The notes under the pieces: model-generated
The model's database searches: none
What the model was told of the DNA's origin: nothing
The model's input: the letters and a program-made list of their open reading frames with translations, nothing else
In this document: positions 1 to 64,000 of the stretch, in pieces
How positions within the stretch are numbered: position 1 is the stretch's first letter
How the letters are laid out: the number at the start of each line of letters is the position of its first letter
Program-made: the position numbers and the translations under genes
Origin: a virus
Reading direction: 5' to 3' (one strand)
Virus record (IMG/VR): IMGVR_UViG_3300032236_001613
Span: 124,001-188,000 of that record
Length of the DNA: 64,000 bases

Positions 1-1050
1 TCATGCTGGAGTATGGTTGATCAAATTCCATTAATCAGTCAGCCTTATCCTCCAGAAGTTATTGAATCTAGAGATTATAAAAACTATCATTTTAATTGGA
101 AGATTCCGTATACTCATTTGAGAACAATGAAAGCCAAACTATTGTTAGAAGTTCCTAACGAGGCTTTCCAAGATAATCAAGGCAATTGGTTTAAAGCCGG
201 CGGAGATAACTCTACGTTCTATAACGCATTGTATAATTGTGATCCTGATCGGATTTATGTGGTTCCTGATATTGTTTATAACTACAACGATGCAAGTCCT
301 ATTAACGATTATAAGGTTAATAGAGAAGAGCAAGATCGAGCTATTTCGGTTATTTTTGGAAATAATGATCCTATTGATCGTGCACCAAAAAAACCCGAAA
401 CAGTTAGCCAACCAATTGCATTATCAGCTCCTGCTGTAAATATCGGCCCGGCTAAACGTATTTTAATAGCTATTCCAACTAACAGAAATATTGAAGCTCA
501 GACTTTTAAAAGTATATACGATTTAATTATACCCGACGGATACGTTGCTGAGTTTCAGTATTTCTGGGGATATCAAGTAGATCAAGTACGTAATCTAATT
601 GCACACTGGACGATACACAATGGATACGATTACTTGTTTGCTGTTGATAGCGATATTTCGTTTGCACCAGACACATTAGTAAAACTATTATCGCATAATC
701 GAGATATTGTTTCAGGTATATATATTCAACGCATTCCAGGAACACATATTATTGAAATTATGCGTAAAAATCCGCATGGTGGTGTTAGCCATGTTGATTG
801 GAATACTATTAAAGGGCAAGGCTTAGTACCAATTGACGGATGTGGATTTGGTTGCGTACTAGTTAAATCTGAAGTGTTTAAAGCTATACCATATCCTCAC
901 TTCCTATATCATAGTGCAATTGATCATAAAAATACTTTAAGTGAAGATGTTCATTTCTGTAATCAAGCTAGAGATAGAGGATTTACACTTTGGGCAGATA
1001 CTAGTGTAATTTGCGATCACACTGGATCTTGGACATTTAAGGTAAACTAA
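1..1050 (+). CDS. Glycosyltransferase, two-domain, 5' end outside window
   Basis: The reading frame is open to the first base, so the gene probably starts upstream; the first ATG in view is at 13. From that ATG, residues 1-115 resemble the C-terminal part of a phage family-2 glycosyltransferase (segments HLRTMK, GGDNSTFYN, YNYND.SP.NDYKVN). A proline-rich linker follows, and residues 147-345 form a second GT-A-like domain with strand ILIAIPT, a DSD metal/nucleotide motif at 212-214, a glycine/cysteine-rich GCGFGC segment near 277 and SEDVHF near 316. It likely transfers a sugar to phage DNA, a virion protein or a host surface glycan; the acceptor cannot be told. It leads directly into another glycosyltransferase-like gene 2 nt downstream. 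Confidence 0.75.
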   Translation, partial: SCWSMVDQIPLISQPYPPEVIESRDYKNYHFNWKIPYTHLRTMKAKLLLEVPNEAFQDNQGNWFKAGGDNSTFYNALYNCDPDRIYVVPDIVYNYNDASPINDYKVNREEQDRAISVIFGNNDPIDRAPKKPETVSQPIALSAPAVNIGPAKRILIAIPTNRNIEAQTFKSIYDLIIPDGYVAEFQYFWGYQVDQVRNLIAHWTIHNGYDYLFAVDSDISFAPDTLVKLLSHNRDIVSGIYIQRIPGTHIIEIMRKNPHGGVSHVDWNTIKGQGLVPIDGCGFGCVLVKSEVFKAIPYPHFLYHSAIDHKNTLSEDVHFCNQARDRGFTLWADTSVICDHTGSWTFKVN

Positions 1051-1052
1051 TA

Positions 1053-1763
1053 ATGAAAATAGCTATTTTGGTTAGTGGTCAGCCAAGATTCCACAAAATG
1101 TCTTTCTACGATCACCTTACAAAGTTTAAAGGCTATAGTCAAGTTGATTGGTTTTTTTACATTTGGAAAAATAACGAAAACATCAAAAACATTCCGCCTG
1201 AATGGATCAATATTTCCGATGTTAATTGGGCTGTTGAAAAAATTAAAAAAAATCTACCTGTTAGCCATATACTTTCACGTTTTCATTTAGGAATGTATAA
1301 TATTCACGAATATCATACGTTGCCGTCAATTGGCTCAATAAATGCTATTAATTTACAATTTTATAGTTTAAAACAAGCCGATTTACTCCGTCAAGAAACA
1401 GAACAAACGTGGGGAAATTACGATTTAGTTGTTAGAACTAGGCTAGACAGAGAAATTACAAAAGAGATTAATCTAATAGAATTAAAAAACAAATTAGATT
1501 ATAACCCAAATCTCGTTTTCACACCAAATAATTACAAACATTATTATAATGAATATGGTATGTGTGACGCTTTTGCTATAACTTCTTCTAAAAATATGTC
1601 AATCTATAGTGATTTAATTAATTTTATTCCATCTTACTATCAGCAAGGGCTATATCCTCATCCTGAATCTTTGTTAAATTATCATTTAATAAAAAACTCT
1701 TTAGAATTAGACGAAACTTTGGAAATTAACCAATCATATAGCTACGAGTATGTAGACTGGTAA
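1053..1763 (+). CDS. Glycosyltransferase-like protein (VSGQPR type)
   Basis: This 236-residue protein starts MKIAILVSGQPRFHK, a signature of small phage and bacterial glycosyltransferase-like (WavE-like) proteins. Near residue 127 the segment VRTRLDRE resembles the metal/donor-binding R.D motif of that group; the minus-strand protein at 32354-33238 has a comparable LTRTDFNF. The ATG lies two bases after the previous stop, so translation is probably coupled. Family placement rests on short motifs only; donor and acceptor are unknown. Confidence 0.55.
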   Translation: MKIAILVSGQPRFHKMSFYDHLTKFKGYSQVDWFFYIWKNNENIKNIPPEWINISDVNWAVEKIKKNLPVSHILSRFHLGMYNIHEYHTLPSIGSINAINLQFYSLKQADLLRQETEQTWGNYDLVVRTRLDREITKEINLIELKNKLDYNPNLVFTPNNYKHYYNEYGMCDAFAITSSKNMSIYSDLINFIPSYYQQGLYPHPESLLNYHLIKNSLELDETLEINQSYSYEYVDW

Positions 1764-1766
1764 TCA

Positions 1767-1774
1767 TATAAATA
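1767..1774 (+). promoter_or_regulatory. T4-type late promoter box, leaderless arrangement
   Basis: Exact TATAAATA. The expected start of transcription, about 6 nt past the box, falls on or beside the ATG at 1779, so the transcript would have almost no leader. Confidence 0.6.
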
Positions 1775-1778
1775 CAGG

Positions 1779-3059
1779 ATGTTACTACGTGAATTATTTG
1801 AAGACTCAAAAAACCCCGATTTAATAGAAATTTTTCGAAAATTTTTTCCTTTAGCTATGAAAGAAATTGGGCTAAAGGATTTACCCAAAATTGAATTAGT
1901 TGACCGTGTTCAAGACAGAGTTCAACCAACGTTTGGTAAATTTGTTAATAATACCAATACAATATATTTAGGAATTCTAAATCGTCATCCTTTAGATATA
2001 TTACGTACACTAGCACACGAGCTAGTACATTATAAACAAAATACAGAACATCGATTAGATGCTACTAGCGGGCATACTGGAAGCCCTGCTGAGAACGAAG
2101 CACACGAAATTGCCGGCATTGTAATGCGTCATTTTAATAAAATGCATCCAGAATATTTTGATGATCTTCCGGTAATGACCGAAGGATGGCAAGACGATCT
2201 TAAGAAAAGATCGAGACAAGTAGGGTTAGGCTTAACTGCCGCTGCAGGATTCATAGGCGGATTGAAATCTCATGATTATTTCTATCCTCCTTATCAATAT
2301 ACACAGCAGCAAGCTCAAGACACACAGGACGAACCATTGATCCCTTCTGATGATAATGATGATTATTACCAAGGTCCGACTAGCGTTGATAAGAATCAAG
2401 GACCTGAACTCGAAATACCAAAATTATCAAACGCAGAAATTCCAGCAGTAAAAGAACCTGAAATACAAGCTCCATTAAATCAATCATACTTGAAGAAGTA
2501 TGTTCAAGCTCAAAAAATGGTAAAACTTCCTAACGCTTTAGAAAATGATCTTAAAAACGATGCTATGAAGCAAGGAATAGTAGGGTTAGAATTGGATCAA
2601 TTTTTAGGACAGTGGGCGCACGAAAGTGGTAACTTTACACAGTTTGACGAAATGTATAGAAATGGCGAAGCTTTTAAGAGTAAAAAATGGTTCATTGATC
2701 ATTACTGGAAAAACGACAGAATAAGACATGCATTAGGTAATAAACATCCTAATGATGCTTGGATGTATAGAGGAAGAGGCTTTTGCCAACTTACAGGAAG
2801 AGGCAACTACGAACAAGCCGGAAAAGCATTAGGTATTGACCTAACTAATAAACCTAATTTAGCAGCTAGTCCTAAGTATATGGGTGCTATTGCTATTTGG
2901 TATTGGAAAAATCGTGTAGCAACTAAAGTTGATGCAGAACATATGGGCGATACTACCGCAGTAACTAGAGCAATAAATCACGGCGAAAGTAAAGAAAATA
3001 TACAAAAAAGACATACCTGGGTACAATGGTTTAGAAAAATGTTTGGACGCGGTGCTTAA
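1779..3059 (+). CDS. Zincin-like domain fused to GH19 chitinase/endolysin
   Basis: A 426-residue two-domain protein. Residues about 1-130 look like a small zinc-metalloprotease fold, with HELVH near residue 82 and a downstream ENEAHE that could give the third zinc ligand. A hydrophobic stretch (GLGLTAAAGFIGG, near 150) and an acidic Pro/Gln-rich linker follow. Residues about 265-426 match glycoside hydrolase family 19: AHESGNF with the catalytic Glu, a second acidic site in DEMYRNGEAF, and RGRGFCQLTGRGNYEQ. GH19 enzymes cut chitin or peptidoglycan glycan; in a phage this domain most likely serves lysis or entry. The ATG is 4 nt after a late-promoter box and no Shine-Dalgarno sequence is visible, so a leaderless late mRNA is likely. 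The hydrophobic segment could be a signal-arrest or anchor. Confidence 0.82.
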   Translation: MLLRELFEDSKNPDLIEIFRKFFPLAMKEIGLKDLPKIELVDRVQDRVQPTFGKFVNNTNTIYLGILNRHPLDILRTLAHELVHYKQNTEHRLDATSGHTGSPAENEAHEIAGIVMRHFNKMHPEYFDDLPVMTEGWQDDLKKRSRQVGLGLTAAAGFIGGLKSHDYFYPPYQYTQQQAQDTQDEPLIPSDDNDDYYQGPTSVDKNQGPELEIPKLSNAEIPAVKEPEIQAPLNQSYLKKYVQAQKMVKLPNALENDLKNDAMKQGIVGLELDQFLGQWAHESGNFTQFDEMYRNGEAFKSKKWFIDHYWKNDRIRHALGNKHPNDAWMYRGRGFCQLTGRGNYEQAGKALGIDLTNKPNLAASPKYMGAIAIWYWKNRVATKVDAEHMGDTTAVTRAINHGESKENIQKRHTWVQWFRKMFGRGA

Positions 3060-3078
3060 ACATATCGGAGGCTAACGT

Positions 3079-5268
3079 ATGAGCCACGATTCTGTTCTCA
3101 GCATTGACAATTTTGAACAGCTCTTAAACGAGGATAATTTCTCTAATCTATTATCATCTTTATCTGGAAAAGATAATTTAGAAGCTTCCTTACAAAAATT
3201 ATCCGAACAAAAAAGAAAAGTTGAAATAAAAAAAACAGTTACTATTTCGGTTCCTGTAACAAAAGTAGCTGTTGTTAAGAAAACTAAATCACGAGTATTA
3301 AGAAAAGAGATTACAATTCTTTTAGCAACTGCATTATATGCGACTAGTTGTGTTGATGTTAAAGAACCTAGATTAATTAATCAAATAGAATTTAAAAATA
3401 ATACTCAAGAAGTAACAAATAATGCTGTTTCAAAAGATCTGCCTATTATAACTACTACCATAAAAAAAGAAACAGTTAGCAATAAACTTGCTAGATTCTT
3501 TTTAACTGGAAATATTCAAGAACCTAATAAAGAAAAAGTTAATTTAGAAGCCGAAAGTCCTAGTGTTGATGATGATGACGATGATAGAATTAAACAACCT
3601 GTAGTTGTATTTGATACTAGACCTGCTAGTGAATTGTTAGCAGAAGCTAAAGCACTTTTATTAGAAAAATCAGGAAATTATGATCAAGCTATTGCTAATT
3701 TAAAATCTATCATTTCAACACAACCTGCAGAATCTGCAAAAGAATCTCACGAAATGTTAGGTTATGCTTATGAAAAATCAAAAAACTTTAACAAAGCTAT
3801 GAAAGAATATCAACGTTATCTAGCAATCTATACTGAAGATAACGAAGATAGAACTCGTGTAAGACAACGTTTAATGAGTTTAGAAATTTTGGAACCTGCA
3901 GGATTTTCAATAGGAAAAATCGATAAAACAAAAGCACCGCATCAGGGAGATAGTTTTGAACTTAACGGAAATACATCTGATTATCTATATGTAACAAAAA
4001 ATAATAATGTAGGTGTTGGCCAAAAATCACAACAGATCAATTTAATATCGGGTGTACAAGCTTCTTTAAAAGAAACACACAACGAATATGAGTTATCTGC
4101 CCGTGTACGTTTTTCTCAGGTGAAAGATTTTAGTGAGTCTGCTGGCAACAGAACTAATTTGTCAAATGCTTACGTAGATTTTGCTAATACATTTAAAGGT
4201 TATAACATAAGAGCAGGCAGACAAAACAGTGTAGCCGGGTCAGTAGGAAGATTTGACGGTGTTTCGGGAGGCCTCAAAGTTTCAGATGATTTAAAAATAT
4301 CAGTTGCAGTTGGTAATCCAGTATTAGGCTCTAATTCAAAATCAAAAAGAGTTTTTGAAGGAATGGAAGTTGATTGGAGAATTAATAATGATTGGGGTAC
4401 TGGACTATATGTTAATCGAGGAGTAGCAGATGGGTTACTAGAAAGAATGGCTATAGGCGGTAGTCTAGATTATAGAACAAACCAAACTAGTCTATTATTA
4501 AGATCTGAATATGACACTGTTTATCATAGCTTAAACTTGATTTCTTTTCAAAGCAATTACTATGCAAAAAACTTTGATGCTTTTGCTATTTTTGAAAGAC
4601 GACGTACTCCGATGCCATATGGAGACGTTGCACTTACTTTAGGCGAATACTCTTTAGATCGACAGTATTATAATTCTATCGGTGATCTATTATTAAAATC
4701 AGGGCTAACATCTAATGAAATTTACAATTATATTTCACAATCTACTCCTATTGCTACATCAGCAGTTGTTGGGGTAAGAAAAAAGATTTCTAAAAATTGG
4801 GAAGTAACTGCAGATGCACAGTCAACTAATTTATCTACAATACCAGGTTTTAATTTAAATCCTAATTTTGAACCTATTCCTATACAAGTAGGAGATAAAC
4901 AAAATTATTCATTAACTGCTCATTTAAAAGGAGAAAATATACTATTACCTAATAATAGTATAGAATTTGCTGCCAATGATTCTACCGGTGGTAGGAAATC
5001 TTCATATATTACTTTTGCAGATAATTTTAAATTTGGTGATAAAAATAGAAATAGTATTTCGACTGTATTAAGAATCGATACTGTCAACGAAGATTATGGA
5101 AAAATAGATACATTATCTGCTATTTTAAGAGGGTTTTATTCTATTACCGACCATACAGTTTTAGAAGGACAATATTCACAATCGTTGACAAAGACTAGAT
5201 CATCCTTATATAATAATCCTACTGATAAAAATCAAAATTTTTATATCGGTTTTAGACATGATTTTTAA
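3079..5268 (+). CDS. TPR protein with C-terminal outer-membrane beta-barrel
   Basis: A 729-residue protein behind a clear GGAGG ribosome-binding site. Residues 1-70 are charged. A basic-hydrophobic segment at 70-90 ends in ATSC with Cys91, like a lipoprotein or signal sequence set unusually far inside. An acidic linker (DDDDDD) precedes two TPR-like helical repeats at about 186-265 (NYDQAIANLK, NFNKAMKEYQRYL). From about 275 to the end the chain alternates polar and aromatic residues and finishes in FRHDF; a terminal Phe is typical of BAM-inserted outer-membrane barrels. The layout recalls BcsC/PgaA-type exporters. The next gene, a c-type cytochrome, overlaps its end by 11 nt, so the pair is probably co-translated; an outer-membrane porin-cytochrome complex is a reasonable inference. 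Confidence 0.7.
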   Translation: MSHDSVLSIDNFEQLLNEDNFSNLLSSLSGKDNLEASLQKLSEQKRKVEIKKTVTISVPVTKVAVVKKTKSRVLRKEITILLATALYATSCVDVKEPRLINQIEFKNNTQEVTNNAVSKDLPIITTTIKKETVSNKLARFFLTGNIQEPNKEKVNLEAESPSVDDDDDDRIKQPVVVFDTRPASELLAEAKALLLEKSGNYDQAIANLKSIISTQPAESAKESHEMLGYAYEKSKNFNKAMKEYQRYLAIYTEDNEDRTRVRQRLMSLEILEPAGFSIGKIDKTKAPHQGDSFELNGNTSDYLYVTKNNNVGVGQKSQQINLISGVQASLKETHNEYELSARVRFSQVKDFSESAGNRTNLSNAYVDFANTFKGYNIRAGRQNSVAGSVGRFDGVSGGLKVSDDLKISVAVGNPVLGSNSKSKRVFEGMEVDWRINNDWGTGLYVNRGVADGLLERMAIGGSLDYRTNQTSLLLRSEYDTVYHSLNLISFQSNYYAKNFDAFAIFERRRTPMPYGDVALTLGEYSLDRQYYNSIGDLLLKSGLTSNEIYNYISQSTPIATSAVVGVRKKISKNWEVTADAQSTNLSTIPGFNLNPNFEPIPIQVGDKQNYSLTAHLKGENILLPNNSIEFAANDSTGGRKSSYITFADNFKFGDKNRNSISTVLRIDTVNEDYGKIDTLSAILRGFYSITDHTVLEGQYSQSLTKTRSSLYNNPTDKNQNFYIGFRHDF

Positions 5269-5788
5269 AACATTAGCAGTATTACTACTTTTATTAATTT
5301 TTCCAAAAGCATTAGGAGCCGAATGCACTGCCTATGAAAAATTGCATCCTCGTTGGCCGTTAACTGGTGCGCATTTAAGTACCGGTAAGTGTACTAGTTG
5401 TGGTATGTGTCATATACCCGAAGGTTCGGCAGTTTGGATAGGCACACCTAGAACATGTATTGCCTGTCATAATGGCGACCCTAGCCGTATGACAATAGGT
5501 CGTAGTGCTAGACATCTGCCTACATTATTATTAGATTGTGCAGGATGCCATAATACCATGGCATTTACAAATAAAACAGGTATAACACAGTTAATGATAC
5601 ACACTACAGGCTACCCTACTGTTATGTGTAAAGGGTGCCATAATGGCATGTATACCAGCTATGGCGCACAAGGAATGTCAAACGATCATCCTAAAACGGT
5701 GACTAGGAATGGTGTAAAAATAATAGTAGCTGCTGTTGACTGTAATTATAGTGGTTGCCATAATCCTAACAGTAACTCCTTCAATTAA
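5258..5788 (+). CDS. Multihaem c-type cytochrome, 4-5 haem sites
   Basis: A 176-residue exported protein. The N-terminus MIFKTLAVLLLLLIF..ALGA is a good Sec signal peptide. The mature part has four CXXCH haem-attachment motifs (CGMCH, CIACH, CAGCH, CKGCH) and one CX4CH (CNYSGCH). Haem attachment would rely on the host periplasmic cytochrome c maturation system. The ATG is inside the end of the preceding beta-barrel gene. A related protein with seven motifs follows, and both share the mature start EC-T-YE..HP..PLTG.HLSTGKC. It probably carries electrons in the periplasm or outer membrane; partner and substrate are unknown. Confidence 0.85.
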   Translation: MIFKTLAVLLLLLIFPKALGAECTAYEKLHPRWPLTGAHLSTGKCTSCGMCHIPEGSAVWIGTPRTCIACHNGDPSRMTIGRSARHLPTLLLDCAGCHNTMAFTNKTGITQLMIHTTGYPTVMCKGCHNGMYTSYGAQGMSNDHPKTVTRNGVKIIVAAVDCNYSGCHNPNSNSFN

Positions 5789-5802
5789 GAAAGCAGTTTT
5801 TT

Positions 5803-5810
5803 GCTAAATA
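5803..5810 (+). promoter_or_regulatory. Late promoter box variant
   Basis: GCTAAATA, 29 nt before the GTG start at 5840. Fits the T4-type late box seen across the window but is a weaker match. Confidence 0.4.
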
Positions 5811-5839
5811 GCAGTAGAAACCGCAAGGAGTTTTCTACC

Positions 5840-6649
5840 GTGCAAAAACTAAAAACACTTTTATCGTCTATGGCTATAACGATAGCATTAGCATTATCAT
5901 ATATTGCTGTTCCTGCTACAGTTGCAGCAGGTTCAATGATAATGTTTACTGATACCGCAGATGCTGCTGAATGTACGTTATATGAAACAATTCACCCAAA
6001 TTTTCCATTAACCGGTTCGCACTTGTCAACTGGTAAATGCAGCACTTGTGCTAGCTGTCACGCAGGTGGCATTTATTTAGGCACACCAAAAATCTGTGCT
6101 ACTTGCCATAACGGTAGCCCAACAGGACAAATTTCTGCACAAACTATCGGTCGTTCAGCAAAACATATTCCGATTAATACAACTAACTGCGATTCTTGCC
6201 ATAATACAACGTCATTTACTGCTTCATGGGCTATGAATCATGCTAGTGTAAGTGGGCAAAGATGCGATAGTTGCCATAATGGATCATTTACTGCATATGG
6301 TGCTATGGGTAAACCTAATGATCACATTCCAACGACAGCTGATTGCGGTACTTGCCATGTTACTAAAGATTCAAGCACACACAGTAACGATGCATGGAGT
6401 ATGTCACTTGCTGATATTCACAGAGGTATAACAACCGGTTGTGTTAGCTGTCATGATGGCGCTCACCACCCAGCTCTAGGTAAAATTGATTATGCTCCAG
6501 GGCATCCACAAACAAGCGATGCTTGCGAAACTTGCCACAGTATTAATAACACATTTAAGTGCGCATCATTAATTGAAGATAAAATGCTTCAACGAATGAT
6601 GAAGCAGAGTTTGGCATCTCTTATTGGAATACGTCTTAAATCAATCTAA
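5840..6649 (+). CDS. Multihaem c-type cytochrome, 7 haem sites
   Basis: The GTG at 5840 is chosen because AAGGAG lies 9 nt upstream and translation from it gives a clean signal peptide (hydrophobic core SMAITIALALSYIAV, cleavage probably near TADAAE); an in-frame TTG at 5801 has no such site. The 269-residue product has seven CXXCH motifs (CASCH, CATCH, CDSCH twice, CGTCH, CVSCH, CETCH). Segments such as CATCHNG and HIPT..DC.TCH resemble repeat-rich cytochromes common in betaproteobacteria. The last ~30 residues (after TFKC) are unlike the haem-bearing part, so a recent truncation or replaced tail is possible. A strong terminator follows. With the 5258 gene it forms a paralogous cytochrome pair next to an outer-membrane barrel. 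Confidence 0.85.
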   Translation: MQKLKTLLSSMAITIALALSYIAVPATVAAGSMIMFTDTADAAECTLYETIHPNFPLTGSHLSTGKCSTCASCHAGGIYLGTPKICATCHNGSPTGQISAQTIGRSAKHIPINTTNCDSCHNTTSFTASWAMNHASVSGQRCDSCHNGSFTAYGAMGKPNDHIPTTADCGTCHVTKDSSTHSNDAWSMSLADIHRGITTGCVSCHDGAHHPALGKIDYAPGHPQTSDACETCHSINNTFKCASLIEDKMLQRMMKQSLASLIGIRLKSI

Positions 6650-6665
6650 AGTTTAAGGACAAAAT

Positions 6666-6689
6666 AAAACGCCCCGAACGGGGCGTTTT
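6666..6689. terminator. Bidirectional rho-independent terminator
   Basis: Perfect 10-bp stem AAAACGCCCC/GGGGCGTTTT with GAAC loop. The A and T runs at either side let it work for the plus-strand cytochrome gene and for the minus-strand gene at 6733-7008. Confidence 0.9.
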
Positions 6690-6732
6690 ACTATCACGAA
6701 GTAATTTATTTTTATTGTAGGCTATGCCACTT

Positions 6733-7008
6733 TTACTTCTTTGATACGCCAGCGTTAACAAACGCATACATCTTTTCAGCAGTGGCTAACACTTGATCTA
6801 AGCCAGGAAATTCCGGCATAGCAACAGTAGATACTAACTGGCCAGTTTTCTCATCGACGTGAGAACTCATTTCCCAACCAGCAAACTTAGCACTGTATTC
6901 GGCTTCGACTAAATCCTTGGCCATGCTAAGGATGTCTGTTCTAATCTCATATCCATTTTTGTTAAACTTAACTTCAGGGGCTTTCGGTGTGTAATCAGTT
7001 AATGACAT
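6733..7008 (-). CDS. Conserved T4-like phage protein, function unknown
   Basis: A 91-residue soluble protein starting MSLTDYTPKAPEVKFNKNGY, behind a strong AGAAGGAG site. Proteins with this opening (xxYxPKAPEVKFNxNGYEIR) are, from memory, widespread small proteins of T4-like cyanophages and relatives. No catalytic motif is visible. It is transcribed away from the cytochrome genes and shares their terminator. Confidence 0.7.
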   Translation of the reverse strand: MSLTDYTPKAPEVKFNKNGYEIRTDILSMAKDLVEAEYSAKFAGWEMSSHVDEKTGQLVSTVAMPEFPGLDQVLATAEKMYAFVNAGVSKK

Positions 7009-7056
7009 AATGTTCTCCTTCTGTGTGTATGTTAACTATTATACATAATACTGTAA

Positions 7057-7173
7057 TTAATTACAAGATTTCTTGGCAGGCTGTGTAACCCATTCAACTT
7101 CATCTTCAGTTGCAGGTTGCCAACGATTTATAAAATACCAATTTGCAAAGGCATTAATAGTTGTGTAATACAT
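7057..7173 (-). CDS. Small protein, 38 aa
   Basis: The start at 7173 has a GGAGAG site 6 nt upstream and gives MYYTTINAFANWYFINRWQP..., an aromatic-rich N-terminus with a polar tail ending in AKKSCN. An ATG further upstream (7248) lacks a ribosome-binding site. A late-promoter box lies 27 nt upstream. No family recognised. Confidence 0.55.
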   Translation of the reverse strand: MYYTTINAFANWYFINRWQPATEDEVEWVTQPAKKSCN

Positions 7174-7199
7174 TATATACTCTCCGTTGTGTGTGCCTA

Positions 7200-7207
7200 T
7201 ATTTATT
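7200..7207 (-). promoter_or_regulatory. Late promoter box (AATAAATA)
   Basis: Minus-strand AATAAATA, 27 nt before the start at 7173. Confidence 0.5.
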
Positions 7208-7269
7208 ATATGTTGCACTGCATTAATAATCAATTCAGATCTTATCAAAAGATACTTGCATCCAAAATG

Positions 7270-7277
7270 AATAAATA
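7270..7277 (+). promoter_or_regulatory. Late promoter box (AATAAATA)
   Basis: AATAAATA, 21 nt before the GTG at 7299. The region 7174-7298 is a divergent promoter region with no other gene. Confidence 0.5.
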
Positions 7278-7298
7278 TTCAAAAGAAAGGCTATTATC

Positions 7299-7595
7299 GT
7301 GCAAAGAAAAACAAAAAGCTTGCTAGAAGAACTTAACGATTTTGCTGTTAAAAAAGACCGAGAAGTTATTCTAGAATCAAGAGCTGTGCATATTATTGAT
7401 TCAGCTATTAACTTAATTAAACTTATAAGAGAAACTTTTGATCCTGACGTAGCCTACGAACTCGAAAGGCGTCTTATAAACAGTATTAAAGGTGCAGATT
7501 CTGCTAAATTTATACGTGGAATAAGAAAACTAAGAGACCATAAAGAAACAGCACGTAATCTAAAGATTATCGAAGGTGATTTAAAAGACGAATAA
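7299..7595 (+). CDS. Small helical protein, function unknown
   Basis: 98 residues from a GTG start with GAAAGG upstream. The product is charged and predominantly helical (LLEELNDFAVKKDREVIL, then RRLINSIK), with no membrane segment or cysteine. It lies between divergent late promoters; similar small proteins occur in T4-like phages, but no function is known to me. Confidence 0.6.
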   Translation: MQRKTKSLLEELNDFAVKKDREVILESRAVHIIDSAINLIKLIRETFDPDVAYELERRLINSIKGADSAKFIRGIRKLRDHKETARNLKIIEGDLKDE

Positions 7596-7627
7596 TCTAG
7601 CCATATCAGTTATTTTTTCCATTTAAT

Positions 7628-7661
7628 CATAAATATTTGCACGATAGCCCCAAACAGGGCT
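7628..7661 (+). promoter_or_regulatory. Late promoter box plus 5' leader hairpin
   Basis: CATAAATA at 7628-7635. The expected transcript starts near 7641 and opens with a 5-bp hairpin (AGCCC 7646-7650 / GGGCT 7657-7661). A hairpin at the extreme 5' end commonly protects abundant phage mRNAs from decay. AAGGAG and the ATG at 7685 follow. Confidence 0.55.
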
Positions 7662-7684
7662 GACAGAACATAAGGAGAAATAAT

Positions 7685-8158
7685 ATGTCTGGAGGAATTT
7701 CAAGAGTACATGGTGGTATTAAACCAGGTTCGTTAGCTGGTGTAAGTTTAGCTGATTTCAATGTCACGTTCTGGCTCGGAGACGCTGCTAATCTTGCAAC
7801 AGATTACAACAGTGGTAACGGTAGCGTACCAGACGGTGCCTTAGATAAGGTTTTCCGTACAGCGATCGAAACTGTTGCTACAGTAAGTCGTGTTGGACAG
7901 TTAAAGACTAATGTCATGAACTTCACAATCGAAACATTGGGCACAGACGGTCTAGATGGTAATGGTTCGTTCTTAGGAACAGGACCAACTGATGCAAACT
8001 CTAGCACAACAGCATTAGCATTACAAGGTGCTATTCGTTCACTAGGAGTTTTAAATTACTGGGCTAACTCAGGAACAGCAAGTGCATCATACTTAAGAGT
8101 TGACTGCAGTACTGCTACTATTGCCTCAGGTGTTGCTGCTAACACAACTGGCTTCTAA
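7685..8158 (+). CDS. Probable abundant virion-type protein
   Basis: 157 residues, rich in Gly, Ser, Thr and Ala, low in charge, starting MSGGISRVHGGIKPGSLAGV. It has an isolated expression unit: late promoter, leader hairpin, perfect AAGGAG and a strong terminator directly after the stop, which suggests high late expression. No signal peptide or enzyme motif. From memory similar proteins occur in many T4-like marine and freshwater phages; a structural role is inference from expression signals and composition. Confidence 0.6.
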   Translation: MSGGISRVHGGIKPGSLAGVSLADFNVTFWLGDAANLATDYNSGNGSVPDGALDKVFRTAIETVATVSRVGQLKTNVMNFTIETLGTDGLDGNGSFLGTGPTDANSSTTALALQGAIRSLGVLNYWANSGTASASYLRVDCSTATIASGVAANTTGF

Positions 8159-8183
8159 TTTTTAATTAGAAATTAGATCAAAC

Positions 8184-8213
8184 AAAAAGGCAATCGCAAG
8201 GTTGCCTTTTTTT
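8184..8213 (+). terminator. Rho-independent terminator
   Basis: 10-bp stem AAAAAGGCAA/TTGCCTTTTT with an 8-nt loop and a T-run, 25 nt after the stop of the preceding gene. Confidence 0.88.
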
Positions 8214-8217
8214 ATGG

Positions 8218-8225
8218 CATAAATA
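8218..8225 (+). promoter_or_regulatory. Late promoter box (CATAAATA)
   Basis: CATAAATA immediately after the terminator, 25 nt before the ATG at 8251. Confidence 0.55.
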
Positions 8226-8250
8226 TCTACAACAGTTATGTAGGTATATA

Positions 8251-8682
8251 ATGGAAACGATACAAATTAAAACCTTAGTAGATATTACTAAACCACCAGT
8301 TAGCAGACCAGGTCAAGGCTCTTTCTTAGAACAAAATCAATATAAAAATTGGATTACGCTACAACAATGTATCGGGCTGCGTTCGATTATAGAGTTTGAC
8401 GAGCAGCCCAAATCTGAAATTGTCGATATCAAAGGATTAGGATTTGGAAATCGTTATAAGGGTCAACATAGAGTATGGACTTTTGAATTTAGACCCGATA
8501 GAACTATGTCTTATGATAATGAAAAAGGCAATCCTATTGGTTTACTTTTTGATGACGTAAACAATGTGCCGATTATTGAAAAATTAAACGAAACGATAAA
8601 TATTAAACAAGCAGTGTTCGACTTAGAATCACCGCAATATAAAAATACTATAATTACGGCATCTTTTGGGCAAACAACATAG
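8251..8682 (+). CDS. Conserved T4-like phage protein
   Basis: 143 residues. The N-terminus METIQIKTLVDIT and the block GQGSFLEQNQYKNWITL..CIGLRSII resemble a well-conserved hypothetical protein of T4-like cyanophages (recognised from memory). Soluble, no signal peptide, no obvious catalytic residues. It sits in a run of small phage genes after its own late promoter. Confidence 0.65.
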   Translation: METIQIKTLVDITKPPVSRPGQGSFLEQNQYKNWITLQQCIGLRSIIEFDEQPKSEIVDIKGLGFGNRYKGQHRVWTFEFRPDRTMSYDNEKGNPIGLLFDDVNNVPIIEKLNETINIKQAVFDLESPQYKNTIITASFGQTT

Positions 8683-8724
8683 GCAACTTGATTAAAATTT
8701 AATTACGTTTATGGAGACGAAAAA

Positions 8725-8964
8725 ATGCCCTTGGATTCCTCGGAAATCGAATCAGAAAGTTTAGAAACACATGTAGCATTGTGTGCGTTAAGATATAGTA
8801 ACTTAGAAACAAGATTAGGTAATATTGAAAAGAAAGTTGAAACACTACAAGCCATAATTGAAAAAAGTCATTTAAGCATGGTTCGTGTATTAATTGGAAC
8901 TGCAGGAACAGTCGTTGCTGGAGTATTATCAACATTGGTAGTAATACTTTCAAAATCTCATTGA
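8725..8964 (+). CDS. Small coiled-coil membrane protein (holin/XhlA-like)
   Basis: 79 residues: a helical, partly coiled-coil N-terminal half (LETRLGNIEKKVETLQAIIEKS) followed by one hydrophobic segment near residues 53-75 (VRVLIGTAGTVVAGVLSTLVVIL). This layout is typical of XhlA-like haemolysin/holin accessories and of small phage membrane proteins near tail and lysis genes. GGAGACG precedes the ATG. Role in lysis is inference. Confidence 0.5.
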   Translation: MPLDSSEIESESLETHVALCALRYSNLETRLGNIEKKVETLQAIIEKSHLSMVRVLIGTAGTVVAGVLSTLVVILSKSH

Positions 8965-8965
8965 T

Positions 8966-9175
8966 ATGAAAATAAATCATCTAATAAAAGATATTACAAT
9001 TATTATAAACAATGAGGAAAGAGAATTTATAGAAAATCACAACTCAACGATATCTCTCTCCTCATTAAGTGAACACGATACTTGGACTGCTCAAAATTTA
9101 GTTAGGAAAGGAATGTATAGACTAACTAACGATAATAAGAACATTATTCTTACTGGTCGTTATGACAAAAAATGA
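8966..9175 (+). CDS. Small protein, function unknown
   Basis: 69 residues (MKINHLIKDITIIINNEERE...). It starts 1 nt after the previous stop region and overlaps the next gene by 14 nt, so it is part of a translationally coupled string. The middle (LSSLSEHDTWTAQNLVRKGMYRL) suggests a small helical DNA- or protein-binding fold, but no family is recognised. Confidence 0.55.
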   Translation: MKINHLIKDITIIINNEEREFIENHNSTISLSSLSEHDTWTAQNLVRKGMYRLTNDNKNIILTGRYDKK

Positions 9176-9629
9176 TCAATTATTTGAGCAAATAGCAACT
9201 CTTGCTGTTGAAATTAAAGAATCCTTCAGAGAGCAAGGAATAGTATTGCCTTCTATGACGAAAGAAGGCACTGTTAAAATTGGTAACTATTTTATATCTA
9301 AAACTATACTAGGATTTTATTCTGTTAAAAATCGTTATAAAGAAGTATTTTACGATAATATTAACTTACCTCATACAGCACTATTAATAGCTAATTCTTT
9401 AGCATCAGGCGTTACTATTGATAAAAAAATTATTAATTTTGATAAAGAATATGGGTATAGTGCTTTTGAAGATAGAAATTTTGCAAGGCTACTAGAACAT
9501 TACCAATTAAAAAAAGATTGGCCTAGATACAATGCTACAATAGTTAAACAAGAAATAGCACAAAATAGAGCTGCACAATCAAAAAACGAAATATTAAGAT
9601 ACTTCGAAAAGTTCCGCCGTCTTCGATAA
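9162..9629 (+). CDS. Conserved phage protein, function unknown
   Basis: 155 residues, mixed alpha/beta, opening MTKNDQLFEQIATLAVEIKES. It includes a basic C-terminal helix (KNEILRYFEKFRRLR). The first 14 nt overlap the upstream gene. The late-promoter box of the next gene lies across its stop codon. No enzyme motif visible; recognised only as typical of T4-like phage small-gene clusters. Confidence 0.55.
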   Translation: MTKNDQLFEQIATLAVEIKESFREQGIVLPSMTKEGTVKIGNYFISKTILGFYSVKNRYKEVFYDNINLPHTALLIANSLASGVTIDKKIINFDKEYGYSAFEDRNFARLLEHYQLKKDWPRYNATIVKQEIAQNRAAQSKNEILRYFEKFRRLR

Positions 9630-9640
9630 ATACTTTATCG
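9624..9640 (+). promoter_or_regulatory. Late promoter box inside a small hairpin
   Basis: GATAAATA at 9625-9632, serving the ATG at 9658. The same DNA is a 7-bp inverted repeat, CGATAAA/TTTATCG with 3-nt loop, so read-through RNA would fold here while RNA started from the promoter would lack the 5' arm. The ribosome-binding site is not in the stem. Confidence 0.5.
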
Positions 9641-9657
9641 TTTTTTGGAAGTTTAAT

Positions 9658-10830
9658 ATGCAAACAAATGAATTCAATCAAGCAGTTTCCAGTTCAGTAT
9701 TGAACGAAAATATGTTTAAAAAGTTCGGAGTAAAGGTTAACTTTACCAAATATACTCGCGAACAACTAGAAGATGCACGTAATCACTTACGTACAAAATT
9801 AAGTCAGACCGAAAGCAGTGCCGGATTTAACGATCTTCTAGCTAACGAAGATTATCAACAAGACAAGTACATGTTAAACTTGTTAAACACAAAAATTAAA
9901 GAAATGCTAGGCGAACGCAAACTTACTAAAGCTGAAAAAGCTAAGAAAGAAAAGGTTGTTAAGAAAGATCTTAAACCTAAGAAAAAAGAGTTCGAAAAGC
10001 GTTATGGAAAAGATAAAGGCGAGCAGGTAATGTACGCTGTCGCTACTAACATTGCTAAGGGCAAAAAAATGAATAAAAAAACTAATGAAGCAAAAAAAGC
10101 TAAACCAGACTACTTAGACTTTGACGGTGACGGCGATAAGAAAGAGCCAATGAAGAAAGCTCTTAAGGATAAGAAAAAAGCACCCTTTAAAAAAATGTCA
10201 GAGGCTGCTAAACCAAAATGCTGCTGCAAGACTGAAAGCAAATCTAAGTGCCCAGTACATGGTAAAAAGAAAGTTAAAGAATCTCTAACACGTCAATACT
10301 ATTCAATGGTTATTGAAAGTATTAAACATCTTTTAACTGAAAACGAAGAAGCTAAAGCTAAAGATATTAGTTCGGCAGCAGATATGGTCAGCGACTTAAC
10401 ACGTCAAATGACACAGCTAGCAAAAATGCAGACTACTAATTTAATTTCATTACACGATAGTATTCGTCAAAATTTTGGTGAAGCAGAAGCTAATGCATTT
10501 AAAGAAGCAATTGAACCTGCACTCGAAGAATCACTCGAAGTAGTAACACGTAGCAGAGAAACTATTTCTCGTGCAGTACAGGCACTCGCTGGTGGAGAAA
10601 TCCCAACCCCAATGGGTGCTGATACTACTGGCATGGACGGTATGGATGATCTAGCAGCACTTCCTGGCGATACTATGAATGAACCTCCAGTAGATGATGA
10701 ATTTGCTGCTAGCGATGCTGCTGCAGGTGGAGCAGAAACTGCTGGTAGAGAAATGAGAGAATCAAAAGAAAGAGCTCGTGCTCGTAGATTATCTGAAGAA
10801 CATTCAATTATTTCAAGATTAGCAAAATAA
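9658..10830 (+). CDS. Prohead-core/scaffold-like structural protein
   Basis: 390 residues with mosaic composition. Residues about 1-85 are helical. About 85-185 are extremely Lys-rich and contain DFDGDGDKKEPMKKA, an EF-hand-like acidic loop that I recall from T4-like cyanophage proteins. KPKCCCKTESKSKCPVHGKK (near 185-205) is a Cys/His cluster that could bind zinc. The rest is a long acidic helical region ending in a Gly/Ala/Asp-rich tail. Charged, helical, low-complexity proteins like this often serve as head scaffolds or virion-internal proteins. The exact role is not established. Confidence 0.5.
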   Translation: MQTNEFNQAVSSSVLNENMFKKFGVKVNFTKYTREQLEDARNHLRTKLSQTESSAGFNDLLANEDYQQDKYMLNLLNTKIKEMLGERKLTKAEKAKKEKVVKKDLKPKKKEFEKRYGKDKGEQVMYAVATNIAKGKKMNKKTNEAKKAKPDYLDFDGDGDKKEPMKKALKDKKKAPFKKMSEAAKPKCCCKTESKSKCPVHGKKKVKESLTRQYYSMVIESIKHLLTENEEAKAKDISSAADMVSDLTRQMTQLAKMQTTNLISLHDSIRQNFGEAEANAFKEAIEPALEESLEVVTRSRETISRAVQALAGGEIPTPMGADTTGMDGMDDLAALPGDTMNEPPVDDEFAASDAAAGGAETAGREMRESKERARARRLSEEHSIISRLAK

Positions 10831-11129
10831 TGAGATTATTCGAAGTAGAAAGTCGTTTTATCGATGATCTAGAAACACTACTAAGAAACTTAGTTGGAAG
10901 GGGAGATAGTAAAAAATCTCCCCGAGTGTTAACTTACCCTGCATTAAGTAATTTATTACGTAATTTAGGCTACGGAGACATAAATTACGACATTTTTTCT
11001 AAAATTTACGACGAAAATCCTGAAATTAAGCCTCTAATTAGAAATTTTAACGACCAACAAATTGTTTTAGGTACTAAAGAAGAACCACCTAAAACACCAC
11101 CATTTAAAGGCACGCCTCCTAAAGTCTAA
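10830..11129 (+). CDS. Conserved small phage protein
   Basis: 99 residues; the ATG overlaps the preceding TAA (TAATG), so translation is coupled to the scaffold-like gene. The N-terminus MRLFEVESRFIDDLETLLRNLVGRGDSKKSPRVLTYPALSNLLRNLGY is helical, the C-terminus is Pro/Lys-rich (EEPPKTPPFKGTPP). From memory, proteins of this pattern occur in T4-like cyanophages next to structural genes. Function unknown. Confidence 0.6.
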   Translation: MRLFEVESRFIDDLETLLRNLVGRGDSKKSPRVLTYPALSNLLRNLGYGDINYDIFSKIYDENPEIKPLIRNFNDQQIVLGTKEEPPKTPPFKGTPPKV

Positions 11130-11154
11130 AAGCGTCGTAGATAAAATATACAAC

Positions 11155-11162
11155 AATAAATA
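11155..11162 (+). promoter_or_regulatory. Late promoter box, leaderless arrangement
   Basis: AATAAATA followed by TTTCC and the ATG at 11168; the expected +1 is the A of the ATG. The same AATAAATATTTCCATG string recurs at 25135-25150. Confidence 0.6.
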
Positions 11163-11167
11163 TTTCC

Positions 11168-12058
11168 ATGAGAAATGCTTGTTTTGTAGTTCCAATTCAC
11201 TACCCTAAATTTAATTACGGTTTAGAATTAATTAGATCTTATAACAAATACTTCAACGACGACCATTTATATTTTGTTTTTAATTCCCAAGAAGATGCCG
11301 AATATTTTGCTAATTTAGATAAAGATATAAGGTTTAGATTTATTATTTGTTCAGATCTAAAAAGCAGATGCATGAGTAACGATAAACTCTTAAAAATGCA
11401 AAAGCTTTTCGAAAATTCACCGATGACAGTTAAAGAAGAAGATTCTTTTTTGTACGAATCAGCAGTAACTGAAAAAAAGTTTGTTGGTATGAAATGGATT
11501 TTTGAAAACACCGACTTTGAAAATGTTGCGGCTATAGATGCCGATTGTGCATTCACAAGACATCTCGATTATCCTTTACTATTTGAAGAAGCTATTAAAC
11601 AAGCAACATTATACGGAAACTTTTCTCCGCAATCATTTAACCCGATGATTATATCCCCTTTAAAATTTTTTAATGCACAAGATCGAATAAAACTGTATCT
11701 TAAAGTTCACCATTTCAAAACATATTTTTGGTTCAATGATTTACCAGTCTTTAATAAAAATTACTTTTTAAATTTTTTAAATTATATCGATTACGAAAAT
11801 ACTGCGAAAGATTTATGTATGTGCGATTTTGACTTTATTCTATATGCTTATTATCTTCTTATTAAAGACATATACAAATTAGAAATTATAGAAGTCGATA
11901 GTGCAAAAATACCGGAACCCTTAATCGAATTTCAGAGGTTGTTACCTGCTGATGTTTTTAAACAGGCATTTTTAAAATATAGTCCTATGTGGATTATGGA
12001 TGAAATAGAACCCGAATACATGAATAAATGTTTTATGCGGGTTCACGTAGACAGATAA
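11168..12058 (+). CDS. Glycosyltransferase-like protein (DUF6492-like)
   Basis: 296 residues. The opening MRNACFVVPIHYPKFNYGLELIRSY (GT-A first strand), the AAIDADCAF motif near residue 122 (D.D metal site) and the general layout fit DUF6492/GT-A glycosyltransferases, which act on surface polysaccharides. There is no Shine-Dalgarno sequence; the ATG is exactly at the predicted late transcription start. Acceptor unknown. Confidence 0.55.
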   Translation: MRNACFVVPIHYPKFNYGLELIRSYNKYFNDDHLYFVFNSQEDAEYFANLDKDIRFRFIICSDLKSRCMSNDKLLKMQKLFENSPMTVKEEDSFLYESAVTEKKFVGMKWIFENTDFENVAAIDADCAFTRHLDYPLLFEEAIKQATLYGNFSPQSFNPMIISPLKFFNAQDRIKLYLKVHHFKTYFWFNDLPVFNKNYFLNFLNYIDYENTAKDLCMCDFDFILYAYYLLIKDIYKLEIIEVDSAKIPEPLIEFQRLLPADVFKQAFLKYSPMWIMDEIEPEYMNKCFMRVHVDR

Positions 12059-12084
12059 AACCCTTTATTATATAATAAATTATT

Positions 12085-12774
12085 ATGACAAAAACACCAC
12101 CACCGTTCGTAGAAAAATTTCAGTACAAAGGTTGCCAGCAGATTAACGATCCGATAACACGTAAACGTGTTTACCTTACCCCCGACGGCGAAAAGCTGCC
12201 CAGTGTTACTACTATCTTAAGTGCAACTAAAGATATGACGCATTTAATTGAATGGAAAAAGCGTGTAGGCGAAGCTGAAGCACAAAGGATTACTACCGAA
12301 GCTGCCGGAGTAGGAACATCTATGCATAGTAATTTAGAAAGATTTTTAACCGGGTTACCTCGCATGCCCGGAAATAATCAAGTTCACGTAAAAGCTAATG
12401 CTATGGCTGATCGAATTATCGAAGAAGGCCTTAAAGATGTAAACGAGGTGTGGGCTATGGAGCAGAGTTTATATTACCCCGGTTTATATTCAGGAACTAC
12501 TGATTTAGTAGCTGTTTATAAAGGAAATCCCTCAATTTGTGACTATAAACAGACAAATAAACCTAAAAAAGAAGAGTGGGTGGAAGATTATAAAATACAG
12601 CTAATCGCATACATCTTAGCACATAATCAAGTATATGGAACAGACATTAAAGAAGGGCATGTATTCATGTGTTCTAGAGATTTAATATACCAACAGTTTG
12701 ATGTATGGCCCAATGATTTTGCCAAATACGAAGATCTGTGGTTAGGTAAAGTAGAAGAATACTACGCCAAATAA
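12085..12774 (+). CDS. PD-(D/E)XK exonuclease (RecB-like)
   Basis: 229 residues. After an N-terminal LPSVTTILSATKDM segment, the nuclease core shows GTSMHSNLERFL, an acidic residue in VWAMEQSLY, the metal-binding Asp of YSGTTDLVA, and the CDYKQTNKPK strand that supplies the (D/E)XK residues, followed by YKIQLIAYILAHN (the Q-Y helix). This is the exonuclease often annotated in T4-like cyanophages. It probably processes or recombines DNA. A weak late-like box (ATAATAAAT) lies just upstream. Confidence 0.8.
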   Translation: MTKTPPPFVEKFQYKGCQQINDPITRKRVYLTPDGEKLPSVTTILSATKDMTHLIEWKKRVGEAEAQRITTEAAGVGTSMHSNLERFLTGLPRMPGNNQVHVKANAMADRIIEEGLKDVNEVWAMEQSLYYPGLYSGTTDLVAVYKGNPSICDYKQTNKPKKEEWVEDYKIQLIAYILAHNQVYGTDIKEGHVFMCSRDLIYQQFDVWPNDFAKYEDLWLGKVEEYYAK

Positions 12775-12790
12775 ATTACCAGTATAACTC

Positions 12791-12798
12791 GATAAATA
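12791..12798 (+). promoter_or_regulatory. Late promoter box (GATAAATA)
   Basis: GATAAATA, 21 nt before the tailspike ATG at 12820, which has its own TTGGAG ribosome site. Confidence 0.6.
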
Positions 12799-12819
12799 TC
12801 TAATATTGGAGAATTAGAT

Positions 12820-14472
12820 ATGGCCGTAATCGAGATAGCCAAAATACAGATACGTCGTGGACAGGAAAATATCACCGGAATTCCTACGCTTTCTCCTGGT
12901 GAATTTGGGTGGGCAGAAGATACAGAGCACTTGTACATTGGTAAAAGTGTTGCTGGCGGTGCTGTTAACAACCATAACACTAGAATTTTAACCGAAAACG
13001 ATGTACAAGTATTCTATAATGGTGTTGTGTCCACTACTACAGCGTATTCTTTCCAAGGACACATTCCTGGATATCCTGCTCAAAATACTGTAACACGTTC
13101 TTTACAAGATAAGATCGATGATAACGTAAGTGTTTTAGATTTTGGTGCAGTCGGTGATGGAGTAACTCCAAATGCTATTCCGTTACAAGCAGCTATAGAT
13201 AACTTATATCTAACTAGCCTTGTTAAAAATAACGGCAGTAGACAAAGTAAGATGGTAGTAAAAATACCAGCTGGGGTTTATCAAGTAGAAAATACTATCT
13301 ATGTTCCACCGTATGTTACATTACAAGGCGAAGGAAAAGGAAATACGGTATTAAATTTAACAACAGGTAGTGCTTCCTTAATACAATTTGTTGACCAACA
13401 AAGCACTATCGGAAGTCCTTACGTAAAATTTGTCGACGGCCAAGTATATATAGGGCCTACACATCCTAGTAATATTACAATTAACGGAATGACTTTACAA
13501 TACGATACTAGTATATCAACCACAGGTACTCTTTCTTTAGTGAGAGCAGATTGTGCTACTGATTGCGTAATCTCAGATGTACAATTTTTAGGAACTTATA
13601 CCGTTGCAAATTCCCAAATTGGCAATAGCAATTACACCGGTATTGATATAAGAGGACAAGGCTTAATAACCACAAAAGATCTTATTATCGATAATTGTAA
13701 TTTTGATAATCTTTACTACGGTATAAAATCTAACTACGATATCGAAGATTGCATTATTACAAAATCAAGATTTAGAAATCTTAATAGAGCCATAACATTT
13801 GCAGAATCGATCGCTAGTATTAATGTTACTGGGCCATTGAGAACTCGCATTGAAAACAATAAATTCTATTACATTGAGAGAGAAGGAATTTTTGTAGGAA
13901 GTAATTCAAGTAATTATCCTACTCATCATGTTAGTGCATTTAATATTTTCCGTAACGTCGGTAATAATGCCGGTAGCGATGCTGTTCCTGTTACTCCTGT
14001 TATTAACTATCAACCGCCAGGTAATGTTTCGATAGGCGATTACACATCAAGATTTGATTATATTAATAATACTTCGACTGAAATTACTTCTTTAACTAGT
14101 TTATTTGTTAACGGAATATCATATGTTGAAAGTGCTGGTGTGTATACTGCTGCTATTTCAGCTACCCCTAATACAACACTTGTTAAATTTCCATTTAGTG
14201 GCACTGCTCAATCAACTCGAATACAGTACAATGTTACCAAAGCTGCATCAAATATTCTAAGAACTGGCGAATTGCTAATTAATGCTTCTTATAATGGGTC
14301 GACATCAACTGCATTAGTAACTGATCGGTATTCTTTTACTGGCGCCAATGATGGAAACATTACATTCTCAGCAAGTTTAAATACAACTACTAATCTAGTT
14401 AGTTTAAATTATACAAGTGCCGATGCTATTGGATCAATAACATACAAATACAGTCAACTAAGTAATGTTTAA
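12820..14472 (+). CDS. Tailspike/tail fibre with pectate-lyase beta-helix
   Basis: 550 residues. Residues 1-60 are a short virion-attachment-like domain (IAKIQIRRGQENITGIPTLSPGEFGWAEDTEHLYIG), the module seen at the start of many phage fibres. Near residue 105, VSVLDFGAVGDGVTPNAIPLQAAID is the hallmark of the pectate-lyase-3 superfamily, followed by a long parallel beta-helix (repeated short strands, NNKFYY, NCNFDN, KSRFRN) and a beta-rich C-terminal domain. Such spikes bind and often cleave host surface polysaccharide. The last 8 nt overlap the next gene. Confidence 0.85.
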   Translation: MAVIEIAKIQIRRGQENITGIPTLSPGEFGWAEDTEHLYIGKSVAGGAVNNHNTRILTENDVQVFYNGVVSTTTAYSFQGHIPGYPAQNTVTRSLQDKIDDNVSVLDFGAVGDGVTPNAIPLQAAIDNLYLTSLVKNNGSRQSKMVVKIPAGVYQVENTIYVPPYVTLQGEGKGNTVLNLTTGSASLIQFVDQQSTIGSPYVKFVDGQVYIGPTHPSNITINGMTLQYDTSISTTGTLSLVRADCATDCVISDVQFLGTYTVANSQIGNSNYTGIDIRGQGLITTKDLIIDNCNFDNLYYGIKSNYDIEDCIITKSRFRNLNRAITFAESIASINVTGPLRTRIENNKFYYIEREGIFVGSNSSNYPTHHVSAFNIFRNVGNNAGSDAVPVTPVINYQPPGNVSIGDYTSRFDYINNTSTEITSLTSLFVNGISYVESAGVYTAAISATPNTTLVKFPFSGTAQSTRIQYNVTKAASNILRTGELLINASYNGSTSTALVTDRYSFTGANDGNITFSASLNTTTNLVSLNYTSADAIGSITYKYSQLSNV

Positions 14473-14899
14473 AAAACCTCTTGAGGAAAGATTGTCGGAC
14501 TGGTTTCAATTAAGATTAGAACTTGACCAAAACGACAATCCTTATATCAAAAATATAGAATTCTGGAATCAAGCACCAATGGTTCCATATAACCATAATG
14601 TTGACCAATATAATGTGAAAAGTTGGCCAACTCCGTGGGAAATTATCGCAAATAATCGTTATGATGACTTTACTTTAGCTTTAATGTTAGGATATAGTCT
14701 AAAATTAACAAATAAATTTTCCAATAGTTTAATTGAAGTACGAACTTTGGTTGATTATCCTAAGACTCGATTGTATAATTTAGTTTACATTAATGAGAAT
14801 GATGTTCTTAACTACGATAAAAATACTGTAGTTAAAGCCCAAGATATTGATCAGGAACTTTACTTAGAAAACAAAATAGAAGTAAGCTACCCTAGGTAA
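14465..14899 (+). CDS. Conserved protein following the tailspike
   Basis: 144 residues, starting inside the tailspike gene's last codons. The content (LSDWFQLRLELDQNDNPYIKNIEFWNQAPMV, DDFTLALMLGYSLKL) is soluble with many aromatic residues. Being coupled to the spike suggests a partner such as a chaperone or spike-base protein, but no motif proves that. T4-like cyanophages carry similar proteins, from memory. Confidence 0.55.
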   Translation: MFKKPLEERLSDWFQLRLELDQNDNPYIKNIEFWNQAPMVPYNHNVDQYNVKSWPTPWEIIANNRYDDFTLALMLGYSLKLTNKFSNSLIEVRTLVDYPKTRLYNLVYINENDVLNYDKNTVVKAQDIDQELYLENKIEVSYPR

Positions 14900-14902
14900 A
14901 TA
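14895..14902 (+). promoter_or_regulatory. Late-type promoter box variant before nrdA
   Basis: GGTAAATA, 37 nt before the nrdA ATG. A weaker match; an early or middle promoter may be the main one for nrd genes. Confidence 0.35.
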
Positions 14903-14939
14903 TCTTTCTCATACATAAGAATTAAAAGGTCACACATAG

Positions 14940-17273
14940 ATGGTTACAGTCGTTAAAAGAGATGGGTCTCGAGTTCCCTTAGATATTTCCAAAATTCAAA
15001 GACAAGTAGCACACGGATGCCGTGGAATTGACGGGGTAAGCCCGTCAATGATTGAGATTAAAGCTCAATTAGAATTGCACGATGGCATGAGTACTCAAAC
15101 AATCGACGAACTACTATTAAAAGCTATGGTTAACCTCATTGACGAAAATGAGAACCCAGAAATTAATAATACTAACTATCAGTACGTAGCTGGTAGACAG
15201 CGTGTTAGCATGCTTCGTAAAGAAGTCTACGGCGAATATGAGCCGCCAAAGTTATATAGTATTGTTAAAACAAACGTCTCTGCCGGAATGTACACGTCTG
15301 ATTTATTATCTTGGTATACTGAAGACGAATGGAACATTATTGATCTTTTTATTGATCATTCCAAAGACGAAAATTATACATTTGCTGCGATTGAACAGCT
15401 AGCAGAAAAATATCTAGTTCAAAATAGAGCTACTGGTAAGATCTATGAAACTCCCCAAGTAAGATATGCAATTGCTGCTGCTACAGCATTTCATAACGAA
15501 GATAAAGAAATTAGACTAAAATTAGTAAAGGAATACTACGAATGTGCATCTGAAGGACATTTTACTCTTGCTACTCCTGTTCTTGCTGGTCTTGGTACTA
15601 CCACTAAACAGTTTTCTAGTTGTGTGCTTATTGCTAGCGATGATACTTTAGATAGCATCTTTGCTAGCGGCGAAATGATGGCCAAATATGCTAGTAAACG
15701 TGCCGGTATTGGTCTCGAACTTGGTCGTATTAGGCCTGTTGGCGCTCCTATACGCAATGGAGAAATTAAACATACTGGATTAGTTCCATTCTTAAAGAAA
15801 TGGTTTGCTGACTTACGTAGTTGCAGTCAAGGCGGAATTCGTAATGCGTCTTGTACAGTAACATTTCCTATTTGGCATGCACAATTTGAAGATCTAATTG
15901 TATTAAAGAACAATCAAGGCACAGAAGAAACTCGTGTACGTCAAATGGATTATTCTGTGGTTGTTTCTGCGCTCTTTTGGCGCCGCTATAAGAATGGTGA
16001 AAATATTACATTATTCGATCCTCACGAGGTTCCTGACTTATACGAAGCTTACTACCGAGATAGCAAAGAATTTGAAAAATTGTATCTTAAGTATGAACAA
16101 GATAAAAATAAGAAAAAGAAAGTATTATCTTCAGAAGAAGTTTTTAAAAACGGTATTCTTAAAGAACGTACTGATACTGGACGAATCTACCTTGTTAATA
16201 TTGATAACGTGATCAGTCAGGGTCCATTCAATTCTAAAACTGATCCTATCTATCAAAGTAATCTTTGTCAAGAAATTTTATTACCGACTCGCCCATTCCA
16301 ACGTATCAGCGACGAGAATGGTCGCATCGCTCTCTGCACATTGGGGTCCATTAATTGGGGTGCGTTCCGTAATCCCGCCGATATGCGCAAAGCTTGTCGT
16401 GTACTAGTACGCAGTCTAAGCAACTTACTTAACTATCAAGATTTTCTTAGTGTACAAAGCCGTTTAGCAAATAAAGAATTTGAACCTCTTGGTGTAGGAA
16501 TTACTAATTTGGCATTTTGGCATGCTAGAAAGAATCTAAAATACGGAGAAGCAGAAGCATTAGCAGAAGTTAAACGTTGGATGGAACATCAGGCATTTTA
16601 TCTCACAGAAATGAGTGTAGAACTTGCAAGAGATCGAGGCGCATGTGAGCGCAGTCAATATACCTATTACGGCCAAGGAATATTTCCATGGGAACGACGT
16701 AATACTAATGTCAACGAATTAACTAATTTTGATCCTAGTGCTAATCTTGACTGGGAAGGATTGCGAGAGAATCTAAAGAAGTACGGCATTCGTAATGCTA
16801 CACTTATGGCGATTGCACCAGTCGAATCTAGCAGCGTTGTACTTAACAGTACAAATGGTATTGAAATGCCTATGGAGCTAATTAGTGTTAAAGAAAGCAA
16901 AGCCGGATCATTTGTACAAGTTGTTCCTGAGTATAAACGTTATAAAAATCGTTATCAATTAATGTGGGATCAAAAAGATTGTGTAGAATACCTTAAAACC
17001 GCTGCTGTATTAGCTGTGTACATTGATCAAAGTATCAGCACAAATACTTTCTACAATCCTGCGTATTTTGCTGAAGGTAAAATTCCTGCTACACTAATTG
17101 CTAAAAATCTAATGTTAGCGTATCGATGGGGTTTGAAAACAATCTATTATAGTTTGATAAACAAGGTCGGCAGTAAAACTATGATTAATAGCCAAAGCGA
17201 TAGACTTTCAGTATCTGAACCTGTTACAATCTACGATGACTCAGAAGATGACTGCTTGGCCTGTAAACTTTAA
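14940..17273 (+). CDS. nrdA: Ribonucleoside-diphosphate reductase, alpha subunit
   Basis: 777 residues, close to the 761 of E. coli NrdA. An ATP-cone-like start (VTVVKRDGSRVPLDISKIQRQVAHGC) precedes the catalytic barrel: the TPVLAG..T..KQFSSCVL active-site cysteine, NLCQEILLPTRPF with NLCxE, and the C-terminal shuttle cysteines in CLACKL. Class I RNR reduces ribonucleoside diphosphates to deoxy forms for phage DNA synthesis. nrdB follows 10 nt later and then glutaredoxin, the natural reductant, giving a full dNTP-supply unit. Confidence 0.96.
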   Translation: MVTVVKRDGSRVPLDISKIQRQVAHGCRGIDGVSPSMIEIKAQLELHDGMSTQTIDELLLKAMVNLIDENENPEINNTNYQYVAGRQRVSMLRKEVYGEYEPPKLYSIVKTNVSAGMYTSDLLSWYTEDEWNIIDLFIDHSKDENYTFAAIEQLAEKYLVQNRATGKIYETPQVRYAIAAATAFHNEDKEIRLKLVKEYYECASEGHFTLATPVLAGLGTTTKQFSSCVLIASDDTLDSIFASGEMMAKYASKRAGIGLELGRIRPVGAPIRNGEIKHTGLVPFLKKWFADLRSCSQGGIRNASCTVTFPIWHAQFEDLIVLKNNQGTEETRVRQMDYSVVVSALFWRRYKNGENITLFDPHEVPDLYEAYYRDSKEFEKLYLKYEQDKNKKKKVLSSEEVFKNGILKERTDTGRIYLVNIDNVISQGPFNSKTDPIYQSNLCQEILLPTRPFQRISDENGRIALCTLGSINWGAFRNPADMRKACRVLVRSLSNLLNYQDFLSVQSRLANKEFEPLGVGITNLAFWHARKNLKYGEAEALAEVKRWMEHQAFYLTEMSVELARDRGACERSQYTYYGQGIFPWERRNTNVNELTNFDPSANLDWEGLRENLKKYGIRNATLMAIAPVESSSVVLNSTNGIEMPMELISVKESKAGSFVQVVPEYKRYKNRYQLMWDQKDCVEYLKTAAVLAVYIDQSISTNTFYNPAYFAEGKIPATLIAKNLMLAYRWGLKTIYYSLINKVGSKTMINSQSDRLSVSEPVTIYDDSEDDCLACKL

Positions 17274-17283
17274 GGTGTGAACT

Positions 17284-18384
17284 ATGAGTAAATTGCAATA
17301 TGATTTCTCCAATCCTACTAACTATCTAAAACGTACAATGTTTTTAGATCCTGCAGGCCCGGTTACTGTACAAAGGTTTGAGGAAGTAAAATATCCTAAG
17401 CTACAAAAGTACGAAGAGTTAGCCCGCGGATTCTTTTGGGTTCCTGAGGAGATTAGCCTCACCAAAGATAAAATGGATCACAAGGAGGCCAGTGATGCAG
17501 TTAAACATATTTTCACAAGTAATCTACTTCGTCAAACAGCTCTCGACAGTATTCAAGGGCGTGCCCCTTTCCAGGTATTTGGACCAGTCACGTCTATACC
17601 GGAATTAGAAGCACTAACACTTACATGGAGCTTTTTCGAAACATCTATCCATAGTAAGAGCTATAGTCATATTATCCGTAATATCTACGGAGTTCCTAAA
17701 GAAGAATTTAATAAGATTCACGATACTAAAGAAATCGCCGGCATGGCTGCTGGTATTGGAAGATATTATGAAGAGCTGCATGTACTTAACATGCGCCGAG
17801 AACTAGGAGAAGACATTCCAGTTTACGATCATAAGAAGTCTATTTGGCTTGCACTACATGCAAGTTATGCTCTAGAAGCCCTACGCTTTATGGTCAGTTT
17901 TGCTACTAGCCTTGCTATGGTTGAAAATAAAATCTTTATTGGCAACGGCAATATTATTAGTCTTATTTTGCAGGATGAAATTTTACACAGCGAATGGACT
18001 GCATGGTTAATTAATAACGTCACTAAAGATGATCCTGACTTTGTTCAAATCGAGCAAGATTGCCGCGAAGAAGTATATGCATTGTATATGGAAGTTATAC
18101 AAGAAGAAAAATCTTGGGCAGACTATCTGTTCCGTAAAGGAGTAGTAATCGGGCTTAATGCTAATATTCTCAAAGACTTTGTAGATTATACAGCATATAC
18201 TAAACTAAAGGATATCGGAATTAAGTATTTGGAAGACCATCCTAAGTCTACGCCGATTCCATGGTTTAATAAACATGTAAATATTAATAAGAAACAGTCA
18301 GCGTTACAAGAAACCGAGTCGACAAATTATGTTATCGGTGTAATGAGTGACGCTGTTACACATGATGAATTACCAGACCTATAA
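17284..18384 (+). CDS. nrdB: Ribonucleoside-diphosphate reductase, beta subunit
   Basis: 366 residues. It holds the di-iron ligand helices: a WVPEEISL Glu, the LTWSFFETSIHSKSYSHI helix (E and H ligands), a HASYALEALRFMVSF helix, and LQDEILHSEWT with E..H. A Tyr near the second helix probably forms the radical. It assembles with the NrdA encoded just upstream. Confidence 0.96.
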   Translation: MSKLQYDFSNPTNYLKRTMFLDPAGPVTVQRFEEVKYPKLQKYEELARGFFWVPEEISLTKDKMDHKEASDAVKHIFTSNLLRQTALDSIQGRAPFQVFGPVTSIPELEALTLTWSFFETSIHSKSYSHIIRNIYGVPKEEFNKIHDTKEIAGMAAGIGRYYEELHVLNMRRELGEDIPVYDHKKSIWLALHASYALEALRFMVSFATSLAMVENKIFIGNGNIISLILQDEILHSEWTAWLINNVTKDDPDFVQIEQDCREEVYALYMEVIQEEKSWADYLFRKGVVIGLNANILKDFVDYTAYTKLKDIGIKYLEDHPKSTPIPWFNKHVNINKKQSALQETESTNYVIGVMSDAVTHDELPDL

Positions 18385-18394
18385 GGAGAATACA

Positions 18395-18619
18395 GTGAAG
18401 GTAGTAATTTGGAGTAAGAACGGTTGCACATACTGTGAAAAAGCCAAAGCCTTGCTTAAGGCAAAAGAAATTGCTTATGAAGAACGTAACATCAATACTA
18501 GTTGGACTAGGGAACAACTCTTAGAAGCGGTTCCTAACGCACGTACAGTTCCTCAAATTTTTATCAATAACGAATTAATCGGCGGGTTTGACGATCTTGT
18601 TAAAAAATTAGCGGCATAA
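18395..18619 (+). CDS. Glutaredoxin
   Basis: The GTG at 18395 is preceded by AAGGAG and gives 74 residues starting MKVVIWSKNGCTYCEKAK; an ATG further upstream would lie inside nrdB and lacks a site. CTYC is the redox-active pair, ARTVPQIFI the cis-Pro strand, and LIGGFDDL the glutathione-binding GG..D. It probably re-reduces NrdA, and might also serve the peroxiredoxin at 29930. Confidence 0.93.
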   Translation: MKVVIWSKNGCTYCEKAKALLKAKEIAYEERNINTSWTREQLLEAVPNARTVPQIFINNELIGGFDDLVKKLAA

Positions 18620-18620
18620 T

Positions 18621-19067
18621 ATGGACCAAGAAACAAAAAAGAAAATCGATGATATAATTAATGGACAACCATATTTTACTAATATGGCTGTCTATGACCC
18701 GTTACAGTATCAATTTAATTATGGCACTTCTTTACCGATTACAAACGCTGGACCTGTAGGAGCGGCACCTAATGTAACAATTGCCAGCGGAGGAACAGCG
18801 TCGGCATGGTCATCTTCTATGTCAAGTTATACTAGCAGTAGTAGTGGAAATCTTCAGGTGAGAGGTGATGCCGAAATCGAAGGCGATATCAAATGGCAAG
18901 GACGTAGTCTTACAGAAATGTTTAATAACATTGAACGGCGTTTAGCTATCTTAGTTCCTGATCCTAACAAGCTAGAACAGTTTGAAGCACTAAAAAAAGC
19001 TTACAATCATTATAAAGTTTTGGAAGCATTATGCGAACTTCCAAAAAACAACAATGAAGACAAATGA
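18621..19067 (+). CDS. Conserved T4-like phage protein
   Basis: 148 residues. A Ser/Thr/Gly-rich middle (ASGGTASAWSSSMSSYTSSSSGN) is followed by a beta turn segment VRGDAEIEGDIKWQGRSLTEMF and a helical tail KLEQFEALKKAYNHYKVLEALC. The mid-part looks like a virion-decorating linker. The tail pattern recurs in the protein at 19196 (AVQKAYEHYSLLLKL), so the two share a helical module. Function unknown. Confidence 0.6.
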   Translation: MDQETKKKIDDIINGQPYFTNMAVYDPLQYQFNYGTSLPITNAGPVGAAPNVTIASGGTASAWSSSMSSYTSSSSGNLQVRGDAEIEGDIKWQGRSLTEMFNNIERRLAILVPDPNKLEQFEALKKAYNHYKVLEALCELPKNNNEDK

Positions 19068-19215
19068 AGCAAAAATTGCAGAATTAGAAGATCTATTAAA
19101 ACGACAAAGTCGTGTAATAGAAACCTTGTTTAAAAGAATTAAATACCTCGAAAGAGAAAATTCTCGTAGACGCACAGATGTAGAGAAATTAGGAAATGAA
19201 ATTAGAAGAATTTAA
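19054..19215 (+). CDS. Small coiled-coil protein, 53 aa
   Basis: Starts within the end of the preceding gene and ends inside the next. The product is a highly charged helix with heptad spacing (IAELEDLLKRQSRVIETLFKRIKYLER). The two overlaps (14 and 20 nt) and lack of any other gene in the gap support it being real. Confidence 0.6.
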   Translation: MKTNEAKIAELEDLLKRQSRVIETLFKRIKYLERENSRRRTDVEKLGNEIRRI

Positions 19216-19588
19216 CGAGTGGTGTAGTCGACACGGTATACAAATTATCAATACAGATAAGAGAGCTCACCGTTGGACTAAACAAAATGTAAAATATTTT
19301 CAAAATCCTGCCGACTATAACATAATGTATGAAGATATAACTTTAGAGACAGAACCTCTATATACTTTAGAAATTAGTCTTAGCGAGCTAGAACGTCTGG
19401 CAGAATTCGAACTACAGGTTTTTAATAATTTAAAAGAAACTGGTCATTATAATATGTTTGAAAAAATAATGAAACAGAAGCATCAAGAAAAGCATTTGAG
19501 AACAAAATATGCCGCAGTACAAAAAGCATACGAACATTATAGTTTATTGCTTAAATTGGCAGAAAGCGGCGAACTAAAAGGATCATAA
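19196..19588 (+). CDS. Conserved phage protein with helical tail
   Basis: 130 residues, ATG preceded by AGGAA. N-terminal half mixed alpha/beta (KLEEFNEWCSRHGIQIINTDKRAHRWTKQNV), C-terminal half helical with the KAYEHYSLLLKLAE module shared with the protein at 18621. Belongs to the coupled block 18621-21076 of T4-like unknown genes. Confidence 0.55.
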   Translation: MKLEEFNEWCSRHGIQIINTDKRAHRWTKQNVKYFQNPADYNIMYEDITLETEPLYTLEISLSELERLAEFELQVFNNLKETGHYNMFEKIMKQKHQEKHLRTKYAAVQKAYEHYSLLLKLAESGELKGS

Positions 19589-19589
19589 T

Positions 19590-19880
19590 ATGTTAGTTAA
19601 TAGAGGACTTGCTATTGGAGAGATTGTAACAATACGTACAACAGCAGGCGAAGAAATTATAGGTAGACTTGAAGTAGAAGATGAAAAGTTTATTACACTT
19701 GGAAAACCGCATGCATTAGTTGCTACACAAAAAGGTGCGACTCTTGCTCCGGTTATATTTACAGTAGATGTTGAAACAATACCTTTTGCTAAACATTCTG
19801 TAATGATCGGCCCATTACCATCTGGTAAAGATGCTTCAGATCTTTACATACAAAAATCAACAGGTATCGCTTTAGGATAA
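19590..19880 (+). CDS. Small beta-barrel (SH3/Sm-like) phage protein
   Basis: 96 residues with alternating beta strands at the N-terminus (GEIVTIRTTAGEEIIGRLEVEDEKFITLGKP), reminiscent of SH3- or Sm-like barrels. Starts 1 nt after the previous stop and its last base is the first of the next gene's TAATG-type junction. Fold is inference from strand pattern. Confidence 0.5.
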   Translation: MLVNRGLAIGEIVTIRTTAGEEIIGRLEVEDEKFITLGKPHALVATQKGATLAPVIFTVDVETIPFAKHSVMIGPLPSGKDASDLYIQKSTGIALG

Positions 19881-21076
19881 TGCCTTTAGTTTTAGCATCA
19901 ACTACTGCTACGACATCTACAGTAAAGCTAATACACGGTAGCATTACTGTAGATTTGTTGCAAGCTCTTAATATGCAGCATCTGTATGATAGCATTATAA
20001 CTGCCAATCCTCCTGATCCCGGATGTACAGTTGCCCAGATGCAAATTCCTTTTATTGGATTAAATTTTAAAGATATAGGAATCATTAATCCCATTAGCGA
20101 TATTAAGCAGGCAATATCACGATTGTATGCTGCATTGCTAAGAGAAGTTATGAAACCTATTTGGGATATATTAAGAGCTATTCTTAAAGTACTAGAGAAA
20201 TTTATTAGTTTTGTAATAGATTTAAAGTTGCCTGTTTTAGATTTACATATTGATGATTTATTTGCACATGATCTCTATGATAAAATTAAAGCTGCCATTA
20301 CAAAACTTTATTATAAAGAAAAACAAAAAGTAATTGATATTTTAAATAAACTTAAAATTCCCTATCCATTTTTTATCGACTTTACTAGTATTGAAAAAGA
20401 AATTGAACACATTGTTGAAAAAATAATGCATAGTCTTTGGGATTCGTTATTCAAACTCATCTTTAAAATTATCGATATAATCGGAGTAGCATTAGAAGCA
20501 TTTGATATAGCTACGCATGGTGTACCAACTTTATCGGTAATTTGGAAAAAAATTGTCGAGGCAGTTTTATTAAAAGTATTAGAATTTTTTGCTGCCCCGT
20601 TTAGTATAGAAGATATCGAAAAAGCTATTAAAAAATTTGTTAAGGCTGAACTTAAAAAAGCAGTTGATGCTGCAAAGGCTGCAGTCGAAAAAGCAGTAGG
20701 GGCTGCATTAGCAGAAGCTCAAAAAGTTCTTGATGAAGCCGAAGCATTATATGAAAGAGCTGAACATGCTTATTATGAAATTATGCAAATGATTCATAAG
20801 TTCAAGTTACCAGTGTTTGGTTCACCATTTGATTGGCATCTTCCTTTAAACATCAAAGTTAATATTCCAAATTTAGATTTTAGCAAACTTGTTAATGATA
20901 TTAAAATCTGGATAAATCACTTTCTTGCTAATTTACTATTAAAATTTATGCAACTAATTGACGAAATTTTAAAAGCATTAGGACTTAATTTTATTATACC
21001 TAAAATTACTATTCCATTTATTCTAATGGAAGTTTGCGAAGAACCAATTAATATAAAACAGTTGCAATTTGCTTAA
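19880..21076 (+). CDS. Large amphipathic-helix phage protein
   Basis: 398 residues composed of repeated amphipathic helices with interspersed Pro turns (ILRAILKVLEKFISFVIDLKLPVLDLHIDDLF; AELKKAVDAAKAAVEKAVGAALAEAQKVLDEAEALYERAEHAYYEIM). The first 100 residues are beta-rich with a Pro-rich GC site. It has no signal peptide. Such proteins occur in T4-like cyanophages at the end of this gene block, from memory, and may be virion-internal or tail-tip proteins. Confidence 0.5.
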   Translation: MPLVLASTTATTSTVKLIHGSITVDLLQALNMQHLYDSIITANPPDPGCTVAQMQIPFIGLNFKDIGIINPISDIKQAISRLYAALLREVMKPIWDILRAILKVLEKFISFVIDLKLPVLDLHIDDLFAHDLYDKIKAAITKLYYKEKQKVIDILNKLKIPYPFFIDFTSIEKEIEHIVEKIMHSLWDSLFKLIFKIIDIIGVALEAFDIATHGVPTLSVIWKKIVEAVLLKVLEFFAAPFSIEDIEKAIKKFVKAELKKAVDAAKAAVEKAVGAALAEAQKVLDEAEALYERAEHAYYEIMQMIHKFKLPVFGSPFDWHLPLNIKVNIPNLDFSKLVNDIKIWINHFLANLLLKFMQLIDEILKALGLNFIIPKITIPFILMEVCEEPINIKQLQFA

Positions 21077-21089
21077 ATACTGTTATAAT
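21062..21089 (+). promoter_or_regulatory. Sigma70-type promoter upstream of tmRNA region
   Basis: TTGCAA, 16-nt spacer, TATAAT. Points toward the 21110 small gene and the tmRNA pieces behind it. A CTTAAATA late-like box overlaps the spacer. Confidence 0.55.
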
Positions 21090-21109
21090 ATTCTATAAAG
21101 GAGAATAAA

Positions 21110-21253
21110 ATGTTTACAGTTATTGTACTTTTAGTTATTGCTGGAGTATTAGTATACGTTGGAACACGTAATAAGGGATCTTCTTCGTCAGGTTCATCAT
21201 CAGGCGGTGCTAGTATGCCTGGTGTTGATAATACTAAAGAAAATAAGAATTAA
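21110..21253 (+). CDS. Small membrane protein, 47 aa
   Basis: ATG preceded by AAAGGAG. One N-terminal hydrophobic helix (FTVIVLLVIAGVLVYVG) then a Ser/Gly-rich, polar tail. Likely inserts in the host inner membrane; lies directly before the tmRNA acceptor piece and may share its transcript. No family recognised. Confidence 0.6.
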   Translation: MFTVIVLLVIAGVLVYVGTRNKGSSSSGSSSGGASMPGVDNTKENKN

Positions 21254-21265
21254 TGGTAGTAAACT

Positions 21266-21317
21266 CTTAAGTAAAGACGGTCTGGACGGGGAGTGCGACC
21301 CTCCCCCACCTCCACCA
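21266..21317 (+). ncRNA. ssrA: tmRNA acceptor (3') piece of a permuted two-piece tmRNA
   Basis: The segment ends in the tRNA-like tail CACCTCC-A-CCA (to 21317). A T-arm is seen as GGGGAG/CTCCCC (21288-21293/21301-21306) around the 7-nt loop TGCGACC. TCTG (21281-21284) can pair with CAGA (21478-21481) of the coding piece to make helix 2, and CACCTCC (21307-21313) pairs with GGGGGTG (21460-21466) to close the acceptor stem with one G-U. The acceptor piece comes before the coding piece, so the gene is circularly permuted. The 5' end is approximate. Confidence 0.85.
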
Positions 21318-21329
21318 TAGGTACATTTG

Positions 21330-21446
21330 ATGCGAAAAATATTTGTAGTTGGGTTTTTAATGTTGTTGGCGGTCTTTGGTATATATAAGATTTTAAAATA
21401 TTCAGCTGACCATCCAACACAATGTAATATGTGGCACAGATGTTAA
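21330..21446 (+). CDS. Possible 38-aa membrane peptide inside tmRNA spacer
   Basis: Open frame of 38 codons lying wholly between the two tmRNA pieces. It encodes a basic start, one hydrophobic helix (IFVVGFLMLLAVFGIYKIL) and a Cys/His-containing tail (CNMWHRC). Only a weak AGGT precedes the ATG. RNase processing of the tmRNA precursor would cut this region out, so it may be translated from the spacer RNA or not at all. Confidence 0.35.
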   Translation: MRKIFVVGFLMLLAVFGIYKILKYSADHPTQCNMWHRC

Positions 21447-21459
21447 GTGTATCTATGTC

Positions 21460-21656
21460 GGGGGTGCGTAGTTTCGACAGAGTGTGTAATAGTCAAAGGG
21501 CTACTGGTGAGATGACTGACCTAATCAGCATAAACAAAAATAAATGCTAATGACAGTGTTTATGATGTTGCTATCGCTGCTTAATTGCAGTCTAGTAAAC
21601 AGAGTTTGATCACTCGGTAACAGAACGGTCAGATAAAGGAGCTTCGGCTCCTTTAT
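21460..21656 (+). ncRNA. ssrA: tmRNA coding (5') piece; tag ANDSVYDVAIAA
   Basis: Starts GGGGGTGCGTAGTTTCGACAG, the conserved tmRNA 5' end with D-loop. The resume codon GCT is at 21546, and the frame reads A-N-D-S-V-Y-D-V-A-I-A-A then TAA (21582-21584). The tag begins with the proteobacterial AND and ends in AIAA where ALAA is usual. It is followed by structured RNA and a 10-bp terminator hairpin. Paired with the acceptor piece upstream it forms a trans-translation RNA that rescues stalled ribosomes and marks the unfinished protein for ClpXP. The window also encodes ClpX. Confidence 0.92.
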
Positions 21657-21661
21657 TTTTT
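21633..21661 (+). terminator. Rho-independent terminator of the tmRNA
   Basis: 10-bp stem ATAAAGGAGC/GCTCCTTTAT with TTCG tetraloop and a T-run. Confidence 0.92.
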
Positions 21662-21686
21662 GTAATACAAATGTAATGTTTTTATA

Positions 21687-21694
21687 GTTAAATA
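21687..21694 (+). promoter_or_regulatory. Late promoter box, leaderless arrangement
   Basis: GTTAAATA ending 5 nt before the ATG at 21700; predicted +1 coincides with the start codon. Confidence 0.5.
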
Positions 21695-21699
21695 TTACT

Positions 21700-22449
21700 A
21701 TGAAAAAAACATACCGAACAATATGTATTAGTGATGTGCATTTAGGCACTAAAGACTGCAAAGCTGAACAGCTTAATAATTTCCTTAAAAATAACAGTTG
21801 CGAAACACTGTATCTAATAGGTGATATTATTGACGCATGGAAAATTCAACAGAATCGTTGGAAATGGAAACAAAGCCATACTAACGTAATTCGTAGAATT
21901 TTAGGACATGCTAAACGCGATACCAGAGTAGTTTACATAGCCGGTAATCATGACGAATTCTTAAGACCATTATTGCAATATAATATTGCGTTTGGACATG
22001 TAGAAATCGTTAACCAAACAGAGCATCACGGTATTGATGGAAAACGTTACTTATTAACACATGGTGATTTGTTTGATGGTATTACAAGACTAGCACCATG
22101 GATTAGTTTCTTAGGCGATCGTGCGTATGACGTTGTATTGTCTTTAAACACCCGATTTAATTGGTTACGGCATCGTATGGGATTTGGTTACTGGAGCCTA
22201 AGCAAATATCTAAAACAACGTGTTAAAAAGGCTGTCGACTTTATGTTTCAATTTGAACATAATCTTGCTGCCTACTGCAAAAAACGTGGGTTCGATGGTG
22301 TAATCTGCGGTCATATACATCATGCAGAAATTAAAGAAATCGACGGTGTTGTATATATGAACGACGGCGACTGGGTGGAGTCTATGACTGCCTTGGTCGA
22401 GCATCATGACGGTCGTTGGGAAATCGTTACCTGGACTAAAGAAAAATAA
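21700..22449 (+). CDS. UDP-2,3-diacylglucosamine diphosphatase-like hydrolase
   Basis: 249 residues with all calcineurin-like metal motifs: SDVHLG (near 11), GDIIDAW (near 43), GNHDE (near 87), LTHGDLFD (near 121) and GHIHHAE (near 206). The Trp-rich spacing and the C-terminal MNDGDWVES match the LpxH-like group that hydrolyses UDP-2,3-diacylglucosamine in lipid A synthesis. In a phage it could alter LPS synthesis. Another metallophosphatase substrate is possible. It has no visible ribosome-binding site and follows a late box directly. Confidence 0.78.
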   Translation: MKKTYRTICISDVHLGTKDCKAEQLNNFLKNNSCETLYLIGDIIDAWKIQQNRWKWKQSHTNVIRRILGHAKRDTRVVYIAGNHDEFLRPLLQYNIAFGHVEIVNQTEHHGIDGKRYLLTHGDLFDGITRLAPWISFLGDRAYDVVLSLNTRFNWLRHRMGFGYWSLSKYLKQRVKKAVDFMFQFEHNLAAYCKKRGFDGVICGHIHHAEIKEIDGVVYMNDGDWVESMTALVEHHDGRWEIVTWTKEK

Positions 22450-22497
22450 TCGGACACAAATATTGGGTGTCACTGGAACCGTAACCAGTATCTCTCT

Positions 22498-22505
22498 TAT
22501 AAATA
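22498..22505 (+). promoter_or_regulatory. Late promoter box (TATAAATA)
   Basis: Exact TATAAATA, overlapping a 6-bp inverted repeat TATAAA/TTTATA (22498-22513). AGGGAG and the ATG at 22526 follow. Confidence 0.65.
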
Positions 22506-22525
22506 TCTTTATAGGGAGTACTAAA

Positions 22526-22681
22526 ATGAAACAGTCTAAACTAGTAAAGAAAATGTATCGTGCTTGTTTAGAGCATGATGTAGAACGTCAGCGCGAGTTA
22601 ACCCTAATCGAATATAGTAAAATTTTCAAACGTAAACAAGCAGGAAAATATTTTACTACTAAGTGGACTATAATTCGGTAA
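22526..22681 (+). CDS. Small basic protein, 51 aa
   Basis: The ATG at 22526 is chosen because a perfect late box and an AGGGAG site precede it; a longer frame starting at 22406 would begin inside the previous gene. The product (MKQSKLVKKMYRACLEHDVERQRELTLIEYSKIFKRKQAG...) is rich in Lys/Arg and helical. It may bind nucleic acid; unknown family. Confidence 0.6.
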   Translation: MKQSKLVKKMYRACLEHDVERQRELTLIEYSKIFKRKQAGKYFTTKWTIIR

Positions 22682-22689
22682 AAGCTTAG

Positions 22690-22718
22690 TTGACGATAAA
22701 ACCTTTTAAAACTATAAT
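22690..22718 (+). promoter_or_regulatory. Sigma70 promoter (TTGACG-17-TATAAT)
   Basis: Near-consensus host-type promoter, with the predicted start about 15 nt before the AGGAG site of the gene at 22741. Suggests early expression of the 22741-24670 operon. Confidence 0.8.
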
Positions 22719-22740
22719 AGTGTTTTAACAGGAGAATAAT

Positions 22741-23046
22741 ATGTCAGCAATTAACACGTTGTATTCTTTGGAACAGTTTTGCCTAGATTCTAGCAGCCTT
22801 GCAGAACGGTGGCAGGGTAATAGTGCGTTCTATCAGTGGAGTAAGGGCAAAACTACCGACGAAGGTATTATTAACGGTGTAGTACGCAAGCTAGCCGGAA
22901 CAGACACGGCAGGTAATGAAATTTGGGTAGTTGCTGGTTCTTTTAAGATTGCTGCTAACGGAGAAATTCTACGCTTTACCGGTATTAGTAAAAAGCAATG
23001 GGGTATTATTCAAGTACTTCCTGCTAAGGATCCAATTGCTGCATAA
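22741..23046 (+). CDS. Protein of unknown function, 101 aa
   Basis: Strong AGGAG site and own sigma70 promoter. The sequence has an N-terminal helical half and a beta-rich C-terminal half (GNEIWVVAGSFKIAANGEILRFTGISKKQWGIIQVL). Its stop overlaps the ATG of the Fe-S flavoprotein gene (TAATG), so the two are translated together, and it may be a small partner of that enzyme. No family recognised. Confidence 0.6.
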   Translation: MSAINTLYSLEQFCLDSSSLAERWQGNSAFYQWSKGKTTDEGIINGVVRKLAGTDTAGNEIWVVAGSFKIAANGEILRFTGISKKQWGIIQVLPAKDPIAA

Positions 23047-24347
23047 TGTTTGCTTTAGTATATCTAGCATTTATTGCAGCCGTAATTATTTTCTATCTTA
23101 AAAAGAAAAGAAAAACTCACAACAAATCGGTAGCAGTATTAGAAGAAGCAGTTGAATCAGGCTTAACAGAGCCTGTTTCAATGCATCCGGTAATTGATAC
23201 CGATCAGTGTATTGGCTGTGGTAGTTGCGTTAAAGCTTGTCCAGAAAGCCACCACCATGTTTTAGGGTTAATTAACGGAAAAGCAGCTCTTACTAGTCCT
23301 ACCGAATGTATCGGGCATGGTGCTTGTAAATTAGCTTGCCCGGTTGATGCAATTACTCTAGTATTTGGTACTGCACGACGTGGCGTGGATTTACCAGTAG
23401 TTAAGCCCACGTTTGAAACTAATGTTAATGGACTCTATGTTGCTGGTGAACTAGGCGGAATGGGACTAATTAAGAATGCACTAACACAAGGGAGGGAAGC
23501 TGTTGAAAATATTAGTAAGAATTGTATTCGTGGTCAAAGTCAGTATGATCTTATTATCGTTGGCGGCGGCCCTTCTGGTCTCGGCGCAGCTTTTACTGCA
23601 CTTAGCGAAAAACTTAATTATGTAGTGATTGAGCAAGATTCGTTAGGAGGTACTGTTTTTAAATATCCTCGTAGAAAATTGGTTATGACCCAACCAGTTA
23701 CTATGCCCGTACTAGGTAAGATACACTTTAGAAATACTACTAAAGAAGAACTATTAGGCTACTGGAGCGAAAAAAGCCAAGAGCACAATTTAAATCTTAG
23801 ATTTAATGAACGTGTTGAAAGTGTTGTTAAAGACGGCACAGGGTTTGTTGTTACTACTACATTAGGCATTTACCATGCTACTAATGTATTGTTATCCATC
23901 GGCAGGCGTGGTAGCCCGAGAACACTAGGAGTGCCTGGCGAGGAATTGTCAAAAGTAGTTTACAGGCTTATCGACCCTGAACAATATAAGGGCGCACATG
24001 TATTAGTAGTCGGCGGCGGCGATAGCGCACTAGAAGCTGCTGCTAGCGTTGCTGAAGCCGATCCTACTAATCGCGTTACACTGTCTTATCGTAGTGCAGT
24101 TTTTCAAAGAGCTAAACCTGCTAATAGACAGCGTGTAGATGCTGCTGTTAAAAAGGGCAACTTAGAAGTAATACTAAATTCTAACGTATACCAAATTGGT
24201 GAGGATTATGTTATTCTCCAAATTGGTAAAGAAGATTTGCGTATTTTAGAGAATAATGCTATTATTGTTAATGCAGGTGGTATCTTACCAGATGCATTTT
24301 TGAAAAAATGTGGTATTAAAGTTGTAACTAAGTGGGGTACAGAATGA
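23046..24347 (+). CDS. Membrane-anchored ferredoxin-flavoprotein oxidoreductase
   Basis: 433 residues. An N-terminal helix (FALVYLAFIAAVIIFYL) anchors it, with positive residues after the helix keeping the rest in the cytoplasm. Residues about 55-110 form a 2x[4Fe-4S] ferredoxin: CIGCGSCVKACPE and CIGHGACKLACP, the first cysteine set complete and the second C..x..C with His-Gly inserted. Then comes a FAD-binding Rossmann motif DLIIVGGGPSGLGAA and a second, NAD(P)-type, VLVVGGGDSALEAA. A CxxC pair of classic thioredoxin reductases is not seen. It would pass electrons between NAD(P)H, FAD and the Fe-S clusters. It could feed the phage's heme oxygenase and bilin reductase, which need reduced ferredoxin; that link is speculation. 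Confidence 0.82.
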   Translation: MFALVYLAFIAAVIIFYLKKKRKTHNKSVAVLEEAVESGLTEPVSMHPVIDTDQCIGCGSCVKACPESHHHVLGLINGKAALTSPTECIGHGACKLACPVDAITLVFGTARRGVDLPVVKPTFETNVNGLYVAGELGGMGLIKNALTQGREAVENISKNCIRGQSQYDLIIVGGGPSGLGAAFTALSEKLNYVVIEQDSLGGTVFKYPRRKLVMTQPVTMPVLGKIHFRNTTKEELLGYWSEKSQEHNLNLRFNERVESVVKDGTGFVVTTTLGIYHATNVLLSIGRRGSPRTLGVPGEELSKVVYRLIDPEQYKGAHVLVVGGGDSALEAAASVAEADPTNRVTLSYRSAVFQRAKPANRQRVDAAVKKGNLEVILNSNVYQIGEDYVILQIGKEDLRILENNAIIVNAGGILPDAFLKKCGIKVVTKWGTE

Positions 24348-24670
24348 TTGATATTGGATTTGGACTTGAATTACCGATCACACATGAAATTAAAAATCTC
24401 TATACTAAGGATTTTCCGTTAACCAAAAACAAGATCTTTGAGTTGAACCTATATAAAGACGTGGTATTGATAAAGGCTAATTTTGATTATTTTCATGCCG
24501 ATGACCACGCGGGTGCTACGCTTTGGTTAGGATTACTAGGCTATAATCTAGAGATAAAGATTTTTGATAAACGTCATTGGAATTATGATGCTAACCGTTG
24601 GTATCTACCTGGCGAGGAAGATATGGAATTTATTGAAAGCATTTCAGAATTTGATAACGAGTCAAAGTAA
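24344..24670 (+). CDS. Conserved small phage protein
   Basis: The ATG at 24344 overlaps the upstream TGA (ATGA), preferred over a GTG at 24332. 108 residues (MIDIGFGLELPITHEIKNLYTKDFPLTKNKIFELNLYKDVVLIKANFDYFHADDHAGATLWLGLLGYNLEIKIFDKRHWN...). The closing segment HWNYDANRWYLPGEE is aromatic- and acid-rich. I recognise it as typical of T4-like cyanophage small genes but know no function. Confidence 0.65.
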   Translation: MIDIGFGLELPITHEIKNLYTKDFPLTKNKIFELNLYKDVVLIKANFDYFHADDHAGATLWLGLLGYNLEIKIFDKRHWNYDANRWYLPGEEDMEFIESISEFDNESK

Positions 24671-25068
24671 TGTCAATGCATTTAGCACATCCTGCTCTTA
24701 CTACCACTGGTAAGAAGAAAGGCAAGAAAAAGTGGGCAAGTGCCGAGCATAAACGTCGTAGTGAACTAGCTCGCGAACAACAAGAAGCCTTGTATCGCGA
24801 ATATAATGTAAAGACAACTAAGACTAACAAGAAAGGCTTTATGACTTCTAGTTATAAACCTTCTTATACTGCGCCTCGGCAAGATGCTACCCGAGCAATT
24901 AAGAGCGTAGAACCTACGTGGGCAGCATGTGTCAAGCCGCAGATTCATCAATATTCCGGTGAGCGACAACTTCTTGGTATTGCTACTATGCACAAAAGCA
25001 ACATGGTTCCTATCTTTGCTGATAATAAAGAAGTAGCAGTCGACATTGCTAAGATGAGACGAGGATAG
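24670..25068 (+). CDS. Conserved basic T4-like phage protein
   Basis: 132 residues; start overlaps the previous stop (TAATG). Begins MSMHLAHPALTTTGKKKGKKKWASAEHKRRSELAREQQEAL, strongly basic, and ends with a conserved-looking QLLGIATMHKSNMVPIFADNKEVAVDIAKMRR. The basic N-terminus suggests nucleic-acid binding. From memory, T4-like cyanophages have related proteins of unknown role. Confidence 0.65.
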   Translation: MSMHLAHPALTTTGKKKGKKKWASAEHKRRSELAREQQEALYREYNVKTTKTNKKGFMTSSYKPSYTAPRQDATRAIKSVEPTWAACVKPQIHQYSGERQLLGIATMHKSNMVPIFADNKEVAVDIAKMRRG

Positions 25069-25134
25069 TGTGATTTCTATATCTTTTGGGCGCAAGCGCA
25101 GGAGAAAGAAAAAGGATAAGGTCACAATTCAGGA

Positions 25135-25142
25135 AATAAATA
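25135..25142 (+). promoter_or_regulatory. Late promoter box, leaderless arrangement
   Basis: AATAAATA then TTTCC and ATG at 25148, identical to the arrangement at 11155-11170. Confidence 0.55.
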
Positions 25143-25147
25143 TTTCC

Positions 25148-26212
25148 ATGAATACCTTATCCAATAAGATTGTAGCCTATTTAACTTTACTCTCAGGACT
25201 AGCAATTTCCGCAGTTGCAGTTTATTATTCCGTTTCAGGACTAACTGCAATATTCTCGGCGGCTGTAATTCCTATTATCGTAATGGGTGTTACATTAGAA
25301 ATTAGCAAACTAGTTGCTACAGTGTGGCTTAAACAAAATTGGAATATTGCACCTGCTGCTGTTAAGGGTTACTTAATAGCAGCAATTGTTGTGCTTATGC
25401 TAATCACTAGCATGGGTATCTTTGGCTTCCTTAGTAAAGCACACAGCGATCAGAGTTTAGTCAGCGGGGACGTAGCTGCACGTATTGCAGTCTACGACGA
25501 AAAGATTAAAACCGAAAAAGAAAATATTGAAACAGATCGTAAAGCATTAAAACAAATGGACAATGCTGTTGATCAATTAATGGATCGGTCTACAGACGAG
25601 CAAGGCGCAGGGCGTGCAGTAAGGTTACGTCATACACAGACTGAGGAAAGAACAAGACTATTAACAGAGATTGCCGAATCACAAAAACGTATAGCTGCAC
25701 TTAACGATGAACGTGCACCTATTGCTGCAGAATCTCGTAAAGTTGAAGCTGAAGTGGGTCCTATTAGATACATTGCTGCATTTGTTTATGGTAACACAGA
25801 TCCTAGTATATTAGAAAGGGCAGTAACATGGGTCATCTTAATTCTTATTCTAGTGTTTGACCCGCTAGCCGTTATTCTATTATTAGCTAGCCAATACAGT
25901 TTTCAACAATTTAGTAAACAAGATAAAAACAAAACAGATAATCATGATCCAACCGAACTCTGGAATTCTATGATTAAAGCTGCAGAAGAAAAAAGCGACG
26001 ATGCTGAAGGGTACGTTCAAAATGAAGAACAAAACACTAGTAGTCGTTGGAAAAATGTTAGTAGTCAAATTAGTCAAAAAGACTATTTAGAAGCGTCAGA
26101 AAAAAATATAAAAGAGATGATTAAAAGAGTTAAAGATGGTGTTTTACCTTTTTACCAAGTTCCTGAGGAAATGAAGGACGAAGTAAAGAAGGGATTAAAG
26201 AATGCCCGCTAA
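25148..26212 (+). CDS. Phage membrane protein with central coiled coil
   Basis: 354 residues from the ATG at 25148; a GTG at 25070 would add 26 basic residues (380 aa) and could be the start in read-through mRNA. Three N-terminal hydrophobic segments (AYLTLLSGLAISAVAVYYSV, LTAIFSAAVIPIIVMGV, GYLIAAIVVLMLITSMGIFGF) are followed by a long coiled coil (about residues 115-225) and a further segment (VTWVILILILVFDPLAVILLLAS), then a polar cytoplasmic tail. From memory it matches a conserved membrane protein of T4-like cyanophages; a role in lysis control or superinfection exclusion is possible but not shown. Confidence 0.65.
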   Translation: MNTLSNKIVAYLTLLSGLAISAVAVYYSVSGLTAIFSAAVIPIIVMGVTLEISKLVATVWLKQNWNIAPAAVKGYLIAAIVVLMLITSMGIFGFLSKAHSDQSLVSGDVAARIAVYDEKIKTEKENIETDRKALKQMDNAVDQLMDRSTDEQGAGRAVRLRHTQTEERTRLLTEIAESQKRIAALNDERAPIAAESRKVEAEVGPIRYIAAFVYGNTDPSILERAVTWVILILILVFDPLAVILLLASQYSFQQFSKQDKNKTDNHDPTELWNSMIKAAEEKSDDAEGYVQNEEQNTSSRWKNVSSQISQKDYLEASEKNIKEMIKRVKDGVLPFYQVPEEMKDEVKKGLKNAR

Positions 26213-26591
26213 AATTACTTTAATCACACCACCTGACATTTTTCAAAACGATCAAGAAAGTATACTATTTGTTGATCTAACCACCGAAGATCAAGATGCT
26301 GTAATTAAATATTTTACTAACGTTGATTATAGTATTAATATCTATTTTTATAGTGGTGAAGCAAACGTACCTTGGTTAATGCATGCCCTTTCTTGTAGCA
26401 ATTATCGTTATATTAACTTAAATAACATGTCGGCTATAACAAGCTATTTGATAGCTTATATACTGTCAAAACAAGATGTATTTTACTCGATTGAGGATAA
26501 CAGTGTGGCTGAGATTTATAGTCACATTAATTTAAATCGTGTTAATAATGCTATTGAATTTTTAAAGAAGGTTTACAGTGACAACAAATAA
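26202..26591 (+). CDS. Conserved phage protein, function unknown
   Basis: 129 residues, alpha/beta with strands KITLITPP and SILFVDLT and a helix INLNNMSAITSYLIAYILSKQ. Overlaps both neighbours (11 and 14 nt), so it is in the operon that ends with clpX and rpsU. No motif known to me. Confidence 0.55.
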   Translation: MPAKITLITPPDIFQNDQESILFVDLTTEDQDAVIKYFTNVDYSINIYFYSGEANVPWLMHALSCSNYRYINLNNMSAITSYLIAYILSKQDVFYSIEDNSVAEIYSHINLNRVNNAIEFLKKVYSDNK

Positions 26592-27822
26592 AAATCATGT
26601 TTGCGACTTTTGTCAAAAGGCAAAAGAAGATGTCGAAAAACTTATTGTCGGCGATAATGCTGCTATTTGTAACGACTGTGTAGAACTATGCATTAGTATC
26701 TTAGATGAAGATAAAGTAAAGAAATTCCCGTTAGGTGATAATAAAAATTTACTAAATCCTGTGCATATTAAAGAATATTTAGATCAGTATGTTATTGGTC
26801 AAGAAAATGCAAAAATTGCTCTTAGTGTAGCAGTATGCCAACATTTTAAAAGAGTGTTCACTGATGTTAAAGACATTGAAATTGAAAAAACTAATGTATT
26901 AATTTTAGGACCTACTGGGTGTGGTAAAACTATGCTAGCTAAAAAGCTAGCAGAATACCTTAACGTACCTTTTGCTATTTGTGATGCAACTGGCTTAACA
27001 GAAGCTGGATACGTGGGCGACGATGTTGAGAGCGTATTAAATCGTTTAATTTCAGCAGCCGACGGCGATATTGATAAAGCTAAACAAGGTATTGTTTATA
27101 TTGACGAAATTGATAAACTAAGTCGTAAAGGTGAAAACACTAGTCTTACACGAGATGTTGGTGGAGAAGGTGTTCAACAAGGTCTACTAAAAATGATCGA
27201 AGGATCAGTAATACGAGTACCTGCTGCAGATAAGCGTAAGCATCCTAGAGGCGACATGATTGAAGTTGATACAAAAAACATATTGTTTATATGTGGCGGT
27301 GCATTTGTTGGGTTAGATAAGATTATTAACCGTAGAAATAAATCAGGTGCAGTTGGATTCGGAGCATCAGTAACGTCAAATAAAGATACATTAGGTTATA
27401 GCGATGTAATTACTAAAGATTTAATTACTTTCGGACTGATACCTGAATTTATCGGACGTTTCGGATTAATTACACATGTTGACGAATTAAGTGTAGACGA
27501 TTTGGTAAAAATACTTAAAGAACCAAAAAACAGTTTAATCAGTCAATATAAACATTTATTTGCTATCGACGGCATTGAATTAGAATTTAAAGACGAAGCA
27601 CTAAAGGAGGTTGCAGAAAAAAGTAAACAACTTCAAACAAATGCTAGAGGCTTAAAAAACATTTTAGAAAAAATCTTATTAAATTATCAATTCGAAGCAA
27701 TGGATCTTGTTCAGCGAGGCCTCAGTAAAATTGTGATAAGTAAAGAAGCAGTTCATGGTAAATCTGCTGAATTAATTTTTAATAAAACAAAGAAGAAGTT
27801 AAATTATGAAAGTAATAGTTAA
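26578..27822 (+). CDS. clpX: ATP-dependent unfoldase ClpX
   Basis: 414 residues (E. coli 424), GTG start with AAGAAGG upstream. The N-terminal zinc domain has Cys9, Cys12, Cys31 and Cys34. Walker A GPTGCGKT is at 111-118, pore loop GYVG near 144, Walker B VYIDEID near 173, and the second pore loop RKGENTSLTRDVGGEGVQQ follows. The RKH loop used for ssrA-tag recognition is present (DKRKHPRG). The ClpP-docking IGF tripeptide appears as VGF (SGAVGFGAS). No ClpP is in this window, so it likely works with host ClpP. Coupled to bS21 downstream; the phage also makes a tmRNA whose tag is a ClpX substrate type. Confidence 0.95.
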   Translation: MTTNKNHVCDFCQKAKEDVEKLIVGDNAAICNDCVELCISILDEDKVKKFPLGDNKNLLNPVHIKEYLDQYVIGQENAKIALSVAVCQHFKRVFTDVKDIEIEKTNVLILGPTGCGKTMLAKKLAEYLNVPFAICDATGLTEAGYVGDDVESVLNRLISAADGDIDKAKQGIVYIDEIDKLSRKGENTSLTRDVGGEGVQQGLLKMIEGSVIRVPAADKRKHPRGDMIEVDTKNILFICGGAFVGLDKIINRRNKSGAVGFGASVTSNKDTLGYSDVITKDLITFGLIPEFIGRFGLITHVDELSVDDLVKILKEPKNSLISQYKHLFAIDGIELEFKDEALKEVAEKSKQLQTNARGLKNILEKILLNYQFEAMDLVQRGLSKIVISKEAVHGKSAELIFNKTKKKLNYESNS

Positions 27823-28012
27823 GGATGGTAATATTAACGCTGCTCTAAGAAAGTTCAAAAAGAAAGTTGAAGACAGTGGTATATTGATTGAAGTTTTAGA
27901 AAGACAATACTACGAAAAGCCCACAATTGCAAGACGTCGAGCTAAGGCTGCTGCAAAAGCTCGTTGGCGTAAAAAGCAAAGAGAATTGACAACGCAGGCT
28001 AGATACGATTGA
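27806..28012 (+). CDS. rpsU: Ribosomal protein bS21
   Basis: 68 residues. The sequence follows the bS21 pattern: MKVIVKDGNINAALRKFKKKVEDSGIL.EV..R.YYEKPT..RRRAKAAAKARWRKK. bS21 binds the 30S platform near the anti-Shine-Dalgarno sequence and affects initiation. Starts inside clpX (17-nt overlap). Phage-encoded bS21 is known in pelagiphages and other large phages, so it probably replaces host bS21 on ribosomes to favour phage mRNA. Confidence 0.93.
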   Translation: MKVIVKDGNINAALRKFKKKVEDSGILIEVLERQYYEKPTIARRRAKAAAKARWRKKQRELTTQARYD

Positions 28013-28037
28013 CATTTTGCTGTAGTTTTGCTATAGT
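28009..28037 (+). promoter_or_regulatory. Sigma70 promoter (TTGACA-17-TATAGT), near-leaderless
   Basis: Consensus -35, 17-nt spacer. The predicted start (about 28044) is at the ATG at 28046, so the message has practically no leader. Confidence 0.8.
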
Positions 28038-28045
28038 AATTGTCT

Positions 28046-28570
28046 ATGCCAAAACACTTAATGGTCGATTTAGAAACACTATCGGTTGCTCCTGATGCAG
28101 TTATATTGACATTAGGAGCTGTTCATTTTGATCCTTTTGATAAAGGAATTATTAATGAACTTTATATTAAATTTGATCTCGACGATCAGGATCTTTTAAA
28201 AAGATCCATTGATCCACTAACATTAGATTGGTGGGCAAAGCAAGATTCTAAAATAATGGAAGAAGCATTTTCTCCAGATGGAAGAACCAAAGTATCTGAT
28301 GCTATCGATCAGTTCCACAAGTTTGCATGGGGGTGCGATAAATTTTGGAGTCACGGCGCAGTATTTGATCTTATGATCATAGAAAATTTATACCGTCAAC
28401 TAAAAAAATCATTTCCTTGGAACTTTTGGGATTTGAGAGACACAAGAACATTATTTGATCTAGGATTTAAGTCTAACATGACAAAAGACTCTATGCATAA
28501 TGCTCTTGAAGATGCTAAACGGCAGGCTATTGGTGTACAAAACGTTTATGCTCAAATAAAGAGAACATGA
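28046..28570 (+). CDS. DEDDh 3'-5' exonuclease (DexA/DnaQ-like)
   Basis: The ATG at 28046 is preferred over a TTG at 28040. 174 residues. Motif ExoI is MVDLETLSV (D-x-E), ExoII includes WSHGAVFDLMIIENLY (Asp), and ExoIII is HNALEDAKRQA with His and Asp. This matches RNase T/DexA-type exonucleases such as T4 DexA and Rv2179c. It probably degrades or trims DNA or RNA early in infection, consistent with its host-type promoter. Confidence 0.85.
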   Translation: MPKHLMVDLETLSVAPDAVILTLGAVHFDPFDKGIINELYIKFDLDDQDLLKRSIDPLTLDWWAKQDSKIMEEAFSPDGRTKVSDAIDQFHKFAWGCDKFWSHGAVFDLMIIENLYRQLKKSFPWNFWDLRDTRTLFDLGFKSNMTKDSMHNALEDAKRQAIGVQNVYAQIKRT

Positions 28571-29313
28571 AAAAACTGTTTGATCGATTATATTTTCAAA
28601 GCGGCGGAAGTTTAGGTGATTGTTTTGTATTATCAGGTATAATACATTATTATGCAGAAAAAACTAAAGAGCTGCACGTTCCGGCTTATCCTGTTTACTA
28701 TAAAACAATTCAAACTCTTTATCAAGACTACAAAAACATCATTGTGGTTTCAATTTCAAATGCAGAAGAAGAGGAAGAATATGTTAATTCTAAAAAATTA
28801 TCAAAAATTTTAGGTGGTCGTGTATACGGTGAATTAATAAGAGGACTGTATATTCACACTCTATGGGATCAGCAATTATATGCTAACCACGAATTACCGT
28901 TTAGTTTAAGATACAAAAACTTCAAACTCCCGAAATATATTAACGGCGAAGAAGAACTTTATCAGAAACTTAGCAATAATGAACCTTACGTGTTAGTACA
29001 TAGATATACTGGCGATCATCCTCAAGGAATCCCTATTAGTATAGAAAATTTTAGATCAGCTAATGGAATGACTCCTATAAAAATCATAGATATTGATCAT
29101 ACTATTACAGACAATATGATGCAATACGTAAAACTAATTAAAAATGCAGAAGAAATACACTGTGTTGCTAGCAGTTTCCATTGTTTAGTTGATAGTATCG
29201 ATACTCCTGCTCGGTTATTTTTTCACGACGTGAGAGAAAAAACTTCAATGCTAGTAAATTCGGAATGGAATAATAATAAATGGATAATAATAAATTACAG
29301 TCAAAAGTTTTAA
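28567..29313 (+). CDS. Heptosyltransferase-like (GT-B) protein
   Basis: 248 residues, start overlapping the previous stop (ATGA). N-terminal QSGGSLGDCFVLSGIIHYYAEK has the SLGD turn of GT9/ADP-heptose transferases; the C-terminal ..AEEIHCVASSFHCLVDSI is the nucleotide-sugar site equivalent. Shorter than bacterial heptosyltransferases. It may transfer a sugar to LPS or a phage structure. Same broad fold as the protein at 63180. Confidence 0.55.
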   Translation: MKKLFDRLYFQSGGSLGDCFVLSGIIHYYAEKTKELHVPAYPVYYKTIQTLYQDYKNIIVVSISNAEEEEEYVNSKKLSKILGGRVYGELIRGLYIHTLWDQQLYANHELPFSLRYKNFKLPKYINGEEELYQKLSNNEPYVLVHRYTGDHPQGIPISIENFRSANGMTPIKIIDIDHTITDNMMQYVKLIKNAEEIHCVASSFHCLVDSIDTPARLFFHDVREKTSMLVNSEWNNNKWIIINYSQKF

Positions 29314-29331
29314 TAACTATAAAGGAAAATA

Positions 29332-29904
29332 ATGGAAGATAATCCATCTCACGACGATATTAATCATGCTATTCTTTCAAGAACATTGCATTTAGAATAC
29401 GACGAAAATACATATTTTAGTAAAGGCATATTTAAATATGTTCTAGAACATTTAGATGATCCGCATATATTGTTTAGAGTAGCACTTTATGGCTATTATA
29501 GAAAAGAATATAAATGGTCTAACGAACAAACAGAAGAATTTTTTCAATTACATAAACATAATTCGGTTAAATGGGATGACGGATTTCATGTTTACTACTA
29601 CGATTGGGGAAAAGGTAAAAACAGAATTACTAGAAATCCTATGCATTTTCCTAATTTAGATCACGTACAGCCTAAGAGTATAGATGTTAATAAAAACGGA
29701 CCTGAAAACTTTCGTATACGTTGCAAACGCTTAAATGAGAGCAAAAGCGATGCTAACAGTGATAACGAACGTAGAGCTAGTATTGTCGATCTTTTCAAAG
29801 ACATGAATGCCGAAGGACAACAAGTAATTTTATCTTATCTAAATACTATTAAAAAAGAAATTGATAAAACTTTCAATTGCTCTACATCAAATAAAATCAT
29901 ATAA
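29332..29904 (+). CDS. HNH-like nuclease-fold protein
   Basis: 190 residues behind an AAAGGAA site. The stretch LDHVQPKSIDVNKNGPENFRIRCKRLNESKSD fits the HNH core: a DH at the first His, Asn in the loop (ENF), then C..LN..KSD. The usual CxxC zinc pair is missing. The last 50 residues look like a separate helical element. It may be an HNH-type DNA nuclease or a DNA-binding relative; enzyme activity is unproven. Confidence 0.55.
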   Translation: MEDNPSHDDINHAILSRTLHLEYDENTYFSKGIFKYVLEHLDDPHILFRVALYGYYRKEYKWSNEQTEEFFQLHKHNSVKWDDGFHVYYYDWGKGKNRITRNPMHFPNLDHVQPKSIDVNKNGPENFRIRCKRLNESKSDANSDNERRASIVDLFKDMNAEGQQVILSYLNTIKKEIDKTFNCSTSNKII

Positions 29905-29929
29905 TACTCTAAATTAAAAGGAGAATAAT

Positions 29930-30460
29930 ATGAATTGGACAGTTCCAAATGTTACGTTTATGTTCCGCGAAGGCGACGAGCCTACTGAAGATGGAGGATG
30001 CCCGATTGGTGGTGAGTTTGTTGCTAAGAATACACAAGACTTGTTTTCCAACAAGCGAGTAGTATTGTTTAGCCTTCCAGGTGCGTTCACTCCCACTTGC
30101 TCTTCAAAACAGCTCCCCGGGTTTGAGGAAGGATATAACGAGTTTAAGAATTTGGGTGTAGATGAAATCTATTGCATTAGTGTTAACGATGCCTTTGTTA
30201 TGAACGAATGGGCGCGACACCTTGGTATTAAGAACGTTAAGGTTATTCCAGATGGTACCGGACAGTTTACTCGTTTAATGGGTCGACTTGTTGATAAGAG
30301 TGCAATTGGGTTTGGTTATCGCAGTCATCGCTATGCTGCTATTGTTAACAATGGTGTAATCGAAAAGATTTTTGATGAACCCGGACGTGAGGACAATTTT
30401 GGCAGCGATCCGTACGGCGAAACTAGCCCAGAAAATGTTCTTGCTTATCTTAAGGGCTAA
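29930..30460 (+). CDS. Peroxiredoxin (Prx5-type)
   Basis: 176 residues behind AAGGAG. PGAFTPTCSSKQLPGFEEGYNEFK carries the peroxidatic Cys, and the later ...GFGYRSHRYAAIVNNGVIEKIFDEPG...YGETSPENVLAYL matches the AhpC-TSA/Prx5 fold. It removes peroxides, presumably protecting the infected cell. The glutaredoxin encoded at 18395 could recycle it. Confidence 0.9.
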   Translation: MNWTVPNVTFMFREGDEPTEDGGCPIGGEFVAKNTQDLFSNKRVVLFSLPGAFTPTCSSKQLPGFEEGYNEFKNLGVDEIYCISVNDAFVMNEWARHLGIKNVKVIPDGTGQFTRLMGRLVDKSAIGFGYRSHRYAAIVNNGVIEKIFDEPGREDNFGSDPYGETSPENVLAYLKG

Positions 30461-30463
30461 GTA

Positions 30464-30667
30464 ATGCGCGATCCGAAACTAGGGTATCATTGGCTTTGGC
30501 TCTATCCATTAGCTGTTTTGTTACTTATAGTTTCGGTATTAGCATTTCCCTTCATTAAATTTATTGACGCTTATCAAAAGTATCAGCATAATAAGCATAT
30601 GCAACGGATTTATAAAAAGAATCCAGATATTAAAGATTTATCTATTTTGGCAGGTACAAAGAAGTAG
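30464..30667 (+). CDS. Small membrane protein, 67 aa
   Basis: One hydrophobic helix (WLWLYPLAVLLLIVSVLAFPFIKFI) then a basic C-terminal tail (YQKYQHNKHMQRIYKKNPDIKDL). ATG 3 nt after the peroxiredoxin stop. Unknown family. Confidence 0.6.
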   Translation: MRDPKLGYHWLWLYPLAVLLLIVSVLAFPFIKFIDAYQKYQHNKHMQRIYKKNPDIKDLSILAGTKK

Positions 30668-30696
30668 TTGACAATTAGGTAAAAGTTAATTATAAT
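30668..30696 (+). promoter_or_regulatory. Consensus sigma70 promoter TTGACA-17-TATAAT
   Basis: Perfect host housekeeping promoter starting exactly after the stop of the previous gene. Transcription should begin about 30703, 210 nt before the next coding start. Confidence 0.9.
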
Positions 30697-30702
30697 ATCT
30701 GC

Positions 30703-30902
30703 ATAGTTTGAAATTAAGGATAGGTACAGCAATTCATAATCAATATGGAACGCTAATACATTGTATTAGATAGAGTGGTTTCGACAGTTCCGCTCGATAA
30801 ACATAAAAAGTAGATAACTATCCTGTTTTTAAATTAGGTTAAGTTCCGCAACTAAAAATCGCTCAATGGCTGTCTACTAGGACGTTAAACTAGTTTTAAC
30901 CT
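30703..30902 (+). ncRNA. Structured leader or Y-RNA-like ncRNA before Ro60-like gene
   Basis: A 210-nt non-coding stretch with several helices: AGGATAG/CTATCCT (30717-30723/30818-30824) encloses hairpins CTAATAC/GTATTAG (30753-30769) and GAGTGG/CCGCTC (30773-30795, loop TTTCGACAGTT); a second domain is closed by AGGTTAA/TTAACCT (30836-30842/30896-30902). Ro60 homologues are often encoded next to the Y RNA they bind. It may instead be a regulatory 5' leader, since the ribosome site follows at 30905. It contains GTTTCGACAG, identical to the tmRNA D-loop at 21471. Confidence 0.55.
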
Positions 30903-30914
30903 GTAAGGAGAATA

Positions 30915-32318
30915 ATGATGAATATGTTTGCAGAAGCAGTTAAAGAAGTACAAATCGAAACTCGTACCATTAACGGTATGAAAACTTTCGATTCCAGCAA
31001 GAGTCGTCTCGTTGACTTGTTCTTTGCAATCGGTGCAAGCCGTGGAAAAGACTTAAGCGCCGAATTCCACCGTGCTCTTGCTGAAGATAAAACGCTAGCA
31101 CTTCGCTTGCTCATGTGGGCTCGCGATGTTCGCGGTGGGGCAGGCGAGCGAGATGTTGTTCGCACTATCTTGCTTAGTCTGGAAAAGAAAGATCCAGATG
31201 TGTTGAAGCGTGTGCTTCCGCACCTAGCTGAGTTCGGCCGCTGGGATGACTTGTTGATTTTCGAGCATGATCCGGAAATCAAGAGCATGGCGTTTGATCT
31301 CATCCACGCAGCTCTTAAGGCCGGCAACGGTCTTTGTGCTAAGTGGATGCCTCGTAAGGGCGAGAAGGCGGCAGAGTTGCGTAATGCACTTGGTATGAGT
31401 CCTAAGACTTATCGCAAAACTCTAGTCAATTTGACTAAGGTTGTTGAGCAGAATATGTGTGCTAACGACTGGACTAACATTAACTACAACCACGTTCCTA
31501 GCGTGGCTGCTAGTCGTTACCAGAAAGCGTTTAAGAAGCACGACCCAGAGGGTTATGAAGCGTATGCTTCTAAACTCGAAAAGGGTGAAGCTAAGATTAA
31601 TGCTGGTGCGGTTTATCCGTATGACATTATCAAGGCACACAATGCAGGCGGTAATGTAAAGGTTGTTACTGCGCAATGGGAAGCATTGCCTAACTACATC
31701 GGTGATGAGTTAATCCTTCCGATGGTGGACGTTTCAGGCTCTATGTCTGTGCCAATTGGTAGCAACAAGAACCTGCAATGTATCGACGTTGCAGTTAGCT
31801 TAGGTTTATATCTTGCTGATAAGAATACCGGTCCGTTTAAGGATATGTTCTTAACTTTCTCGAGTGATCCGGAGCTACAAATTCTTAAGGGCGACCTCAT
31901 TAAGAAAATTGCACAGCTACAAAAAGCTGATTGGGCTATGAGCACCGATCTTAATAAAGCATTTGAGTTAATTCTCAATTACGCTGTTAAGGGCAAAGTT
32001 GCAACTAAGGACATGCCTCAGTATGTGCTCATCTTGTCAGATATGGAGTTTAATCAGTGCACACGACACAATGACAGTGCTATGCAAATGATCGTACGTA
32101 AGTACGAAGCTGCCGGCTACGAGGTTCCGAATATTATTTTCTGGAATCTAGCAGCACGTAGCGGAAACGTTCCAGTTAAGTATGACAAGAAAGGTACTGC
32201 ATTAATTTCCGGATTCAGCCCGGCAATCATGACTTCGGTTCTAGCAGCTAAGAGTATTACTCCGATAGATGTGATGCTTGAGACTCTAAACAAGCCACGT
32301 TACGCTGTTATCAGCTAA
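30915..32318 (+). CDS. Ro60/TROVE-like (DUF2828-type) RNA-binding vWA protein
   Basis: 467 residues behind AAGGAG (a second ATG 3 nt later is equally possible). The N-terminal ~260 residues are helical repeats, with the conserved-looking WARDVRGGAGERDVV (near 68-82), of the sort forming the Ro ring. The C-terminal part is a von Willebrand A fold with the MIDAS motif DVSGSMS at 272-278, followed by FSSDPELQ, STDLNKAF and LSDMEFNQ. Family members bind misfolded or Y RNAs (Ro60), or are known as DUF2828 in plants, bacteria and large viruses. This gene is clearly more GC-rich than its neighbours, which suggests separate acquisition or codon optimisation for high expression. It ends at a strong terminator. 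Confidence 0.75.
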   Translation: MMNMFAEAVKEVQIETRTINGMKTFDSSKSRLVDLFFAIGASRGKDLSAEFHRALAEDKTLALRLLMWARDVRGGAGERDVVRTILLSLEKKDPDVLKRVLPHLAEFGRWDDLLIFEHDPEIKSMAFDLIHAALKAGNGLCAKWMPRKGEKAAELRNALGMSPKTYRKTLVNLTKVVEQNMCANDWTNINYNHVPSVAASRYQKAFKKHDPEGYEAYASKLEKGEAKINAGAVYPYDIIKAHNAGGNVKVVTAQWEALPNYIGDELILPMVDVSGSMSVPIGSNKNLQCIDVAVSLGLYLADKNTGPFKDMFLTFSSDPELQILKGDLIKKIAQLQKADWAMSTDLNKAFELILNYAVKGKVATKDMPQYVLILSDMEFNQCTRHNDSAMQMIVRKYEAAGYEVPNIIFWNLAARSGNVPVKYDKKGTALISGFSPAIMTSVLAAKSITPIDVMLETLNKPRYAVIS

Positions 32319-32323
32319 CATAG

Positions 32324-32350
32324 AAAAGGCCCGTAAGGGCCTTTTTTATT
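32324..32350. terminator. Terminator between convergent genes
   Basis: 9-bp stem AAAAGGCCC/GGGCCTTTT, loop GTAA, T-run downstream and A-run upstream, so it can end transcription from both sides. Confidence 0.9.
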
Positions 32351-32353
32351 GTA

Positions 32354-33238
32354 TTAAAATCCTTTTGTATACCAATCTTCAGTTGTTTTATAGATAGTTT
32401 GAAAATGTTGTGCGCTTTCAAACTCTTCTTGACTTCTTACATAAAATCCAAGATCTTCTCGAAAGGGAGTTCCGGCAAAATCAGGCCAACTAGGTTCTCT
32501 AACTAAATGCATGATATACGGAAATCCTCTGACTGAGTCCTCTCCTAATTCATAATCTATAACAGTTTTGTATAATTTTTCAATATGAGGTCCATCTGAA
32601 TGCCTCCATAGATGCGGCGGAACATACAATCTATTAAAAAGTTCGTCAGTATTAACTAACATATTTTTCAGAATAGAGAAAAAGGATTCTGCATTTTGCT
32701 CTGATAAAACTGCATGCCTATCACAATATCCCGTATGATGTTGCCCGTCTGGAAGCCAAATATATTCCGGTTCCAATATATCCATAGGAGGATGAGGAGA
32801 TAAGAAATTAAAATCAGTGCGTGTTAAAACTATTCTGTCATATTGACTAAAAATATTTTCCTTCCTAATATTGTACCATAGATACCATTTAAGAAATGTT
32901 TGTATTGCTCCAAATCCTCCATCCCAATTATTTAAAGGATGAAATGCATTTCCTGGCAACATCGCAAATTTTTTCCAGTAATTTGGGTCAGCATCTGGAA
33001 AATCCTTTTGCCGAGCATACTCTATAGCATCAAACCAATTCTGAAACTTAGGAGAAAACCAAATATACTTTGAATTTTTCCAAAATGGATCTGTAAAATC
33101 CAAGTTGGATCGAGGTTCCATACATATTGCTAAATCAGCATTTAAACTATCTAATACATTCTTTTTAAAATTATTCCATGTTACTTCGTGCTCGCGTCCT
33201 CTTACATTCACTACACATACTAATGTTTTTCTATTCAT
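32354..33238 (-). CDS. Glycosyltransferase-like protein (WavE-like)
   Basis: 294 residues, start MNRKTLVCVVNVRGREHEV. The internal YDRIVLTRTDFNFLSPHP motif resembles the R.D site of the VSGQPR-type protein at 1053. Rich in Trp and aromatic residues throughout. It probably acts on surface sugars but no donor is known. A late promoter lies 20 nt upstream. Confidence 0.5.
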   Translation of the reverse strand: MNRKTLVCVVNVRGREHEVTWNNFKKNVLDSLNADLAICMEPRSNLDFTDPFWKNSKYIWFSPKFQNWFDAIEYARQKDFPDADPNYWKKFAMLPGNAFHPLNNWDGGFGAIQTFLKWYLWYNIRKENIFSQYDRIVLTRTDFNFLSPHPPMDILEPEYIWLPDGQHHTGYCDRHAVLSEQNAESFFSILKNMLVNTDELFNRLYVPPHLWRHSDGPHIEKLYKTVIDYELGEDSVRGFPYIMHLVREPSWPDFAGTPFREDLGFYVRSQEEFESAQHFQTIYKTTEDWYTKGF

Positions 33239-33258
33239 AAAGATACCTTTAAAAAAAT

Positions 33259-33266
33259 TATTTATC
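33259..33266 (-). promoter_or_regulatory. Late promoter box (GATAAATA)
   Basis: Minus-strand GATAAATA, 20 nt upstream of the start at 33238. Confidence 0.55.
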
Positions 33267-33308
33267 GTTCAAACAATATCAAAATTATTAAATTGGTATA
33301 TAATAAAA

Positions 33309-33316
33309 AATAAATA
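33309..33316 (+). promoter_or_regulatory. Late promoter box (AATAAATA)
   Basis: AATAAATA with the downstream AAGGAAAAA site before the ATG at 33345; divergent from the minus-strand box at 33259. Confidence 0.5.
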
Positions 33317-33344
33317 ATTTTCTAGTATAAGGAAAAAAATTTTT

Positions 33345-33929
33345 ATGACCAAATATAACATTGACGATGTTATTGATAACGCACTTTTAGGATGGGGTGA
33401 TACTGCACAACACGGTATAACATTATTAGCATTAGTATGCTCAGTTAATGCTAAAAAAATTTTAGAGCTCGGAGTCCGAGGCGGAGGAACAACATATCCG
33501 TTGTTAAAAGCTGCTAGCATTACTAATTCTGTACTAACGTCAGTAGATATCGCCGATGCTGGATACCGTCCTCCGTCGGATCTTTTTCCTTATTGGAATT
33601 TTGTTGTACAAGATGCAATAGAATTTTTAACAAATACAACCGAATCATATGATATTATTTTCGTTGATGATCTACACACAACAGATCACTTATATAATGA
33701 ATTGAAACTTATAGATAAAATTTCTACAAAAAAAACATTAATCTTATTACATGATTTAATGTGGGGGGGTTCACACCCTGAATATAATACTGCAGTCATG
33801 ACTCATGGTGAGTTTGAAGGTACCGGTCCTCACGGAGGATTAATGAAATTTTTATCAGAATATCCAGACTACGAATATGCAACAATCCCTATCAATCACG
33901 GACTAACTTTATTAAGGAAAACTAAATGA
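33345..33929 (+). CDS. Class I SAM methyltransferase-like protein
   Basis: 194 residues. KILELGVRGGGTTYPLLKA is a SAM-binding motif I (E.G..G.G), SVDIADAG gives the acidic residue binding ribose, and YDIIFVDDLHTTDHLYNELKLID with LLHDLMWGG fits the Methyltransf_24/cephalosporin-hydroxylase group. It sits with sugar-nucleotide genes, overlapping the next by 4 nt, so a sugar O-methyltransferase is plausible. Confidence 0.7.
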   Translation: MTKYNIDDVIDNALLGWGDTAQHGITLLALVCSVNAKKILELGVRGGGTTYPLLKAASITNSVLTSVDIADAGYRPPSDLFPYWNFVVQDAIEFLTNTTESYDIIFVDDLHTTDHLYNELKLIDKISTKKTLILLHDLMWGGSHPEYNTAVMTHGEFEGTGPHGGLMKFLSEYPDYEYATIPINHGLTLLRKTK

Positions 33930-34744
33930 AATATTTAATTTTAGGTTCTGCTGGGCAAGTTGGAGCAGAATTAACAAAATTTTTAAAAAATAAAGGTCAT
34001 GAAGTAACTACTTTTGATATTGTAGATTCCAGTCATGAAGATTTAAGAATACCCGGTTCCGTAGATGATTATATAAAAAAATCAGATTTTGTTTATTTTT
34101 TAGCATTTGATGTAGGTGGTTCTAGATATCTACAAAAATATCAAAATACATACGAGTTTGTTGATAATAATATGAGAATATTAACTAATACGTTTGAATG
34201 CCTACAAAAATATAAAACTCCTTTTATATTTGCATCCAGTCAGATGTCTAATATGAACTATTCATCATATGGGGTTTTAAAATCGATAGGCGAAAAATAT
34301 ACTAAAATTTTAAACGGAATAGTTGTTAAATTCTGGAACGTCTATGGCGTTGAGCATGATTTAAATAAATCACACGTTATTACCGATTTCATCCTTTCTG
34401 CAAAAGATAAAAATTGCATTAATATGTTAACCGATGGTCAAGAAGAAAGACAAATGCTACATGCCGAAGATTGTTCAGAATGTTTAGAAATTTTATCTCA
34501 AAATTATAATACTATTTCAAGAGATAAAGAGTTACACATTACTTCATTTGAATGGTCTAAAATTATCGATATTGCAAATATTGTTGCTGAGATCTTTCCA
34601 GGAACTAAAGTTAATCCGGCTAACACTCAAGATAACGTTCAACTGAATAAAAAGAACGAACCAGATACTTATATATTAAATTACTGGCAACCTAAAATTA
34701 AAATCAAAGATGGTATTAAAAAAATTACAGAGGTATATAATTAA
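33926..34744 (+). CDS. NAD-dependent sugar epimerase/dehydratase (SDR)
   Basis: 272 residues. N-terminal LILGSAGQVGAELTKFL is the NAD-binding GxxGxxG; SSQMSNMNYSSYGVLKSIGEKY contains the catalytic S and YxxxK. It is the first of a coupled pair with the GDP-mannose epimerase-like gene (TAATG junction). Exact substrate unknown. Confidence 0.75.
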   Translation: MKYLILGSAGQVGAELTKFLKNKGHEVTTFDIVDSSHEDLRIPGSVDDYIKKSDFVYFLAFDVGGSRYLQKYQNTYEFVDNNMRILTNTFECLQKYKTPFIFASSQMSNMNYSSYGVLKSIGEKYTKILNGIVVKFWNVYGVEHDLNKSHVITDFILSAKDKNCINMLTDGQEERQMLHAEDCSECLEILSQNYNTISRDKELHITSFEWSKIIDIANIVAEIFPGTKVNPANTQDNVQLNKKNEPDTYILNYWQPKIKIKDGIKKITEVYN

Positions 34745-35712
34745 TGAATAAGTCAGCAGTAGTGCTAGGGGCAGGTGGATTTATTGGAAACCATTTAGTT
34801 AATAGATTAAAAAAAGAAGGATACTGGGTTAGAGGAGTAGACTTAAAATATAACGAATACCAACAAACCTCTGCTGATGAATTTATAATTGGCGATCTTA
34901 AAGATAACTCTATTGTTGAAAAGGTTATGTATAAGGAAACTCCATTTGATGAAGTATATCAACTAGCTGCAGATATGGGCGGTGCTGGCTATATTTTTAG
35001 TGGCGATAATGACGCTAATGTTATGTATAACTCAGCTCTTATAAATTTAAATGTAGTACATCATTCAACAAGATACAATGTAGGCAAAGTTTTTTATAGC
35101 AGCAGTGCATGTATGTACCCTGAACATAATCAGATCGATCCAAACAATCCAAATTGCGAGGAAAGTAGTGCTTACCCAGCAAACCCAGACAGCGAATACG
35201 GATGGGAAAAACTTTTTAGTGAGAGATTATACTTAGCATATCATAGAAACTATAAACTAAATGTAAGAATAGCAAGATTTCATAACATTTTTGGACCATA
35301 CGGTGCTTGGAATAATGGAAAAGAAAAATCGCCAGCAGCAATTTGCCGAAAGATATCTGAGGCAAAAGACGGCGGTGAAATTGAAGTATGGGGCGACGGC
35401 GAACAAACAAGAAGCTTCCTCTATATCGACGAATGCTTAGACGGTGTTCGTAAATTAATGGATAATGATTTTCTCGGTCCAGTTAACATTGGATCAGACG
35501 AAATGGTAACTATTAACAAATTAGTTAGTATTGTGTCCAACATTGCAAATAAAGAAGTAAAAATAAAACATGTGCCGGGTCCGTTAGGCGTTCGCGGAAG
35601 AAATTCCGATAATAAACTAATTAAGGAAAAATTAGGCTGGGCGCCAACACGCCCTCTAAAGGAAGGTCTTATCGAAACTTATAACTGGATCAATCAGCAA
35701 GTTAACACATAG
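34744..35712 (+). CDS. GDP-mannose 3,5-epimerase-like enzyme
   Basis: 322 residues with a run of motifs typical of GME: VLGAGGFIGNHLV, LAADMGGAGYI, SSSACMYPE (the catalytic Cys), YGWEKLFSE (YxxxK), RFHNIFGPYG, WGDGEQTRSFLYIDEC and PVNIGSDEMV. GME turns GDP-D-mannose into GDP-L-galactose/gulose. Other extended SDRs such as UDP-xylose synthases lack the ADMGG motif. This is surprising in a phage of a heterotroph and implies an unusual sugar on the surface or on phage components. Confidence 0.85.
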   Translation: MNKSAVVLGAGGFIGNHLVNRLKKEGYWVRGVDLKYNEYQQTSADEFIIGDLKDNSIVEKVMYKETPFDEVYQLAADMGGAGYIFSGDNDANVMYNSALINLNVVHHSTRYNVGKVFYSSSACMYPEHNQIDPNNPNCEESSAYPANPDSEYGWEKLFSERLYLAYHRNYKLNVRIARFHNIFGPYGAWNNGKEKSPAAICRKISEAKDGGEIEVWGDGEQTRSFLYIDECLDGVRKLMDNDFLGPVNIGSDEMVTINKLVSIVSNIANKEVKIKHVPGPLGVRGRNSDNKLIKEKLGWAPTRPLKEGLIETYNWINQQVNT

Positions 35713-35717
35713 ATAAT

Positions 35718-36137
35718 TTACTTAAACCATCCTATCTTTTCGCCAGCGGCTTTACGTCGCTGGTATTCTTCTAAGCTTCCGGGATAACGTGTAGCCCAAA
35801 TCATCCAAAAGGCCATAAATGCACTTACACCTAGTGTTAATTTCCAATTATGAGTAGTTAACCAAATAGTTACAACACTAGCATCCATGCATAAGAACAT
35901 AACCCATTTAATCTTAGTGGGGTAAACTCTGTTATTACTCCAATTTTTAATAAAAGGTCCAAATAACCTATGGTTAAGCATATAGTTATGGAACTTTTCC
36001 GAACTCTTACTAAAGCACCATGCTGCTAAAATACTAGGAGTGCTCCATGGCAATCCAGGAACAAATGTTCCTAAGTAAGCAACACCTAAAAATAGTATAC
36101 CTAAGGTAAACCAAAGAGCTTTTTTAATTTTATTCAT
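35718..36137 (-). CDS. DUF454 inner-membrane protein (YbaN-like)
   Basis: 139 residues. Hydrophobic segments (ALWFTLGILFLGVAYLGTFVPGLPWSTPSILAAWCFSKS, then VMFLCMDASVVTIWL and VSAFMAFWMIWATRYP) and the conserved PGLPxTPF-like PGLPWSTP and SxxFHxYML residues match DUF454/YbaN. Function of the family is not established. Convergent with the epimerase gene, with only 5 nt between them. Confidence 0.85.
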   Translation of the reverse strand: MNKIKKALWFTLGILFLGVAYLGTFVPGLPWSTPSILAAWCFSKSSEKFHNYMLNHRLFGPFIKNWSNNRVYPTKIKWVMFLCMDASVVTIWLTTHNWKLTLGVSAFMAFWMIWATRYPGSLEEYQRRKAAGEKIGWFK

Positions 36138-36155
36138 TTTTTTTCTCGTTTGAAA

Positions 36156-36163
36156 TATTTATT
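36156..36163 (-). promoter_or_regulatory. Late promoter box (AATAAATA)
   Basis: Minus-strand AATAAATA, 18 nt upstream of the DUF454 start. Confidence 0.5.
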
Positions 36164-36165
36164 TG

Positions 36166-36195
36166 TTGACTTTACCCCACGTTATATTTTATAGT
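36166..36195 (+). promoter_or_regulatory. Sigma70 promoter of the large ncRNA
   Basis: TTGACT, 18-nt spacer, TATAGT. Points into a 560-nt non-coding stretch; predicted start about 36202. Confidence 0.7.
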
Positions 36196-36201
36196 ATATC
36201 A

Positions 36202-36717
36202 ACTAAGGCACACTCACTGGCATAAACATAGGCACATCAATCAACGCTTAAGCTCGCACCGGCTAATTTCGGGTGCCTATGATAACCGGACAACAAAGTC
36301 GCGGGGACAGAAATCCTGTGTGTTGACAGGAACTCAGCCACTACCCCTTCAGGGATGATGATGGAATATGCCTATATAATCCGTTTGGCTAAGATAAAAA
36401 TACTAAGGCTCTTTTGATCGCGGCTCTGTGAAAAAGATACAACCGCAAATACTACATATCTGCTAACATCGGTGTGTAGCGTTCCCGTTAGATTGAAGTT
36501 AGGAATAAGAAGTACAGGCTAACCGCTTCTGCGCAGCAATGCAATTTCCGAATGTTAGTGACCAACGAACTCAGGTAATAATCGTTAGAAAATCTTCGCC
36601 CTGTTTTGGGCGAAGTATGACATTAAAATCTAGGTAATCAATTCACTCTTAATAATTTTTCTCTTTCTTATAAAAGGTGATGAGCGCGAGCGAAATCACG
36701 GGCGAATCCTTTCGCCC
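36202..36717 (+). ncRNA. Large structured non-coding RNA candidate
   Basis: About 515 nt with no coding frame of note, GC-richer than the intergenic background, and a sigma70 promoter at its 5' end. Helices visible by eye: CATAGGCAC/GTGCCTATG (36227-36235/36273-36281); CCTGT/ACAGG near 36315; a long-range helix CTAACAT+CGG/CCG+ATGTTAG (36463-36472/36548-36558, one bulged A); AGAAG/CTTCT near 36508; CTTCGCCC/GGGCGAAG (36594-36615); GGGCGAA/TTCGCCC (36700-36717). Size and phage setting recall ornate phage RNAs (GOLLD, ROOL), but I cannot match it to a class. The 3' end could be either late hairpin. Confidence 0.7.
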
Positions 36718-36726
36718 CTTAAATAA

Positions 36727-36755
36727 TTGACACTAATGGTAATTCCAATTATAAT
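36727..36755 (+). promoter_or_regulatory. Consensus sigma70 promoter, leaderless arrangement
   Basis: TTGACA, 17-nt spacer, TATAAT. The predicted start is position 36762, the A of the following ATG. Confidence 0.85.
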
Positions 36756-36761
36756 TACGTT

Positions 36762-37580
36762 ATGAAAATCAACATTGTCAGCGATCTACATTTAGATGTT
36801 AGCGGGTATCAAGAATTACCTGGCGGAGAAGTATTAATACTCAGCGGAGATATCGCCGAAGTACGTAATATTCACAAACACTTTCACAGCACTAAGCTTT
36901 TATCTGATGTACCTAATCATACATACGCATGTTCGGAATTCTTCCATTACGAATGTGCTAAGTACGATCGTGTGTTCTATGTAATGGGCAATCATGAGCA
37001 CTACAGAAGTACCTATCAGAATACTCGTAGAGATCTTGAGTATATGATGCCTAAAAATCTAACCATTTTAGAAAATGATGTAGTAGATTATAATGGCGTT
37101 ATGTTTATGGGTGCTACGTTATGGACTGATTTAAATCGTGGAGATCCGTTAACAGAATATCATGTTAAACAATGTATGAACGATTATCATAAGATTACTC
37201 AAAAAGGTGATGTGTACGATATGTATCATAAACTTAAACCTTCTTTTACTATGTCAGAGCATAGGCGTAGTTTAGAGTATTTTAAGATTGTGCTCGAACA
37301 GAACAAGGATCGTAAGTTTGTTATTGTAACGCATCATGCACCTAGCTTTGAAAGTGTTGACGATTATTACAAAAATGATACTCTAATGAATGGCGGATAT
37401 ATGAGTCGTTTAGAAGAGTTTATCTTAGATCGCCCTAACATCTCTATGTGGGTGCACGGGCATATGCATAACAAATCCGATTATCTAATTGGGGATACTC
37501 GTGTAGTATGCAATCCTAGAGGCTATTTGCCATACGAAAACGAAAATGGATTCGATCCAGGATTTACGGTAGAGTTATAA
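36762..37580 (+). CDS. Calcineurin-like metallophosphoesterase
   Basis: 272 residues with the five metal motifs: SDLHLD (near 6), SGDIAE (near 28), GNHEHY (near 74), THHAPS (near 191) and HGHMHNKSD (near 224). Substrate is unknown; relatives in phages hydrolyse nucleotides or nucleic-acid ends. The ATG is at the predicted transcription start of a strong host-type promoter and there is no Shine-Dalgarno site, so it is expected as an early leaderless message. Confidence 0.88.
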   Translation: MKINIVSDLHLDVSGYQELPGGEVLILSGDIAEVRNIHKHFHSTKLLSDVPNHTYACSEFFHYECAKYDRVFYVMGNHEHYRSTYQNTRRDLEYMMPKNLTILENDVVDYNGVMFMGATLWTDLNRGDPLTEYHVKQCMNDYHKITQKGDVYDMYHKLKPSFTMSEHRRSLEYFKIVLEQNKDRKFVIVTHHAPSFESVDDYYKNDTLMNGGYMSRLEEFILDRPNISMWVHGHMHNKSDYLIGDTRVVCNPRGYLPYENENGFDPGFTVEL

Positions 37581-37894
37581 TGTTTAAGTTTCCGTGGCTT
37601 TGGAAAAAGCACAGCAAGAAAAAGAAACTTTATATTCCTATCCATCAACATTATGATATCTACCACAGAATTAGGGTAAGGGCTTCTGATGAATGGTGTA
37701 AAAATAATCCAGGAAAAAGTGTTGCGGATATGTACATTGACTATACATATCCACAGTCTCTATCTAAAATTTTTCTCCAATATACAGGAGTTAACATTAA
37801 ATTTAGTAGCGGGTTGCATAATGATGGAGAATCTTTCTTCGTATTCGACAATGAAGCAGCATACACTATGTTTTTATTAAAATGGTCATCATAA
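37580..37894 (+). CDS. Small protein, function unknown
   Basis: 104 residues; start overlaps the previous stop (TAATG). N-terminus basic (KFPWLWKKHSKKKKLYIPIHQHY); the tail SGLHNDGESFFVFDNEAAYTMFLLKWSS resembles the MAVLKWS ending of the next protein, so the two may share a small fold. No known family. Confidence 0.55.
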   Translation: MFKFPWLWKKHSKKKKLYIPIHQHYDIYHRIRVRASDEWCKNNPGKSVADMYIDYTYPQSLSKIFLQYTGVNIKFSSGLHNDGESFFVFDNEAAYTMFLLKWSS

Positions 37895-37903
37895 GGATAT
37901 TAT

Positions 37904-38287
37904 ATGTTTTACAATAACGACACCCATTATCATTTCTATTTAGGCACAGATCGTCGTCCGTTTTTTATTAAAAAATTATGGTGGAAATACATGACCGGAG
38001 TACGTGTTGCAGTTGCATGGCCAAAAACTCTTAATGACGATAAAAAACAGCCTGAATATAAAAAACTTAAAGACGATAATACAATACATGCTATTGTACC
38101 CACAGACGAATTAGACAAAGCTTATCGCCCGTGGCTAGAAAAACAAGCAGGCTATAAAGGCATAGATTGGGATTGGGAGATAGTTACAGAAAAAGACAGT
38201 GGCGATCAATTGTTAGGTAGACTTTATTTGAGATTTCGCAAAGGTAAAGAAAAATTAGCTACTATGGCGGTGTTAAAATGGAGTTAA
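37904..38287 (+). CDS. Small protein, function unknown
   Basis: 127 residues, AAGGAT site. Contains LYLRFRKGKEKLATMAVLKWS at the end, similar to the tail of the upstream protein, and a Trp-rich core (KGIDWDWEIV). Overlaps the next gene by 10 nt. Part of the early operon led by the metallophosphoesterase. Confidence 0.55.
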   Translation: MFYNNDTHYHFYLGTDRRPFFIKKLWWKYMTGVRVAVAWPKTLNDDKKQPEYKKLKDDNTIHAIVPTDELDKAYRPWLEKQAGYKGIDWDWEIVTEKDSGDQLLGRLYLRFRKGKEKLATMAVLKWS

Positions 38288-38574
38288 TAGCAGATACTAT
38301 CGAGGAGCTCGAGTGGGTTATTTTACGTTGTAGCTCTGCAAAATATATTAAGTATATTACAAAAAATCATCGACTAGATCCTAACACTTTTCAAATAATG
38401 GTAGCATTTGGTTATGTACTTGAAATAAGTCCGCAGGATTATACAATGTGGGCATTGCGGTATTCTAACAAAGAAGAAAAACTTGAATATTTTTATGAAG
38501 ATGAAATGGCTGGTATTCAAGAAACAGTCGATAAAATAAAAAAATCATTTGACGAAAAAAATTATATTAAGTAA
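38278..38574 (+). CDS. Small acidic protein, function unknown
   Basis: 98 residues (MELIADTIEELEWVILRCSSAKYIKYITKNHRL...), acidic, no membrane segment. Last gene of the operon starting at 36762; a late promoter for hsp20 overlaps just after its stop. Confidence 0.5.
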   Translation: MELIADTIEELEWVILRCSSAKYIKYITKNHRLDPNTFQIMVAFGYVLEISPQDYTMWALRYSNKEEKLEYFYEDEMAGIQETVDKIKKSFDEKNYIK

Positions 38575-38582
38575 TATAAATA
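38575..38582 (+). promoter_or_regulatory. Late promoter box of hsp20 (TATAAATA)
   Basis: Exact TATAAATA. The ~50-nt leader may fold via TTGTAGA/TCTACAA (38586-38592/38606-38612) but the AAGGAG site at 38628 stays free, so no thermometer is evident. Confidence 0.65.
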
Positions 38583-38639
38583 TCGTTGTAGATGACCTAA
38601 AAGGCTCTACAATACATCTTACTTTATAAGGAGAAAAAA

Positions 38640-39083
38640 ATGAATAGCTTAGTAAGACAAGCACGTTTTGATACAAATACACTAAACGCTCTAAACAGAG
38701 CACTCGTAGGGTTTGATAATTTGTTTTCGCAGCATTTTGTTAATTCTGTAGAATCGAGTTATCCACCTTATAATATTTTAAAACGCGACAAGGATACTTA
38801 CGAGGTTCAGGTTGCTGTAACTGGTTTCGATTCAAAAGAGATCTCCGTTGAACTCGATCAGAATCAGTTAATTATTCGTGGAGAGGTTGAGGAAAAAGAT
38901 GACGAAAATGTACAGTACATTCATCGTGGTCTTGCTGGACGCAACTTTACCCGTGTACTGCAATTAGCAGAACATATCGAAGTTGGCGAGGTTAAGATTA
39001 AAAATGGTGTATTGCACATTGAACTTAATCACGTGATTCCCGAAGCGTTAAAGCCTCGGCTATTAAAGATTAAGTCGGAGTAA
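38640..39083 (+). CDS. Small heat-shock protein (Hsp20/IbpA)
   Basis: 147 residues, IbpA-like. The alpha-crystallin domain spans about residues 40-135: PPYNILKRDKDTYEVQVAVTGF, ISVELDQNQLIIRGE, HRGLAGRNFTRVLQLAEHIEV and GVLHIELNHVIPE. It holds unfolded proteins for refolding or proteolysis. Hsp20 genes are common in T4-like cyanophages and pelagiphages. A strong terminator follows. Confidence 0.93.
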   Translation: MNSLVRQARFDTNTLNALNRALVGFDNLFSQHFVNSVESSYPPYNILKRDKDTYEVQVAVTGFDSKEISVELDQNQLIIRGEVEEKDDENVQYIHRGLAGRNFTRVLQLAEHIEVGEVKIKNGVLHIELNHVIPEALKPRLLKIKSE

Positions 39084-39092
39084 TTTAAAACG

Positions 39093-39120
39093 GGGTAGGG
39101 AGTAATCCCTACCCTTTATT
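39093..39120 (+). terminator. Rho-independent terminator after hsp20
   Basis: 9-bp stem GGGTAGGGA/TCCCTACCC, loop GTAA, then TTTATT. Confidence 0.85.
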
Positions 39121-39261
39121 ATGAAAATATTTCTCTCGATTTTACTTACATTAACTAGTATAATACCTGTACTAGTTTGTTACATATTAATAATTTTAGA
39201 AAACAAAAAAAACGGAGTTAATAATGGGCGATACAGCCGTAGTAAGCAAAGAGACAGTTAA
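39121..39261 (+). CDS. Possible small membrane peptide overlapping clpS
   Basis: 46-codon frame starting just after the terminator: one hydrophobic helix (IFLSILLTLTSIIPVLVCYILIILE) and a polar tail read in another frame over the first 38 nt of clpS. No ribosome-binding site is seen. Real only if a transcript passes the terminator or starts here. Confidence 0.3.
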   Translation: MKIFLSILLTLTSIIPVLVCYILIILENKKNGVNNGRYSRSKQRDS

Positions 39262-39526
39262 GAGTCGTATTAAAGAACCTAAGAAGTTTAAAGTTCTAAT
39301 ACTTAATGACGATTATACTCCTATGGATTTTGTTATTGCTATTCTTGTTACTGTTTTTAAACACCCAGAACCATCTGCTGTAAAAATTATGTTGCAAGTT
39401 CATAACGAAGGCAGTGGAGTAGCAGGTGTATATAACTACGAAATCGCAGAACAGAAAGGGATTGAAACTACCAATCTTGCCAAAGAAAACGGTTATCCAT
39501 TACAAATCAAGGTTGAACCTGTATGA
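39224..39526 (+). CDS. clpS: ClpS adaptor of N-end-rule proteolysis
   Basis: 100 residues behind AACGGAG. The N-degron pocket motif NDDYTPMDFVIAIL is intact, with the later VHNEGSGVAGVYNYEIAEQK. ClpS delivers substrates with bulky N-terminal residues to ClpAP. No ClpA is in the window, so it must use host ClpA or may divert it. Stop overlaps the heme oxygenase start (ATGA). Confidence 0.93.
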   Translation: MGDTAVVSKETVKSRIKEPKKFKVLILNDDYTPMDFVIAILVTVFKHPEPSAVKIMLQVHNEGSGVAGVYNYEIAEQKGIETTNLAKENGYPLQIKVEPV

Positions 39527-40065
39527 GTTTAAAAGATTTAACTAAAGATAGCCATACTGCTGCTGAAAAAACAAAATTCATGAAGGCAGTATTTAAAGGT
39601 ACTATGCCTTTGAATGTATGGGCAGATTGGACATATCAAAAGAGTTTATTTTATAATGCTATTGAAAGCTGCGCCGACGAATTAGATATTTTAAAAGATA
39701 TTCCAAATATTAAAAGAACTTTTTTGTTGCTTAAAGATTATAAAGAAATGGTAGCTGAGCACGTAACTCCCGCATATCGAAAAGTTACTTTAGATTATTA
39801 TCAATATATTATGAGTCTTTATCCTGATCGCGATCGTGTAATTGCACATCTTTATACATGGCATATGGGAGATTTGCACGGCGGACAAATGATTAAAAAG
39901 ATTTTGCCAGGTAGTCATAGTAATTTAGAATTTGTAGACTCTGCAACAACAATCTCTAATGTTAGAATGCTCTTAGACGACCGGCTAGCTAAAGAAGCTA
40001 ATATGGCATTTCATTGGGCAATTAGATTAATGGAAGACTATGAACCCTGGCTTGCCGGCGAATAA
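39523..40065 (+). CDS. Heme oxygenase (HO-1 type)
   Basis: 180 residues; ATG inside the clpS stop. The proximal-His motif SHTAAEKTKFMKAVFKG (near 11) and the distal helix HLYTWHMGDLHGGQMIKKIL (near 108) identify the HO fold; phage versions are shorter than bacterial HO-1 (about 200-240). It opens heme to biliverdin, CO and iron, using reduced ferredoxin. The overlapping next gene converts biliverdin further, as in ho1-pebS or ho1-pcyX cassettes. Confidence 0.92.
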   Translation: MSLKDLTKDSHTAAEKTKFMKAVFKGTMPLNVWADWTYQKSLFYNAIESCADELDILKDIPNIKRTFLLLKDYKEMVAEHVTPAYRKVTLDYYQYIMSLYPDRDRVIAHLYTWHMGDLHGGQMIKKILPGSHSNLEFVDSATTISNVRMLLDDRLAKEANMAFHWAIRLMEDYEPWLAGE

Positions 40066-40714
40066 AGTTATCGACTTTGCCGAAAAGTTTATTAGACGTC
40101 TAGAACAAAATTCTGACTGTATTAAAGAAGAACATCCGACATTAATTTGGCGTGATTACGTTTTTCATAGCGATACTTTTAGACGTGCTCACGTTAATAT
40201 AGTTGATGCCAGAGATACTAGAGGATTGTATCTTTTTCATTGTTGTATTTTTCCAAAGTTAAATGATACTAGTCCTATATTCGGGTTGGATATTATTGCC
40301 GGGGAAACTAAAATTAGCGGAGCCTTTCACGATTTTTCAAAAACAGTAGATCCTAATCATCCTATGATGTCATGGTTTGAAAATATTGTTAAAACATTAA
40401 GTTGGCGAAGGCCAAGAGAACTTCCAGAGTGGGCACAATCAATTTTTAGTCCTGCAATAATTGCTGCCGGTGCAATAAACACTGAAGAAGAAATTGATCA
40501 ATTAATTACATTCTCTCTAAATAGTTTAGATTATTATCTCGATAATGTTGGATTAACTACATTTCCAACCGGCAACTTTTCAAAAGAGCAAAATTTCTAC
40601 TGTCAGCAGCAAAAATTAAATCCTCATAATGCTCGTACTATGCAACATCTTGGACTCACTGCAGAAGAAGCAAACTATTTTGTCCAAAATGTCATGTTTC
40701 CCGAAGTTAAGTAA
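40040..40714 (+). CDS. Ferredoxin-dependent bilin reductase (PcyX/PebS-like)
   Basis: 224 residues, overlapping the heme oxygenase gene by 26 nt. Diagnostic FDBR features: YVFHSDTFRRAHVNIVDARDTRGLYLFH, then FPKLNDTSPIFGLDIIAGETKISGAFHDFS with the central Asp (FGLD) that protonates the bilin, HPMMSWFE, and RELPEWAQSIFSPAIIAAG. FDBRs reduce biliverdin to phycobilins. Among phage types, PebS and PcyX make phycoerythrobilin and PcyX is known from phage metagenomes without a cyanobacterial host; the exact class cannot be set by eye. No phycobiliprotein or bilin lyase is in the window. Confidence 0.88.
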   Translation: MNPGLPANKVIDFAEKFIRRLEQNSDCIKEEHPTLIWRDYVFHSDTFRRAHVNIVDARDTRGLYLFHCCIFPKLNDTSPIFGLDIIAGETKISGAFHDFSKTVDPNHPMMSWFENIVKTLSWRRPRELPEWAQSIFSPAIIAAGAINTEEEIDQLITFSLNSLDYYLDNVGLTTFPTGNFSKEQNFYCQQQKLNPHNARTMQHLGLTAEEANYFVQNVMFPEVK

Positions 40715-40754
40715 GTATTTAACGCAATATCTGCTAAGTTAAGTTTTATCAATG

Positions 40755-40780
40755 CTCCTGTAAATATTTACGTACAGGAG
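40755..40780 (+). promoter_or_regulatory. SD-sequestering hairpin with internal late promoter
   Basis: CTCCTGTA (40755-40762) pairs perfectly with TACAGGAG (40773-40780), which contains the csgF ribosome-binding site. The late box TGTAAATA (40759-40766) sits in the left arm and loop. RNA read through from clpS-ho-pcyX would carry both arms and hide the site; RNA begun at the late promoter (near 40772) would have only the right arm and be translatable. The same logic is known for T4 gene e. Confidence 0.75.
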
Positions 40781-40786
40781 TAACCG

Positions 40787-41242
40787 ATGAAACATAAATT
40801 ACTTATTTTGTTAGCATTTTATGCTACTACATCATCGGCAGCTCTACCTGACTTTTCTTTTAAAAGCCCTTCGTTTAACGGGCAAGGTTATGGATCATAC
40901 CAAGTAACCTTAGAGAACGAAGCTTACACTCGTTCACAACAGATACAGCAAGCATTAGAAGCAGCAGCACAAGCTGCTAAAAATGCTGCTGCTAATACCC
41001 CGATTAATCAATTCCTTACAAATCTTGAATCAAGAATTTACGCACAGATAGGTCAAAATCTTGCTACAGCAATGTTTGCCGGCGGGGATAAGACTAGCGG
41101 TAGTATCGATTTTCAAGGTAACACAATCTTTTGGCAGCATAATGCTACCGATATTACACTACAAGTAACAGATAGCTTGGGTAATGTAACCACAATCACT
41201 GTGCCGTTAGGTTCATTTAACATAACAGGATCGGGGGTCTGA
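40787..41242 (+). CDS. csgF: Curli assembly protein CsgF
   Basis: 151 residues. Signal peptide MKHKLLILLAFYATTSSA, then the CsgF opening LPDFSFKSPSFNGQGYGSYQ (compare F..F.NP.FGGN), the helical repeat region with TPINQFLTNLESRIYAQIG, and the C-terminal beta part DITLQVTDSLGNVTTITVPLG. CsgF plugs the CsgG pore at the cell surface and helps nucleate curli. It is 3 nt from csgG, as in bacteria. Confidence 0.9.
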   Translation: MKHKLLILLAFYATTSSAALPDFSFKSPSFNGQGYGSYQVTLENEAYTRSQQIQQALEAAAQAAKNAAANTPINQFLTNLESRIYAQIGQNLATAMFAGGDKTSGSIDFQGNTIFWQHNATDITLQVTDSLGNVTTITVPLGSFNITGSGV

Positions 41243-41244
41243 TA

Positions 41245-42165
41245 ATGCGATTACTGACTTTACTTGCTAGCACATTAGTGCTAACAGGCTGCGCAACCAT
41301 GCAGAGATTTGATCAACTATCGAAAATAAAATACGATCCTACTCCAATGGCAGATACTATGCAAAGAGAGTTTGACCGCATGCCTGCACCTAAGAACGGA
41401 AAAATTACTGTAGCCATTTACAATTTCCAAGATAAAACTGGACAACGTAAAACAGTACCAGGCGTAGCTAGTTTCTCTACAGCAGTAACGCAAGGTGCTG
41501 ATGCATTTTTAATACGTGCACTTCAAGAAGTAGGACACGGAGAATGGTTTGATGTTGTTGAAAGAAGTAATATTGACGACTTAACTAAAGAAAGATTAAT
41601 TATTAAACAGATGCGAGATGCATACGAAGGTAAAGATGCAGAAAAACTTATGCCATTAACCTTTGCGGGAATCATATTAGAAGGCGGTATTGTAGGATAC
41701 GATAGTAGTTTAGAATCCGGCGGTTATGCTAACAATTGGTTAGGTACTGGTAAACAAACACAATACAGTAAAGATATTGTAACTATAAGCTTACGAGCAG
41801 TATCGGTAAACACTGGCAAAGTATTAGCATCTGTTAATGTAACTAAGATAGTATTAAGTACTGCTGATAGCTTCGCAGTATTAAAGATGAAGCATGATGG
41901 AACAGCACCTTTTGAATTAGAAGGTGGAATAACAATGAACGAAGCGCCTACTATTGCTGTAAAGACTACAATAGAAGCAGCAGTAATAGAATTAATCAAA
42001 GAAGGCGAGCGTAAATCTATTTGGGATTATAAAACGACTGCACAATCTCAAATACCACAATCTGCACCGTTGGAAGGAACACCAACGATACCTGTAGGAA
42101 TGAATAAAACACCTAAGGTACCTGCGGATGTTGCAGTCAAAACTGGCGACATAAAAAACTTTTAA
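41245..42165 (+). CDS. csgG: Curli secretion channel CsgG
   Basis: 306 residues (E. coli 277). Lipoprotein signal with lipobox LTGC (Cys16). The CsgG core is seen as ITVAIYNFQDKTGQRK, ADAFLIRALQEVGHGEWFDVVERSNIDDLTKERLI, AGIILEGGIVGYDSSLESGGYANNWLG and TISLRAVSVNTGKVLASVN. The nonamer of this protein makes the outer-membrane pore for curli subunits. In a phage it could export phage curlins, or act as an open pore. Only some T4-like phages (pelagiphage HTVC008M, from memory) carry csgF-csgG. A Pro/Thr-rich C-terminal tail of about 45 residues is extra. Confidence 0.94.
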   Translation: MRLLTLLASTLVLTGCATMQRFDQLSKIKYDPTPMADTMQREFDRMPAPKNGKITVAIYNFQDKTGQRKTVPGVASFSTAVTQGADAFLIRALQEVGHGEWFDVVERSNIDDLTKERLIIKQMRDAYEGKDAEKLMPLTFAGIILEGGIVGYDSSLESGGYANNWLGTGKQTQYSKDIVTISLRAVSVNTGKVLASVNVTKIVLSTADSFAVLKMKHDGTAPFELEGGITMNEAPTIAVKTTIEAAVIELIKEGERKSIWDYKTTAQSQIPQSAPLEGTPTIPVGMNKTPKVPADVAVKTGDIKNF

Positions 42166-42174
42166 GGAGCAGAA

Positions 42175-43089
42175 ATGAAAAAGTTAAACACAATTCTTGC
42201 AAGCTTTGTGGCCGCAACGTTATTCGGTGCAGCAGCATATGCAGGAGACAACACAATTTATATTAACCAATCTGGTAATAATACTAATGTAAACATTACA
42301 CAAGATGGTGCTAGCAACGTTGTACAAGGCATTTCGAATTCAAATCCGGATGCTTTACAAAACGCAGCAATCGTTAAAGGTAATAATAACATTGTTAATA
42401 TTAGCCAAATTGGCACAGGCGATACATTAAACTTTGGTGTGCAAACTAGCACTGGAACAAAATTAATCGGGAATAGCTTTAGTTACAGCGTGACCGGCAA
42501 TAATGCTAACGCTATTATCAATAGCAACAACGACGGGTTAGGCATTAGTGCTAACAACACTATTTCTGTTAATCAAACAGGCGATTCAGCATACACCAAT
42601 ATCAACATGCTAGGCGGAGGTAACTCGTTTACTGCTGTAACTGCAGGCGGCAATGGAAATATGATTTCTGCTGTTATTAACGGTACAAATAATGTTGACA
42701 CAGTTAGCATGGTCGGTGGTGCAAGCAATAGCTTTAGCTTAGGTCAAGGTAACGCAACATCTCAAACTATGAACGGTACAGTTAATGTATCAACTAATGG
42801 TGCAACCGATAACGTTACTATTAGCCAATTTGGCGGAGCAGTAGGTGACAGTGTTACAGTCGGCGGCTACAACTCAGTAGGACTTACTACAGTTGGAGCA
42901 TTCAACGGATCTGGTAACACAATGGTTATTGCTCAAAGCGGTGTTTATGACAACGCATTGACACTTGGCGGTAACGGTAGTAGTAATGTTTTCAATGTAA
43001 CTCAATCAGCTTTGGGAGGCAACAACCTTGCTAATATCCAAAGCAATGGAAGTAGCAATACATTTAACATAACACAAACACACCGTTGA
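42175..43089 (+). CDS. Curlin-repeat amyloid subunit (CsgA/B-like)
   Basis: 304 residues, AAGGAG site. Signal peptide ending AAAYAGD, then tandem curlin-like repeats: NTIYINQSGNNTNVNITQDGASN, NNNIVNISQIGTGD, NTISVNQTGDSAYTN, NVTISQFGG, NTMVIAQSGVYDNAL, NVFNVTQSALGGNN. The Q-(S/I/T)-G-x-x-N spacing is the curlin (PF07012-like) signature. It is the likely cargo of CsgG. No cysteine is present. The chain is longer and more irregular than CsgA (151 aa). Confidence 0.88.
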   Translation: MKKLNTILASFVAATLFGAAAYAGDNTIYINQSGNNTNVNITQDGASNVVQGISNSNPDALQNAAIVKGNNNIVNISQIGTGDTLNFGVQTSTGTKLIGNSFSYSVTGNNANAIINSNNDGLGISANNTISVNQTGDSAYTNINMLGGGNSFTAVTAGGNGNMISAVINGTNNVDTVSMVGGASNSFSLGQGNATSQTMNGTVNVSTNGATDNVTISQFGGAVGDSVTVGGYNSVGLTTVGAFNGSGNTMVIAQSGVYDNALTLGGNGSSNVFNVTQSALGGNNLANIQSNGSSNTFNITQTHR

Positions 43090-43090
43090 T

Positions 43091-44293
43091 ATGAAAAAGA
43101 TCCTACTGACGGCTATATTAGTTTCAATATCTTTGAACTGTATAGCCTCAGTAGGTCAAATTACTGAGATGTCACAAACACCTGCAGTAATACAAAGAAA
43201 TAAATCAACACTAACAGGTATAACTGGCACTGGCGTTGAAATGGCCGACGTAGTTAATACTAAGCATGGCAAAGTTGGCATTGTATTTGAAGACGATACT
43301 AAAGTACAAGTAAGCGAAGATTCAAAACTAGTAATCGACGATTTTGTTTATGACCCCAAAGGTAAAAAACCTAACCGCCTGGCCCTTAACATGGCATCGG
43401 GTACTGTTAGGTATGCATCAGGCGTTATTGCACATAGTAATCCTAACGCTGTAAATCTACGCACTCCTACTGCAACTATTGCAGTGCGTGGAACTGATTT
43501 CACTACTACAGTAGCCGAGCTAGGCGAAAGTACAATTATATTGTTACCCAGCTGCCCTAATGCTAATCCAATAGATTACGAAGTAGAGTGCAAGACAGGT
43601 AAAATCGAAGTAATAACAGATGCAGGATCAGTTACATTAGATAAACCATTCCAAGCAACAAAAGTTTTATCTGCAAATACGTTTCCTTTAAAACCTGTTA
43701 TTCTAAAATTAAATGAAAACGCTATTAGTAACATGTTAATACTTAGTCCTCCGCCGCAGATAAAAATGGCGCAAGAGCGTGCAGAAAGAGAAACAAAAGC
43801 AGGTGCTGCAACTTCTTTAATAACAACTACTACAAAAATTGACGCAGAAAAACCCACAGTTGAAACAGCTAATGTTGTAGCAGATTGGTCAGTTGATATC
43901 GAACATCCTGTTATAGCAACAGTGTCAGTAAAATCTACAGTAATTAAAGTAGAACCTGTTACACCTAGTGCATTTTTAGATAATGAAACTTTAAATATTG
44001 TATTAGACATGGTTAGTGTACAGATTAATGCAACTCCTACTAACAATAATTCTCTAACAACTACTCCTATTAAAAATACTATTATTCCTGATTACACACC
44101 TACAAGCGGAACAGTTGCTACTATCGATACTCAACAGGTAGAAATATGCCGTACAGACTTTAGTAATAACACAGTATGCGCAATTACTCCACGAGATCAA
44201 AGCAGCATAATTACGCAAACACAAGGTACAGTTACAGTCGTAAATAGAATTAATCAAGGTGGTAATACTGTTATAACCACAAGGCAAAACTAA
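43091..44293 (+). CDS. FecR-domain secreted protein
   Basis: 400 residues. Signal peptide MKKILLTAILVSISLNCIAS, then FecR domain (about 45-160): VVNTKHGKVGIVFEDDTKVQVSEDSKLVIDDF, MASGTVRYASG and LRTPTATIAVRGTDF. The rest is low-complexity, Thr/Val-rich. In bacteria FecR-domain proteins often sit beside CHASE2 cyclases, as here. It may be a periplasmic sensor or matrix protein. Starts 2 nt after the curlin gene. Confidence 0.8.
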   Translation: MKKILLTAILVSISLNCIASVGQITEMSQTPAVIQRNKSTLTGITGTGVEMADVVNTKHGKVGIVFEDDTKVQVSEDSKLVIDDFVYDPKGKKPNRLALNMASGTVRYASGVIAHSNPNAVNLRTPTATIAVRGTDFTTTVAELGESTIILLPSCPNANPIDYEVECKTGKIEVITDAGSVTLDKPFQATKVLSANTFPLKPVILKLNENAISNMLILSPPPQIKMAQERAERETKAGAATSLITTTTKIDAEKPTVETANVVADWSVDIEHPVIATVSVKSTVIKVEPVTPSAFLDNETLNIVLDMVSVQINATPTNNNSLTTTPIKNTIIPDYTPTSGTVATIDTQQVEICRTDFSNNTVCAITPRDQSSIITQTQGTVTVVNRINQGGNTVITTRQN

Positions 44294-45600
44294 TGAAACA
44301 GTTTTTCTTAACTTTATTATTGTTTCTATCTAGTACAGCACTAGCTGATGTTGGAGATTTACCTGGATTAACTTATACTAGCTATTACGAAACTGCCGGA
44401 GCCACACCCACACGCTCGACTACAGCGTATCCGGTAGCTACTACAGGAGTATTAAACACTTTCTATATTCCTAGTAGTGGAAGCATGTTAGGAGCTAGTA
44501 GAACTAATATGATTATGGTGCATATTACAGGCTATATGGAAATTATGCCTACTGCTAACCTAGCTGCAGGAACTAGTGTTAATGTAACCTTTTACGATCA
44601 AAGTGACGACGGGTTCAGTTTAGCTTTAAATGGAACATATGTAATTAACAATTGGAAAGAACAAGGGTGTAGTTGTTCGGTTAACTGGAACGGAGCATCT
44701 AACTCTAATGGGTCGACTACTATGGTGGTAGGGCAATTATACGCCGTTGATGCTTGGTATTATAATAATGGTGGCGGTTACGGTATGCAGTTGTATTGGA
44801 ACGTTGGAGGTTCTATTACTAATATTCCTGCCGGTGATTTATATAGAACTATTGTAACTTACTCTAGTAGTATAACTGCAGCACAACAAACTGACGTTAC
44901 TAGATTTAATAATACATCTATTTCAGGCAATGCTATCTACATAAGACAAAGCGGTAATAATGATAAAATTACTGTGCAGCAAATCGGGTCGAATAATTTA
45001 ATTACCGGAGTTGGGCAACAATTTGCTATTGTTCAAAACGGCAATAATACTATTAATATTAAACAAGGTAATCTTAATAATTTAGGAAAAAATGAAATAG
45101 ACCTTAGTGTAGTAGGCGGAAGCAATAGTGTTGCTATAACAGAAGGATATGATACTAATGGTACTAGTGCTGGTAATAACTATCAGCTAGTAGGTATTAA
45201 CGGAATAGGAAATACTGTTACAACTAGCCAAACTAACGACGGTGGTAGTGTAGGACATTTTTTAGAGGCTGTTGTTAATGGTAATTACAATACTGTAGGA
45301 ATTATTCAAAGTAATAACACACAAAAGCAGATATTTGCCAGCATCACAGGAAATAATAATACTATTACTACTAGCCAAACAGGTACAGGACAACATTATC
45401 TTAATATAACAGAAACCGGAAACGGCAATAGTGCTGTAGTTAATCAAAGCGGTAATACTAATAATGCTGCTACCATAGTACTAAATAATCAAGGAGCACC
45501 TGCGAGTGTTAATCTAACCCAAACAGGAGGTCAGGTTTACAGTATAACGCAAACATGCGTAACCACTTGCGGCACTGTTACTGTTAAGCAAGGACCTTAA
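44293..45600 (+). CDS. PA14-like domain fused to curlin repeats
   Basis: 435 residues. Signal peptide MKQFFLTLLLFLSSTALA. Residues about 70-200 look like a PA14/GLEYA-type sugar-binding sandwich: VTFYDQSDDGFSLALNGTYVINNWKEQG and QLYAVDAWYYNNGGGYGMQLYWN. From about 215 on there are curlin repeats (AIYIRQSGNNDKITVQQIGSNN, NTINIKQGN, NTVTTSQTND, NSAVVNQSGNTNN). This suggests a CsgG-exported adhesin or nucleator (CsgB-like role) that binds a glycan. ATG overlaps the previous stop. Confidence 0.78.
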   Translation: MKQFFLTLLLFLSSTALADVGDLPGLTYTSYYETAGATPTRSTTAYPVATTGVLNTFYIPSSGSMLGASRTNMIMVHITGYMEIMPTANLAAGTSVNVTFYDQSDDGFSLALNGTYVINNWKEQGCSCSVNWNGASNSNGSTTMVVGQLYAVDAWYYNNGGGYGMQLYWNVGGSITNIPAGDLYRTIVTYSSSITAAQQTDVTRFNNTSISGNAIYIRQSGNNDKITVQQIGSNNLITGVGQQFAIVQNGNNTINIKQGNLNNLGKNEIDLSVVGGSNSVAITEGYDTNGTSAGNNYQLVGINGIGNTVTTSQTNDGGSVGHFLEAVVNGNYNTVGIIQSNNTQKQIFASITGNNNTITTSQTGTGQHYLNITETGNGNSAVVNQSGNTNNAATIVLNNQGAPASVNLTQTGGQVYSITQTCVTTCGTVTVKQGP

Positions 45601-47628
45601 ATGTTTAAAAAAATTCTGTTGAGTCCGTGGACTGCACTACTTACACTTTTTTTAGTAGTTGCTGTTAGAGTGGTCGATCCTAGCTTTGTTGAAAGTGTGC
45701 GCCTTAGATATTTTGATACTTTAATTACAAATAAAGCATCTACGGCTAATAATATTTTTACTGTTAATATTGACGAAGCTGCATTAGATCGTTACGGTCA
45801 ATGGCCATTACCTCGCAACGTATATGCTGACATTATACAAGATTTGTATAATCGTCATGCAGGATTAGTTGTATTAGATGTTGTAATGTCTGAAAAAGAT
45901 CGTATGGGCGGCGATTCTGCATTAGCTGATATGATGAAACAGTATCCAGTAGTATTAGCTAACATTCCAGCAGAAAAAACTAAAAACGATCCGCGTGCAC
46001 CCGGAAGTGCAGTAATGGGTGCAGATCATTTAGATCGTATTGTACAATATCCGGGACTAATTGCTAATATTCCTGCATTAGAAGAAAATGCTGTAGGTAT
46101 AGGCAGTGTAAACACTATGCCAGAAATTGATGGAGTTAATCGTCGTGTACCTTTAATTGCTGCAATTAACGGAAAACTATACCCGTCATTAGCCATGGAA
46201 GCACTACGTGTTGCAGGTAATGATACTACATTTCAAGTTAAGCTTAACGAAAATGGTGTAGAGAAAATGCGTATACCTGCATTCGGACCTATCGCAACAG
46301 ATAGCCTAGGACGCATTTGGGTTGACTGGAGTCAACAAAATCGACAGATTTCTATAACAGATTTACCTAAAGACTTTAATGGTGCTGTAGTTATAGTAGG
46401 CCCTACTGCTGCAGGTATTGCTAATCCTGTTCCGACTTCTCGAGGCGCGGTTTATCCTCAAGATATGCAAGCTGCAGTATTAGGTACAATGATAAATGGC
46501 GTAACAATACAAAGACCCGATTATGCAGACGGACTAGAAATCGTTGCTATTTTATTAGCAAGTGTTATACTGTTAATTCTAACAAGGTGGGTTTATGCAG
46601 GATTGGCGGCAGTCGTTATTTTACTGGGTTCAGGAGCTTTTGGCAGTTATTATCTTTTTAGCCATTACCTTTGGCTTTTTGATGCTAGTGCTTTTGTTGC
46701 TGCGATCGTCCTTGTGTCACTCCATGCCTATGGAGTTAAATTCGTTAGTGAATATTTGCAGAAGCAACAAATAAAGAAACAGTTTGGCACATACTTGAGT
46801 CCGGCAATGGTTGAAAAATTACAAAAAAATCCCGAACTATTAAAGTTGGGCGGTGAATCACGCGAACTTAGTATTATGTTTACGGACGTTCGAGGATTTA
46901 CAGGAATTAGCGAACACTATGGCAAGGATGTACAGGGACTTACTAAGATTATGAATCGCTATATGACTGCCATGACTGCAAAAATCATAGAGAATGAAGG
47001 TACACTAGATAAGTACATTGGTGATGCACAAATGGCATTCTGGAACGCACCGTTAGACGATGCTGCCCACGCTAAACATGCTGTAAAAACTGCATTAGCT
47101 ATGTTAAAAGATTTGGAGAATTTTAATGCAGAAATCGCTAAAGAAGGTGTTCCAGAGTTTGGAATGGGGCTTGGCATTAACACTGATACTGTCGTGGTTG
47201 GCAATATGGGGAGTAGTCAGCGTTTTGATTATACTTGTCTTGGGGACGGCGTTAATCTTGCGAGTCGTTTGGAAGGACAAAGTAAGCCCTATGGTGTCAA
47301 GATTATTCTCGGGCCGAAAACAGCAGAATATGTAATGGACGAATATCCTTTAATCGAATTAGATTTAATTGCTGTTAAAGGTAAAAAAGAACCTGTTAAG
47401 ATCTATACTGTAGCACCGATTGACGATGCTATGGCTTGGCTATTACACGAAAAGTTCTTAGATGCCTACAGAGACGGTATGTGGGTAGGTGCACGTTTCT
47501 ATGCTGAAGAATTGCGTGACAAAGGATGGAATGGCGAGATGTACAAGTATTACGAAATGATGCTAGAGCGTATGCAAGGAGAAGTTCCGTTAGATTGGGA
47601 CGGTGTATTTAGAGCCACTAGCAAATAA
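45601..47628 (+). CDS. CHASE2-domain class III adenylate cyclase
   Basis: 675 residues. One N-terminal helix, a periplasmic CHASE2 sensor (about 30-310; NIDEAALDRYGQWPLPR, VVLDVVMSEKDRMGGD), three transmembrane helices (about 315-385), then a cyclase domain from about 420: IMFTDVRGFTGISE (metal Asp), DKYIGDAQMAFWNAP (Lys and second Asp), and YTCLGDGVNLASRLEG (Asn-x3-Arg transition-state residues), all intact. A ~75-residue C-terminal tail follows. It should make cAMP on sensing an unknown periplasmic signal, perhaps with the neighbouring FecR protein. Host cAMP-CRP circuits would be the target. Confidence 0.9.
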   Translation: MFKKILLSPWTALLTLFLVVAVRVVDPSFVESVRLRYFDTLITNKASTANNIFTVNIDEAALDRYGQWPLPRNVYADIIQDLYNRHAGLVVLDVVMSEKDRMGGDSALADMMKQYPVVLANIPAEKTKNDPRAPGSAVMGADHLDRIVQYPGLIANIPALEENAVGIGSVNTMPEIDGVNRRVPLIAAINGKLYPSLAMEALRVAGNDTTFQVKLNENGVEKMRIPAFGPIATDSLGRIWVDWSQQNRQISITDLPKDFNGAVVIVGPTAAGIANPVPTSRGAVYPQDMQAAVLGTMINGVTIQRPDYADGLEIVAILLASVILLILTRWVYAGLAAVVILLGSGAFGSYYLFSHYLWLFDASAFVAAIVLVSLHAYGVKFVSEYLQKQQIKKQFGTYLSPAMVEKLQKNPELLKLGGESRELSIMFTDVRGFTGISEHYGKDVQGLTKIMNRYMTAMTAKIIENEGTLDKYIGDAQMAFWNAPLDDAAHAKHAVKTALAMLKDLENFNAEIAKEGVPEFGMGLGINTDTVVVGNMGSSQRFDYTCLGDGVNLASRLEGQSKPYGVKIILGPKTAEYVMDEYPLIELDLIAVKGKKEPVKIYTVAPIDDAMAWLLHEKFLDAYRDGMWVGARFYAEELRDKGWNGEMYKYYEMMLERMQGEVPLDWDGVFRATSK

Positions 47629-47630
47629 TA

Positions 47631-47954
47631 TTACCAAGGCAATGGAGTTGTTATCACCGGATTTATTAATGAAGATATCTTACTTTGCACTGTAGATTCT
47701 GTAGATACTTTGTCGATATTATTCCACACCCATCCTAAAACAATATCCGGAGTCAATAAATCGTATGGTATATAAGTATCAGGTTGGTAAGCAATATTAC
47801 ACGATCCTTCATGATCGGCACTAACTGTGTTACCATTGTTATCTGTATCAATACCGTAGCAATTCCAGTAAACAGTATAAACAATATTTGGACGATCGCC
47901 TATTAAAGGAAAAGATTCCATACTTCTAATAATCCAATTAAATGTCGCAGCCAT
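47631..47954 (-). CDS. Conserved T4-like phage protein
   Basis: 107 residues (MAATFNWIIRSMESFPLIGDRPNIVYTVYWNCYGIDTDNNGNTVSADHEG...). The pattern FNWxIxxMxxxP..G....V..V.W.C.G.D....G.. is, from memory, common in phages of this group, near tail genes. No enzyme motif. Convergent with the cyclase gene, 2 nt apart and with no terminator. Confidence 0.65.
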   Translation of the reverse strand: MAATFNWIIRSMESFPLIGDRPNIVYTVYWNCYGIDTDNNGNTVSADHEGSCNIAYQPDTYIPYDLLTPDIVLGWVWNNIDKVSTESTVQSKISSLINPVITTPLPW

Positions 47955-47965
47955 AATTAACTACC

Positions 47966-48289
47966 TTATGATTCACCAGCCGATGCTGTATTGTCGTCTT
48001 CCGACTTCTTAATTTTATTTATTGTCTGCTCAGCTTCAACTCGTTCTCTCTCAATGGTTTTTCCACGTAAATGTAGAACAGTAGTTACTTTTTGATTTAA
48101 TCTAATTAAATCGTTATCGAGCATACGTATACGATCTATTAATGCAATAAGAACAGTATTTGATTCGCTTAATACTGGCTTAATTTCTTTGGTAGCCCAC
48201 TCCCATACATAATAGATTAAATATCCCATACCTCCTGCAGCTACAACAGGAAACCCATACTTATTAATTAAATCAACAACGTCAGACAT
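47966..48289 (-). CDS. Small holin-like membrane protein (paralogue A)
   Basis: 107 residues: one N-terminal transmembrane helix (YGFPVVAAGGMGYLIYYVWEWA) and a coiled-coil domain (IALIDRIRMLDNDLIRLNQKVTTVLHLRGK) with a charged tail. A related protein at 49609 has the same layout (GFPIAAACAGGYFVF..., then IITALDNRVKTMNHDVIRID). Such BhlA/XhlA-like proteins are holin candidates. Confidence 0.6.
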   Translation of the reverse strand: MSDVVDLINKYGFPVVAAGGMGYLIYYVWEWATKEIKPVLSESNTVLIALIDRIRMLDNDLIRLNQKVTTVLHLRGKTIERERVEAEQTINKIKKSEDDNTASAGES

Positions 48290-48291
48290 GC

Positions 48292-48483
48292 TTAAGCATA
48301 CATATCATCTGAATCGCTGCTCGATTGATGATGTACTAATTCTCCCATTTCGTTAAACACTTTAGCAGAATGATGTTTTCTACCGTTTAAAAAACCTAAA
48401 GCTTCTTCTAAAGTATTAAAAATATACTCTCTGGCTCTTAAGGTTCCAGAAAACCAATTGTGTGTTTTAACTTTGTGTTTCAT
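48292..48483 (-). CDS. Small phage protein, 63 aa
   Basis: MKHKVKTHNWFSGTLRAREYIFNTLEEALGFLNGRKHHSAKVFNEMGELVHHQ... resembles a small conserved protein of T4-like cyanophages (HxAKVFxxxGxLVH) by memory. Acidic His/Ser tail. Situated between a holin-like gene and a glycosyltransferase. Confidence 0.6.
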   Translation of the reverse strand: MKHKVKTHNWFSGTLRAREYIFNTLEEALGFLNGRKHHSAKVFNEMGELVHHQSSSDSDDMYA

Positions 48484-48484
48484 T

Positions 48485-49543
48485 CTACTCTCCGGAAAAG
48501 ATAGAAACCCATAGTTTTTGGGTTTCTTTGGTATATTTAGTTAAATTTCGCTGATTTAACATAACGTTAACACTGGGATTTAGATAAGTACGGTGTATGA
48601 TATCAGCTATCTGATCGCTATCTGTAGGATCGCAGTTAAAAAATCTAGTTGACCAAGGTATTTCTTTAGATCCAACAATAGGTACACCTTGACTAATTAA
48701 ATCGGCACTTACAATATTAAATGTTTCGCTAAAATTACATTGTAAACCAATATCCATATCAGCACAAATTTTGAGAAACTCTTCTCTAGGAGTCCATTCG
48801 TGTATTATTAATTGGTGTCCTTGATCGTTAAGATGTTGAAATAATGCTTTTAGATTATTCATTACAGGATCGCCCTTCATTTCGATGCGCCCGCCATTGA
48901 TATGAAATCTTAATTGTTTACCAATTTGATTAGCAAATTTTAAAGCAGCGAACGCTTGTAATAAATGATTTTTTAACGGACGAACTGCTCCAAAGCACGC
49001 AATGTCTACCCAATATTTGTTATTATTATATTTTTTAATTTTATAATCTGATGGGTAATAATTTGGCATATAAAAAACTCTTTGTTTAGTTTCTTCGTCG
49101 GACCACTGTTGTGTTGTTTTTAAGTATTCTCTAATTTCTCCTAACATCCTCGGAGCATTAATTCCTATATCGATGTTATTATATGTTACATAATCACCAA
49201 TCCAGTTCATAGCCATACCTTCGCCGGCCATAAAAGGCATTTCGCTATGTAATCTAATAATCCATCTCACCTTAGGGTGTAATTTATTAAGAACTGCAAA
49301 TTTTGTAGGTACTACCCAAAGTGCTTCGATAATAACATGAGTAGGACGGTGTTTTGTTACTAAACGATCAATGCAATTATTATCTATCGCTACTTCTAAC
49401 GCAGATTCAATTCCTGCATTTAGTAACATCTCGTGCATAAAATTAGCCGAATTATACAATCCTGTACTAAGGCCTATAGGACTATGGGCAATAGGATTAT
49501 AGTCCTCTCGTCTTTTGAGAATGAATAATACTTTTTTTGACAT
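48485..49543 (-). CDS. GT-B glycosyltransferase (GT4-like)
   Basis: 352 residues. It has the GT-B layout with DIACFGAVRPLKNHLLQAFAAL at the linker (GT4-type start of the C-terminal domain), then HEWTPREEFLKICADMDIGLQCNFSETFNIVSADLISQGVPIVGSKEIPW with the E-x7-E-like donor-site region (SETFNIVSADL). Probably adds a sugar to a surface or phage glycan. Confidence 0.75.
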   Translation of the reverse strand: MSKKVLFILKRREDYNPIAHSPIGLSTGLYNSANFMHEMLLNAGIESALEVAIDNNCIDRLVTKHRPTHVIIEALWVVPTKFAVLNKLHPKVRWIIRLHSEMPFMAGEGMAMNWIGDYVTYNNIDIGINAPRMLGEIREYLKTTQQWSDEETKQRVFYMPNYYPSDYKIKKYNNNKYWVDIACFGAVRPLKNHLLQAFAALKFANQIGKQLRFHINGGRIEMKGDPVMNNLKALFQHLNDQGHQLIIHEWTPREEFLKICADMDIGLQCNFSETFNIVSADLISQGVPIVGSKEIPWSTRFFNCDPTDSDQIADIIHRTYLNPSVNVMLNQRNLTKYTKETQKLWVSIFSGE

Positions 49544-49568
49544 TGGAAATCTCTCGTTTATGTACCGA

Positions 49569-49576
49569 TATTTATA
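49569..49576 (-). promoter_or_regulatory. Late promoter box (TATAAATA)
   Basis: Exact minus-strand TATAAATA, 25 nt before the GT4-like start at 49543. Confidence 0.6.
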
Positions 49577-49608
49577 TACGTATATATTAAATATTTGTTA
49601 CTTTGGAA

Positions 49609-49890
49609 TCAATCTCTTCTAGCATCATTTTTGCCATCGGCTCTAGCAATACGGTCAACATCGGGTCTTAAGCCAAGAGCATTTGAAACAATTGTGTCTA
49701 TTCTAATAACATCATGATTCATAGTTTTAACACGATTATCGAGAGCAGTAATTATACCTTTCATACCATTAACGCTACTAGTAACTCCAGCTAAGATAAA
49801 TTTTAATGTTAGAAATACAAAATAACCACCGGCACACGCTGCTGCTATCGGAAAACCTAACTGTGCTACTAAATTAAAAAATTGATCCAT
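49609..49890 (-). CDS. Small holin-like membrane protein (paralogue B)
   Basis: 93 residues: transmembrane helix GFPIAAACAGGYFVFLTLKFILAG then a helix ITALDNRVKTMNHDVIRIDTIVSNALG. Paralogue of the protein at 47966 (matching GFP-[IV]-[AV]AA and the DxR.....D.IR periodicity). A strong AAGGAG site and late promoter precede it. Could be a holin or a holin/antiholin partner. Confidence 0.6.
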   Translation of the reverse strand: MDQFFNLVAQLGFPIAAACAGGYFVFLTLKFILAGVTSSVNGMKGIITALDNRVKTMNHDVIRIDTIVSNALGLRPDVDRIARADGKNDARRD

Positions 49891-49907
49891 AACTGCTCCT
49901 TATAATA

Positions 49908-49915
49908 TATTTAAA
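49908..49915 (-). promoter_or_regulatory. Late promoter box variant (TTTAAATA)
   Basis: Minus-strand TTTAAATA, 17 nt upstream of the start at 49890. Confidence 0.4.
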
Positions 49916-49936
49916 AAGAAGCAGTTATAGGTAATA

Positions 49937-50398
49937 CTAGCCGTTAACTATTTTTTTAATTTTTTCTACATAATCACTGCATATTCCGTAACAATTTGTA
50001 TTGAGATCTTTAAACTCCAAATCATGCCATTCGGGCAACACACTAATACTTATACTAGTTAATTCTTTACCAGGAAAAGTCCATATAAAATTATTACTTG
50101 TAAGAACAAAGTCATCATTTTGATGCCAAAAGTATTTGTAAATTGTAGTAGAAGTTAGCCAACGTAATGCTGCTAAATTTTTAGCATGTATCCAAAGACT
50201 TAAGTTATTATTTTTTAAAAAGTCTTCTTTAATTAAGTACTGGGGGTTGTCGTGCCCTAACCACAATTCTGAATTAACAATCCATAAATCAATTTCGCAA
50301 TCGTAACCTTGATTAATTGCATCGAGTATTTGTTTAGGATCATTTTCTATTTGTTTATTAGGACCTTGAGTAAGTCCTCTATGTGCTATTAATTTCAT
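49937..50398 (-). CDS. Glycerophosphodiester phosphodiesterase-like (short)
   Basis: 153 residues. LIAHRGLTQGPNKQIENDPKQILDAINQGYDCEIDLW has the GDPD signature (HRG, EN, E-x-D), followed by LWLGHDNPQYLI with the second His. Full GDPDs have about 240-300 residues, so this is a minimal or truncated TIM-barrel version. It may hydrolyse phospholipid head groups or a phosphodiester sugar. Situated among sugar genes. Confidence 0.72.
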   Translation of the reverse strand: MKLIAHRGLTQGPNKQIENDPKQILDAINQGYDCEIDLWIVNSELWLGHDNPQYLIKEDFLKNNNLSLWIHAKNLAALRWLTSTTIYKYFWHQNDDFVLTSNNFIWTFPGKELTSISISVLPEWHDLEFKDLNTNCYGICSDYVEKIKKIVNG

Positions 50399-50400
50399 TT

Positions 50401-51021
50401 TTATCTCTTTTTAAAATAAACGTTTACTTCGTTTGCCCACATATCGTTGCTTAGAATTCCTGTAATTTCGAATCCTTTGCTAATTAAAAAATCTACCATT
50501 TCTTGTATGGTATGATTTTCTTTATATAATTTTACATCATTGTCACGAGCACATTCGACTACGCCCTCTTTTATTAGATGTACTAAATCACCCATGCCTT
50601 GTAGAACTTTTAGATCAGTACCTTGAGTATCACAATGAAAATAATCTATTTTATCGATATTAATTTTATTAAGTTGATACCATGTATCAAATCTTAAAAC
50701 TTGAACTTGAATTTTATGAGTTACTTTAAAATCTTCTCTACCCGGCCATGTTTGATTTAAATTATCAGAAAATGTATTAAGAGAGCTACACCCCCAATTT
50801 TCTTGCCCTGCAACATTAAATTGAGCTATACCATTAAAGTCGCTTAATGCAACAGGTATTACATGATATCGATCTGAATAAGTTTTACTTTTTTCATTTA
50901 AATGAACAACCATTTCTGGCGTTGGTTCAAATGCCCATGTTATTATATTTTGATCACTCTGTGTTCTACTTAAACTATCATCTCCCCAATTCGCACCAAT
51001 GTCAAATAAAATGTATGTCAT
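50401..51021 (-). CDS. FkbM-type methyltransferase
   Basis: 206 residues. ILFDIGANWGDDSLSR is motif I, WAFEPTPEMVVHL the acidic strand, and IDYFHCDTQGTDLKVLQGM..LIKEGVVECA the characteristic FkbM KxDxQGxxxxVLxG segment, here with D-T-Q-G. FkbM enzymes O-methylate sugars or lipids. Overlaps the next upstream gene by 4 nt. Confidence 0.82.
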   Translation of the reverse strand: MTYILFDIGANWGDDSLSRTQSDQNIITWAFEPTPEMVVHLNEKSKTYSDRYHVIPVALSDFNGIAQFNVAGQENWGCSSLNTFSDNLNQTWPGREDFKVTHKIQVQVLRFDTWYQLNKINIDKIDYFHCDTQGTDLKVLQGMGDLVHLIKEGVVECARDNDVKLYKENHTIQEMVDFLISKGFEITGILSNDMWANEVNVYFKKR

Positions 51022-52394
51022 ATATTTTTTCTTTTATTAGTTAAAAAATGATTCAAATCTTCCGGAGTTCCTATTCCCCACATATTTTCTACCTGCTTAA
51101 TTCTTATTTTTTTACCATCTGCAATAGCTTCGTTATATACCGGACATACATAAAATTCGTTATTAACTCTAATATTTTTGTTAATCATCGATTCTGCATA
51201 TCTAACATAATCAGACCCTTTACTCCAATAGTAAATTCCTACAGTAGCATTATTACTAATAACCTTTTTCTCTGCAACTTCTGCAACAAACCCATCGTCG
51301 CCTATACGTGCATAACTCCATTTAGGATGATGTGCATTAAATGTTAATATACCTCCGTCAATATTTTCTGCTGAAAATGCATAAACGCATTCATTGCTAT
51401 TCCACTCAATATATTGATCGCTATTAGCAATTATTAGTGGTTCGTTATTGTTTATAAATTCTTTAGCAAGTAAAGTAGTACAAGCTGCTCCTTCGGTAAT
51501 TCCGTCTATTTGTACAATGTCACAATTAGGAGCAATTAGATTTAATAGATATTTAAGATTATATTTCTCATAATGATCTTTTTGTACTATAAAAATGTAA
51601 TGTGCTTCTATGTTTAAATTATCTACTACTACTTCGATCATAGGTTTTCCTTCGACTTCGATCAAAGGTTTAGGAAATGTATATCCTGCTTGAGCAAATC
51701 GACTACCAGCTCCGGCCATAGGAATTAACACATTCATTTTTTTATTTCTCCAAGGAATTTTTTTATGTGCGACTCCATTTAAAATATCAACAGCCTCGTT
51801 AATTTTATCTTCCGTTAAATCAAAACTATCTTTTACAGGTAAAAGATGAGCTCCGCTATCTATAGCACCTTGTCGACCTATATGACTGTCTTCAATAATT
51901 ACAGTATTTTTGGGTAAACAATTCATTGCAGTCATACATTTCCAATACATTTCAGGAAATGGTTTAGTTCTTTTTACATCTTCGTTACTTACAAAATAGT
52001 CTACATAAGGTAAAACGCCAATACTAATTAATGATAGCTTAACTGTTTCTCTAATGCTATTACTAGCAACTGCAATTTTAATTCCTTGAGAAGATAGATT
52101 AGAAAAGATTTTAATTAATTTCTCGTCTTTAGGAAAGTTACGTATAAGATCAAGAGTAGCAAGTTGCTTATCTTGCCAAACTTGATTAAATAGATTTCTA
52201 TTTAATCCTTTCTTCTCGGAAAGCAATTCTAATTTACGTGTAGTATTAAGTCCATCGTATATGCTTAAATGCTCTTCTCTCGAAATTACATATTCTGTGC
52301 CGACTTTTTCTAATGCAGTATTAAGTGCATTGTAATGTAGTTCTCTACTTTCAATTAATACTCCGTCGAGGTCAAATATGATCAGTTTATTCAT
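51018..52394 (-). CDS. HAD phosphatase fused to sugar nucleotidyltransferase
   Basis: 458 residues. Residues 1-215: HAD subfamily IA with FDLDGVLIESREL (catalytic Asp), VASNSIRE and TVIIEDSHIGRQGA. Residues about 222-458: NTP-transferase with NVLIPMAGAGSRFAQAGYTFPKPLIEVEGKPMI and later IANSDQYIEW (metal Asp) and NEFYVCPVYNEAI. The two steps could act in sequence on one sugar phosphate, for example trimming a bisphosphate and then making a nucleotide-sugar. Products unknown. Confidence 0.82.
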   Translation of the reverse strand: MNKLIIFDLDGVLIESRELHYNALNTALEKVGTEYVISREEHLSIYDGLNTTRKLELLSEKKGLNRNLFNQVWQDKQLATLDLIRNFPKDEKLIKIFSNLSSQGIKIAVASNSIRETVKLSLISIGVLPYVDYFVSNEDVKRTKPFPEMYWKCMTAMNCLPKNTVIIEDSHIGRQGAIDSGAHLLPVKDSFDLTEDKINEAVDILNGVAHKKIPWRNKKMNVLIPMAGAGSRFAQAGYTFPKPLIEVEGKPMIEVVVDNLNIEAHYIFIVQKDHYEKYNLKYLLNLIAPNCDIVQIDGITEGAACTTLLAKEFINNNEPLIIANSDQYIEWNSNECVYAFSAENIDGGILTFNAHHPKWSYARIGDDGFVAEVAEKKVISNNATVGIYYWSKGSDYVRYAESMINKNIRVNNEFYVCPVYNEAIADGKKIRIKQVENMWGIGTPEDLNHFLTNKRKNI

Positions 52395-52402
52395 ATAGGA
52401 AT

Positions 52403-52410
52403 TATTTATA
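52403..52410 (-). promoter_or_regulatory. Late promoter box (TATAAATA)
   Basis: Exact minus-strand TATAAATA in the 90-bp divergent region, 9 nt from the start at 52394. Confidence 0.55.
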
Positions 52411-52455
52411 AATCTAATTTTTTATTCTAAAAAATATGAGTGGAACTCTTAGTTG

Positions 52456-52463
52456 AGTAAATA
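52456..52463 (+). promoter_or_regulatory. Late promoter box variant (AGTAAATA)
   Basis: AGTAAATA, 20 nt before the ATG at 52484; AAAGGAAA is the ribosome site. Confidence 0.45.
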
Positions 52464-52483
52464 GTACTATTAAAGGAAAATAT

Positions 52484-53200
52484 ATGAATTTTGTTGTTGT
52501 TAGTATTAACGATGATGGGTATAGTTCTCTAGCTGATATTACATGGGAACAAAATAAAATAATTTATGCTAATTTACACAACTATAGTTATATATCTAAA
52601 AATGATGGGTTCTATGGAGTTCATATGGGTTTTGAAAAGTTTCTTTTTATTAGAGATATTTTTAATCATTATCCAGAGATAGATTGGGCATGGTTTAGTG
52701 ATACAGATGCAATGATAACTAATATGTCTTGCAAACTTGAAAACAAGATCGATACCGATTATCATTTTATAATTTCTACTGATTGTCACGGTATAAACAC
52801 AGGTAGTTTTTTGATACGCAACAGTAAAGAAGGAAATGATTTTTTAAATACAATTATAGAATTAAATCCTGATTATAATGAATTTTGGGATGCAGAACAA
52901 CGAGTAATTGCAAATATGTTAGGGTTTCCTGGTACTAACGACACTTCATGGAAAGAAATTTATTCTATGGAGATAAAAACAAAATGGAAATCATTAGTTA
53001 AGATTGTTCCTCAAAAAGAATTAAATTCTTATAATACTGAGATCTATCCTCATCAATCGAATTTAGACAAACTTGGCACTAGTGCAAACTGGTCACCAGA
53101 GGATTTATTAATACACTGGCCCGGTCTTTCTTTACCACAAAGAATGGATTTAGCTAAATATTACATGCAGTTTGCAAACAACAGTATACCTACCAAATAA
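52484..53200 (+). CDS. GT34-like glycosyltransferase (paralogue 1)
   Basis: 238 residues. DGYSSLADITWEQNKIIYANLHNYSYI, FEKFLFIRDIFNHYPEIDWAWFSDTDAMITN (DTD metal motif near 77), GINTGSFLIRNS and WDAEQRVIANMLG are the landmarks of the galactosyl/mannosyltransferase GMA12/MNN10 family. Paralogous to the protein at 62458. The 3' end overlaps the convergent gene at 53190 by 11 nt. Confidence 0.78.
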   Translation: MNFVVVSINDDGYSSLADITWEQNKIIYANLHNYSYISKNDGFYGVHMGFEKFLFIRDIFNHYPEIDWAWFSDTDAMITNMSCKLENKIDTDYHFIISTDCHGINTGSFLIRNSKEGNDFLNTIIELNPDYNEFWDAEQRVIANMLGFPGTNDTSWKEIYSMEIKTKWKSLVKIVPQKELNSYNTEIYPHQSNLDKLGTSANWSPEDLLIHWPGLSLPQRMDLAKYYMQFANNSIPTK

Positions 53201-54131
53201 AATTATTTTTGTAGTATTCAACAATTTTATCTAATTCCTGGTTAAAGTTTGCTTTCGGAATCCATCCTAATTTTCTTAGTTTGCTATCGTCAATCGCATA
53301 TCTAACATCTTGACCAGGTCGATTAAGTTCTTCGATATAATTTTCGTAATCCTCGATATTATCGTACTTCTTAAGTATACTTTTTACTACAGTTAAATTA
53401 TCTATTTCGTAATTTCCTGATATGTTATAAATTTCATTAATTACTCTGCTGTTAATAATTGTTAAAATAGCGTTCGCTGTATCACTTACATGTAACCATG
53501 TTCTACGAGGTGTTCCTTTATTGTGCAAATCAACTTTACGATTAATAGACATATACTTAACTGTTTTAGGAATAAGTTTTTCTACATATTGACCAATACC
53601 ATAATTGTTAGTAGGTCTTACAATAATATAAGGAACTCGATAAGTTCGAGCCCACGCTAAAATCAACATATCTGCTGCAGCCTTAGTAGCAGAATAAGGA
53701 TTGCTTGGTTTAAGTAAATCTGATTCAGAGTGAAATCCTTCAACTATATCGCCATATACTTCGTCAGTTGAAAAATGAAGTAAGATGGGAGTCTTATATA
53801 GTCCTTTAGATCTAATTAATTTTAATAGATGATGCACACCATTTACGTTACTTTTCAAGAAAACATCACTGTCAACAATACTGTTGTCAACATGTGTTTC
53901 AGCTGCAGTATTAATAATATAGTCACAATCGTAAAGACGATCTAGATCATTTATATCAGATTGGATAAATTTAAAATTACTATTTGAATTAAACTCATCG
54001 AGAAATTTTATATTACTAGCATAGGTAAGTTTGTCTACACCAATAACGTACCAACCTGCAGCTAAACATGCTCGGGTAACATGCAACCCAATGAGTCCTA
54101 AACATCCAGTTACATAAACTATTTTTTTCAT
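53190..54131 (-). CDS. NDP-sugar 4,6-dehydratase (RmlB-like)
   Basis: 313 residues. NAD motif VTGCLGLIGLHVTRA, D(K)LTYASN, TAAETHVDNSI, STDEVYGDI and YSATKAAADMLI (YxxxK), followed by RPTNNYGIGQYVEKLIPK, all typical of dTDP-glucose 4,6-dehydratase. The NAD loop reads GCLGLIG where GGAGFIG is usual. It would make a 4-keto-6-deoxy sugar, the natural substrate for the RfbH-like enzyme at 61145. Confidence 0.85.
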   Translation of the reverse strand: MKKIVYVTGCLGLIGLHVTRACLAAGWYVIGVDKLTYASNIKFLDEFNSNSNFKFIQSDINDLDRLYDCDYIINTAAETHVDNSIVDSDVFLKSNVNGVHHLLKLIRSKGLYKTPILLHFSTDEVYGDIVEGFHSESDLLKPSNPYSATKAAADMLILAWARTYRVPYIIVRPTNNYGIGQYVEKLIPKTVKYMSINRKVDLHNKGTPRRTWLHVSDTANAILTIINSRVINEIYNISGNYEIDNLTVVKSILKKYDNIEDYENYIEELNRPGQDVRYAIDDSKLRKLGWIPKANFNQELDKIVEYYKNNFIW

Positions 54132-54135
54132 ATTA

Positions 54136-55059
54136 TTAATTGCTCTTAAAAATGTATTTTTGGAAACGATCTAAATTATCTACTAGATATTTAGGATGGT
54201 TTGGTTGAGTAACAGAAACAAGAGATTTAGGTATTGAAATATCAAAAACTCTAAATAACCATTCCATTGCTTCTTCTTTTGAAAATTCGGATATCTTTTT
54301 TCCTGTATCTGTTAGATCATTAGAATGACCCCAACTTTGACATTTTCTAAGAACAAGATCTCCGTCGGTATCATCCATATAAGTATAATGCCATCCGCCG
54401 TCTCTTACATCTTCGTGTGTACTAACATTCGATTGTCTAAGCGTAGTAGGAAATATTTTTTTTAAAAGTCCTAATTCTGTTAAAGCCGCTCCACATCTAG
54501 CCTTATTTTTTAAAATATTTATTTTATAAAAATACGAATACATCTCAAAAAACACATAAGGACGAATATTATTATATACTACTCGATTATCCCATCCGCA
54601 TACTGCATCAAATAAAGAATTTTTATCATTAAATATTTCTTTTGCAGTATAAAAAGCACTTTCGCTAACAATTTCGTCAAGGCAGGTAATTAAAATAAGA
54701 TCGTCGTCTTTAGCCCCTAAATCCATTAATACTTTAATTATATAATTAGCTTGAAAATGATCTCTTTGCCAATCTTGAGGTGTTTGATTTGGACGGTTAT
54801 AATGAACTCTTGCAAACTCATCTAGTAACCACGGATATTTCGGCATTTCTTCGGTAAAAGAGTCAAAATTTACATAAACAATTTTTTCTTTATAAGGTTC
54901 AAATCTTTTATGATCAAAATTAAAAGATTTTTTGTTTCCTGTATGCGTTTCACCTGCTTCTACAAGAATAAATTTATCAACAAAATTCCATTGTTCATTT
55001 AATTTTATTTCAAAAATATCGTTTTCATTAAAGAACATAGAACACGAATAAACAGACAT
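54136..55059 (-). CDS. GT17-family glycosyltransferase (paralogue 1)
   Basis: 307 residues. YSCSMFFNENDIFEIKLNEQWNFVDKFILVEAGETHTGNKKSFNFD is the conserved opening of family 17 (MGAT3-like) transferases. ITCLDEIVSE is the DxD-like site. It is a tandem duplicate of the next gene, with about the same length and motif spacing but considerable divergence. Acceptor unknown. Confidence 0.8.
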   Translation of the reverse strand: MSVYSCSMFFNENDIFEIKLNEQWNFVDKFILVEAGETHTGNKKSFNFDHKRFEPYKEKIVYVNFDSFTEEMPKYPWLLDEFARVHYNRPNQTPQDWQRDHFQANYIIKVLMDLGAKDDDLILITCLDEIVSESAFYTAKEIFNDKNSLFDAVCGWDNRVVYNNIRPYVFFEMYSYFYKINILKNKARCGAALTELGLLKKIFPTTLRQSNVSTHEDVRDGGWHYTYMDDTDGDLVLRKCQSWGHSNDLTDTGKKISEFSKEEAMEWLFRVFDISIPKSLVSVTQPNHPKYLVDNLDRFQKYIFKSN

Positions 55060-55073
55060 TTATAATTTCCTTT

Positions 55074-55964
55074 TTAATTTTTATAAACAAATTTTTGTAA
55101 TTTATCTAAGTTATCTATAATATATTGCGGATGTGTATCAGCACTGATATCAACTATTGTATGAGGATAATGTTCAAGTAATTGTTGCACTGCAATTTCT
55201 TTAGTTTTATTTTCAAAATATACATTAGATCGCCCTGAAAATTTATCTCTTGAATGAGCCCAACTACGCTGTTTTTCTAAAACTAATTCACCACTAGTAC
55301 CATCTAAAAATGTAAAATGCCATCCACCGTTAGTAATGTGTGGATGCGTCGACAAAGATAAATCTCTTATAGTAGTAGGAAGTAGTTTTTTAAAGTTTCC
55401 AAATTCTGTAATTAATCCTGCAACATGCTCTGTCCAATGTTTATGCAACAAATTAAATTTATAAACATAAAGATAATAGTGAAATCCAAATATTGGTCTA
55501 AATCCTCTATAATCAACACCGGGTTGTTGAAATCTAATTAAACTCTCATCAAAGGCCGATTTTTTAATAATTTCATCTAAACATGAAATATAAACAATAT
55601 CGTTATCGTTAGCTTCTAAATCCCTCATAACTTTAAAAAGATAATTGGCTTGAAAATGGTCTCTTATCCAATCATCATTCTCGACATGAGGACCACGATC
55701 TCTAACACAATATTCATCGAGCAACTCTGGATATTTGTTTATTTCATCTTGAAAATTTTCAAAAGTTACATAAATTAATTTTTCAGAATATTTCTCAAAT
55801 CTTTTTTGATCAAAATTAAACTTATCTTTTTTTCTTCCTGTATGTGTTTCGCCCGCCTCGACTACAATAAATCGGTCAACAAACTCCCAATGAGAATTAA
55901 TTCTTATTTCATATAAATCGTTTTCGTTATGAAACATGCAACAATCAAATACAGTCATTTGCAT
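55074..55964 (-). CDS. GT17-family glycosyltransferase (paralogue 2)
   Basis: 296 residues: VFDCCMFHNENDLYEIRINSHWEFVDRFIVVEAGETHTGRKKDKFNFD and ISCLDEIIKK match its neighbour at 54136. A start two codons in (MTVFDC) aligns better with that paralogue. It overlaps the SDR gene upstream by 20 nt. Tandem duplication with divergence suggests two different linkages on one glycan. Confidence 0.8.
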   Translation of the reverse strand: MQMTVFDCCMFHNENDLYEIRINSHWEFVDRFIVVEAGETHTGRKKDKFNFDQKRFEKYSEKLIYVTFENFQDEINKYPELLDEYCVRDRGPHVENDDWIRDHFQANYLFKVMRDLEANDNDIVYISCLDEIIKKSAFDESLIRFQQPGVDYRGFRPIFGFHYYLYVYKFNLLHKHWTEHVAGLITEFGNFKKLLPTTIRDLSLSTHPHITNGGWHFTFLDGTSGELVLEKQRSWAHSRDKFSGRSNVYFENKTKEIAVQQLLEHYPHTIVDISADTHPQYIIDNLDKLQKFVYKN

Positions 55965-56763
55965 TTTCCTTTAAATAATTATCCAATCCGTCATCTATAC
56001 CGTTCAATAAAATTGGTAATGATTCTAACAAAGTTCCATCACCTGTGTAGTTATTCTCATATACTGATTTAATAACAAAATTAGGTTCTATGTTGTTTAT
56101 GTAACAAAACTTAGATAAAACTTCACTAATTTTAAATTTGTTTTTATAAACTGCATTGATATCTTTTAAATTACAGTCTATTTCAGTAACATAATTAACA
56201 ACAGTGCAAAGATCTTGTATACTAAAATAATCAAAATATCTATCGTTAATAACTTCAAATATTTTTTCACTGTTGTTTAAAAATCTAGGAATCAATCTTG
56301 TACTTAATTCGCCTGGCCCAAAACAGTTAAAAATTCTAATATTATAAAAATTTTTTTTATCGTAACATAATCTGCTTTTAATATTTTGACCCCACCCATA
56401 ACTATCAGTGGGCATCCTTTCAAATATCAGTTTTTCTTTTGCATAGTTAATGTCTTGATTTCTGTCAAATTCTGCTCCTGATGCAGTGTTTATAAATTTT
56501 CCAAATAAATTGGAATTATTATAAAAATTCATAAACATTCCAAGATTATTTCTAGCGTCATTTAACATTGATGAATCTGTCATAATAGCTGCACAATTTA
56601 CAATTACATCAAATCTATTATTTTTTAAAAATTCTTTAACAGACAACGGGTTTAATAAATCTAAGGTATTTCTAGTAACTGGAGTTACCTGATGTATTAA
56701 ACTTAAAGATTTAGTTAAATTTGAACCAACAAACCCTTTTGCTCCGATAACAGCTATTTTCAT
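55945..56763 (-). CDS. NAD-dependent epimerase/reductase (RmlD/SDR-like)
   Basis: 272 residues. AVIGAKGFVGSNLTKSL is the NAD(P) motif (GxxGxxG as GAKGFVG). The expected YxxxK is represented by NYAKEKLIFERM, where Tyr is followed by AKEK. FNCFGPGELSTRLIPRFL follows. Could reduce or epimerise a keto sugar, for example the product of the ThDP enzyme with which it overlaps by 4 nt. Confidence 0.7.
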   Translation of the reverse strand: MKIAVIGAKGFVGSNLTKSLSLIHQVTPVTRNTLDLLNPLSVKEFLKNNRFDVIVNCAAIMTDSSMLNDARNNLGMFMNFYNNSNLFGKFINTASGAEFDRNQDINYAKEKLIFERMPTDSYGWGQNIKSRLCYDKKNFYNIRIFNCFGPGELSTRLIPRFLNNSEKIFEVINDRYFDYFSIQDLCTVVNYVTEIDCNLKDINAVYKNKFKISEVLSKFCYINNIEPNFVIKSVYENNYTGDGTLLESLPILLNGIDDGLDNYLKENANDCI

Positions 56764-58538
56764 ATTTTAACTACCATTTCTTTTTCTAATTCTTCTTGTG
56801 TAAGGAACGGTGACATGTCATGTAACCCTCCTTGAACTCCATTAAGCTTCATTGCTTGAGCTGGCTGTACATCTAGAACATTTTGACTTACAATCTCAAT
56901 AATAACAGGTTCATTTTTTCGCATTAAATCAGGTATATAACGATCGAGAGACTCGTTGTTTTCGATCTTAACATAAGATATTTCAAATGCTTCTGATACT
57001 TTTCCGATATCAGCAAAATATACTCCTGTTGACTGGCTAACCCCCCATTGACGTCCATTGAACATTTTATTCTGCGTTTGTTTAATGCTCATATATCCAT
57101 CATTATTAATGACAAATATTTTTACAGGAATATTATGTTTACGAATTACCGCAAGTTCTTGTACATTGGTATAAAAACTTCCTTCTCCAATAATAAGCAT
57201 AATGTTTAAACTTGTATCAGCGTAATGTATCCCTACACTTGCTGGAATAGCATATCCCATATCGCCTTGCGCAGCTTGCGCCATATAACGTGTATTTTTC
57301 TTAAATTTACCGTTTGTTGAAAGAATATAACAAGGTTGCCCTGCATCGACAATAAAAGCATCTTTTTCCTGCATATTACGGTTTAAACTTTCAACAATCT
57401 CGTATAAATTAACGCCGCCGATGTCGCTACGGTGTATTGAGGCATTATATATTGGCCATTTTTCTTTCCAATGCAATGCTTTTTTAGCCCACGTACTTGC
57501 ACTATAATCGTATGAATTTAATTGTGCTACCTTCAAAAAATCTTTTACATTACAATTAATTTTTTGATCTACTTTAAAAATATCTTTCTGTAATTCACTT
57601 GAATCAATATCAACCATAATTTTTACACTATAAGGACTAAAACTTTTTGTATCATATCCGATATGTGTAACATTCATCGAACAGCCCAATATTAATAAAC
57701 AATCCGCATTTTGTATAGCAAAGTTAGCGGCTCGATTTCCCTTAATACCCATCATTCCAATATTTTGCGGATGCTCATACTCGATTAGATCTCTCGTTAA
57801 AAAATTAGTAACAAATGGTATCTGATATTGATCAATAAATTTTCTGAATTCATCTCGACAATTAGCAATTGTAATTCCGTTACCAGCAACAATAACCGGT
57901 CTTTCGGATTTAAAAAGAATGTTTAAAGATTTTAAAATTTCTTCTTTACAATTAGTTGTATTATTGTCTTGATCCACTATAAATTCTTTATAAGTATCTG
58001 GAATGATTGCTGATTGTAAATTCCCCGGAACATCAATCCAAACAGGCCCAGGACGCCCGTTAGTGGCAATCCAAATTGCTTTTTCAAGCTCGTATGGAAC
58101 ATCTTCAGCACTTTCGATCATTACAGCATATTTTGTCATTCCAGATACCGCGCCAACAGTATCGAAATCTTGAATTCCGTATTTTCTTAAATTAAGCCCT
58201 CGTTCGGCATTAATTCGTTTGGCCATATTGAATGTTTGAGTATTACCGCTAAGAAATAATACTGGTACACTTTCTTGATAAGCGTTTAGACAACTAGTCA
58301 TTACGTTTGTAACCCCGCAACCTGCGGTAACATTACATACGCCTAATTTTCTATCTGTACGAGCTGATCCCGTTGCAGCATGTCCTGCACCTTGTTCGTG
58401 ATGAAACGCTACGAATTCGATATCCGGATGGCTAATAAATCCGTCATTAAGCCCAGCAGTACTTCCACCGACTAGCCCATATACTTTAGTAACACCAAGT
58501 TTATTTAACTTAGTAGCAATGTAATCACATACTCTCAT
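56760..58538 (-). CDS. ThDP-dependent enzyme (acetolactate synthase-like)
   Basis: 592 residues. PYR domain: YGLVGGSTAGLNDGF and FHHEQGAGHAATGSARTDRKLGVC with the catalytic Glu (near 48). Central domain (about 190-330). PP domain: GDMGYAIPASVG, GEGSFYTNVQELAVIRKHNIPVKIFVINNDGYMSIKQTQ, with the ThDP/Mg motif G-E-G-S...N-N. In sugar pathways a relative (YerE) adds a two-carbon unit from pyruvate to a 3,6-dideoxy-4-keto sugar; here it is flanked by sugar genes, making that role plausible, but a generic decarboxylase or ligase is also possible. Confidence 0.82.
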   Translation of the reverse strand: MRVCDYIATKLNKLGVTKVYGLVGGSTAGLNDGFISHPDIEFVAFHHEQGAGHAATGSARTDRKLGVCNVTAGCGVTNVMTSCLNAYQESVPVLFLSGNTQTFNMAKRINAERGLNLRKYGIQDFDTVGAVSGMTKYAVMIESAEDVPYELEKAIWIATNGRPGPVWIDVPGNLQSAIIPDTYKEFIVDQDNNTTNCKEEILKSLNILFKSERPVIVAGNGITIANCRDEFRKFIDQYQIPFVTNFLTRDLIEYEHPQNIGMMGIKGNRAANFAIQNADCLLILGCSMNVTHIGYDTKSFSPYSVKIMVDIDSSELQKDIFKVDQKINCNVKDFLKVAQLNSYDYSASTWAKKALHWKEKWPIYNASIHRSDIGGVNLYEIVESLNRNMQEKDAFIVDAGQPCYILSTNGKFKKNTRYMAQAAQGDMGYAIPASVGIHYADTSLNIMLIIGEGSFYTNVQELAVIRKHNIPVKIFVINNDGYMSIKQTQNKMFNGRQWGVSQSTGVYFADIGKVSEAFEISYVKIENNESLDRYIPDLMRKNEPVIIEIVSQNVLDVQPAQAMKLNGVQGGLHDMSPFLTQEELEKEMVVKI

Positions 58539-58585
58539 ATTTACACCTTTTGATTAATTATACAACATATACTTGAAATCTCAAA

Positions 58586-58593
58586 TATTTATA
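58586..58593 (-). promoter_or_regulatory. Late promoter box (TATAAATA)
   Basis: Exact minus-strand TATAAATA, 47 nt before the start at 58538. Confidence 0.5.
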
Positions 58594-58608
58594 TGCTAAC
58601 ATAATTCA

Positions 58609-58616
58609 ATTAAATA
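58609..58616 (+). promoter_or_regulatory. Late promoter box variant (ATTAAATA)
   Basis: ATTAAATA, 8 nt before the ATG at 58625, so any leader would be only 2-3 nt. Confidence 0.4.
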
Positions 58617-58624
58617 ATTTATAT

Positions 58625-59326
58625 ATGAACAAATTAGTTTTAATTACTGGTGCTACAAGAGGGATTGGACTTGCTGCAACCAAAATATACAAAAGCAACG
58701 GATATACAGTTATTGGTACAGGTACTACAAGTTACACAAGTAATTTATGCGATAGTTATTACCAATGCGACTTTTCTTCTCTAGAAGAAATCGAAGATTT
58801 TTGCCAAAAAATAATAAATTTACCGATCAGCATATTAGTTAATAATGCAGGTATAAACATTATTAATAGCTTTTGCGAGATAAATCCGAAAGATTTTCTC
58901 AAATTACAACAGATTAACTTATACGCCCCATTTAGAATTGCTCAAACGGTAATTCCTAATATGTTAAAAAATAATTGGGGTCGCATAGTTAACCTTAGCT
59001 CTGTCTGGGGAAAACTTAGTAAACCTGGTGCAGCTAATTATTCAGCAAGTAAGTTTGGAATTGACGGGTTAACAGTATCTATTGCAAATGAATTTTCGAA
59101 AAATGGAATTTTAGTAAATTGTGTATCTCCGGGATTTATTGATACTGATATGACTTGGAAAAATCTTGGTAAAGCTGGTATAGATAAAATCCTTGAAAGA
59201 GTTCCTGCTGGTCGTTTAGCTAAAACCGACGAAGTAGCTAAATTAATCTACATGTTAGGTAGCGAGGAAAATACTTTTATTACTGGGCAAAATGTAAGTA
59301 TTGACGGAGGGTTTACTCGTGCATAA
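58625..59326 (+). CDS. Short-chain dehydrogenase/reductase (FabG-like)
   Basis: 233 residues with all classical SDR motifs: TGATRGIGLAA (cofactor), NNAGIN, catalytic Ser in NLSSVWGK, YSASK (Tyr, Lys), and the C-terminal GQNVSIDGGF. May reduce a keto group of a sugar or cyclitol made by the adjacent AroB-like enzyme, whose start codon lies inside the last codons of this gene. Confidence 0.88.
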   Translation: MNKLVLITGATRGIGLAATKIYKSNGYTVIGTGTTSYTSNLCDSYYQCDFSSLEEIEDFCQKIINLPISILVNNAGINIINSFCEINPKDFLKLQQINLYAPFRIAQTVIPNMLKNNWGRIVNLSSVWGKLSKPGAANYSASKFGIDGLTVSIANEFSKNGILVNCVSPGFIDTDMTWKNLGKAGIDKILERVPAGRLAKTDEVAKLIYMLGSEENTFITGQNVSIDGGFTRA

Positions 59327-60347
59327 ATTAGATATCAAGAGTCATTCTGGAATTTATTCTGTACATTTTGATAATGATTTGTTATCAGGAGATAAAATCT
59401 CTCAATTAGGAACACATTTTATAATAGACAAAAATGTATTATCTTTACTTAATATAAAAGATAAAAATATAATTGTAGTTGATGCAACCGAAGAAACAAA
59501 AAGTTATCAAGGAATCGAACCCATTATTAATAGTTTAATATCACAAAAACTTAAGAGAGATAGCATTTTAGTAGCTATCGGAGGGGGTATTATTCAAGAT
59601 ATTGTTTGTTTTATTGCTACAACATTTATGAGGGGCATACCATGGATTCTGATACCTACAACTGTGCTTGCACAAGCAGATAGCTGTATTGGATCTAAGA
59701 GTAGTATAAACTTCGGTGGTTATAAAAATTTATTAGGATCGTTTACACCCCCTAATCAAATTTTTATCAGTAATCAATTCCTTAATACACTAGAAGATAA
59801 GGATATTAAATCCGGAATCGGAGAAATTATAAAACTATGTTTAATTGACGCACAAGTTGTTTCCGCAGAAAGCATTAATCGCAGTAACATCGATGCTTAT
59901 ATTCAAAAAGCACTATTAATTAAAAAGAAATATATAGAAGAAGATGAATTTGATAAAGGAATTAGAAATATATTAAATTACGGGCATTGTATCGGGCATG
60001 GTATTGAATCAGCTACTAATTTTGCTATTCCACACGGTATTGCAATTACTATAGGAATGGATGCTGCAAATAAGTTTGCTATGCTCGAAGGGCTCATTAC
60101 AGAAGATTTATATAAATCAATGCACAATACTTTATATGAAAATTATAAAGAATTTTCTAAAATTCCTATAGATATTGATTTAGTATGCAATGCATTAACT
60201 AAGGATAAAAAGAATACAGGCAGTAAAATTAATATTGTACTGCCTGTAGATCACTCTATTGAAAAATACGGATTTGAAAGTAATAATAAATTCTGGGATC
60301 AAATTAAAAATTCAATCACCAGCCTTCCTATTACAGTCCGATCATAG
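59319..60347 (+). CDS. Sugar-phosphate cyclase (3-dehydroquinate synthase-like)
   Basis: The GTG at 59319 with GGAGGG 7 nt upstream is preferred over a TTG at 59301; 342 residues. Motifs of the AroB/iron-type fold: AIGGGIIQDIVCFIATTFMRGIPWILIPTTVLAQADSCIGSKSSINFGGYKNLLGSF, GEIIKLCLID, and metal ligands in YGHCIGHGIES and PHGIAI. The standard AroB has KTGVN; here KSSINFGGYKN suggests a different substrate, such as sedoheptulose-7-phosphate or glucose-6-phosphate cyclase, giving a cyclitol for surface decoration. Confidence 0.82.
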   Translation: MHKLDIKSHSGIYSVHFDNDLLSGDKISQLGTHFIIDKNVLSLLNIKDKNIIVVDATEETKSYQGIEPIINSLISQKLKRDSILVAIGGGIIQDIVCFIATTFMRGIPWILIPTTVLAQADSCIGSKSSINFGGYKNLLGSFTPPNQIFISNQFLNTLEDKDIKSGIGEIIKLCLIDAQVVSAESINRSNIDAYIQKALLIKKKYIEEDEFDKGIRNILNYGHCIGHGIESATNFAIPHGIAITIGMDAANKFAMLEGLITEDLYKSMHNTLYENYKEFSKIPIDIDLVCNALTKDKKNTGSKINIVLPVDHSIEKYGFESNNKFWDQIKNSITSLPITVRS

Positions 60348-61134
60348 CTTTCCAACGGGTTTCGAGCATATTAATACGTTTATCATCTTCGGTAAAGATA
60401 CTACCGTAATAATCTCTCTTATTTTTAAGCCATAGTAGTTCAAACTCTACAGCATCAACTAACGCTTGATCTGCAACCGGCAATTGAATAGCATCTCCCG
60501 AGAAAATTATCTTACGTGTTTCGTAACGACTTAAATGTACTGATTGTACGGACCTAATAGCAGAAATAGCATCTCGAGAAACTCCGCCTCCCATTACCAA
60601 TTCAAGATTAGACTCTTTACATAGTTCGGCAGTTTTAACAATCTTTTCGGTAACAAAATCTTTGTTGATATCTTCTCTACCGTTACCGCCCATACTCATA
60701 ACAAAATCAACACGTCCGAACACTAATCCATCTAATCCGTCATCTGTTGTTGCTTTAGAAATCATGTCTGTTATGTTATTAAATCCAGTAATAGTTTCTA
60801 GATTAGTTAAAAACTTTACAGATTTTCTATCTTCTTTGTCGAAAATCTTGTTTTTAGCATCAATAAATTTCCATAAAGCATACGGTGTTTCAACCATGGG
60901 TGCAATAATATAGTCAACACCGATTTGTTTAGCTTCCATAAGATCTTTCATGGCTTCGCAACCACCAATTTTTAATCCTACTCCGACATTGGCTTTTCTT
61001 GCAATCTCAATAAGTCTTAATAGTTCGTCAGTTCGAGTGCCTTCGGCTTCGAACTCGGCCTTAACTGCAACGTAGCCATATTCTTCTTTACCTTTTTTAA
61101 GAATATCTAGCATTTGTTTTTCTTTTAAATTCAT
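60331..61134 (-). CDS. HpcH/HpaI-type aldolase or citrate-lyase-like
   Basis: 267 residues, TIM-barrel motifs: VKAEFEAEGTRTDELLRLIEIA, GLKIGGCEAM, VDYIIAPMVETPYAL (metal Glu), LEGLDGLVFGRVDFVMSMG. It fits the pyruvate-utilising HpcH/HpaI superfamily. The substrate is unknown; a pyruvate or phosphoenol-pyruvate-derived aldol step on a sugar is plausible. Overlaps the convergent gene at 59319 by 17 nt. Confidence 0.78.
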   Translation of the reverse strand: MNLKEKQMLDILKKGKEEYGYVAVKAEFEAEGTRTDELLRLIEIARKANVGVGLKIGGCEAMKDLMEAKQIGVDYIIAPMVETPYALWKFIDAKNKIFDKEDRKSVKFLTNLETITGFNNITDMISKATTDDGLDGLVFGRVDFVMSMGGNGREDINKDFVTEKIVKTAELCKESNLELVMGGGVSRDAISAIRSVQSVHLSRYETRKIIFSGDAIQLPVADQALVDAVEFELLWLKNKRDYYGSIFTEDDKRINMLETRWKAMIGL

Positions 61135-61144
61135 ATAATTTCCT

Positions 61145-62461
61145 TTATTTGTAATTAATCATAAATTTATCAACAATTTGACCAATATAAGAAATTTGTT
61201 CTGGAGTTATAACAGGGCTAGTACCATGAAAAAACGTATTAGTCATAACCATTGTAGCTACTGGATAATTATCTTTCGCTAATTGAGGATCCATAATATG
61301 TGAATAAGCCGGTTGCAACATAATGTTACCAGCAAAATATGGTCGAGTTTGAATCAAATTTTCTTCTAGATAATCTACAATCTGTGATCTTTTAAACGGT
61401 GCATTTTTACGTATTGTTAATGGAAATGCAAACCAACTAGGGTCGCTCTTTTCTCTAGCTCTAGGAAGATGAAAAAATTCTTCATACTTTTCATAAATTT
61501 TAAACATTAGATTGTAATTACGGCGTCGAAGAGCGTGTATGTCATCTAATTTTTCTAATTGTTTTAATCCAATAGCTGATTGAACTTCAATAGGTTTTAA
61601 ATTATAACCAATCTCGTCATACACATACTTGTGATCAAAGATCTCCCCAGGCATAGTAGGAATCCATTCTTTAAATCTTTCCTTGCATGTTCCGCATTTT
61701 AATTTATTAGCTTTCGGACCTACACAGTAACACCCTCTTCCCCATTCTCTAAAACTACGTAAAATTACTTCTTGATCATCGGTATTACACGCAACAAACC
61801 CGCCTTCGCCTAATGTCATATGATGTGCAGGATAAAAAGAACAACTAGACATTTCACCAAAACTACCTAAAGGCTTCCCATCATAATTAGTTCCTAATGC
61901 ATCGCAGCAGTCTTCTAGTAGAATCAAATTATATTTCTTTACAAGATCCATTACTTGATCCATATTTGGTGGATTACCGAGTACATGAGCAAACGTAATT
62001 ATTTTAATGTTATGTTCTTTAATTAAATCTTCGGCCTTGGTTAAATCTAGATTAAGCGTTTCCAACTCAATATCAAGAAATACTGGCTCGAATCCTAACT
62101 GTAGAGTAGGATTTAATGTAGTAGGAAATCCTGCAATAGGCATTAACACCTTTGTTCCTTTAGGTAAATGATGCCCGCGCTTACTAGTAAGGCTCGCCAT
62201 CATAAGTAAATTCGAGCTCGATCCACTATTAGTAAGTATTCCGTGTTTCTTTCCAAAAAGACGAGGAAAGTGCCTTTCAAATTTTGTACTTTGATCCCCC
62301 ATCACTAGCCATCCGCTTAATAGAGTTTCAACTGCCGCTACATATTCATCAGTTGAAAAATACGGTCCAGCATAGTTAACAAAATCTTTACCGGCTTCCC
62401 AAGATTTTTGTTGTTGTTTTTCTTCAATATAGATTTTAATGTCTTCGAGTATCTTTTTCAT
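61145..62461 (-). CDS. RfbH-type 4-keto-6-deoxysugar 3-dehydratase
   Basis: 438 residues, DegT/DnrJ/EryC1 fold. The PLP-binding Lys of normal aminotransferases is a His: SFYPAHHMTLGEGG (His213-His214), as in RfbH/AscC (E1). A possible [2Fe-2S] set is present: Cys186, then 57 residues, Cys244-x-Cys246 and Cys256 (Cys259 nearby). These enzymes remove the C3 hydroxyl of CDP-4-keto-6-deoxyglucose to make 3,6-dideoxysugars. It is next to the aldolase and GT34-like genes. Confidence 0.88.
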   Translation of the reverse strand: MKKILEDIKIYIEEKQQQKSWEAGKDFVNYAGPYFSTDEYVAAVETLLSGWLVMGDQSTKFERHFPRLFGKKHGILTNSGSSSNLLMMASLTSKRGHHLPKGTKVLMPIAGFPTTLNPTLQLGFEPVFLDIELETLNLDLTKAEDLIKEHNIKIITFAHVLGNPPNMDQVMDLVKKYNLILLEDCCDALGTNYDGKPLGSFGEMSSCSFYPAHHMTLGEGGFVACNTDDQEVILRSFREWGRGCYCVGPKANKLKCGTCKERFKEWIPTMPGEIFDHKYVYDEIGYNLKPIEVQSAIGLKQLEKLDDIHALRRRNYNLMFKIYEKYEEFFHLPRAREKSDPSWFAFPLTIRKNAPFKRSQIVDYLEENLIQTRPYFAGNIMLQPAYSHIMDPQLAKDNYPVATMVMTNTFFHGTSPVITPEQISYIGQIVDKFMINYK

Positions 62462-63180
62462 ATTATAATATAATTCTTGTAATGATTTACTAATTCAATT
62501 CTTGTTTTTAAATCAGTTGAAGGCCAATGTATTAACCAATCTCCAAATTGCCAATTTCCGTCAAATCCTAAGCGATCCCTTTGATCAGTATAATGATATA
62601 ATTGATAATTAAATGAATTCATGTATCTTTGGGGAACTATTTTAACGATATTTTTATACTCCTCATTAATTTTAAGATCTGTATTTTTTTCAATAAATTG
62701 CCATGCAGGATCCGTAGTTCCAGGAATTCCTAACATAGTAGCAATGCATTTTTGCTCTGTATCCCAAAATTTTAAAAAAGCTGGCTCTAGATGAATAATT
62801 GTATCTAAAAAATTTAAACTTTCTGGGGAATTTTTAATTAATAAACTATCGGCGTTAACTCCATTAACATCGACTGCTATAATAAAATGGTGATCTTTTG
62901 AAATTCTATCTTCAATTTTAATTGAAAAATTAGTGATCATCGAATCTGTCCCTGACCACCAAATCCACTCATACTCAGGATGTTCTCTCAAAATGTCTCT
63001 AGCAAAATGTATCTTTTCGAATCCGGTCATTAAAGAGCCGTTTCTAGATGTGGCAAAATTTGAATCTCTTGCATGTACTGCATATCCATGATATTTTGCA
63101 TACTCTACTTTATTCTGTTCCCACGTCAAATCAGCTAAAGGTTTATATCCAATATCGTGATGAGTAATTAATGCATACAT
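62458..63180 (-). CDS. GT34-like glycosyltransferase (paralogue 2)
   Basis: Start taken at 63180 because it makes a TAATG junction with the upstream gene and aligns with the paralogue at 52484; an ATG at 63213 would add 11 residues. 240 residues: IGYKPLADLTWEQNKVEYAKYHGYAVHA, FEKIHFARDILREHPEYEWIWWSGTDSMITN, GVNADSLLIKNS, WDTEQKCIATMLG. In the D.D motif the sequence is GTDS, where the paralogue has DTDA, so the first Asp is replaced by Gly. Activity may be altered. Confidence 0.78.
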   Translation of the reverse strand: MYALITHHDIGYKPLADLTWEQNKVEYAKYHGYAVHARDSNFATSRNGSLMTGFEKIHFARDILREHPEYEWIWWSGTDSMITNFSIKIEDRISKDHHFIIAVDVNGVNADSLLIKNSPESLNFLDTIIHLEPAFLKFWDTEQKCIATMLGIPGTTDPAWQFIEKNTDLKINEEYKNIVKIVPQRYMNSFNYQLYHYTDQRDRLGFDGNWQFGDWLIHWPSTDLKTRIELVNHYKNYIII

Positions 63181-63983
63181 TAGAAATAAAACCCGTTTAT
63201 TCTTGGAAACCAAGTATCTCCGTATCCACCGTGTGGAGTTTTAGTTTGTTCGTAGTTTGAAATAATTTCACACCAATATGTTTTACCTAACCCTATAGCT
63301 ACGCTTAATGCAACACTTTGATTTCCGATAAATTGTTCGCATCCTTGTACATATCGAGCCATTTCTAATAAATCGTTAGTTTTCTGATATTGTATTTTAA
63401 TCTTAAAAAAATCTTCAAACTTAGAATGTTCTTCTTCCGTTCCTAAGAAAACTGCATAATCACCTAGCCCGTTATTAATCCATTCCTCCCATCCAGTTAC
63501 TTGTTGATCTCTTCCGTAAAGATATCTTTCCGTCCTGTTAACCACAATAGGCTTTCCAGATACACGTAATGGAGAAACTGGAGTCAACCAAGGTTCGTAT
63601 AACAATTTCCTTTTGATATCAATATTATGAATGTTTAATCCTTGTGTTAATGCGTAACATTCTGTCTGATTACCTTGCCAGCCTTTAATCAAATGGTATT
63701 TCCAATGGTCGCTAAAATCGTAATCAAACGTTTCACCGTTCCATACAGCGACTTTTTCTATATAATCTTGTGCTTCTAATAAAGGAGCTAATATATTATA
63801 ATCGTGTTGTGTTAATCTTCCAGATGCAGGACCGGCGTTTGGCCAACCTAACACGTTTTTTGCGTAATCGTCAAGAGCGTCAAGTTTCACATACATATTA
63901 CCGCCGCCTAACAGTTTTACTAAACATAAGCTGTAGATAGTATCACCAAAAGTGCCTAACGTATAAAAATTATTTACTTTCAT
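63180..63983 (-). CDS. Heptosyltransferase-like GT-B protein
   Basis: 267 residues from the ATG at 63983 (preceded by GGGAATA); a TTG at 63995 is less likely. MKVNNFYTLGTFGDTIYSLCLVKLLGGG has the FGD turn of GT9-like proteins; the C-terminal RYVQGCEQFIGNQSVALSVAIGLGKTYWCE is the donor-binding region (G.QS..LA.A.G). Probably transfers a sugar to LPS-type glycans. It may be the first gene of a longer minus-strand operon that continues outside the window. Confidence 0.65.
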   Translation of the reverse strand: MKVNNFYTLGTFGDTIYSLCLVKLLGGGNMYVKLDALDDYAKNVLGWPNAGPASGRLTQHDYNILAPLLEAQDYIEKVAVWNGETFDYDFSDHWKYHLIKGWQGNQTECYALTQGLNIHNIDIKRKLLYEPWLTPVSPLRVSGKPIVVNRTERYLYGRDQQVTGWEEWINNGLGDYAVFLGTEEEHSKFEDFFKIKIQYQKTNDLLEMARYVQGCEQFIGNQSVALSVAIGLGKTYWCEIISNYEQTKTPHGGYGDTWFPRINGFYF

Positions 63984-64000
63984 TATTATTCCCAATTGAG

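Follow-up and report, generated by a model that had tools for sequence, protein, structure and literature searches.

Ro60 is a human autoantigen for which Y RNAs serve as gate, tether or decoy, and Y RNAs as a class are already known from both bacteria and phages. A bacterial Ro60/Rsr-Y RNA particle, RYPER, has been described, and the basal stem of Y RNAs binds the Ro-like protein while their distal tRNA-like domain binds PNPase (PMC8394870). For Listeria phage CKA15, Y RNAs were proposed upstream of CKA15_055, a homologue of the protein analyzed here; the portions of that article cited here report abundant ncRNAs upstream of the homologue, with the top ncRNA region at 26,236-26,727, and propose no motif or structure for the putative Y RNAs (PMC12282133). 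The same portions report that 20 peptides (57.1% coverage) of the CKA15_055 protein were detected in purified virions, with the caution that not all detected proteins are necessarily part of the particle, and for mycobacteriophages they refer to Chen et al. 2014 (PMC12282133). A literature search on DUF2828 found nothing relevant; some copies of the RNA module described below may already have been noticed in earlier Y RNA surveys such as that of Chen et al. 2014.

The sequence studied here, hereafter the window, consists of bases 124001-188000 (64,000 nucleotides) of a 328,068-base virus record; related loci are cited by number (L001 and so on). An initial annotation had described a Ro60-like ORF behind a perfect consensus promoter and a structured leader. 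Window coordinates of the locus and of the phage tmRNA are as follows.

21255-21584: phage tmRNA, where the Rfam models permuted tmRNA (120.2 bits) and beta_tmRNA give overlapping matches; not called by ARAGORN
30668..30696, plus strand: sigma-70 type promoter TTGACA-17-TATAAT, 12/12 consensus positions
~30704-30914, plus strand: noncoding leader between promoter and ORF
30717..30824, plus strand: RNA module 1, with stem AGGATAG (30717-30723)/CTATCCT (30818-30824), GT-A, CAGCAA (30727-30732), a variable domain, then GTT
30773..30795, plus strand: hairpin GAGTGG-UUUCGACAGUU-CCGCTC within module 1, from the computed fold, carrying GTTTCGACAG (30778-30787)
30836..30902, plus strand: RNA module 2 (variant), with stem AGGTTAA (30836-30842)/TTAACCT (30896-30902), GT-T and CCGCAA (30846-30851)
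30905..30910, plus strand: Shine-Dalgarno (SD) sequence AAGGAG, adjoining the closing strand of module 2, supported by position statistics over relatives
30915..32318, plus strand: gene of the Ro60-fold protein, a 467-aa ORF with DUF2828 and a DUF7788 vWA domain that contains a MIDAS-like DVSGSM
32328..32347, plus strand: likely intrinsic terminator GGCCC-GTAA-GGGCC-TTTTTT, read by eye from the sequence

The promoter is indeed a perfect match to the consensus, and it is kept or nearly so in L001, L002 and L030. With this promoter before it and a terminator hairpin after it, the latter not listed by the terminator scan, the DUF2828 gene looks like a single-gene unit; judging from relatives, its true start is possibly the second ATG, at 30918. 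The initial description of the locus was confirmed, and what it describes proved to extend further than first stated. The whole leader folds no better than shuffles (z -0.66), but module 1 alone folds better (MFE z -2.43), and comparing relatives brings out real structure. The module 2 variant GTTCCGCA is also present in L001, L002, L030, L066 and L072. No Rfam family matched in the leader. Elsewhere in the window, a Polynucleobacter-1 RNA (91.2 bits) lies at 36251-36391, followed by an apparently noncoding, structured stretch to about 36620.

A domain search matched the ORF to DUF2828 and DUF7788, and it falls in PHROG 850 ('RNA-binding protein'); 680 relatives occur among 50,697 phage records, with hosts as varied as Mycobacterium, Listeria, Escherichia and Vibrio. 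The TROVE HMM (PF05731) matched neither the protein nor anything else in the whole 328-kb genome. A single-protein sequence query of the PDB gave no match, and a PDB profile search reached TROVE structures only at E 0.17. The fold was assigned by prediction, using an AlphaFold2 model built from 40 relatives (pLDDT 92.4, pTM 0.90), in which the helical-repeat ring and C-terminal vWA domain of Ro60/Rsr are both present. This model aligned with Xenopus Ro (1yvr) over 400 residues at Z 21.2 and rmsd 3.7; for 1yvp, the Ro-RNA complex, Z was 20.9, whereas unrelated vWA structures reached at most about Z 10; the top Foldseek matches were the TROVE structures 9kop and 9l5y. The original reading of the ORF as Ro60-like is therefore upheld, and because a Z of about 21 to Ro coexists with a TROVE HMM that does not match, the DUF2828 protein is, as modeled, a full Ro60 fold that by sequence lies outside the TROVE family.

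The RNA module was noticed as a repeat on reading the upstream regions of relatives. A basal stem of 7 bp opens the module; CAGCAA (or CCGCAA) lies exactly 3 nt past its 5' strand, a variable domain comes next, and after the closing strand there is a G, often followed by U. Spacing from stem to CAGCAA is fixed, while loops vary from about 12 to 300 nt, and beyond the handle lies a short loop, a covarying multi-hairpin domain (as in the window leader) or a circularly permuted tRNA-like domain. When perfect 7-bp stems were tallied against the distance from stem to CAGCA, there was a single sharp peak at spacing 3, with 203 stems versus 0-14 at other spacings in 80 IMG/VR loci, 185 versus 2-13 in 80 bacterial loci, and 36 versus 0-2 in 19 named phage loci. 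The reverse strand gave 3, 6 and 0, respectively, at the same spacing. At least one module was present within 3 kb of the DUF2828 gene in 77/80 IMG/VR loci and 70/80 bacterial loci from very different hosts. No strict module was found within 2.5 kb in 7 of the 19 named phage loci; some of these show variants (TCAACAA), and copies may lie elsewhere in their genomes. Some loci have a single minimal module at the gene start (L004, L011), others arrays of up to 7-8 copies; arrays downstream of the gene occur in L023, L027 and L028.

Most modules were found with the stem criterion itself; the evidence free of this circularity is the spacing contrast, the strand contrast and a CAGCA-anchored test, which was run because the spacing count requires pairing. 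Anchored on CAGCA and the inner 3' motif only, with pairing not required, this test yielded 45 modules with eight different stem pairings, all paired over 7 positions (43 entirely Watson-Crick, 2 with one G-U). In a 13-sequence alignment, 21 of 36 predicted consensus pairs, inner arms included, had a compensatory change. As in a Y RNA, the two ends of the RNA pair to form a basal stem that carries a conserved handle, and its gene lies beside a Ro gene. The spacing peak, the stem test and the scan of the phage's own genome (below) place the leader RNA in a Y-RNA-like module family tied to DUF2828 proteins, in agreement with the pairing first suggested for this locus. Rfam 15 at its cut-offs has no family for the module in the loci searched. 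A conserved domain of ~230 nt, GGAACTGA..GAC..GGAAAGAC ... GGAACTGAACCGATATACTGGGGA, was also observed inside modules of L003 (3705-3940), L006 (887-1140), L032-L040 and L053, with no Rfam match in L003, L006 or L053.

When the full 328-kb genome was scanned for the strict consensus AGGN4-N3-C[AC]GCAA...CCTG, exactly five matches came up, all on one strand; 60 simulated genomes gave none. Two of the five are the leader modules; the other three are some 43 kb distant, each in a gap between tRNA genes, at these record positions:

197543-197598, same strand as the leader modules: trans module in the gap tRNA-Ser / tRNA-Ile
198448-198560, same strand as the leader modules: trans module, the tRNA-like sibling, in the gap tRNA-Met / tRNA-Cys
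199230-199288, same strand as the leader modules: trans module in the gap tRNA-Leu / tRNA-Trp

Distant copies also occur in several related phages. Record positions 194408-203999, outside the window, hold 25 ARAGORN tRNA genes interleaved with protein genes and the three Y-like modules.

The initial annotation had pointed to Y RNAs with a tRNA-like module and to YrlA covariance models as a comparison. No tRNA-like module is recognizable in the leader; one is present in the sibling RNA ~43.7 kb downstream, in which the T arm, the D arm and an acceptor helix capped by a short loop appear in permuted order. Folded alone by free energy, the sibling recovered the basal stem, T arm and acceptor helix and no canonical D arm. 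The YrlA model (RF02553) at the Rfam cut-off matched neither the leader nor any searched DUF2828-type locus; the sibling scored 44.1 bits (E 3.8e-9), short of the curated threshold of 69, its alignment fitting in the tRNA-like portion and showing mismatches along the basal stem. Modules with permuted tRNA-like domains were seen as well in L022, L023 (Mycobacterium phage Whirlwind), L040, L055, L056, L060, L066, L121, L142 and L161. Separately, tRNA-like genes, mostly 103-114 nt, were seen in L010 (about 4110-4190 and 4211-4324), L013 (3715-3827), L007 (129-242) and L008 (3727-3829), with the anticodon arm apparently swapped for a permuted CAGCAA/CTGCAA handle.

In order to provide controls, TROVE relatives were sought in IMG/VR with one Firmicutes protein as query; none were found, and named TROVE phages were therefore taken instead. 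In this small set of six TROVE-type Ro60 loci, including Thermus phage phiLo (9l5y), Xanthomonas phage Olaya and Streptomyces phage Quantum, the gene strand carried no CAGCAA module at any locus; one locus had three chance-like matches on the reverse strand. Six Firmicutes TROVE loci had no modules apart from one weak chance-like match in L208, and none were found in 40 kb of T4 including its tRNA cluster; rnaC and rnaD, stable RNAs of T4, lack a strict module. In L212, L214 and L215, reading by eye of the region upstream of the TROVE gene revealed arrays that repeat GGTTACTTC ... GTTCCC or close to it and surround permuted tRNA-like domains similar to those in CAGCAA modules. Six bacteria with DUF2828 had no TROVE at all. 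TROVE loci that lack CAGCAA and carry another motif suggest, from few controls and at the sequence level, that two Ro systems exist in parallel, each with a recognition motif of its own.

Three other explanations of the leader RNA were weighed. According to the initial annotation, it might mimic or regulate tmRNA via GTTTCGACAG, said to be identical to a stretch of the tmRNA D-loop. The identity was confirmed: the 10-mer occurs exactly twice in the 328-kb genome, in the leader and in the tmRNA at about 21471. Conservation in related phages, however, extends to the module and not to this motif. Among 35 aligned homologues, GTTTCGACAG is kept only in the window and the near-identical L001; the others have GTTTCGATAA or an unrelated hairpin in its place, about half of them a different hairpin, and at most GTTTCGA of the region is conserved. 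Rfam gave no tmRNA-like match in the leader. The shared 10-mer is best regarded as coincidence on this alignment, and we reject the tmRNA link as scarcely credible. Apart from this, tmRNA-like genes lie near phage Ro genes of both types, in L217 (7768-8025) and L060 (1297-1623), both matching Rfam permuted tmRNA and L060 also alpha_tmRNA.

It is very improbable that the modules have nothing to do with the protein and are selfish or structural repeats, for example tRNA-operon processing or transcription-pausing signals. The location of three of the five own-genome copies in tRNA gaps would suit such repeats, but the association with DUF2828 genes across very different hosts (77/80 viral and 70/80 bacterial loci within 3 kb) would not, nor would the lack of modules around phage TROVE genes and across 40 kb of T4 with its tRNA cluster, small as this control set is. 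A somewhat better, though still improbable, alternative is that the modules act only as cis translational operators of the DUF2828 gene, as an autoregulatory leader, and are not partner RNAs. The last module abuts the SD in most relatives, and in L004 and L011 a single minimal module is found there; three modules ~43 kb off between tRNA genes of the same genome, distant copies in related phages, arrays of up to 7-8 copies, downstream arrays (L023, L027, L028) and tRNA-like inserts do not fit an operator.

We therefore consider it likely that the locus is a phage Ro-type RNP with Y-like RNAs that use a different recognition motif. The DUF2828 protein, with its predicted helical-repeat ring and vWA domain, would bind related phage RNAs at a site that they all share, made up of the 7-bp basal stem, 3 nt, unpaired CAGCAA on the 5' strand and G(U) after the closing strand. 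By analogy with Y RNAs, the CAGCAA stem is likely the protein handle and the variable domain the effector, probably a gate, tether or decoy as for Ro60. Inter-tRNA copies are probably freed by tRNA processing and would act in trans. The last module ends at most 25 nt from the start codon in 55/65 viral loci, with an SD-like sequence between them in 54; gene compactness alone could explain this proximity. Since bound protein at a module adjoining the SD should block ribosomes, the arrangement suggests autoregulation of the DUF2828 gene that trans RNAs could relieve: free Ro-like protein would probably repress its own translation until titrated by them. RNA ligase genes neighbor the Ro-like gene in L014, L017 and L019, and a tRNA-splicing-ligase gene does so in L026, a hint from gene order of a role in RNA repair or quality control.

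The CKA15 transcriptome offers only indirect support for this RNP, because its top ncRNA region corresponds to about L026 992-1483 (Listeria phage LMSP-25), where there is no CAGCAA module. A three-module array does lie in the DUF2828 leader of LMSP-25 (L026 2167-2429), a region 96.7% identical in CKA15. L026 also has long noncoding stretches at 480-840 and 920-1560, the second of which matches the CKA15 top ncRNA region.

DUF2828 protein and module are paired likewise in many further phages and in gut bacteria, which makes the pairing look like a common relative of the Ro60-Y RNA particle that has so far escaped cataloguing. On a broader proposal we are evenly divided: that DUF2828 proteins make up another Ro RNP lineage, parallel to the first, which recognizes RNA by a code of its own and occurs in phages of many hosts and on Firmicutes chromosomes. 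In this proposal each would carry a set of effector RNAs, exchangeable on a shared handle (some being tRNAs in which the handle takes the place of the anticodon arm), with an autoregulatory copy at the Ro gene, and in some phages the virion may bring the protein into the cell. Most annotations of phage and bacterial DUF2828 proteins read hypothetical or merely RNA-binding; given a defined RNA partner of simple signature, their function can be tested directly. Ro biology would gain a second recognition system for comparison with Y RNAs, dozens of uncatalogued small RNAs are predicted in well-known Listeria, Campylobacter, Mycobacterium, Escherichia and Aeromonas phages, and there may be a handle on why many phages encode tRNA mimics and Ro-like proteins during takeover of host translation.

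Compared with TROVE phage loci, DUF2828 loci share the Ro60 fold and, with some of them, upstream arrays holding permuted tRNA-like inserts; the array motif there is GGTTACTTC ... GTTCCC and not CAGCAA. Similar to bacterial Ro60/Rsr-Y RNA, this locus combines a Ro60-fold protein, adjoining genes, a basal stem that joins the RNA ends and a variable distal domain, but the protein matches DUF2828/DUF7788 and not TROVE. Some copies resemble YrlA in having tRNA-like D, T and acceptor arms, here in the sibling RNA only and not in the window leader, and even the best YrlA score remains under the Rfam cut-off (44.1 bits versus 69). Unlike YrlA and RYPER systems, modules occur in arrays, between tRNA genes and at the SD of the gene. 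The handle NNxCAGCAA...G(U) appears to set these RNAs apart from Y RNAs, which they resemble in their paired ends and gene position.

Follow-up and report, generated by a model that had tools for sequence, protein, structure and literature searches.

The Locus and Its Predicted Transcript

What does a virus keep in a stretch of its genome that holds no gene, and what could the product do? The 64 kb of DNA analyzed here (the window) are part of a 328-kb virus record, and no ORF of at least 40 amino acids was found between positions 36138 and 36761, in agreement with the long gene-free stretch of the original prediction. By family assignment, the flanks are a DUF454 gene on the reverse strand (35718–36137) and a phosphoesterase gene starting at 36762. 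A promoter scan placed a sigma-70-like promoter, TTGACT-18-TATAGT, at 36166–36195 on the plus strand, where a host-type promoter had been proposed. The promoter and the 5′ end are conserved in L007, L013, and L006, three relatives with the gene context of the window to the limit of their contigs, and the 3′ hairpins are conserved in L007 and L013. The whole RNA, ∼520 nt long, would extend on the plus strand from 36202 to 36720, that is, from the predicted start to just past the last hairpin, both ends being predictions.

The last hairpin, GGGCGAA/TTCGCCC (36700–36717, plus strand), has a terminator-like position; it is followed by CTTAAATAATT, and as a strong T run is absent, the terminator scan did not call it. 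Its arm sequence recurs in a hairpin at 36594–36615, and the pair of closing hairpins with common arms is thus as first described. The folding energy of 36202–36722 is −141.7 kcal/mol (z −2.89), a value equaled by none of 100 shuffles. Taken alone, this is only moderate evidence, and the decisive support for the structured RNA predicted at 36202–36717, which stands alone with its own promoter and closing hairpin, is comparative and comes from covariation. The motif ATAGGCA at 36228 has TGCCTAT partners at both 36274 and 36369, as noticed earlier, and alternate folds of the window sequence are possible; the proximal partner overlaps a covarying helix (36256–36260/36272–36276), and the distal one was traced by eye, in some relatives only. 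No particular helix could be matched to the predicted 10-bp long-range pair with one bulge.

Downstream of the RNA, a perfect TTGACA-17-TATAAT promoter at 36727–36755 lies 6 nt ahead of the phosphoesterase ATG, a placement that suggests a near-leaderless phosphoesterase transcript. Elsewhere, the window carries a phage-borne permuted tmRNA at 21211–21658 on the plus strand (tmRNA_permuted RF04321, 120 bits; beta_tmRNA RF01850, 89 bits), which has a long insert between its two pieces and was missed by ARAGORN, and, at 5258–6649, two adjacent ORFs rich in CxxCH motifs encoding multiheme-cytochrome-like proteins.

Relationship to RF01718

The original prediction recognized no class for the RNA, saw a fit to the GOLLD/ROOL type, and proposed a search with all Rfam models. 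That search (Rfam 15) gave no match of the window RNA to GOLLD, ROOL, OLE, raiA, or any intron family, so that the likeness to GOLLD and ROOL holds for the setting but not for membership. A class was nevertheless found: the 5′ third (36251–36391, plus strand) matched the complete model (positions 1–141) of RF01718, Polynucleobacter-1, with 91.2 bits (E 3.4e-18), and with a curated cut-off of 37 bits, this makes the window RNA a member of that family. The 2010 survey reported Polynucleobacter-1 from Burkholderiales and from fresh water and estuary, and its entry, with cis-reg "y" and switch "?", marks it as a probable cis-regulator (Weinberg et al. 2010, PMC2864571).

The window RNA shares sequence and structure with RF01718 as described in the 5′ 141 nt, but this motif of 141 nt covers only its 5′ third; here, the RNA is ∼500–600 nt long and has, in addition, a 3′ domain that is followed by a 3′ hairpin, as well as three more pairings of the pseudoknot type. 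The predicted RNA is thus a known family in part and, beyond its first third, previously undescribed. The same phage carries a second copy (record positions 299833–299969, L003 3834–3970; RF01718, 87.5 bits), located directly 3′ of segE, where no promoter for the RNA itself is apparent, and the two copies align well past the Rfam ends, up to the last hairpins. The RF01718 scores of the phage and cell copies scored range from 79 to 106 bits.

Covariation and Pseudoknots

Relatives were collected by pattern scans of viral and genomic collections, followed by nhmmer, and come from both phages and cells. The genome pattern scan gave 95 matches, mostly due to chance, and nhmmer drew a clear line, with E ≤ 1e-22 for true matches and E ≥ 0.0038 for all others. 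The covariation in homologous phages that had been proposed as a check is present: in the phage alignment A2 (15 sequences, 70 pairs), the covariation score was 0.538 in comparison with 0.225 in shuffled data (0 of 500 as high) and 0.07–0.11 when the structure was slid. Standard pairs made up 89.9% versus 72.9% after shuffling, and 45 of the 70 pairs showed changes on both sides. For the cell alignment A4 (14 sequences, 88 pairs), 94.0% were paired versus 86.4%, and the score was 0.246 versus 0.107 (0 of 500). As the structures were drawn by eye on the same, related sequences, these numbers lean upward; the conclusion of a conserved fold over the full length is safe nonetheless, because the effect is large and the phage and cell groups agree.

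Three pseudoknot-type pairings, PK1, PK2, and PK3, are absent from the Rfam structure. The 5′ strand of PK1 (TCAACGC, 36241–36247, plus strand) lies outside that structure and pairs with a hairpin loop, GTGTTGA at 36320–36326, within the RF01718 part; in the cell alignment, it is 100% paired with 3 compensated pairs. For PK2, the strand CTAACA (36463–36468, plus strand), in the loop of the hairpin 36453–36478, pairs with 36553–36558, ∼85 nt downstream, and for PK3, GTTAG (36487–36491, plus strand) pairs with 36519–36523 in the loop of the hairpin 36509–36529. Both are paired in every phage sequence (100%, PK2 in all 15) across several different sequence types, with compensation in three of six and three of five pairs, respectively; the types of PK3 are GUCAU/AUGAC, GUCAG/CUGAC, GUUGU/ACAAC, GUCGU/ACGAC, and GUUAG/CUAAC. 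A swap test of PK1 and PK2 in wide windows, in which a sequence's own pairs did slightly better for PK1 and not for PK2, is too noisy for helices of 5–7 bp, and column-wise counts were used instead.

The 3′ Domain and the Twin Repeats

For the region outside RF01718, a covariance model of 156 positions was built from cellular sequences only. It matched the window at 36483–36640 (plus strand) with 24.4 bits (E 0.0056 in 255 kb), a score that is modest alone and that appears convincing through its position, since the match is placed exactly 3′ of the RF01718 match. The same model found the phages L005, L015, and L016 at ∼1e-6 and the divergent cellular relatives L191, L182, and L185 at 1e-9 to 1e-4. 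Of 299 genomes, 10 were matched, 6 of them lacking an RF01718 match, and by these matches, RF01718 covers only part of the real family. The divergent relatives (L182 2276–2482, L185 764–1003, and L191 2289–2517), which have no RF01718 match and are transcribed divergently from DUF6641, carry concerted repeats of their own (CCTCAGTAAAGAT and TTCCTAGTAAAGAT in L182).

Read from the alignments, the 3′ domain contains a direct repeat, with copy 1 (AACTCAGGTAATAA) at 36568–36581 and copy 2 (AATCTAGGTAATC) at 36627–36639, both on the plus strand. Between them stands the hairpin CTTCGCC/GGCGAAG (36594–36615, plus strand), which covaries in A2 with 96% of the cells paired. The twin repeats change in concert across the relatives, reading AACTCAGGTAAT/AATCTAGGTAAT in the window and AGATAAT, GCATAAT, AGATGAAG, AGCGAAAG, AACAAAAG, or ATCGAAAG elsewhere, and because they change together, a single partner reading both is suggested. 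Farther downstream is the 3′ hairpin GTGAT-GA-GC-GCGA-GC-GAA-ATCAC (36677–36699, plus strand; A2: 93% paired, four of five pairs compensated). Its module GA-GC-loop-GC-GAA is kept in all groups while the outer stem varies, and the loop pattern, found in 30 loci, occurs a single time in the window.

Phage Copies and the segE Gene

Among the carriers of the RNA are uncultured phages with replication genes of the T4 type, the phage records being metagenomic fragments. In phages, the RNA nearly always follows directly after segE (GIY-YIG, PF19835), starting from its stop codon, and the pair lies downstream of homologues of genes 46/47 (phrog_77 and phrog_100). Copies of the window type are instead flanked by the genes for DUF454 and the phosphoesterase. 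In the tree, which has long branches and should be read with care, they form one clade within the segE group (100/100), with weak support (83/59) for a place beside the copies that follow segE in the same lineage of phages; this position is what one would expect from a duplication. All cell RNAs fall into one clade (98/98), which joins the phage group L005/L015/L016 (100/100).

The attachment to segE could mean that the RNA is a small RNA derived from the segE 3′ UTR and later duplicated, a riboregulator that base-pairs via the twin repeats. In most phages, the RNA indeed starts right at the segE stop codon and shows no separate promoter, and repeats that change together are expected if both recognize one partner. 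The copies in cells and in the window are preceded by promoters of their own, however, and the extensive fold exceeds the needs of a simple pairing RNA, so that we regard this origin as unlikely, if worth keeping in view. The GIY-YIG family of the abutting gene also brings to mind a self-splicing or homing element, similar to a group I or II intron, that is moved by that gene. This is hardly credible: the Rfam intron families were unmatched, neither copy splits a gene, and in a phage-record collection with segE homologues in 222 records, the RNA found no match (BLASTN) and the annotated neighborhoods inspected leave no gap of 500 nt after segE.

Cellular Elements with DUF6641

Full-length relatives of the RNA were found in integrated elements of Polynucleobacter/Limnohabitans-type bacteria; Limnohabitans sp. 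Bal53 and P. rarus MT-CBb6A5 are among the strains with the element. RF01718 is rare and patchy there, with scores above the cut-off in 7 of the 398 family genomes searched. Some of these genomes bear MAG labels as titles, and misbinning is possible for them (L042 has the title Nitrospira). In all 10 genomes with the 3′ domain, the RNA is divergent from DUF6641. A small protein and DUF6641 are encoded on one strand, and the RNA lies on the opposite strand, followed by variable cargo and, beyond it, a short tyrosine integrase, two conserved genes of unknown function, and an AAA+ protein that most resembles T4-type clamp loaders of phages (phrog_168); a longer integrase-like protein is often found at the element edge. 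These genes were inspected near the RNA, in fetched stretches of up to 20 kb. At L148, L152, and L157, a stretch just 3′ of the RNA and ahead of the short integrase (GGGTATAGGTAGAAAATCA...) appears conserved by eye and has no Rfam match, possibly being an attachment site or a further RNA. At L053, L054, and L118, in Limnohabitans-type genomes, the RNA is cut off after its 5′ part by other sequence, and these appear to be decaying copies.

DUF6641 (PF20346) is present in 40 of 398 Burkholderiaceae genomes, in up to four or five copies per genome (loci L167–L199). Since most DUF6641 elements are without the RNA and have ORFs in the same slot, the RNA is an optional cargo of these elements. Packaging of the element is unsupported, as DUF6641 is absent from the six RNA-bearing phages (fragments) and nearly so from IMG/VR, which gave a single distant match; the phage collection gave none. 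A model of the protein (pLDDT 76) had no PDB or viral match at E ≤ 0.001.

The downstream genes bear on the listing of Polynucleobacter-1 as cis-reg "y" (PMC2864571), and thus on the RNA as a riboswitch-like leader of the next gene. The window copy does lie upstream of a gene on the same strand, but that gene has its own perfect promoter (36727–36755), with the last hairpin separating the two. The ORFs after the cellular RNA differ in family and are often on the opposite strand (L150, L151, and L153), and in several phages (L160 and L161), the RNA is followed by a gene on the reverse strand. Because the downstream genes vary in family and direction, the RNA goes with no single gene, and a conserved same-strand downstream gene, the mark of a riboswitch, is not seen across the loci compared; a cis-acting leader is very unlikely.

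A Putative Late Promoter Box Ahead of the RNA

T4-type late promoters have the motif TATAAATA, and the enrichment of TAAATA in the phage is as expected for such promoters: it is the top hexamer upstream of the phage ORFs of the window (16 of 68 vs. 1.3 expected), and ATAAATA was found upstream of 10, in comparison with 0.31 expected. The same TAAATA box stands just ahead of the RNA in 12 of 12 elements and at the same divergent place in 30 of 32 DUF6641 loci (4.7 expected). The flanking host genes show no enrichment (3 of 87 vs. 4.4 expected). What lies behind the box is this RNA, divergent relatives of it, ORFs, or a short ORF with another structured-looking RNA. The latter is seen at L172, L178, and L188, where a conserved structured-looking stretch of ∼330 nt (ACGCGGGTTGTAATACGTCGGCTAATGACCCCGC...) follows the short ORF; it has no Rfam match and ends in the same 3′ hairpin and last hairpin. 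At eight further loci (L173, L175, L176, L181, L183, L186, L189, and L194), the box is followed by a leader of ∼200–250 nt in which GAGTTGC/GCAAC repeats abound, and then by an ORF of ∼140 codons or more. The window copy has the host-type promoter and no TAAATA box, and the phage and element copies may therefore be timed differently.

The locus could also function at the DNA level, as a replication origin or packaging signal common to phage and satellite, the transcript being a primer or by-product. Helper origins or packaging sites are a common feature of satellites, the element has replication-type genes, and in the phages, the RNA adjoins the recombination genes 46/47. The compensatory pairing over 500 nt, pseudoknots included, and boundaries that coincide with the promoter and the last hairpin argue for selection on the folded strand, however, and a GC-skew turn is absent at 36 kb and the genome has two copies. 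We consider an origin or packaging signal decidedly unlikely.

Possible Role in Infection

With a little less than even confidence, we favor a ∼500-nt stand-alone, trans-acting structured RNA of infection, which may act as a scaffold via its twin repeats, the cellular elements being satellites with a phage-type late promoter. The phage RNA would be made in infection and serve the lytic cycle, copy 1 being expressed from the host-type promoter and copy 2 by read-through from segE. Once folded, it would present two equal binding sites to one phage or host factor. The cellular elements would be satellites of such T4-like phages, and a satellite-like element using phage late transcription seems to us the simplest reading; the element copy would then be made late, from the TAAATA promoter, and its RNA would either recruit that factor to the phage or compete for it and divert it.

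A bolder reading, possible though rather unlikely, makes the structured RNA the point of contact between phage and satellite. The place behind the helper-type late promoter would be an exchangeable "RNA slot," and its contents would exploit or block the factor served by the phage RNA. The fillings seen are this RNA, a divergent relative, and a short ORF with an unrelated-looking RNA, several of which share the 3′ hairpin.

An orphan Rfam entry of 141 nt becomes part of a full-length RNA of three to four times that length, whose secondary structure is available in outline, and Polynucleobacter-1, listed as a probable cis-regulator, would now be seen as a stand-alone RNA carried by phages and mobile elements.

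Comparison with Known Systems

Phage satellites of the P4, PICI, and PLE types are well known, and the cellular element resembles them in carrying integrases and genes of the replication type, in its variable cargo, and in its putative phage-type promoters. It differs from them in that its helper, induction, and packaging are hypothetical. In the literature searched, we found no satellite of T4-like phages in Polynucleobacter and no report of the element.

Among RNAs, GOLLD is large and pseudoknotted, is found in phages, and rises in level during phage lysis, and ROOL is a large multi-pseudoknot RNA of phages and prophages with no known partner; the two are examples of large phage RNAs that can reach high abundance and assemble from RNA only (PMC12286853). 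The window RNA is similar to GOLLD in being large, pseudoknotted, and of phages, but has no Rfam match to it and differs in size and layout, and the window has no tRNA gene. As with ROOL, it is large, phage-borne, and has multiple pseudoknots, but it lacks an Rfam match and occurs in another context. With its proposed links to lytic infection and a late promoter, and with its twin repeats, it offers a concrete setting for testing the function of an RNA of GOLLD/ROOL size, and we infer that it is similar to GOLLD and ROOL in setting and unrelated to them in sequence.

Follow-up and report, generated by a model that had tools for sequence, protein, structure and literature searches.

What use could a phage have for a curli-type gene block that comes with its own adenylate cyclase? 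The question is raised by six genes in a 64,000-nucleotide stretch of viral DNA (the window), which corresponds to positions 124001-188000 of a 328,068-bp record. The virus is a jumbo phage of 328 kb. Its terminase most resembles those of RaK2/121Q-like and PA5oct-like jumbo phages (42-53% identity), and is 50-73% identical, over the aligned pieces, to the terminases of IMG/VR contigs of 337-344 kb that encode a related cyclase. Phage-encoded curli have been discussed since 2020, and the FecR protein that accompanies them was earlier read as an iron-dependent regulator. The answer that we favour, with somewhat more confidence than doubt, is that the module makes lectin-tipped adhesive fibres of curli type late in infection, together with a cyclase that reports on the status of the fibres.

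The organization of the locus was examined first. An earlier sequence-only reading had described six open reading frames arranged head to tail at 40787-47628. They were indeed found there, and the Pfam matches for CsgF, CsgG, FecR, PA14, CHASE2 and Guanylate_cyc are all above the curated cut-offs (Table 1). The co-occurrence of cargo, pore and cyclase announced by that reading is thus borne out by the content of the six genes. The tight spacing is real too, with gaps of 2, 9, 1, -1 and 0 nt, although the range is -1 to 9 nt and not 0 to 9 nt. Shine-Dalgarno-like leaders precede most of the module genes. Two things were absent from the sequence-only reading: a pair of small genes a short way downstream on the other strand, and the existence of the full gene set in known phages.

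Table 1. Features of the module and its surroundings (positions in the window)
Feature	Coordinates	Strand	Description
csgF	40787..41242	+	151 aa with signal peptide; pore subunit that anchors the fibre; Pfam CsgF 5e-13; phrog_35372 1.5e-47
csgG	41245..42165	+	306 aa lipoprotein, outer-membrane secretion pore; Pfam CsgG 2.3e-40
first curlin-repeat protein	42175..43089	+	304 aa, putative fibre subunit, CsgA/B-like; 7 curlin strand motifs
FecR-domain protein	43091..44293	+	400 aa; Pfam FecR 6.9e-9
slot protein (PA14-curlin fusion)	44293..45600	+	435 aa; Pfam PA14 4.6e-7
CHASE2 class III adenylate cyclase	45601..47628	+	675 aa; Pfam CHASE2 2.1e-40, Guanylate_cyc 1.2e-18
small membrane protein B, module-linked	47966..48289	-	107 aa; phrog_18771 1.2e-31
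small membrane protein A, module-linked, paralogue of B	49609..49890	-	93 aa; phrog_18771 1.4e-34
putative late-type promoter region	40755..40780	+	TAAATA box 40761-40766 within inverted repeat CTCCTG-N14-CAGGAG

A cyclase search recovered at least 565 viral stretches, and the best 80 were kept for comparison of the loci. The usual order among these 80 is csgF-csgG-curlin-fecR-slot-cyclase, where the slot is a variable position between fecR and the cyclase gene. In several of the remaining loci the cyclase is found on the other strand, opposite the csgF-csgG-curlin-fecR block and a few kb off. Since csgF, csgG and fecR were each found 64-68 times in the 80 loci, usually in this order, chance assembly of the block can be considered as excluded by synteny. 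Relatives whose terminases are only 32% identical to that of the window phage also carry the module, which therefore moves between viral lineages. Short "cyclase" matches near csgF were discarded; they are tail-only proteins and not cyclases.

Two cultured phages carry the identical six-gene set in the same order, HTVC008M of Pelagibacter (gp014-gp019) and Melnitz of Methylophilales (gp99-gp104). The contrast drawn by the sequence-only reading with phages that have csgFG only does not hold for these two, and the pelagiphage module was described in 2022 as CsgF-CsgG-CsgA/B-FecR, often with a second CsgA/B and an adenylate cyclase (PMC9599517). Already in 2020, CsgF and CsgG had been reported along with three other genes, and "sibling capture" had been proposed (PMC7029224). 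The six-gene module itself is thus already described, and the claim of novelty mostly fails. Differences from the cultured phages concern the setting and the details. Unlike those of HTVC008M and Melnitz, the window module belongs to a phage of 328 kb with a RaK2/PA5oct-like terminase, and its cyclase is 39-40% identical to the cyclases of these two phages. The positional counterparts of the first curlin protein are HTVC008M gp016 and Melnitz gp101. HTVC008M gp018 is, like the window slot protein, a PA14-curlin fusion, whereas the Melnitz slot protein has no PA14 match; the Melnitz cyclase also differs from that of the window by a Ser in place of the transition-state Asn. What is new here is the small partner pair, the exchangeable predicted-lectin heads, the FecR end domain, the putative late-type promoter of csgF and the jumbo-phage setting.

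The pore was then compared with bacterial curli. Residues 2-269 of the window CsgG align with solved structures of E. coli CsgG (E 1.7e-42), and the lipid-anchor Cys16 is invariant in 12 phage CsgG. The CsgG pore, CsgF and curlin repeats of about 23 residues are common to the window and to E. coli curli (csgBAC/csgDEFG). In contrast with E. coli, the module contains neither CsgC nor CsgD, and adds a FecR protein, a cyclase and a lectin-headed subunit. CsgE was not found in the 328-kb record. As published phage and alphaproteobacterial modules are likewise without CsgE (PMC9599517), we count this as a difference from the type VIII secretion system and not as an exclusion. A scan of bacterial genomes with a single cyclase sequence gave no match and was replaced by a CsgG profile scan, from which 80 bacterial CsgG loci were compared. 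FecR and cyclase accompany CsgG in one cellular locus, plus phage-like contigs binned into genomes; the pair was not found within the flanks examined of 74 ordinary bacterial curli loci, one of which (L143) has a single weak and distant cyclase-like match. The cellular exception, Hyphomonas sp. TMED17 (L099), shows csgF-csgG-curlin-fecR-cyclase in cellular flanks, as in the phage module, and its CsgG falls inside the phage clade: a branch with SH-aLRT 99 separates phage CsgG plus L099 from the 74 bacterial CsgG. Unlike the phage module, this locus lacks the slot gene, the upstream small pair and the FecR end motif. A 1.5-kb record labelled "Salmonella phage" also matched csgG, but was set aside as a probable host fragment.

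To characterize the cargo we examined the motif [NGSD]xx[VILFTAY]x[VILF]xQ, which is present seven times in each of the two repeat proteins compared to 0.65 and 0.82 times in shuffled sequences; none of 2000 shuffles reached seven. Both window proteins are below the cut-off of Pfam Curlin_rpt, a model matched by 13 of the 24 relatives of the PA14-curlin fusion. By profile comparison, the family of the first curlin protein matches the slot proteins in their curlin part (hhalign, P 1.7e-18). The slot protein is composed of a signal peptide, a PA14 lectin-type head (about 26-176), a curlin stalk (about 213-411) and a C-terminal C-x3-C cap. In 24 aligned slot proteins, invariant N/Q residues are spaced by about 23 residues, and C422 and C426 are invariant. 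The N-terminal heads differ from one slot protein to another: PA14 is present in 5 of the 24, one has a GLEYA match, and the rest are unnamed. A protein with the C-terminal Cys cap occurs in 35 of 45 loci with slot ORFs longer than 100 residues, against 58 of 1667 ORFs overall. The exchange is particularly visible between the window and a related locus (L074), whose cyclases are 89% identical while the slot proteins can be aligned only from residue 187, in the curlin stalk. Judged from sequence, the slot is occupied by curlin stalks with exchangeable heads, mostly with a conserved Cys cap.

In the structure prediction called for in the sequence-only reading, the slot protein is modelled as a PA14 sandwich followed by repeated strand pairs. 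The modelled head matches sugar-binding PA14 adhesin lectins, i.e. MpPA14 of Marinomonas, Flo5 and Epa1, with which it shares the predicted beta-sandwich and an Asp-Asp pair, present in the translated sequence. In PA14 lectins this pair binds Ca2+ and sugar (PMC8092209). The head resembles a PA14 lectin and may bind sugar. The window head is carried on a curlin stalk, whereas those of MpPA14, Flo5 and Epa1 are carried on an RTX or cell-wall protein. As predicted, the protein is laid out like an adhesive fibre subunit.

The FecR protein is composed of a signal peptide, a FecR domain, a linker and a C-terminal curlin-like strand domain (about 337-400). The curlin-like end motif is present in 64 of 68 module FecR proteins, compared to 37 of 1245 background ORFs and to a single one of the 14 bacterial homologues of FecR that lie outside curli loci. 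Gln399 is invariant in 56 aligned sequences, and no other residue among roughly the final 175 is fully conserved. The AlphaFold model is confident at both ends; it shows a signal-type helix at 2-14, a beta-domain from residue 22, and six short strands at 341-399 with pLDDT of about 90-95. The FecR domain fold matches PupR and 4m0n. Anti-sigma FecR regulators have in common with the window protein the periplasmic FecR domain, but they have in addition an N-terminal cytoplasmic domain, a membrane helix and a partner sigma gene, which are missing here: the model has no space where a cytoplasmic anti-sigma domain could fit, and no sigma-factor gene is found among the Pfam and phrog matches of the module genes. 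Given the curlin-like strand domain at the C terminus of the module FecR proteins, this protein is probably a periplasmic partner that docks on the fibre, and not an anti-sigma regulator. Direct comparison of the FecR end with the curlin profile gave a weak match (15% probability, P 0.0018), little better than the CsgF control, so we claim a shared end motif and strand layout and not a common origin. The FecR model also matches PDB 5ix9, a "Cell surface anchoring domain" (target TM 0.73, 1.3 A over 63 columns, E 0.022); the residues behind this match were not located, as the FecR profile gave chance matches only against sequences of solved structures.

The cyclase contains a CHASE2 domain (16-324), a catalytic domain (421-603) and a conserved tail. 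Among 83 phage cyclases D429, K471, D475, D549 and R556 are invariant, and N552 is present in 71. The window enzyme has the metal Asp pair, the Lys/Asp substrate pair and the transition-state Asn/Arg all in place, and its catalytic site is complete by the criteria of class III adenylate cyclases. CHASE2 adenylate cyclases of alphaproteobacteria have the same association of CHASE2 with a class III domain and sometimes adjoin a FecR gene; unlike that of the window, they are mostly unlinked to curli. In bacteria outside curli loci, and within short flanks, a FecR gene is found beside a CHASE2 cyclase in 3 of 30 cyclase loci and 2 of 10 FecR loci. This adjacency suggests that FecR and CHASE2 are an older sensing pair joined to the curli cassette.

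Timing of expression was considered from the sequence upstream of csgF. No hexamer is more enriched than TAAATA in front of the genes of this phage (61 of 143 regions, versus 4.4 expected). As it also precedes the terminase gene, we read the TAAATA before csgF as a putative T4-like late promoter. The exact T4 sequence, TATAAATA, is less frequent in the window than expected by chance. TAAATA is present at most 80 nt before csgF in 33 of 63 leaders, and T20, A21, A22 and A25 of the box are invariant in 18 aligned csgF leaders, which were picked by eye. The right arm of the inverted repeat around the box covers the csgF Shine-Dalgarno. This repeat is found at only 8 of the 33 csgF TAAATA sites (against 40 of 1404 TAAATA sites) and is not claimed as an element.

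The sequence-only reading had argued for real fibre export during infection. Export is likelier than a bare pore, in view of the repeats, the secretion leaders, the predicted lectin head, the conserved order and the intact cyclase. From these features we infer export, amyloid formation, FecR docking, cAMP signalling and an ecological role, in the following way. A type VIII (curli) secretion module with its own late-type promoter would put adhesive fibres on the infected cell: CsgG and CsgF would be the outer-membrane exit, the first curlin protein the fibre body, and the slot protein an adhesive subunit with the Cys cap at one end of its curlin stalk and the PA14 lectin head at the other. In the periplasm, the curlin-like domain of FecR would dock on curlin subunits or on the fibre base, with the FecR domain probably facing the CHASE2 sensor, and fibre export or assembly would set the cAMP level in the infected cell. 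More tentatively, and with less confidence than the fibres themselves, FecR and the cyclase may be a fibre-status sensor, in which the FecR end joins or caps curlin and its occupancy is reported as cAMP. The sticky fibres would most likely keep neighbouring cells or their glycans near, and so help progeny to find hosts; we rank this role first and the exclusion of rival phages second.

Several points speak for adhesive fibres of this type: the order conserved across lineages, the exchangeable heads on one capped stalk, the adhesin-like PA14 head, the module-specific FecR end, the bacterial FecR-CHASE2 adjacency, the conserved cyclase residues and the late-type promoter of csgF. Against them stand the missing CsgE, a first curlin protein below the Pfam repeat model, the weak match between FecR end and curlin profile, and a FecR-CHASE2 contact drawn from gene linkage alone. 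Melnitz in addition has all six genes, and its infection gives no visible clumping (PMC9004378), an argument against strong aggregation in culture. The ideas that the fibres bind cells together or block other phages, both put forward in the sequence-only reading, had already been published as hypotheses (PMC7029224, PMC9599517). If the sensor reading is right, the phage ties amyloid assembly outside the cell to the physiology of its host and, with exchangeable lectin heads, encodes a self-monitoring adhesion organelle. The anatomy described here recasts the module as an adhesive fibre with exchangeable heads, a fibre-linked FecR-cyclase pair and two conserved partner genes.

The fibres could instead coat the infected cell, mask receptors and repel competing phages, adhesion to neighbours being incidental. 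Superinfection exclusion was proposed, along with aggregation, in PMC9599517, and a lectin head could engage glycans on the surface of the host itself. We find it unlikely as the main role: late expression would guard the end of a long jumbo-phage cycle but is also late for exclusion, and a swappable lectin head on a stalk suits outward binding better than coating. A role in lysis timing is less probable still. CsgG, proposed in 2022 as a gated pore for lysis (PMC9004378), would act with the small pair as holin-like inner-membrane partners to depolarise or open the envelope. In its favour, the pair newly linked to the module consists of small membrane proteins that match the holin profile phrog_4898 weakly (best 1.1e-4, Melnitz B, over the N-terminal 23 residues only). 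Against it, this explanation leaves the conserved curlin, FecR, slot protein and cyclase without a function, and an endolysin-type gene is present separately in the window, at 1779-3059. Very improbable is an uptake channel (suggested in PMC7029224 and PMC9599517), in which a CsgG pore left ungated by the missing CsgE admits nutrients or siderophores and FecR senses iron, since this FecR protein has a signal peptide and no room for an anti-sigma domain, the module genes include no sigma factor, and the cargo and lectin head would be unexplained.

The small membrane proteins A and B accompany the module. Among 50,697 phage records A and B were found only in the six HTVC008M and Melnitz records. 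One or both are present in nearly all of the csgF loci examined, and B in most. In HTVC008M and Melnitz the pair immediately precedes csgF, whereas in the window it is downstream on the opposite strand. From their position, A and B are probably the one or two "histidine kinase" genes reported to precede the module (PMC9599517); no kinase domain, nor any other Pfam match, was found in either. A repeat in front of gene A was looked for in the relatives of this gene without success, and is not claimed as an element. TAAATA is present within 80 nt upstream of gene A in 42 of 49 relatives.

A csgF-csgG-curlin-fecR-cyclase locus of the phage type was also found between bacterial flanks, in Hyphomonas sp. 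TMED17 (L099:8486-14509). The CsgG of this locus is nested within the phage CsgG clade; transfer from phage to cell is possible, as is an ancestral donor. In addition, module-bearing phage-like contigs (L103, L108, L111, L136 and L140) have been binned into bacterial genome assemblies, those of Pirellulales, Rhodobacteraceae, Pelagibacter, Sphingobacteriales and Flavobacteriales. Immediately 5' of the module in the window (39523-40714) lie genes for a heme oxygenase and a ferredoxin-dependent bilin reductase, and the order Hsp20, ClpS-like, heme oxygenase, bilin reductase, closely 5' of csgF, recurs in L103, the contig binned as Pirellulales.

Over the whole record, the hexamer TAAATA is enriched about 14-fold 5' of genes and is likely the late promoter of this jumbo phage. 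In the window, TAAATA boxes flanked by inverted repeats are present at 40755-40780 and 5' of 49890 (-). The first repeat reaches into the csgF ribosome-binding site, the second into that of small gene A, which encodes a module-linked small membrane protein. This layout is shared by 8 of the 33 csgF TAAATA sites in relatives, versus 2.8% of all TAAATA sites.

The transition-state Asn of the cyclase is replaced by Ser in the cultured phage Melnitz (L002:8826-10877) and in 11 viral relatives, a substitution which may reduce cyclase activity. In several phages a separate protein, about 100-128 residues long and similar only to the C-terminal tail of the module's cyclase, is encoded near the module; examples are listed below, and others exist.

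Tail-only proteins in phage relatives
Feature	Coordinates	Location
Tail-only protein	L021:3056-3442	near module
Tail-only protein	L050:1571-1945	near module
Tail-only protein	L065:2386-2742	near module

Elsewhere in the record, the terminase large subunit (L005:6682-9255, i.e. record 26682-29255) is interrupted in its Walker A region by about 325 extra residues (91-415), inserted in frame, that look like an intein. In alignments the terminases of relatives match both flanks and lack the insertion; two relatives have one elsewhere, at about residue 605.
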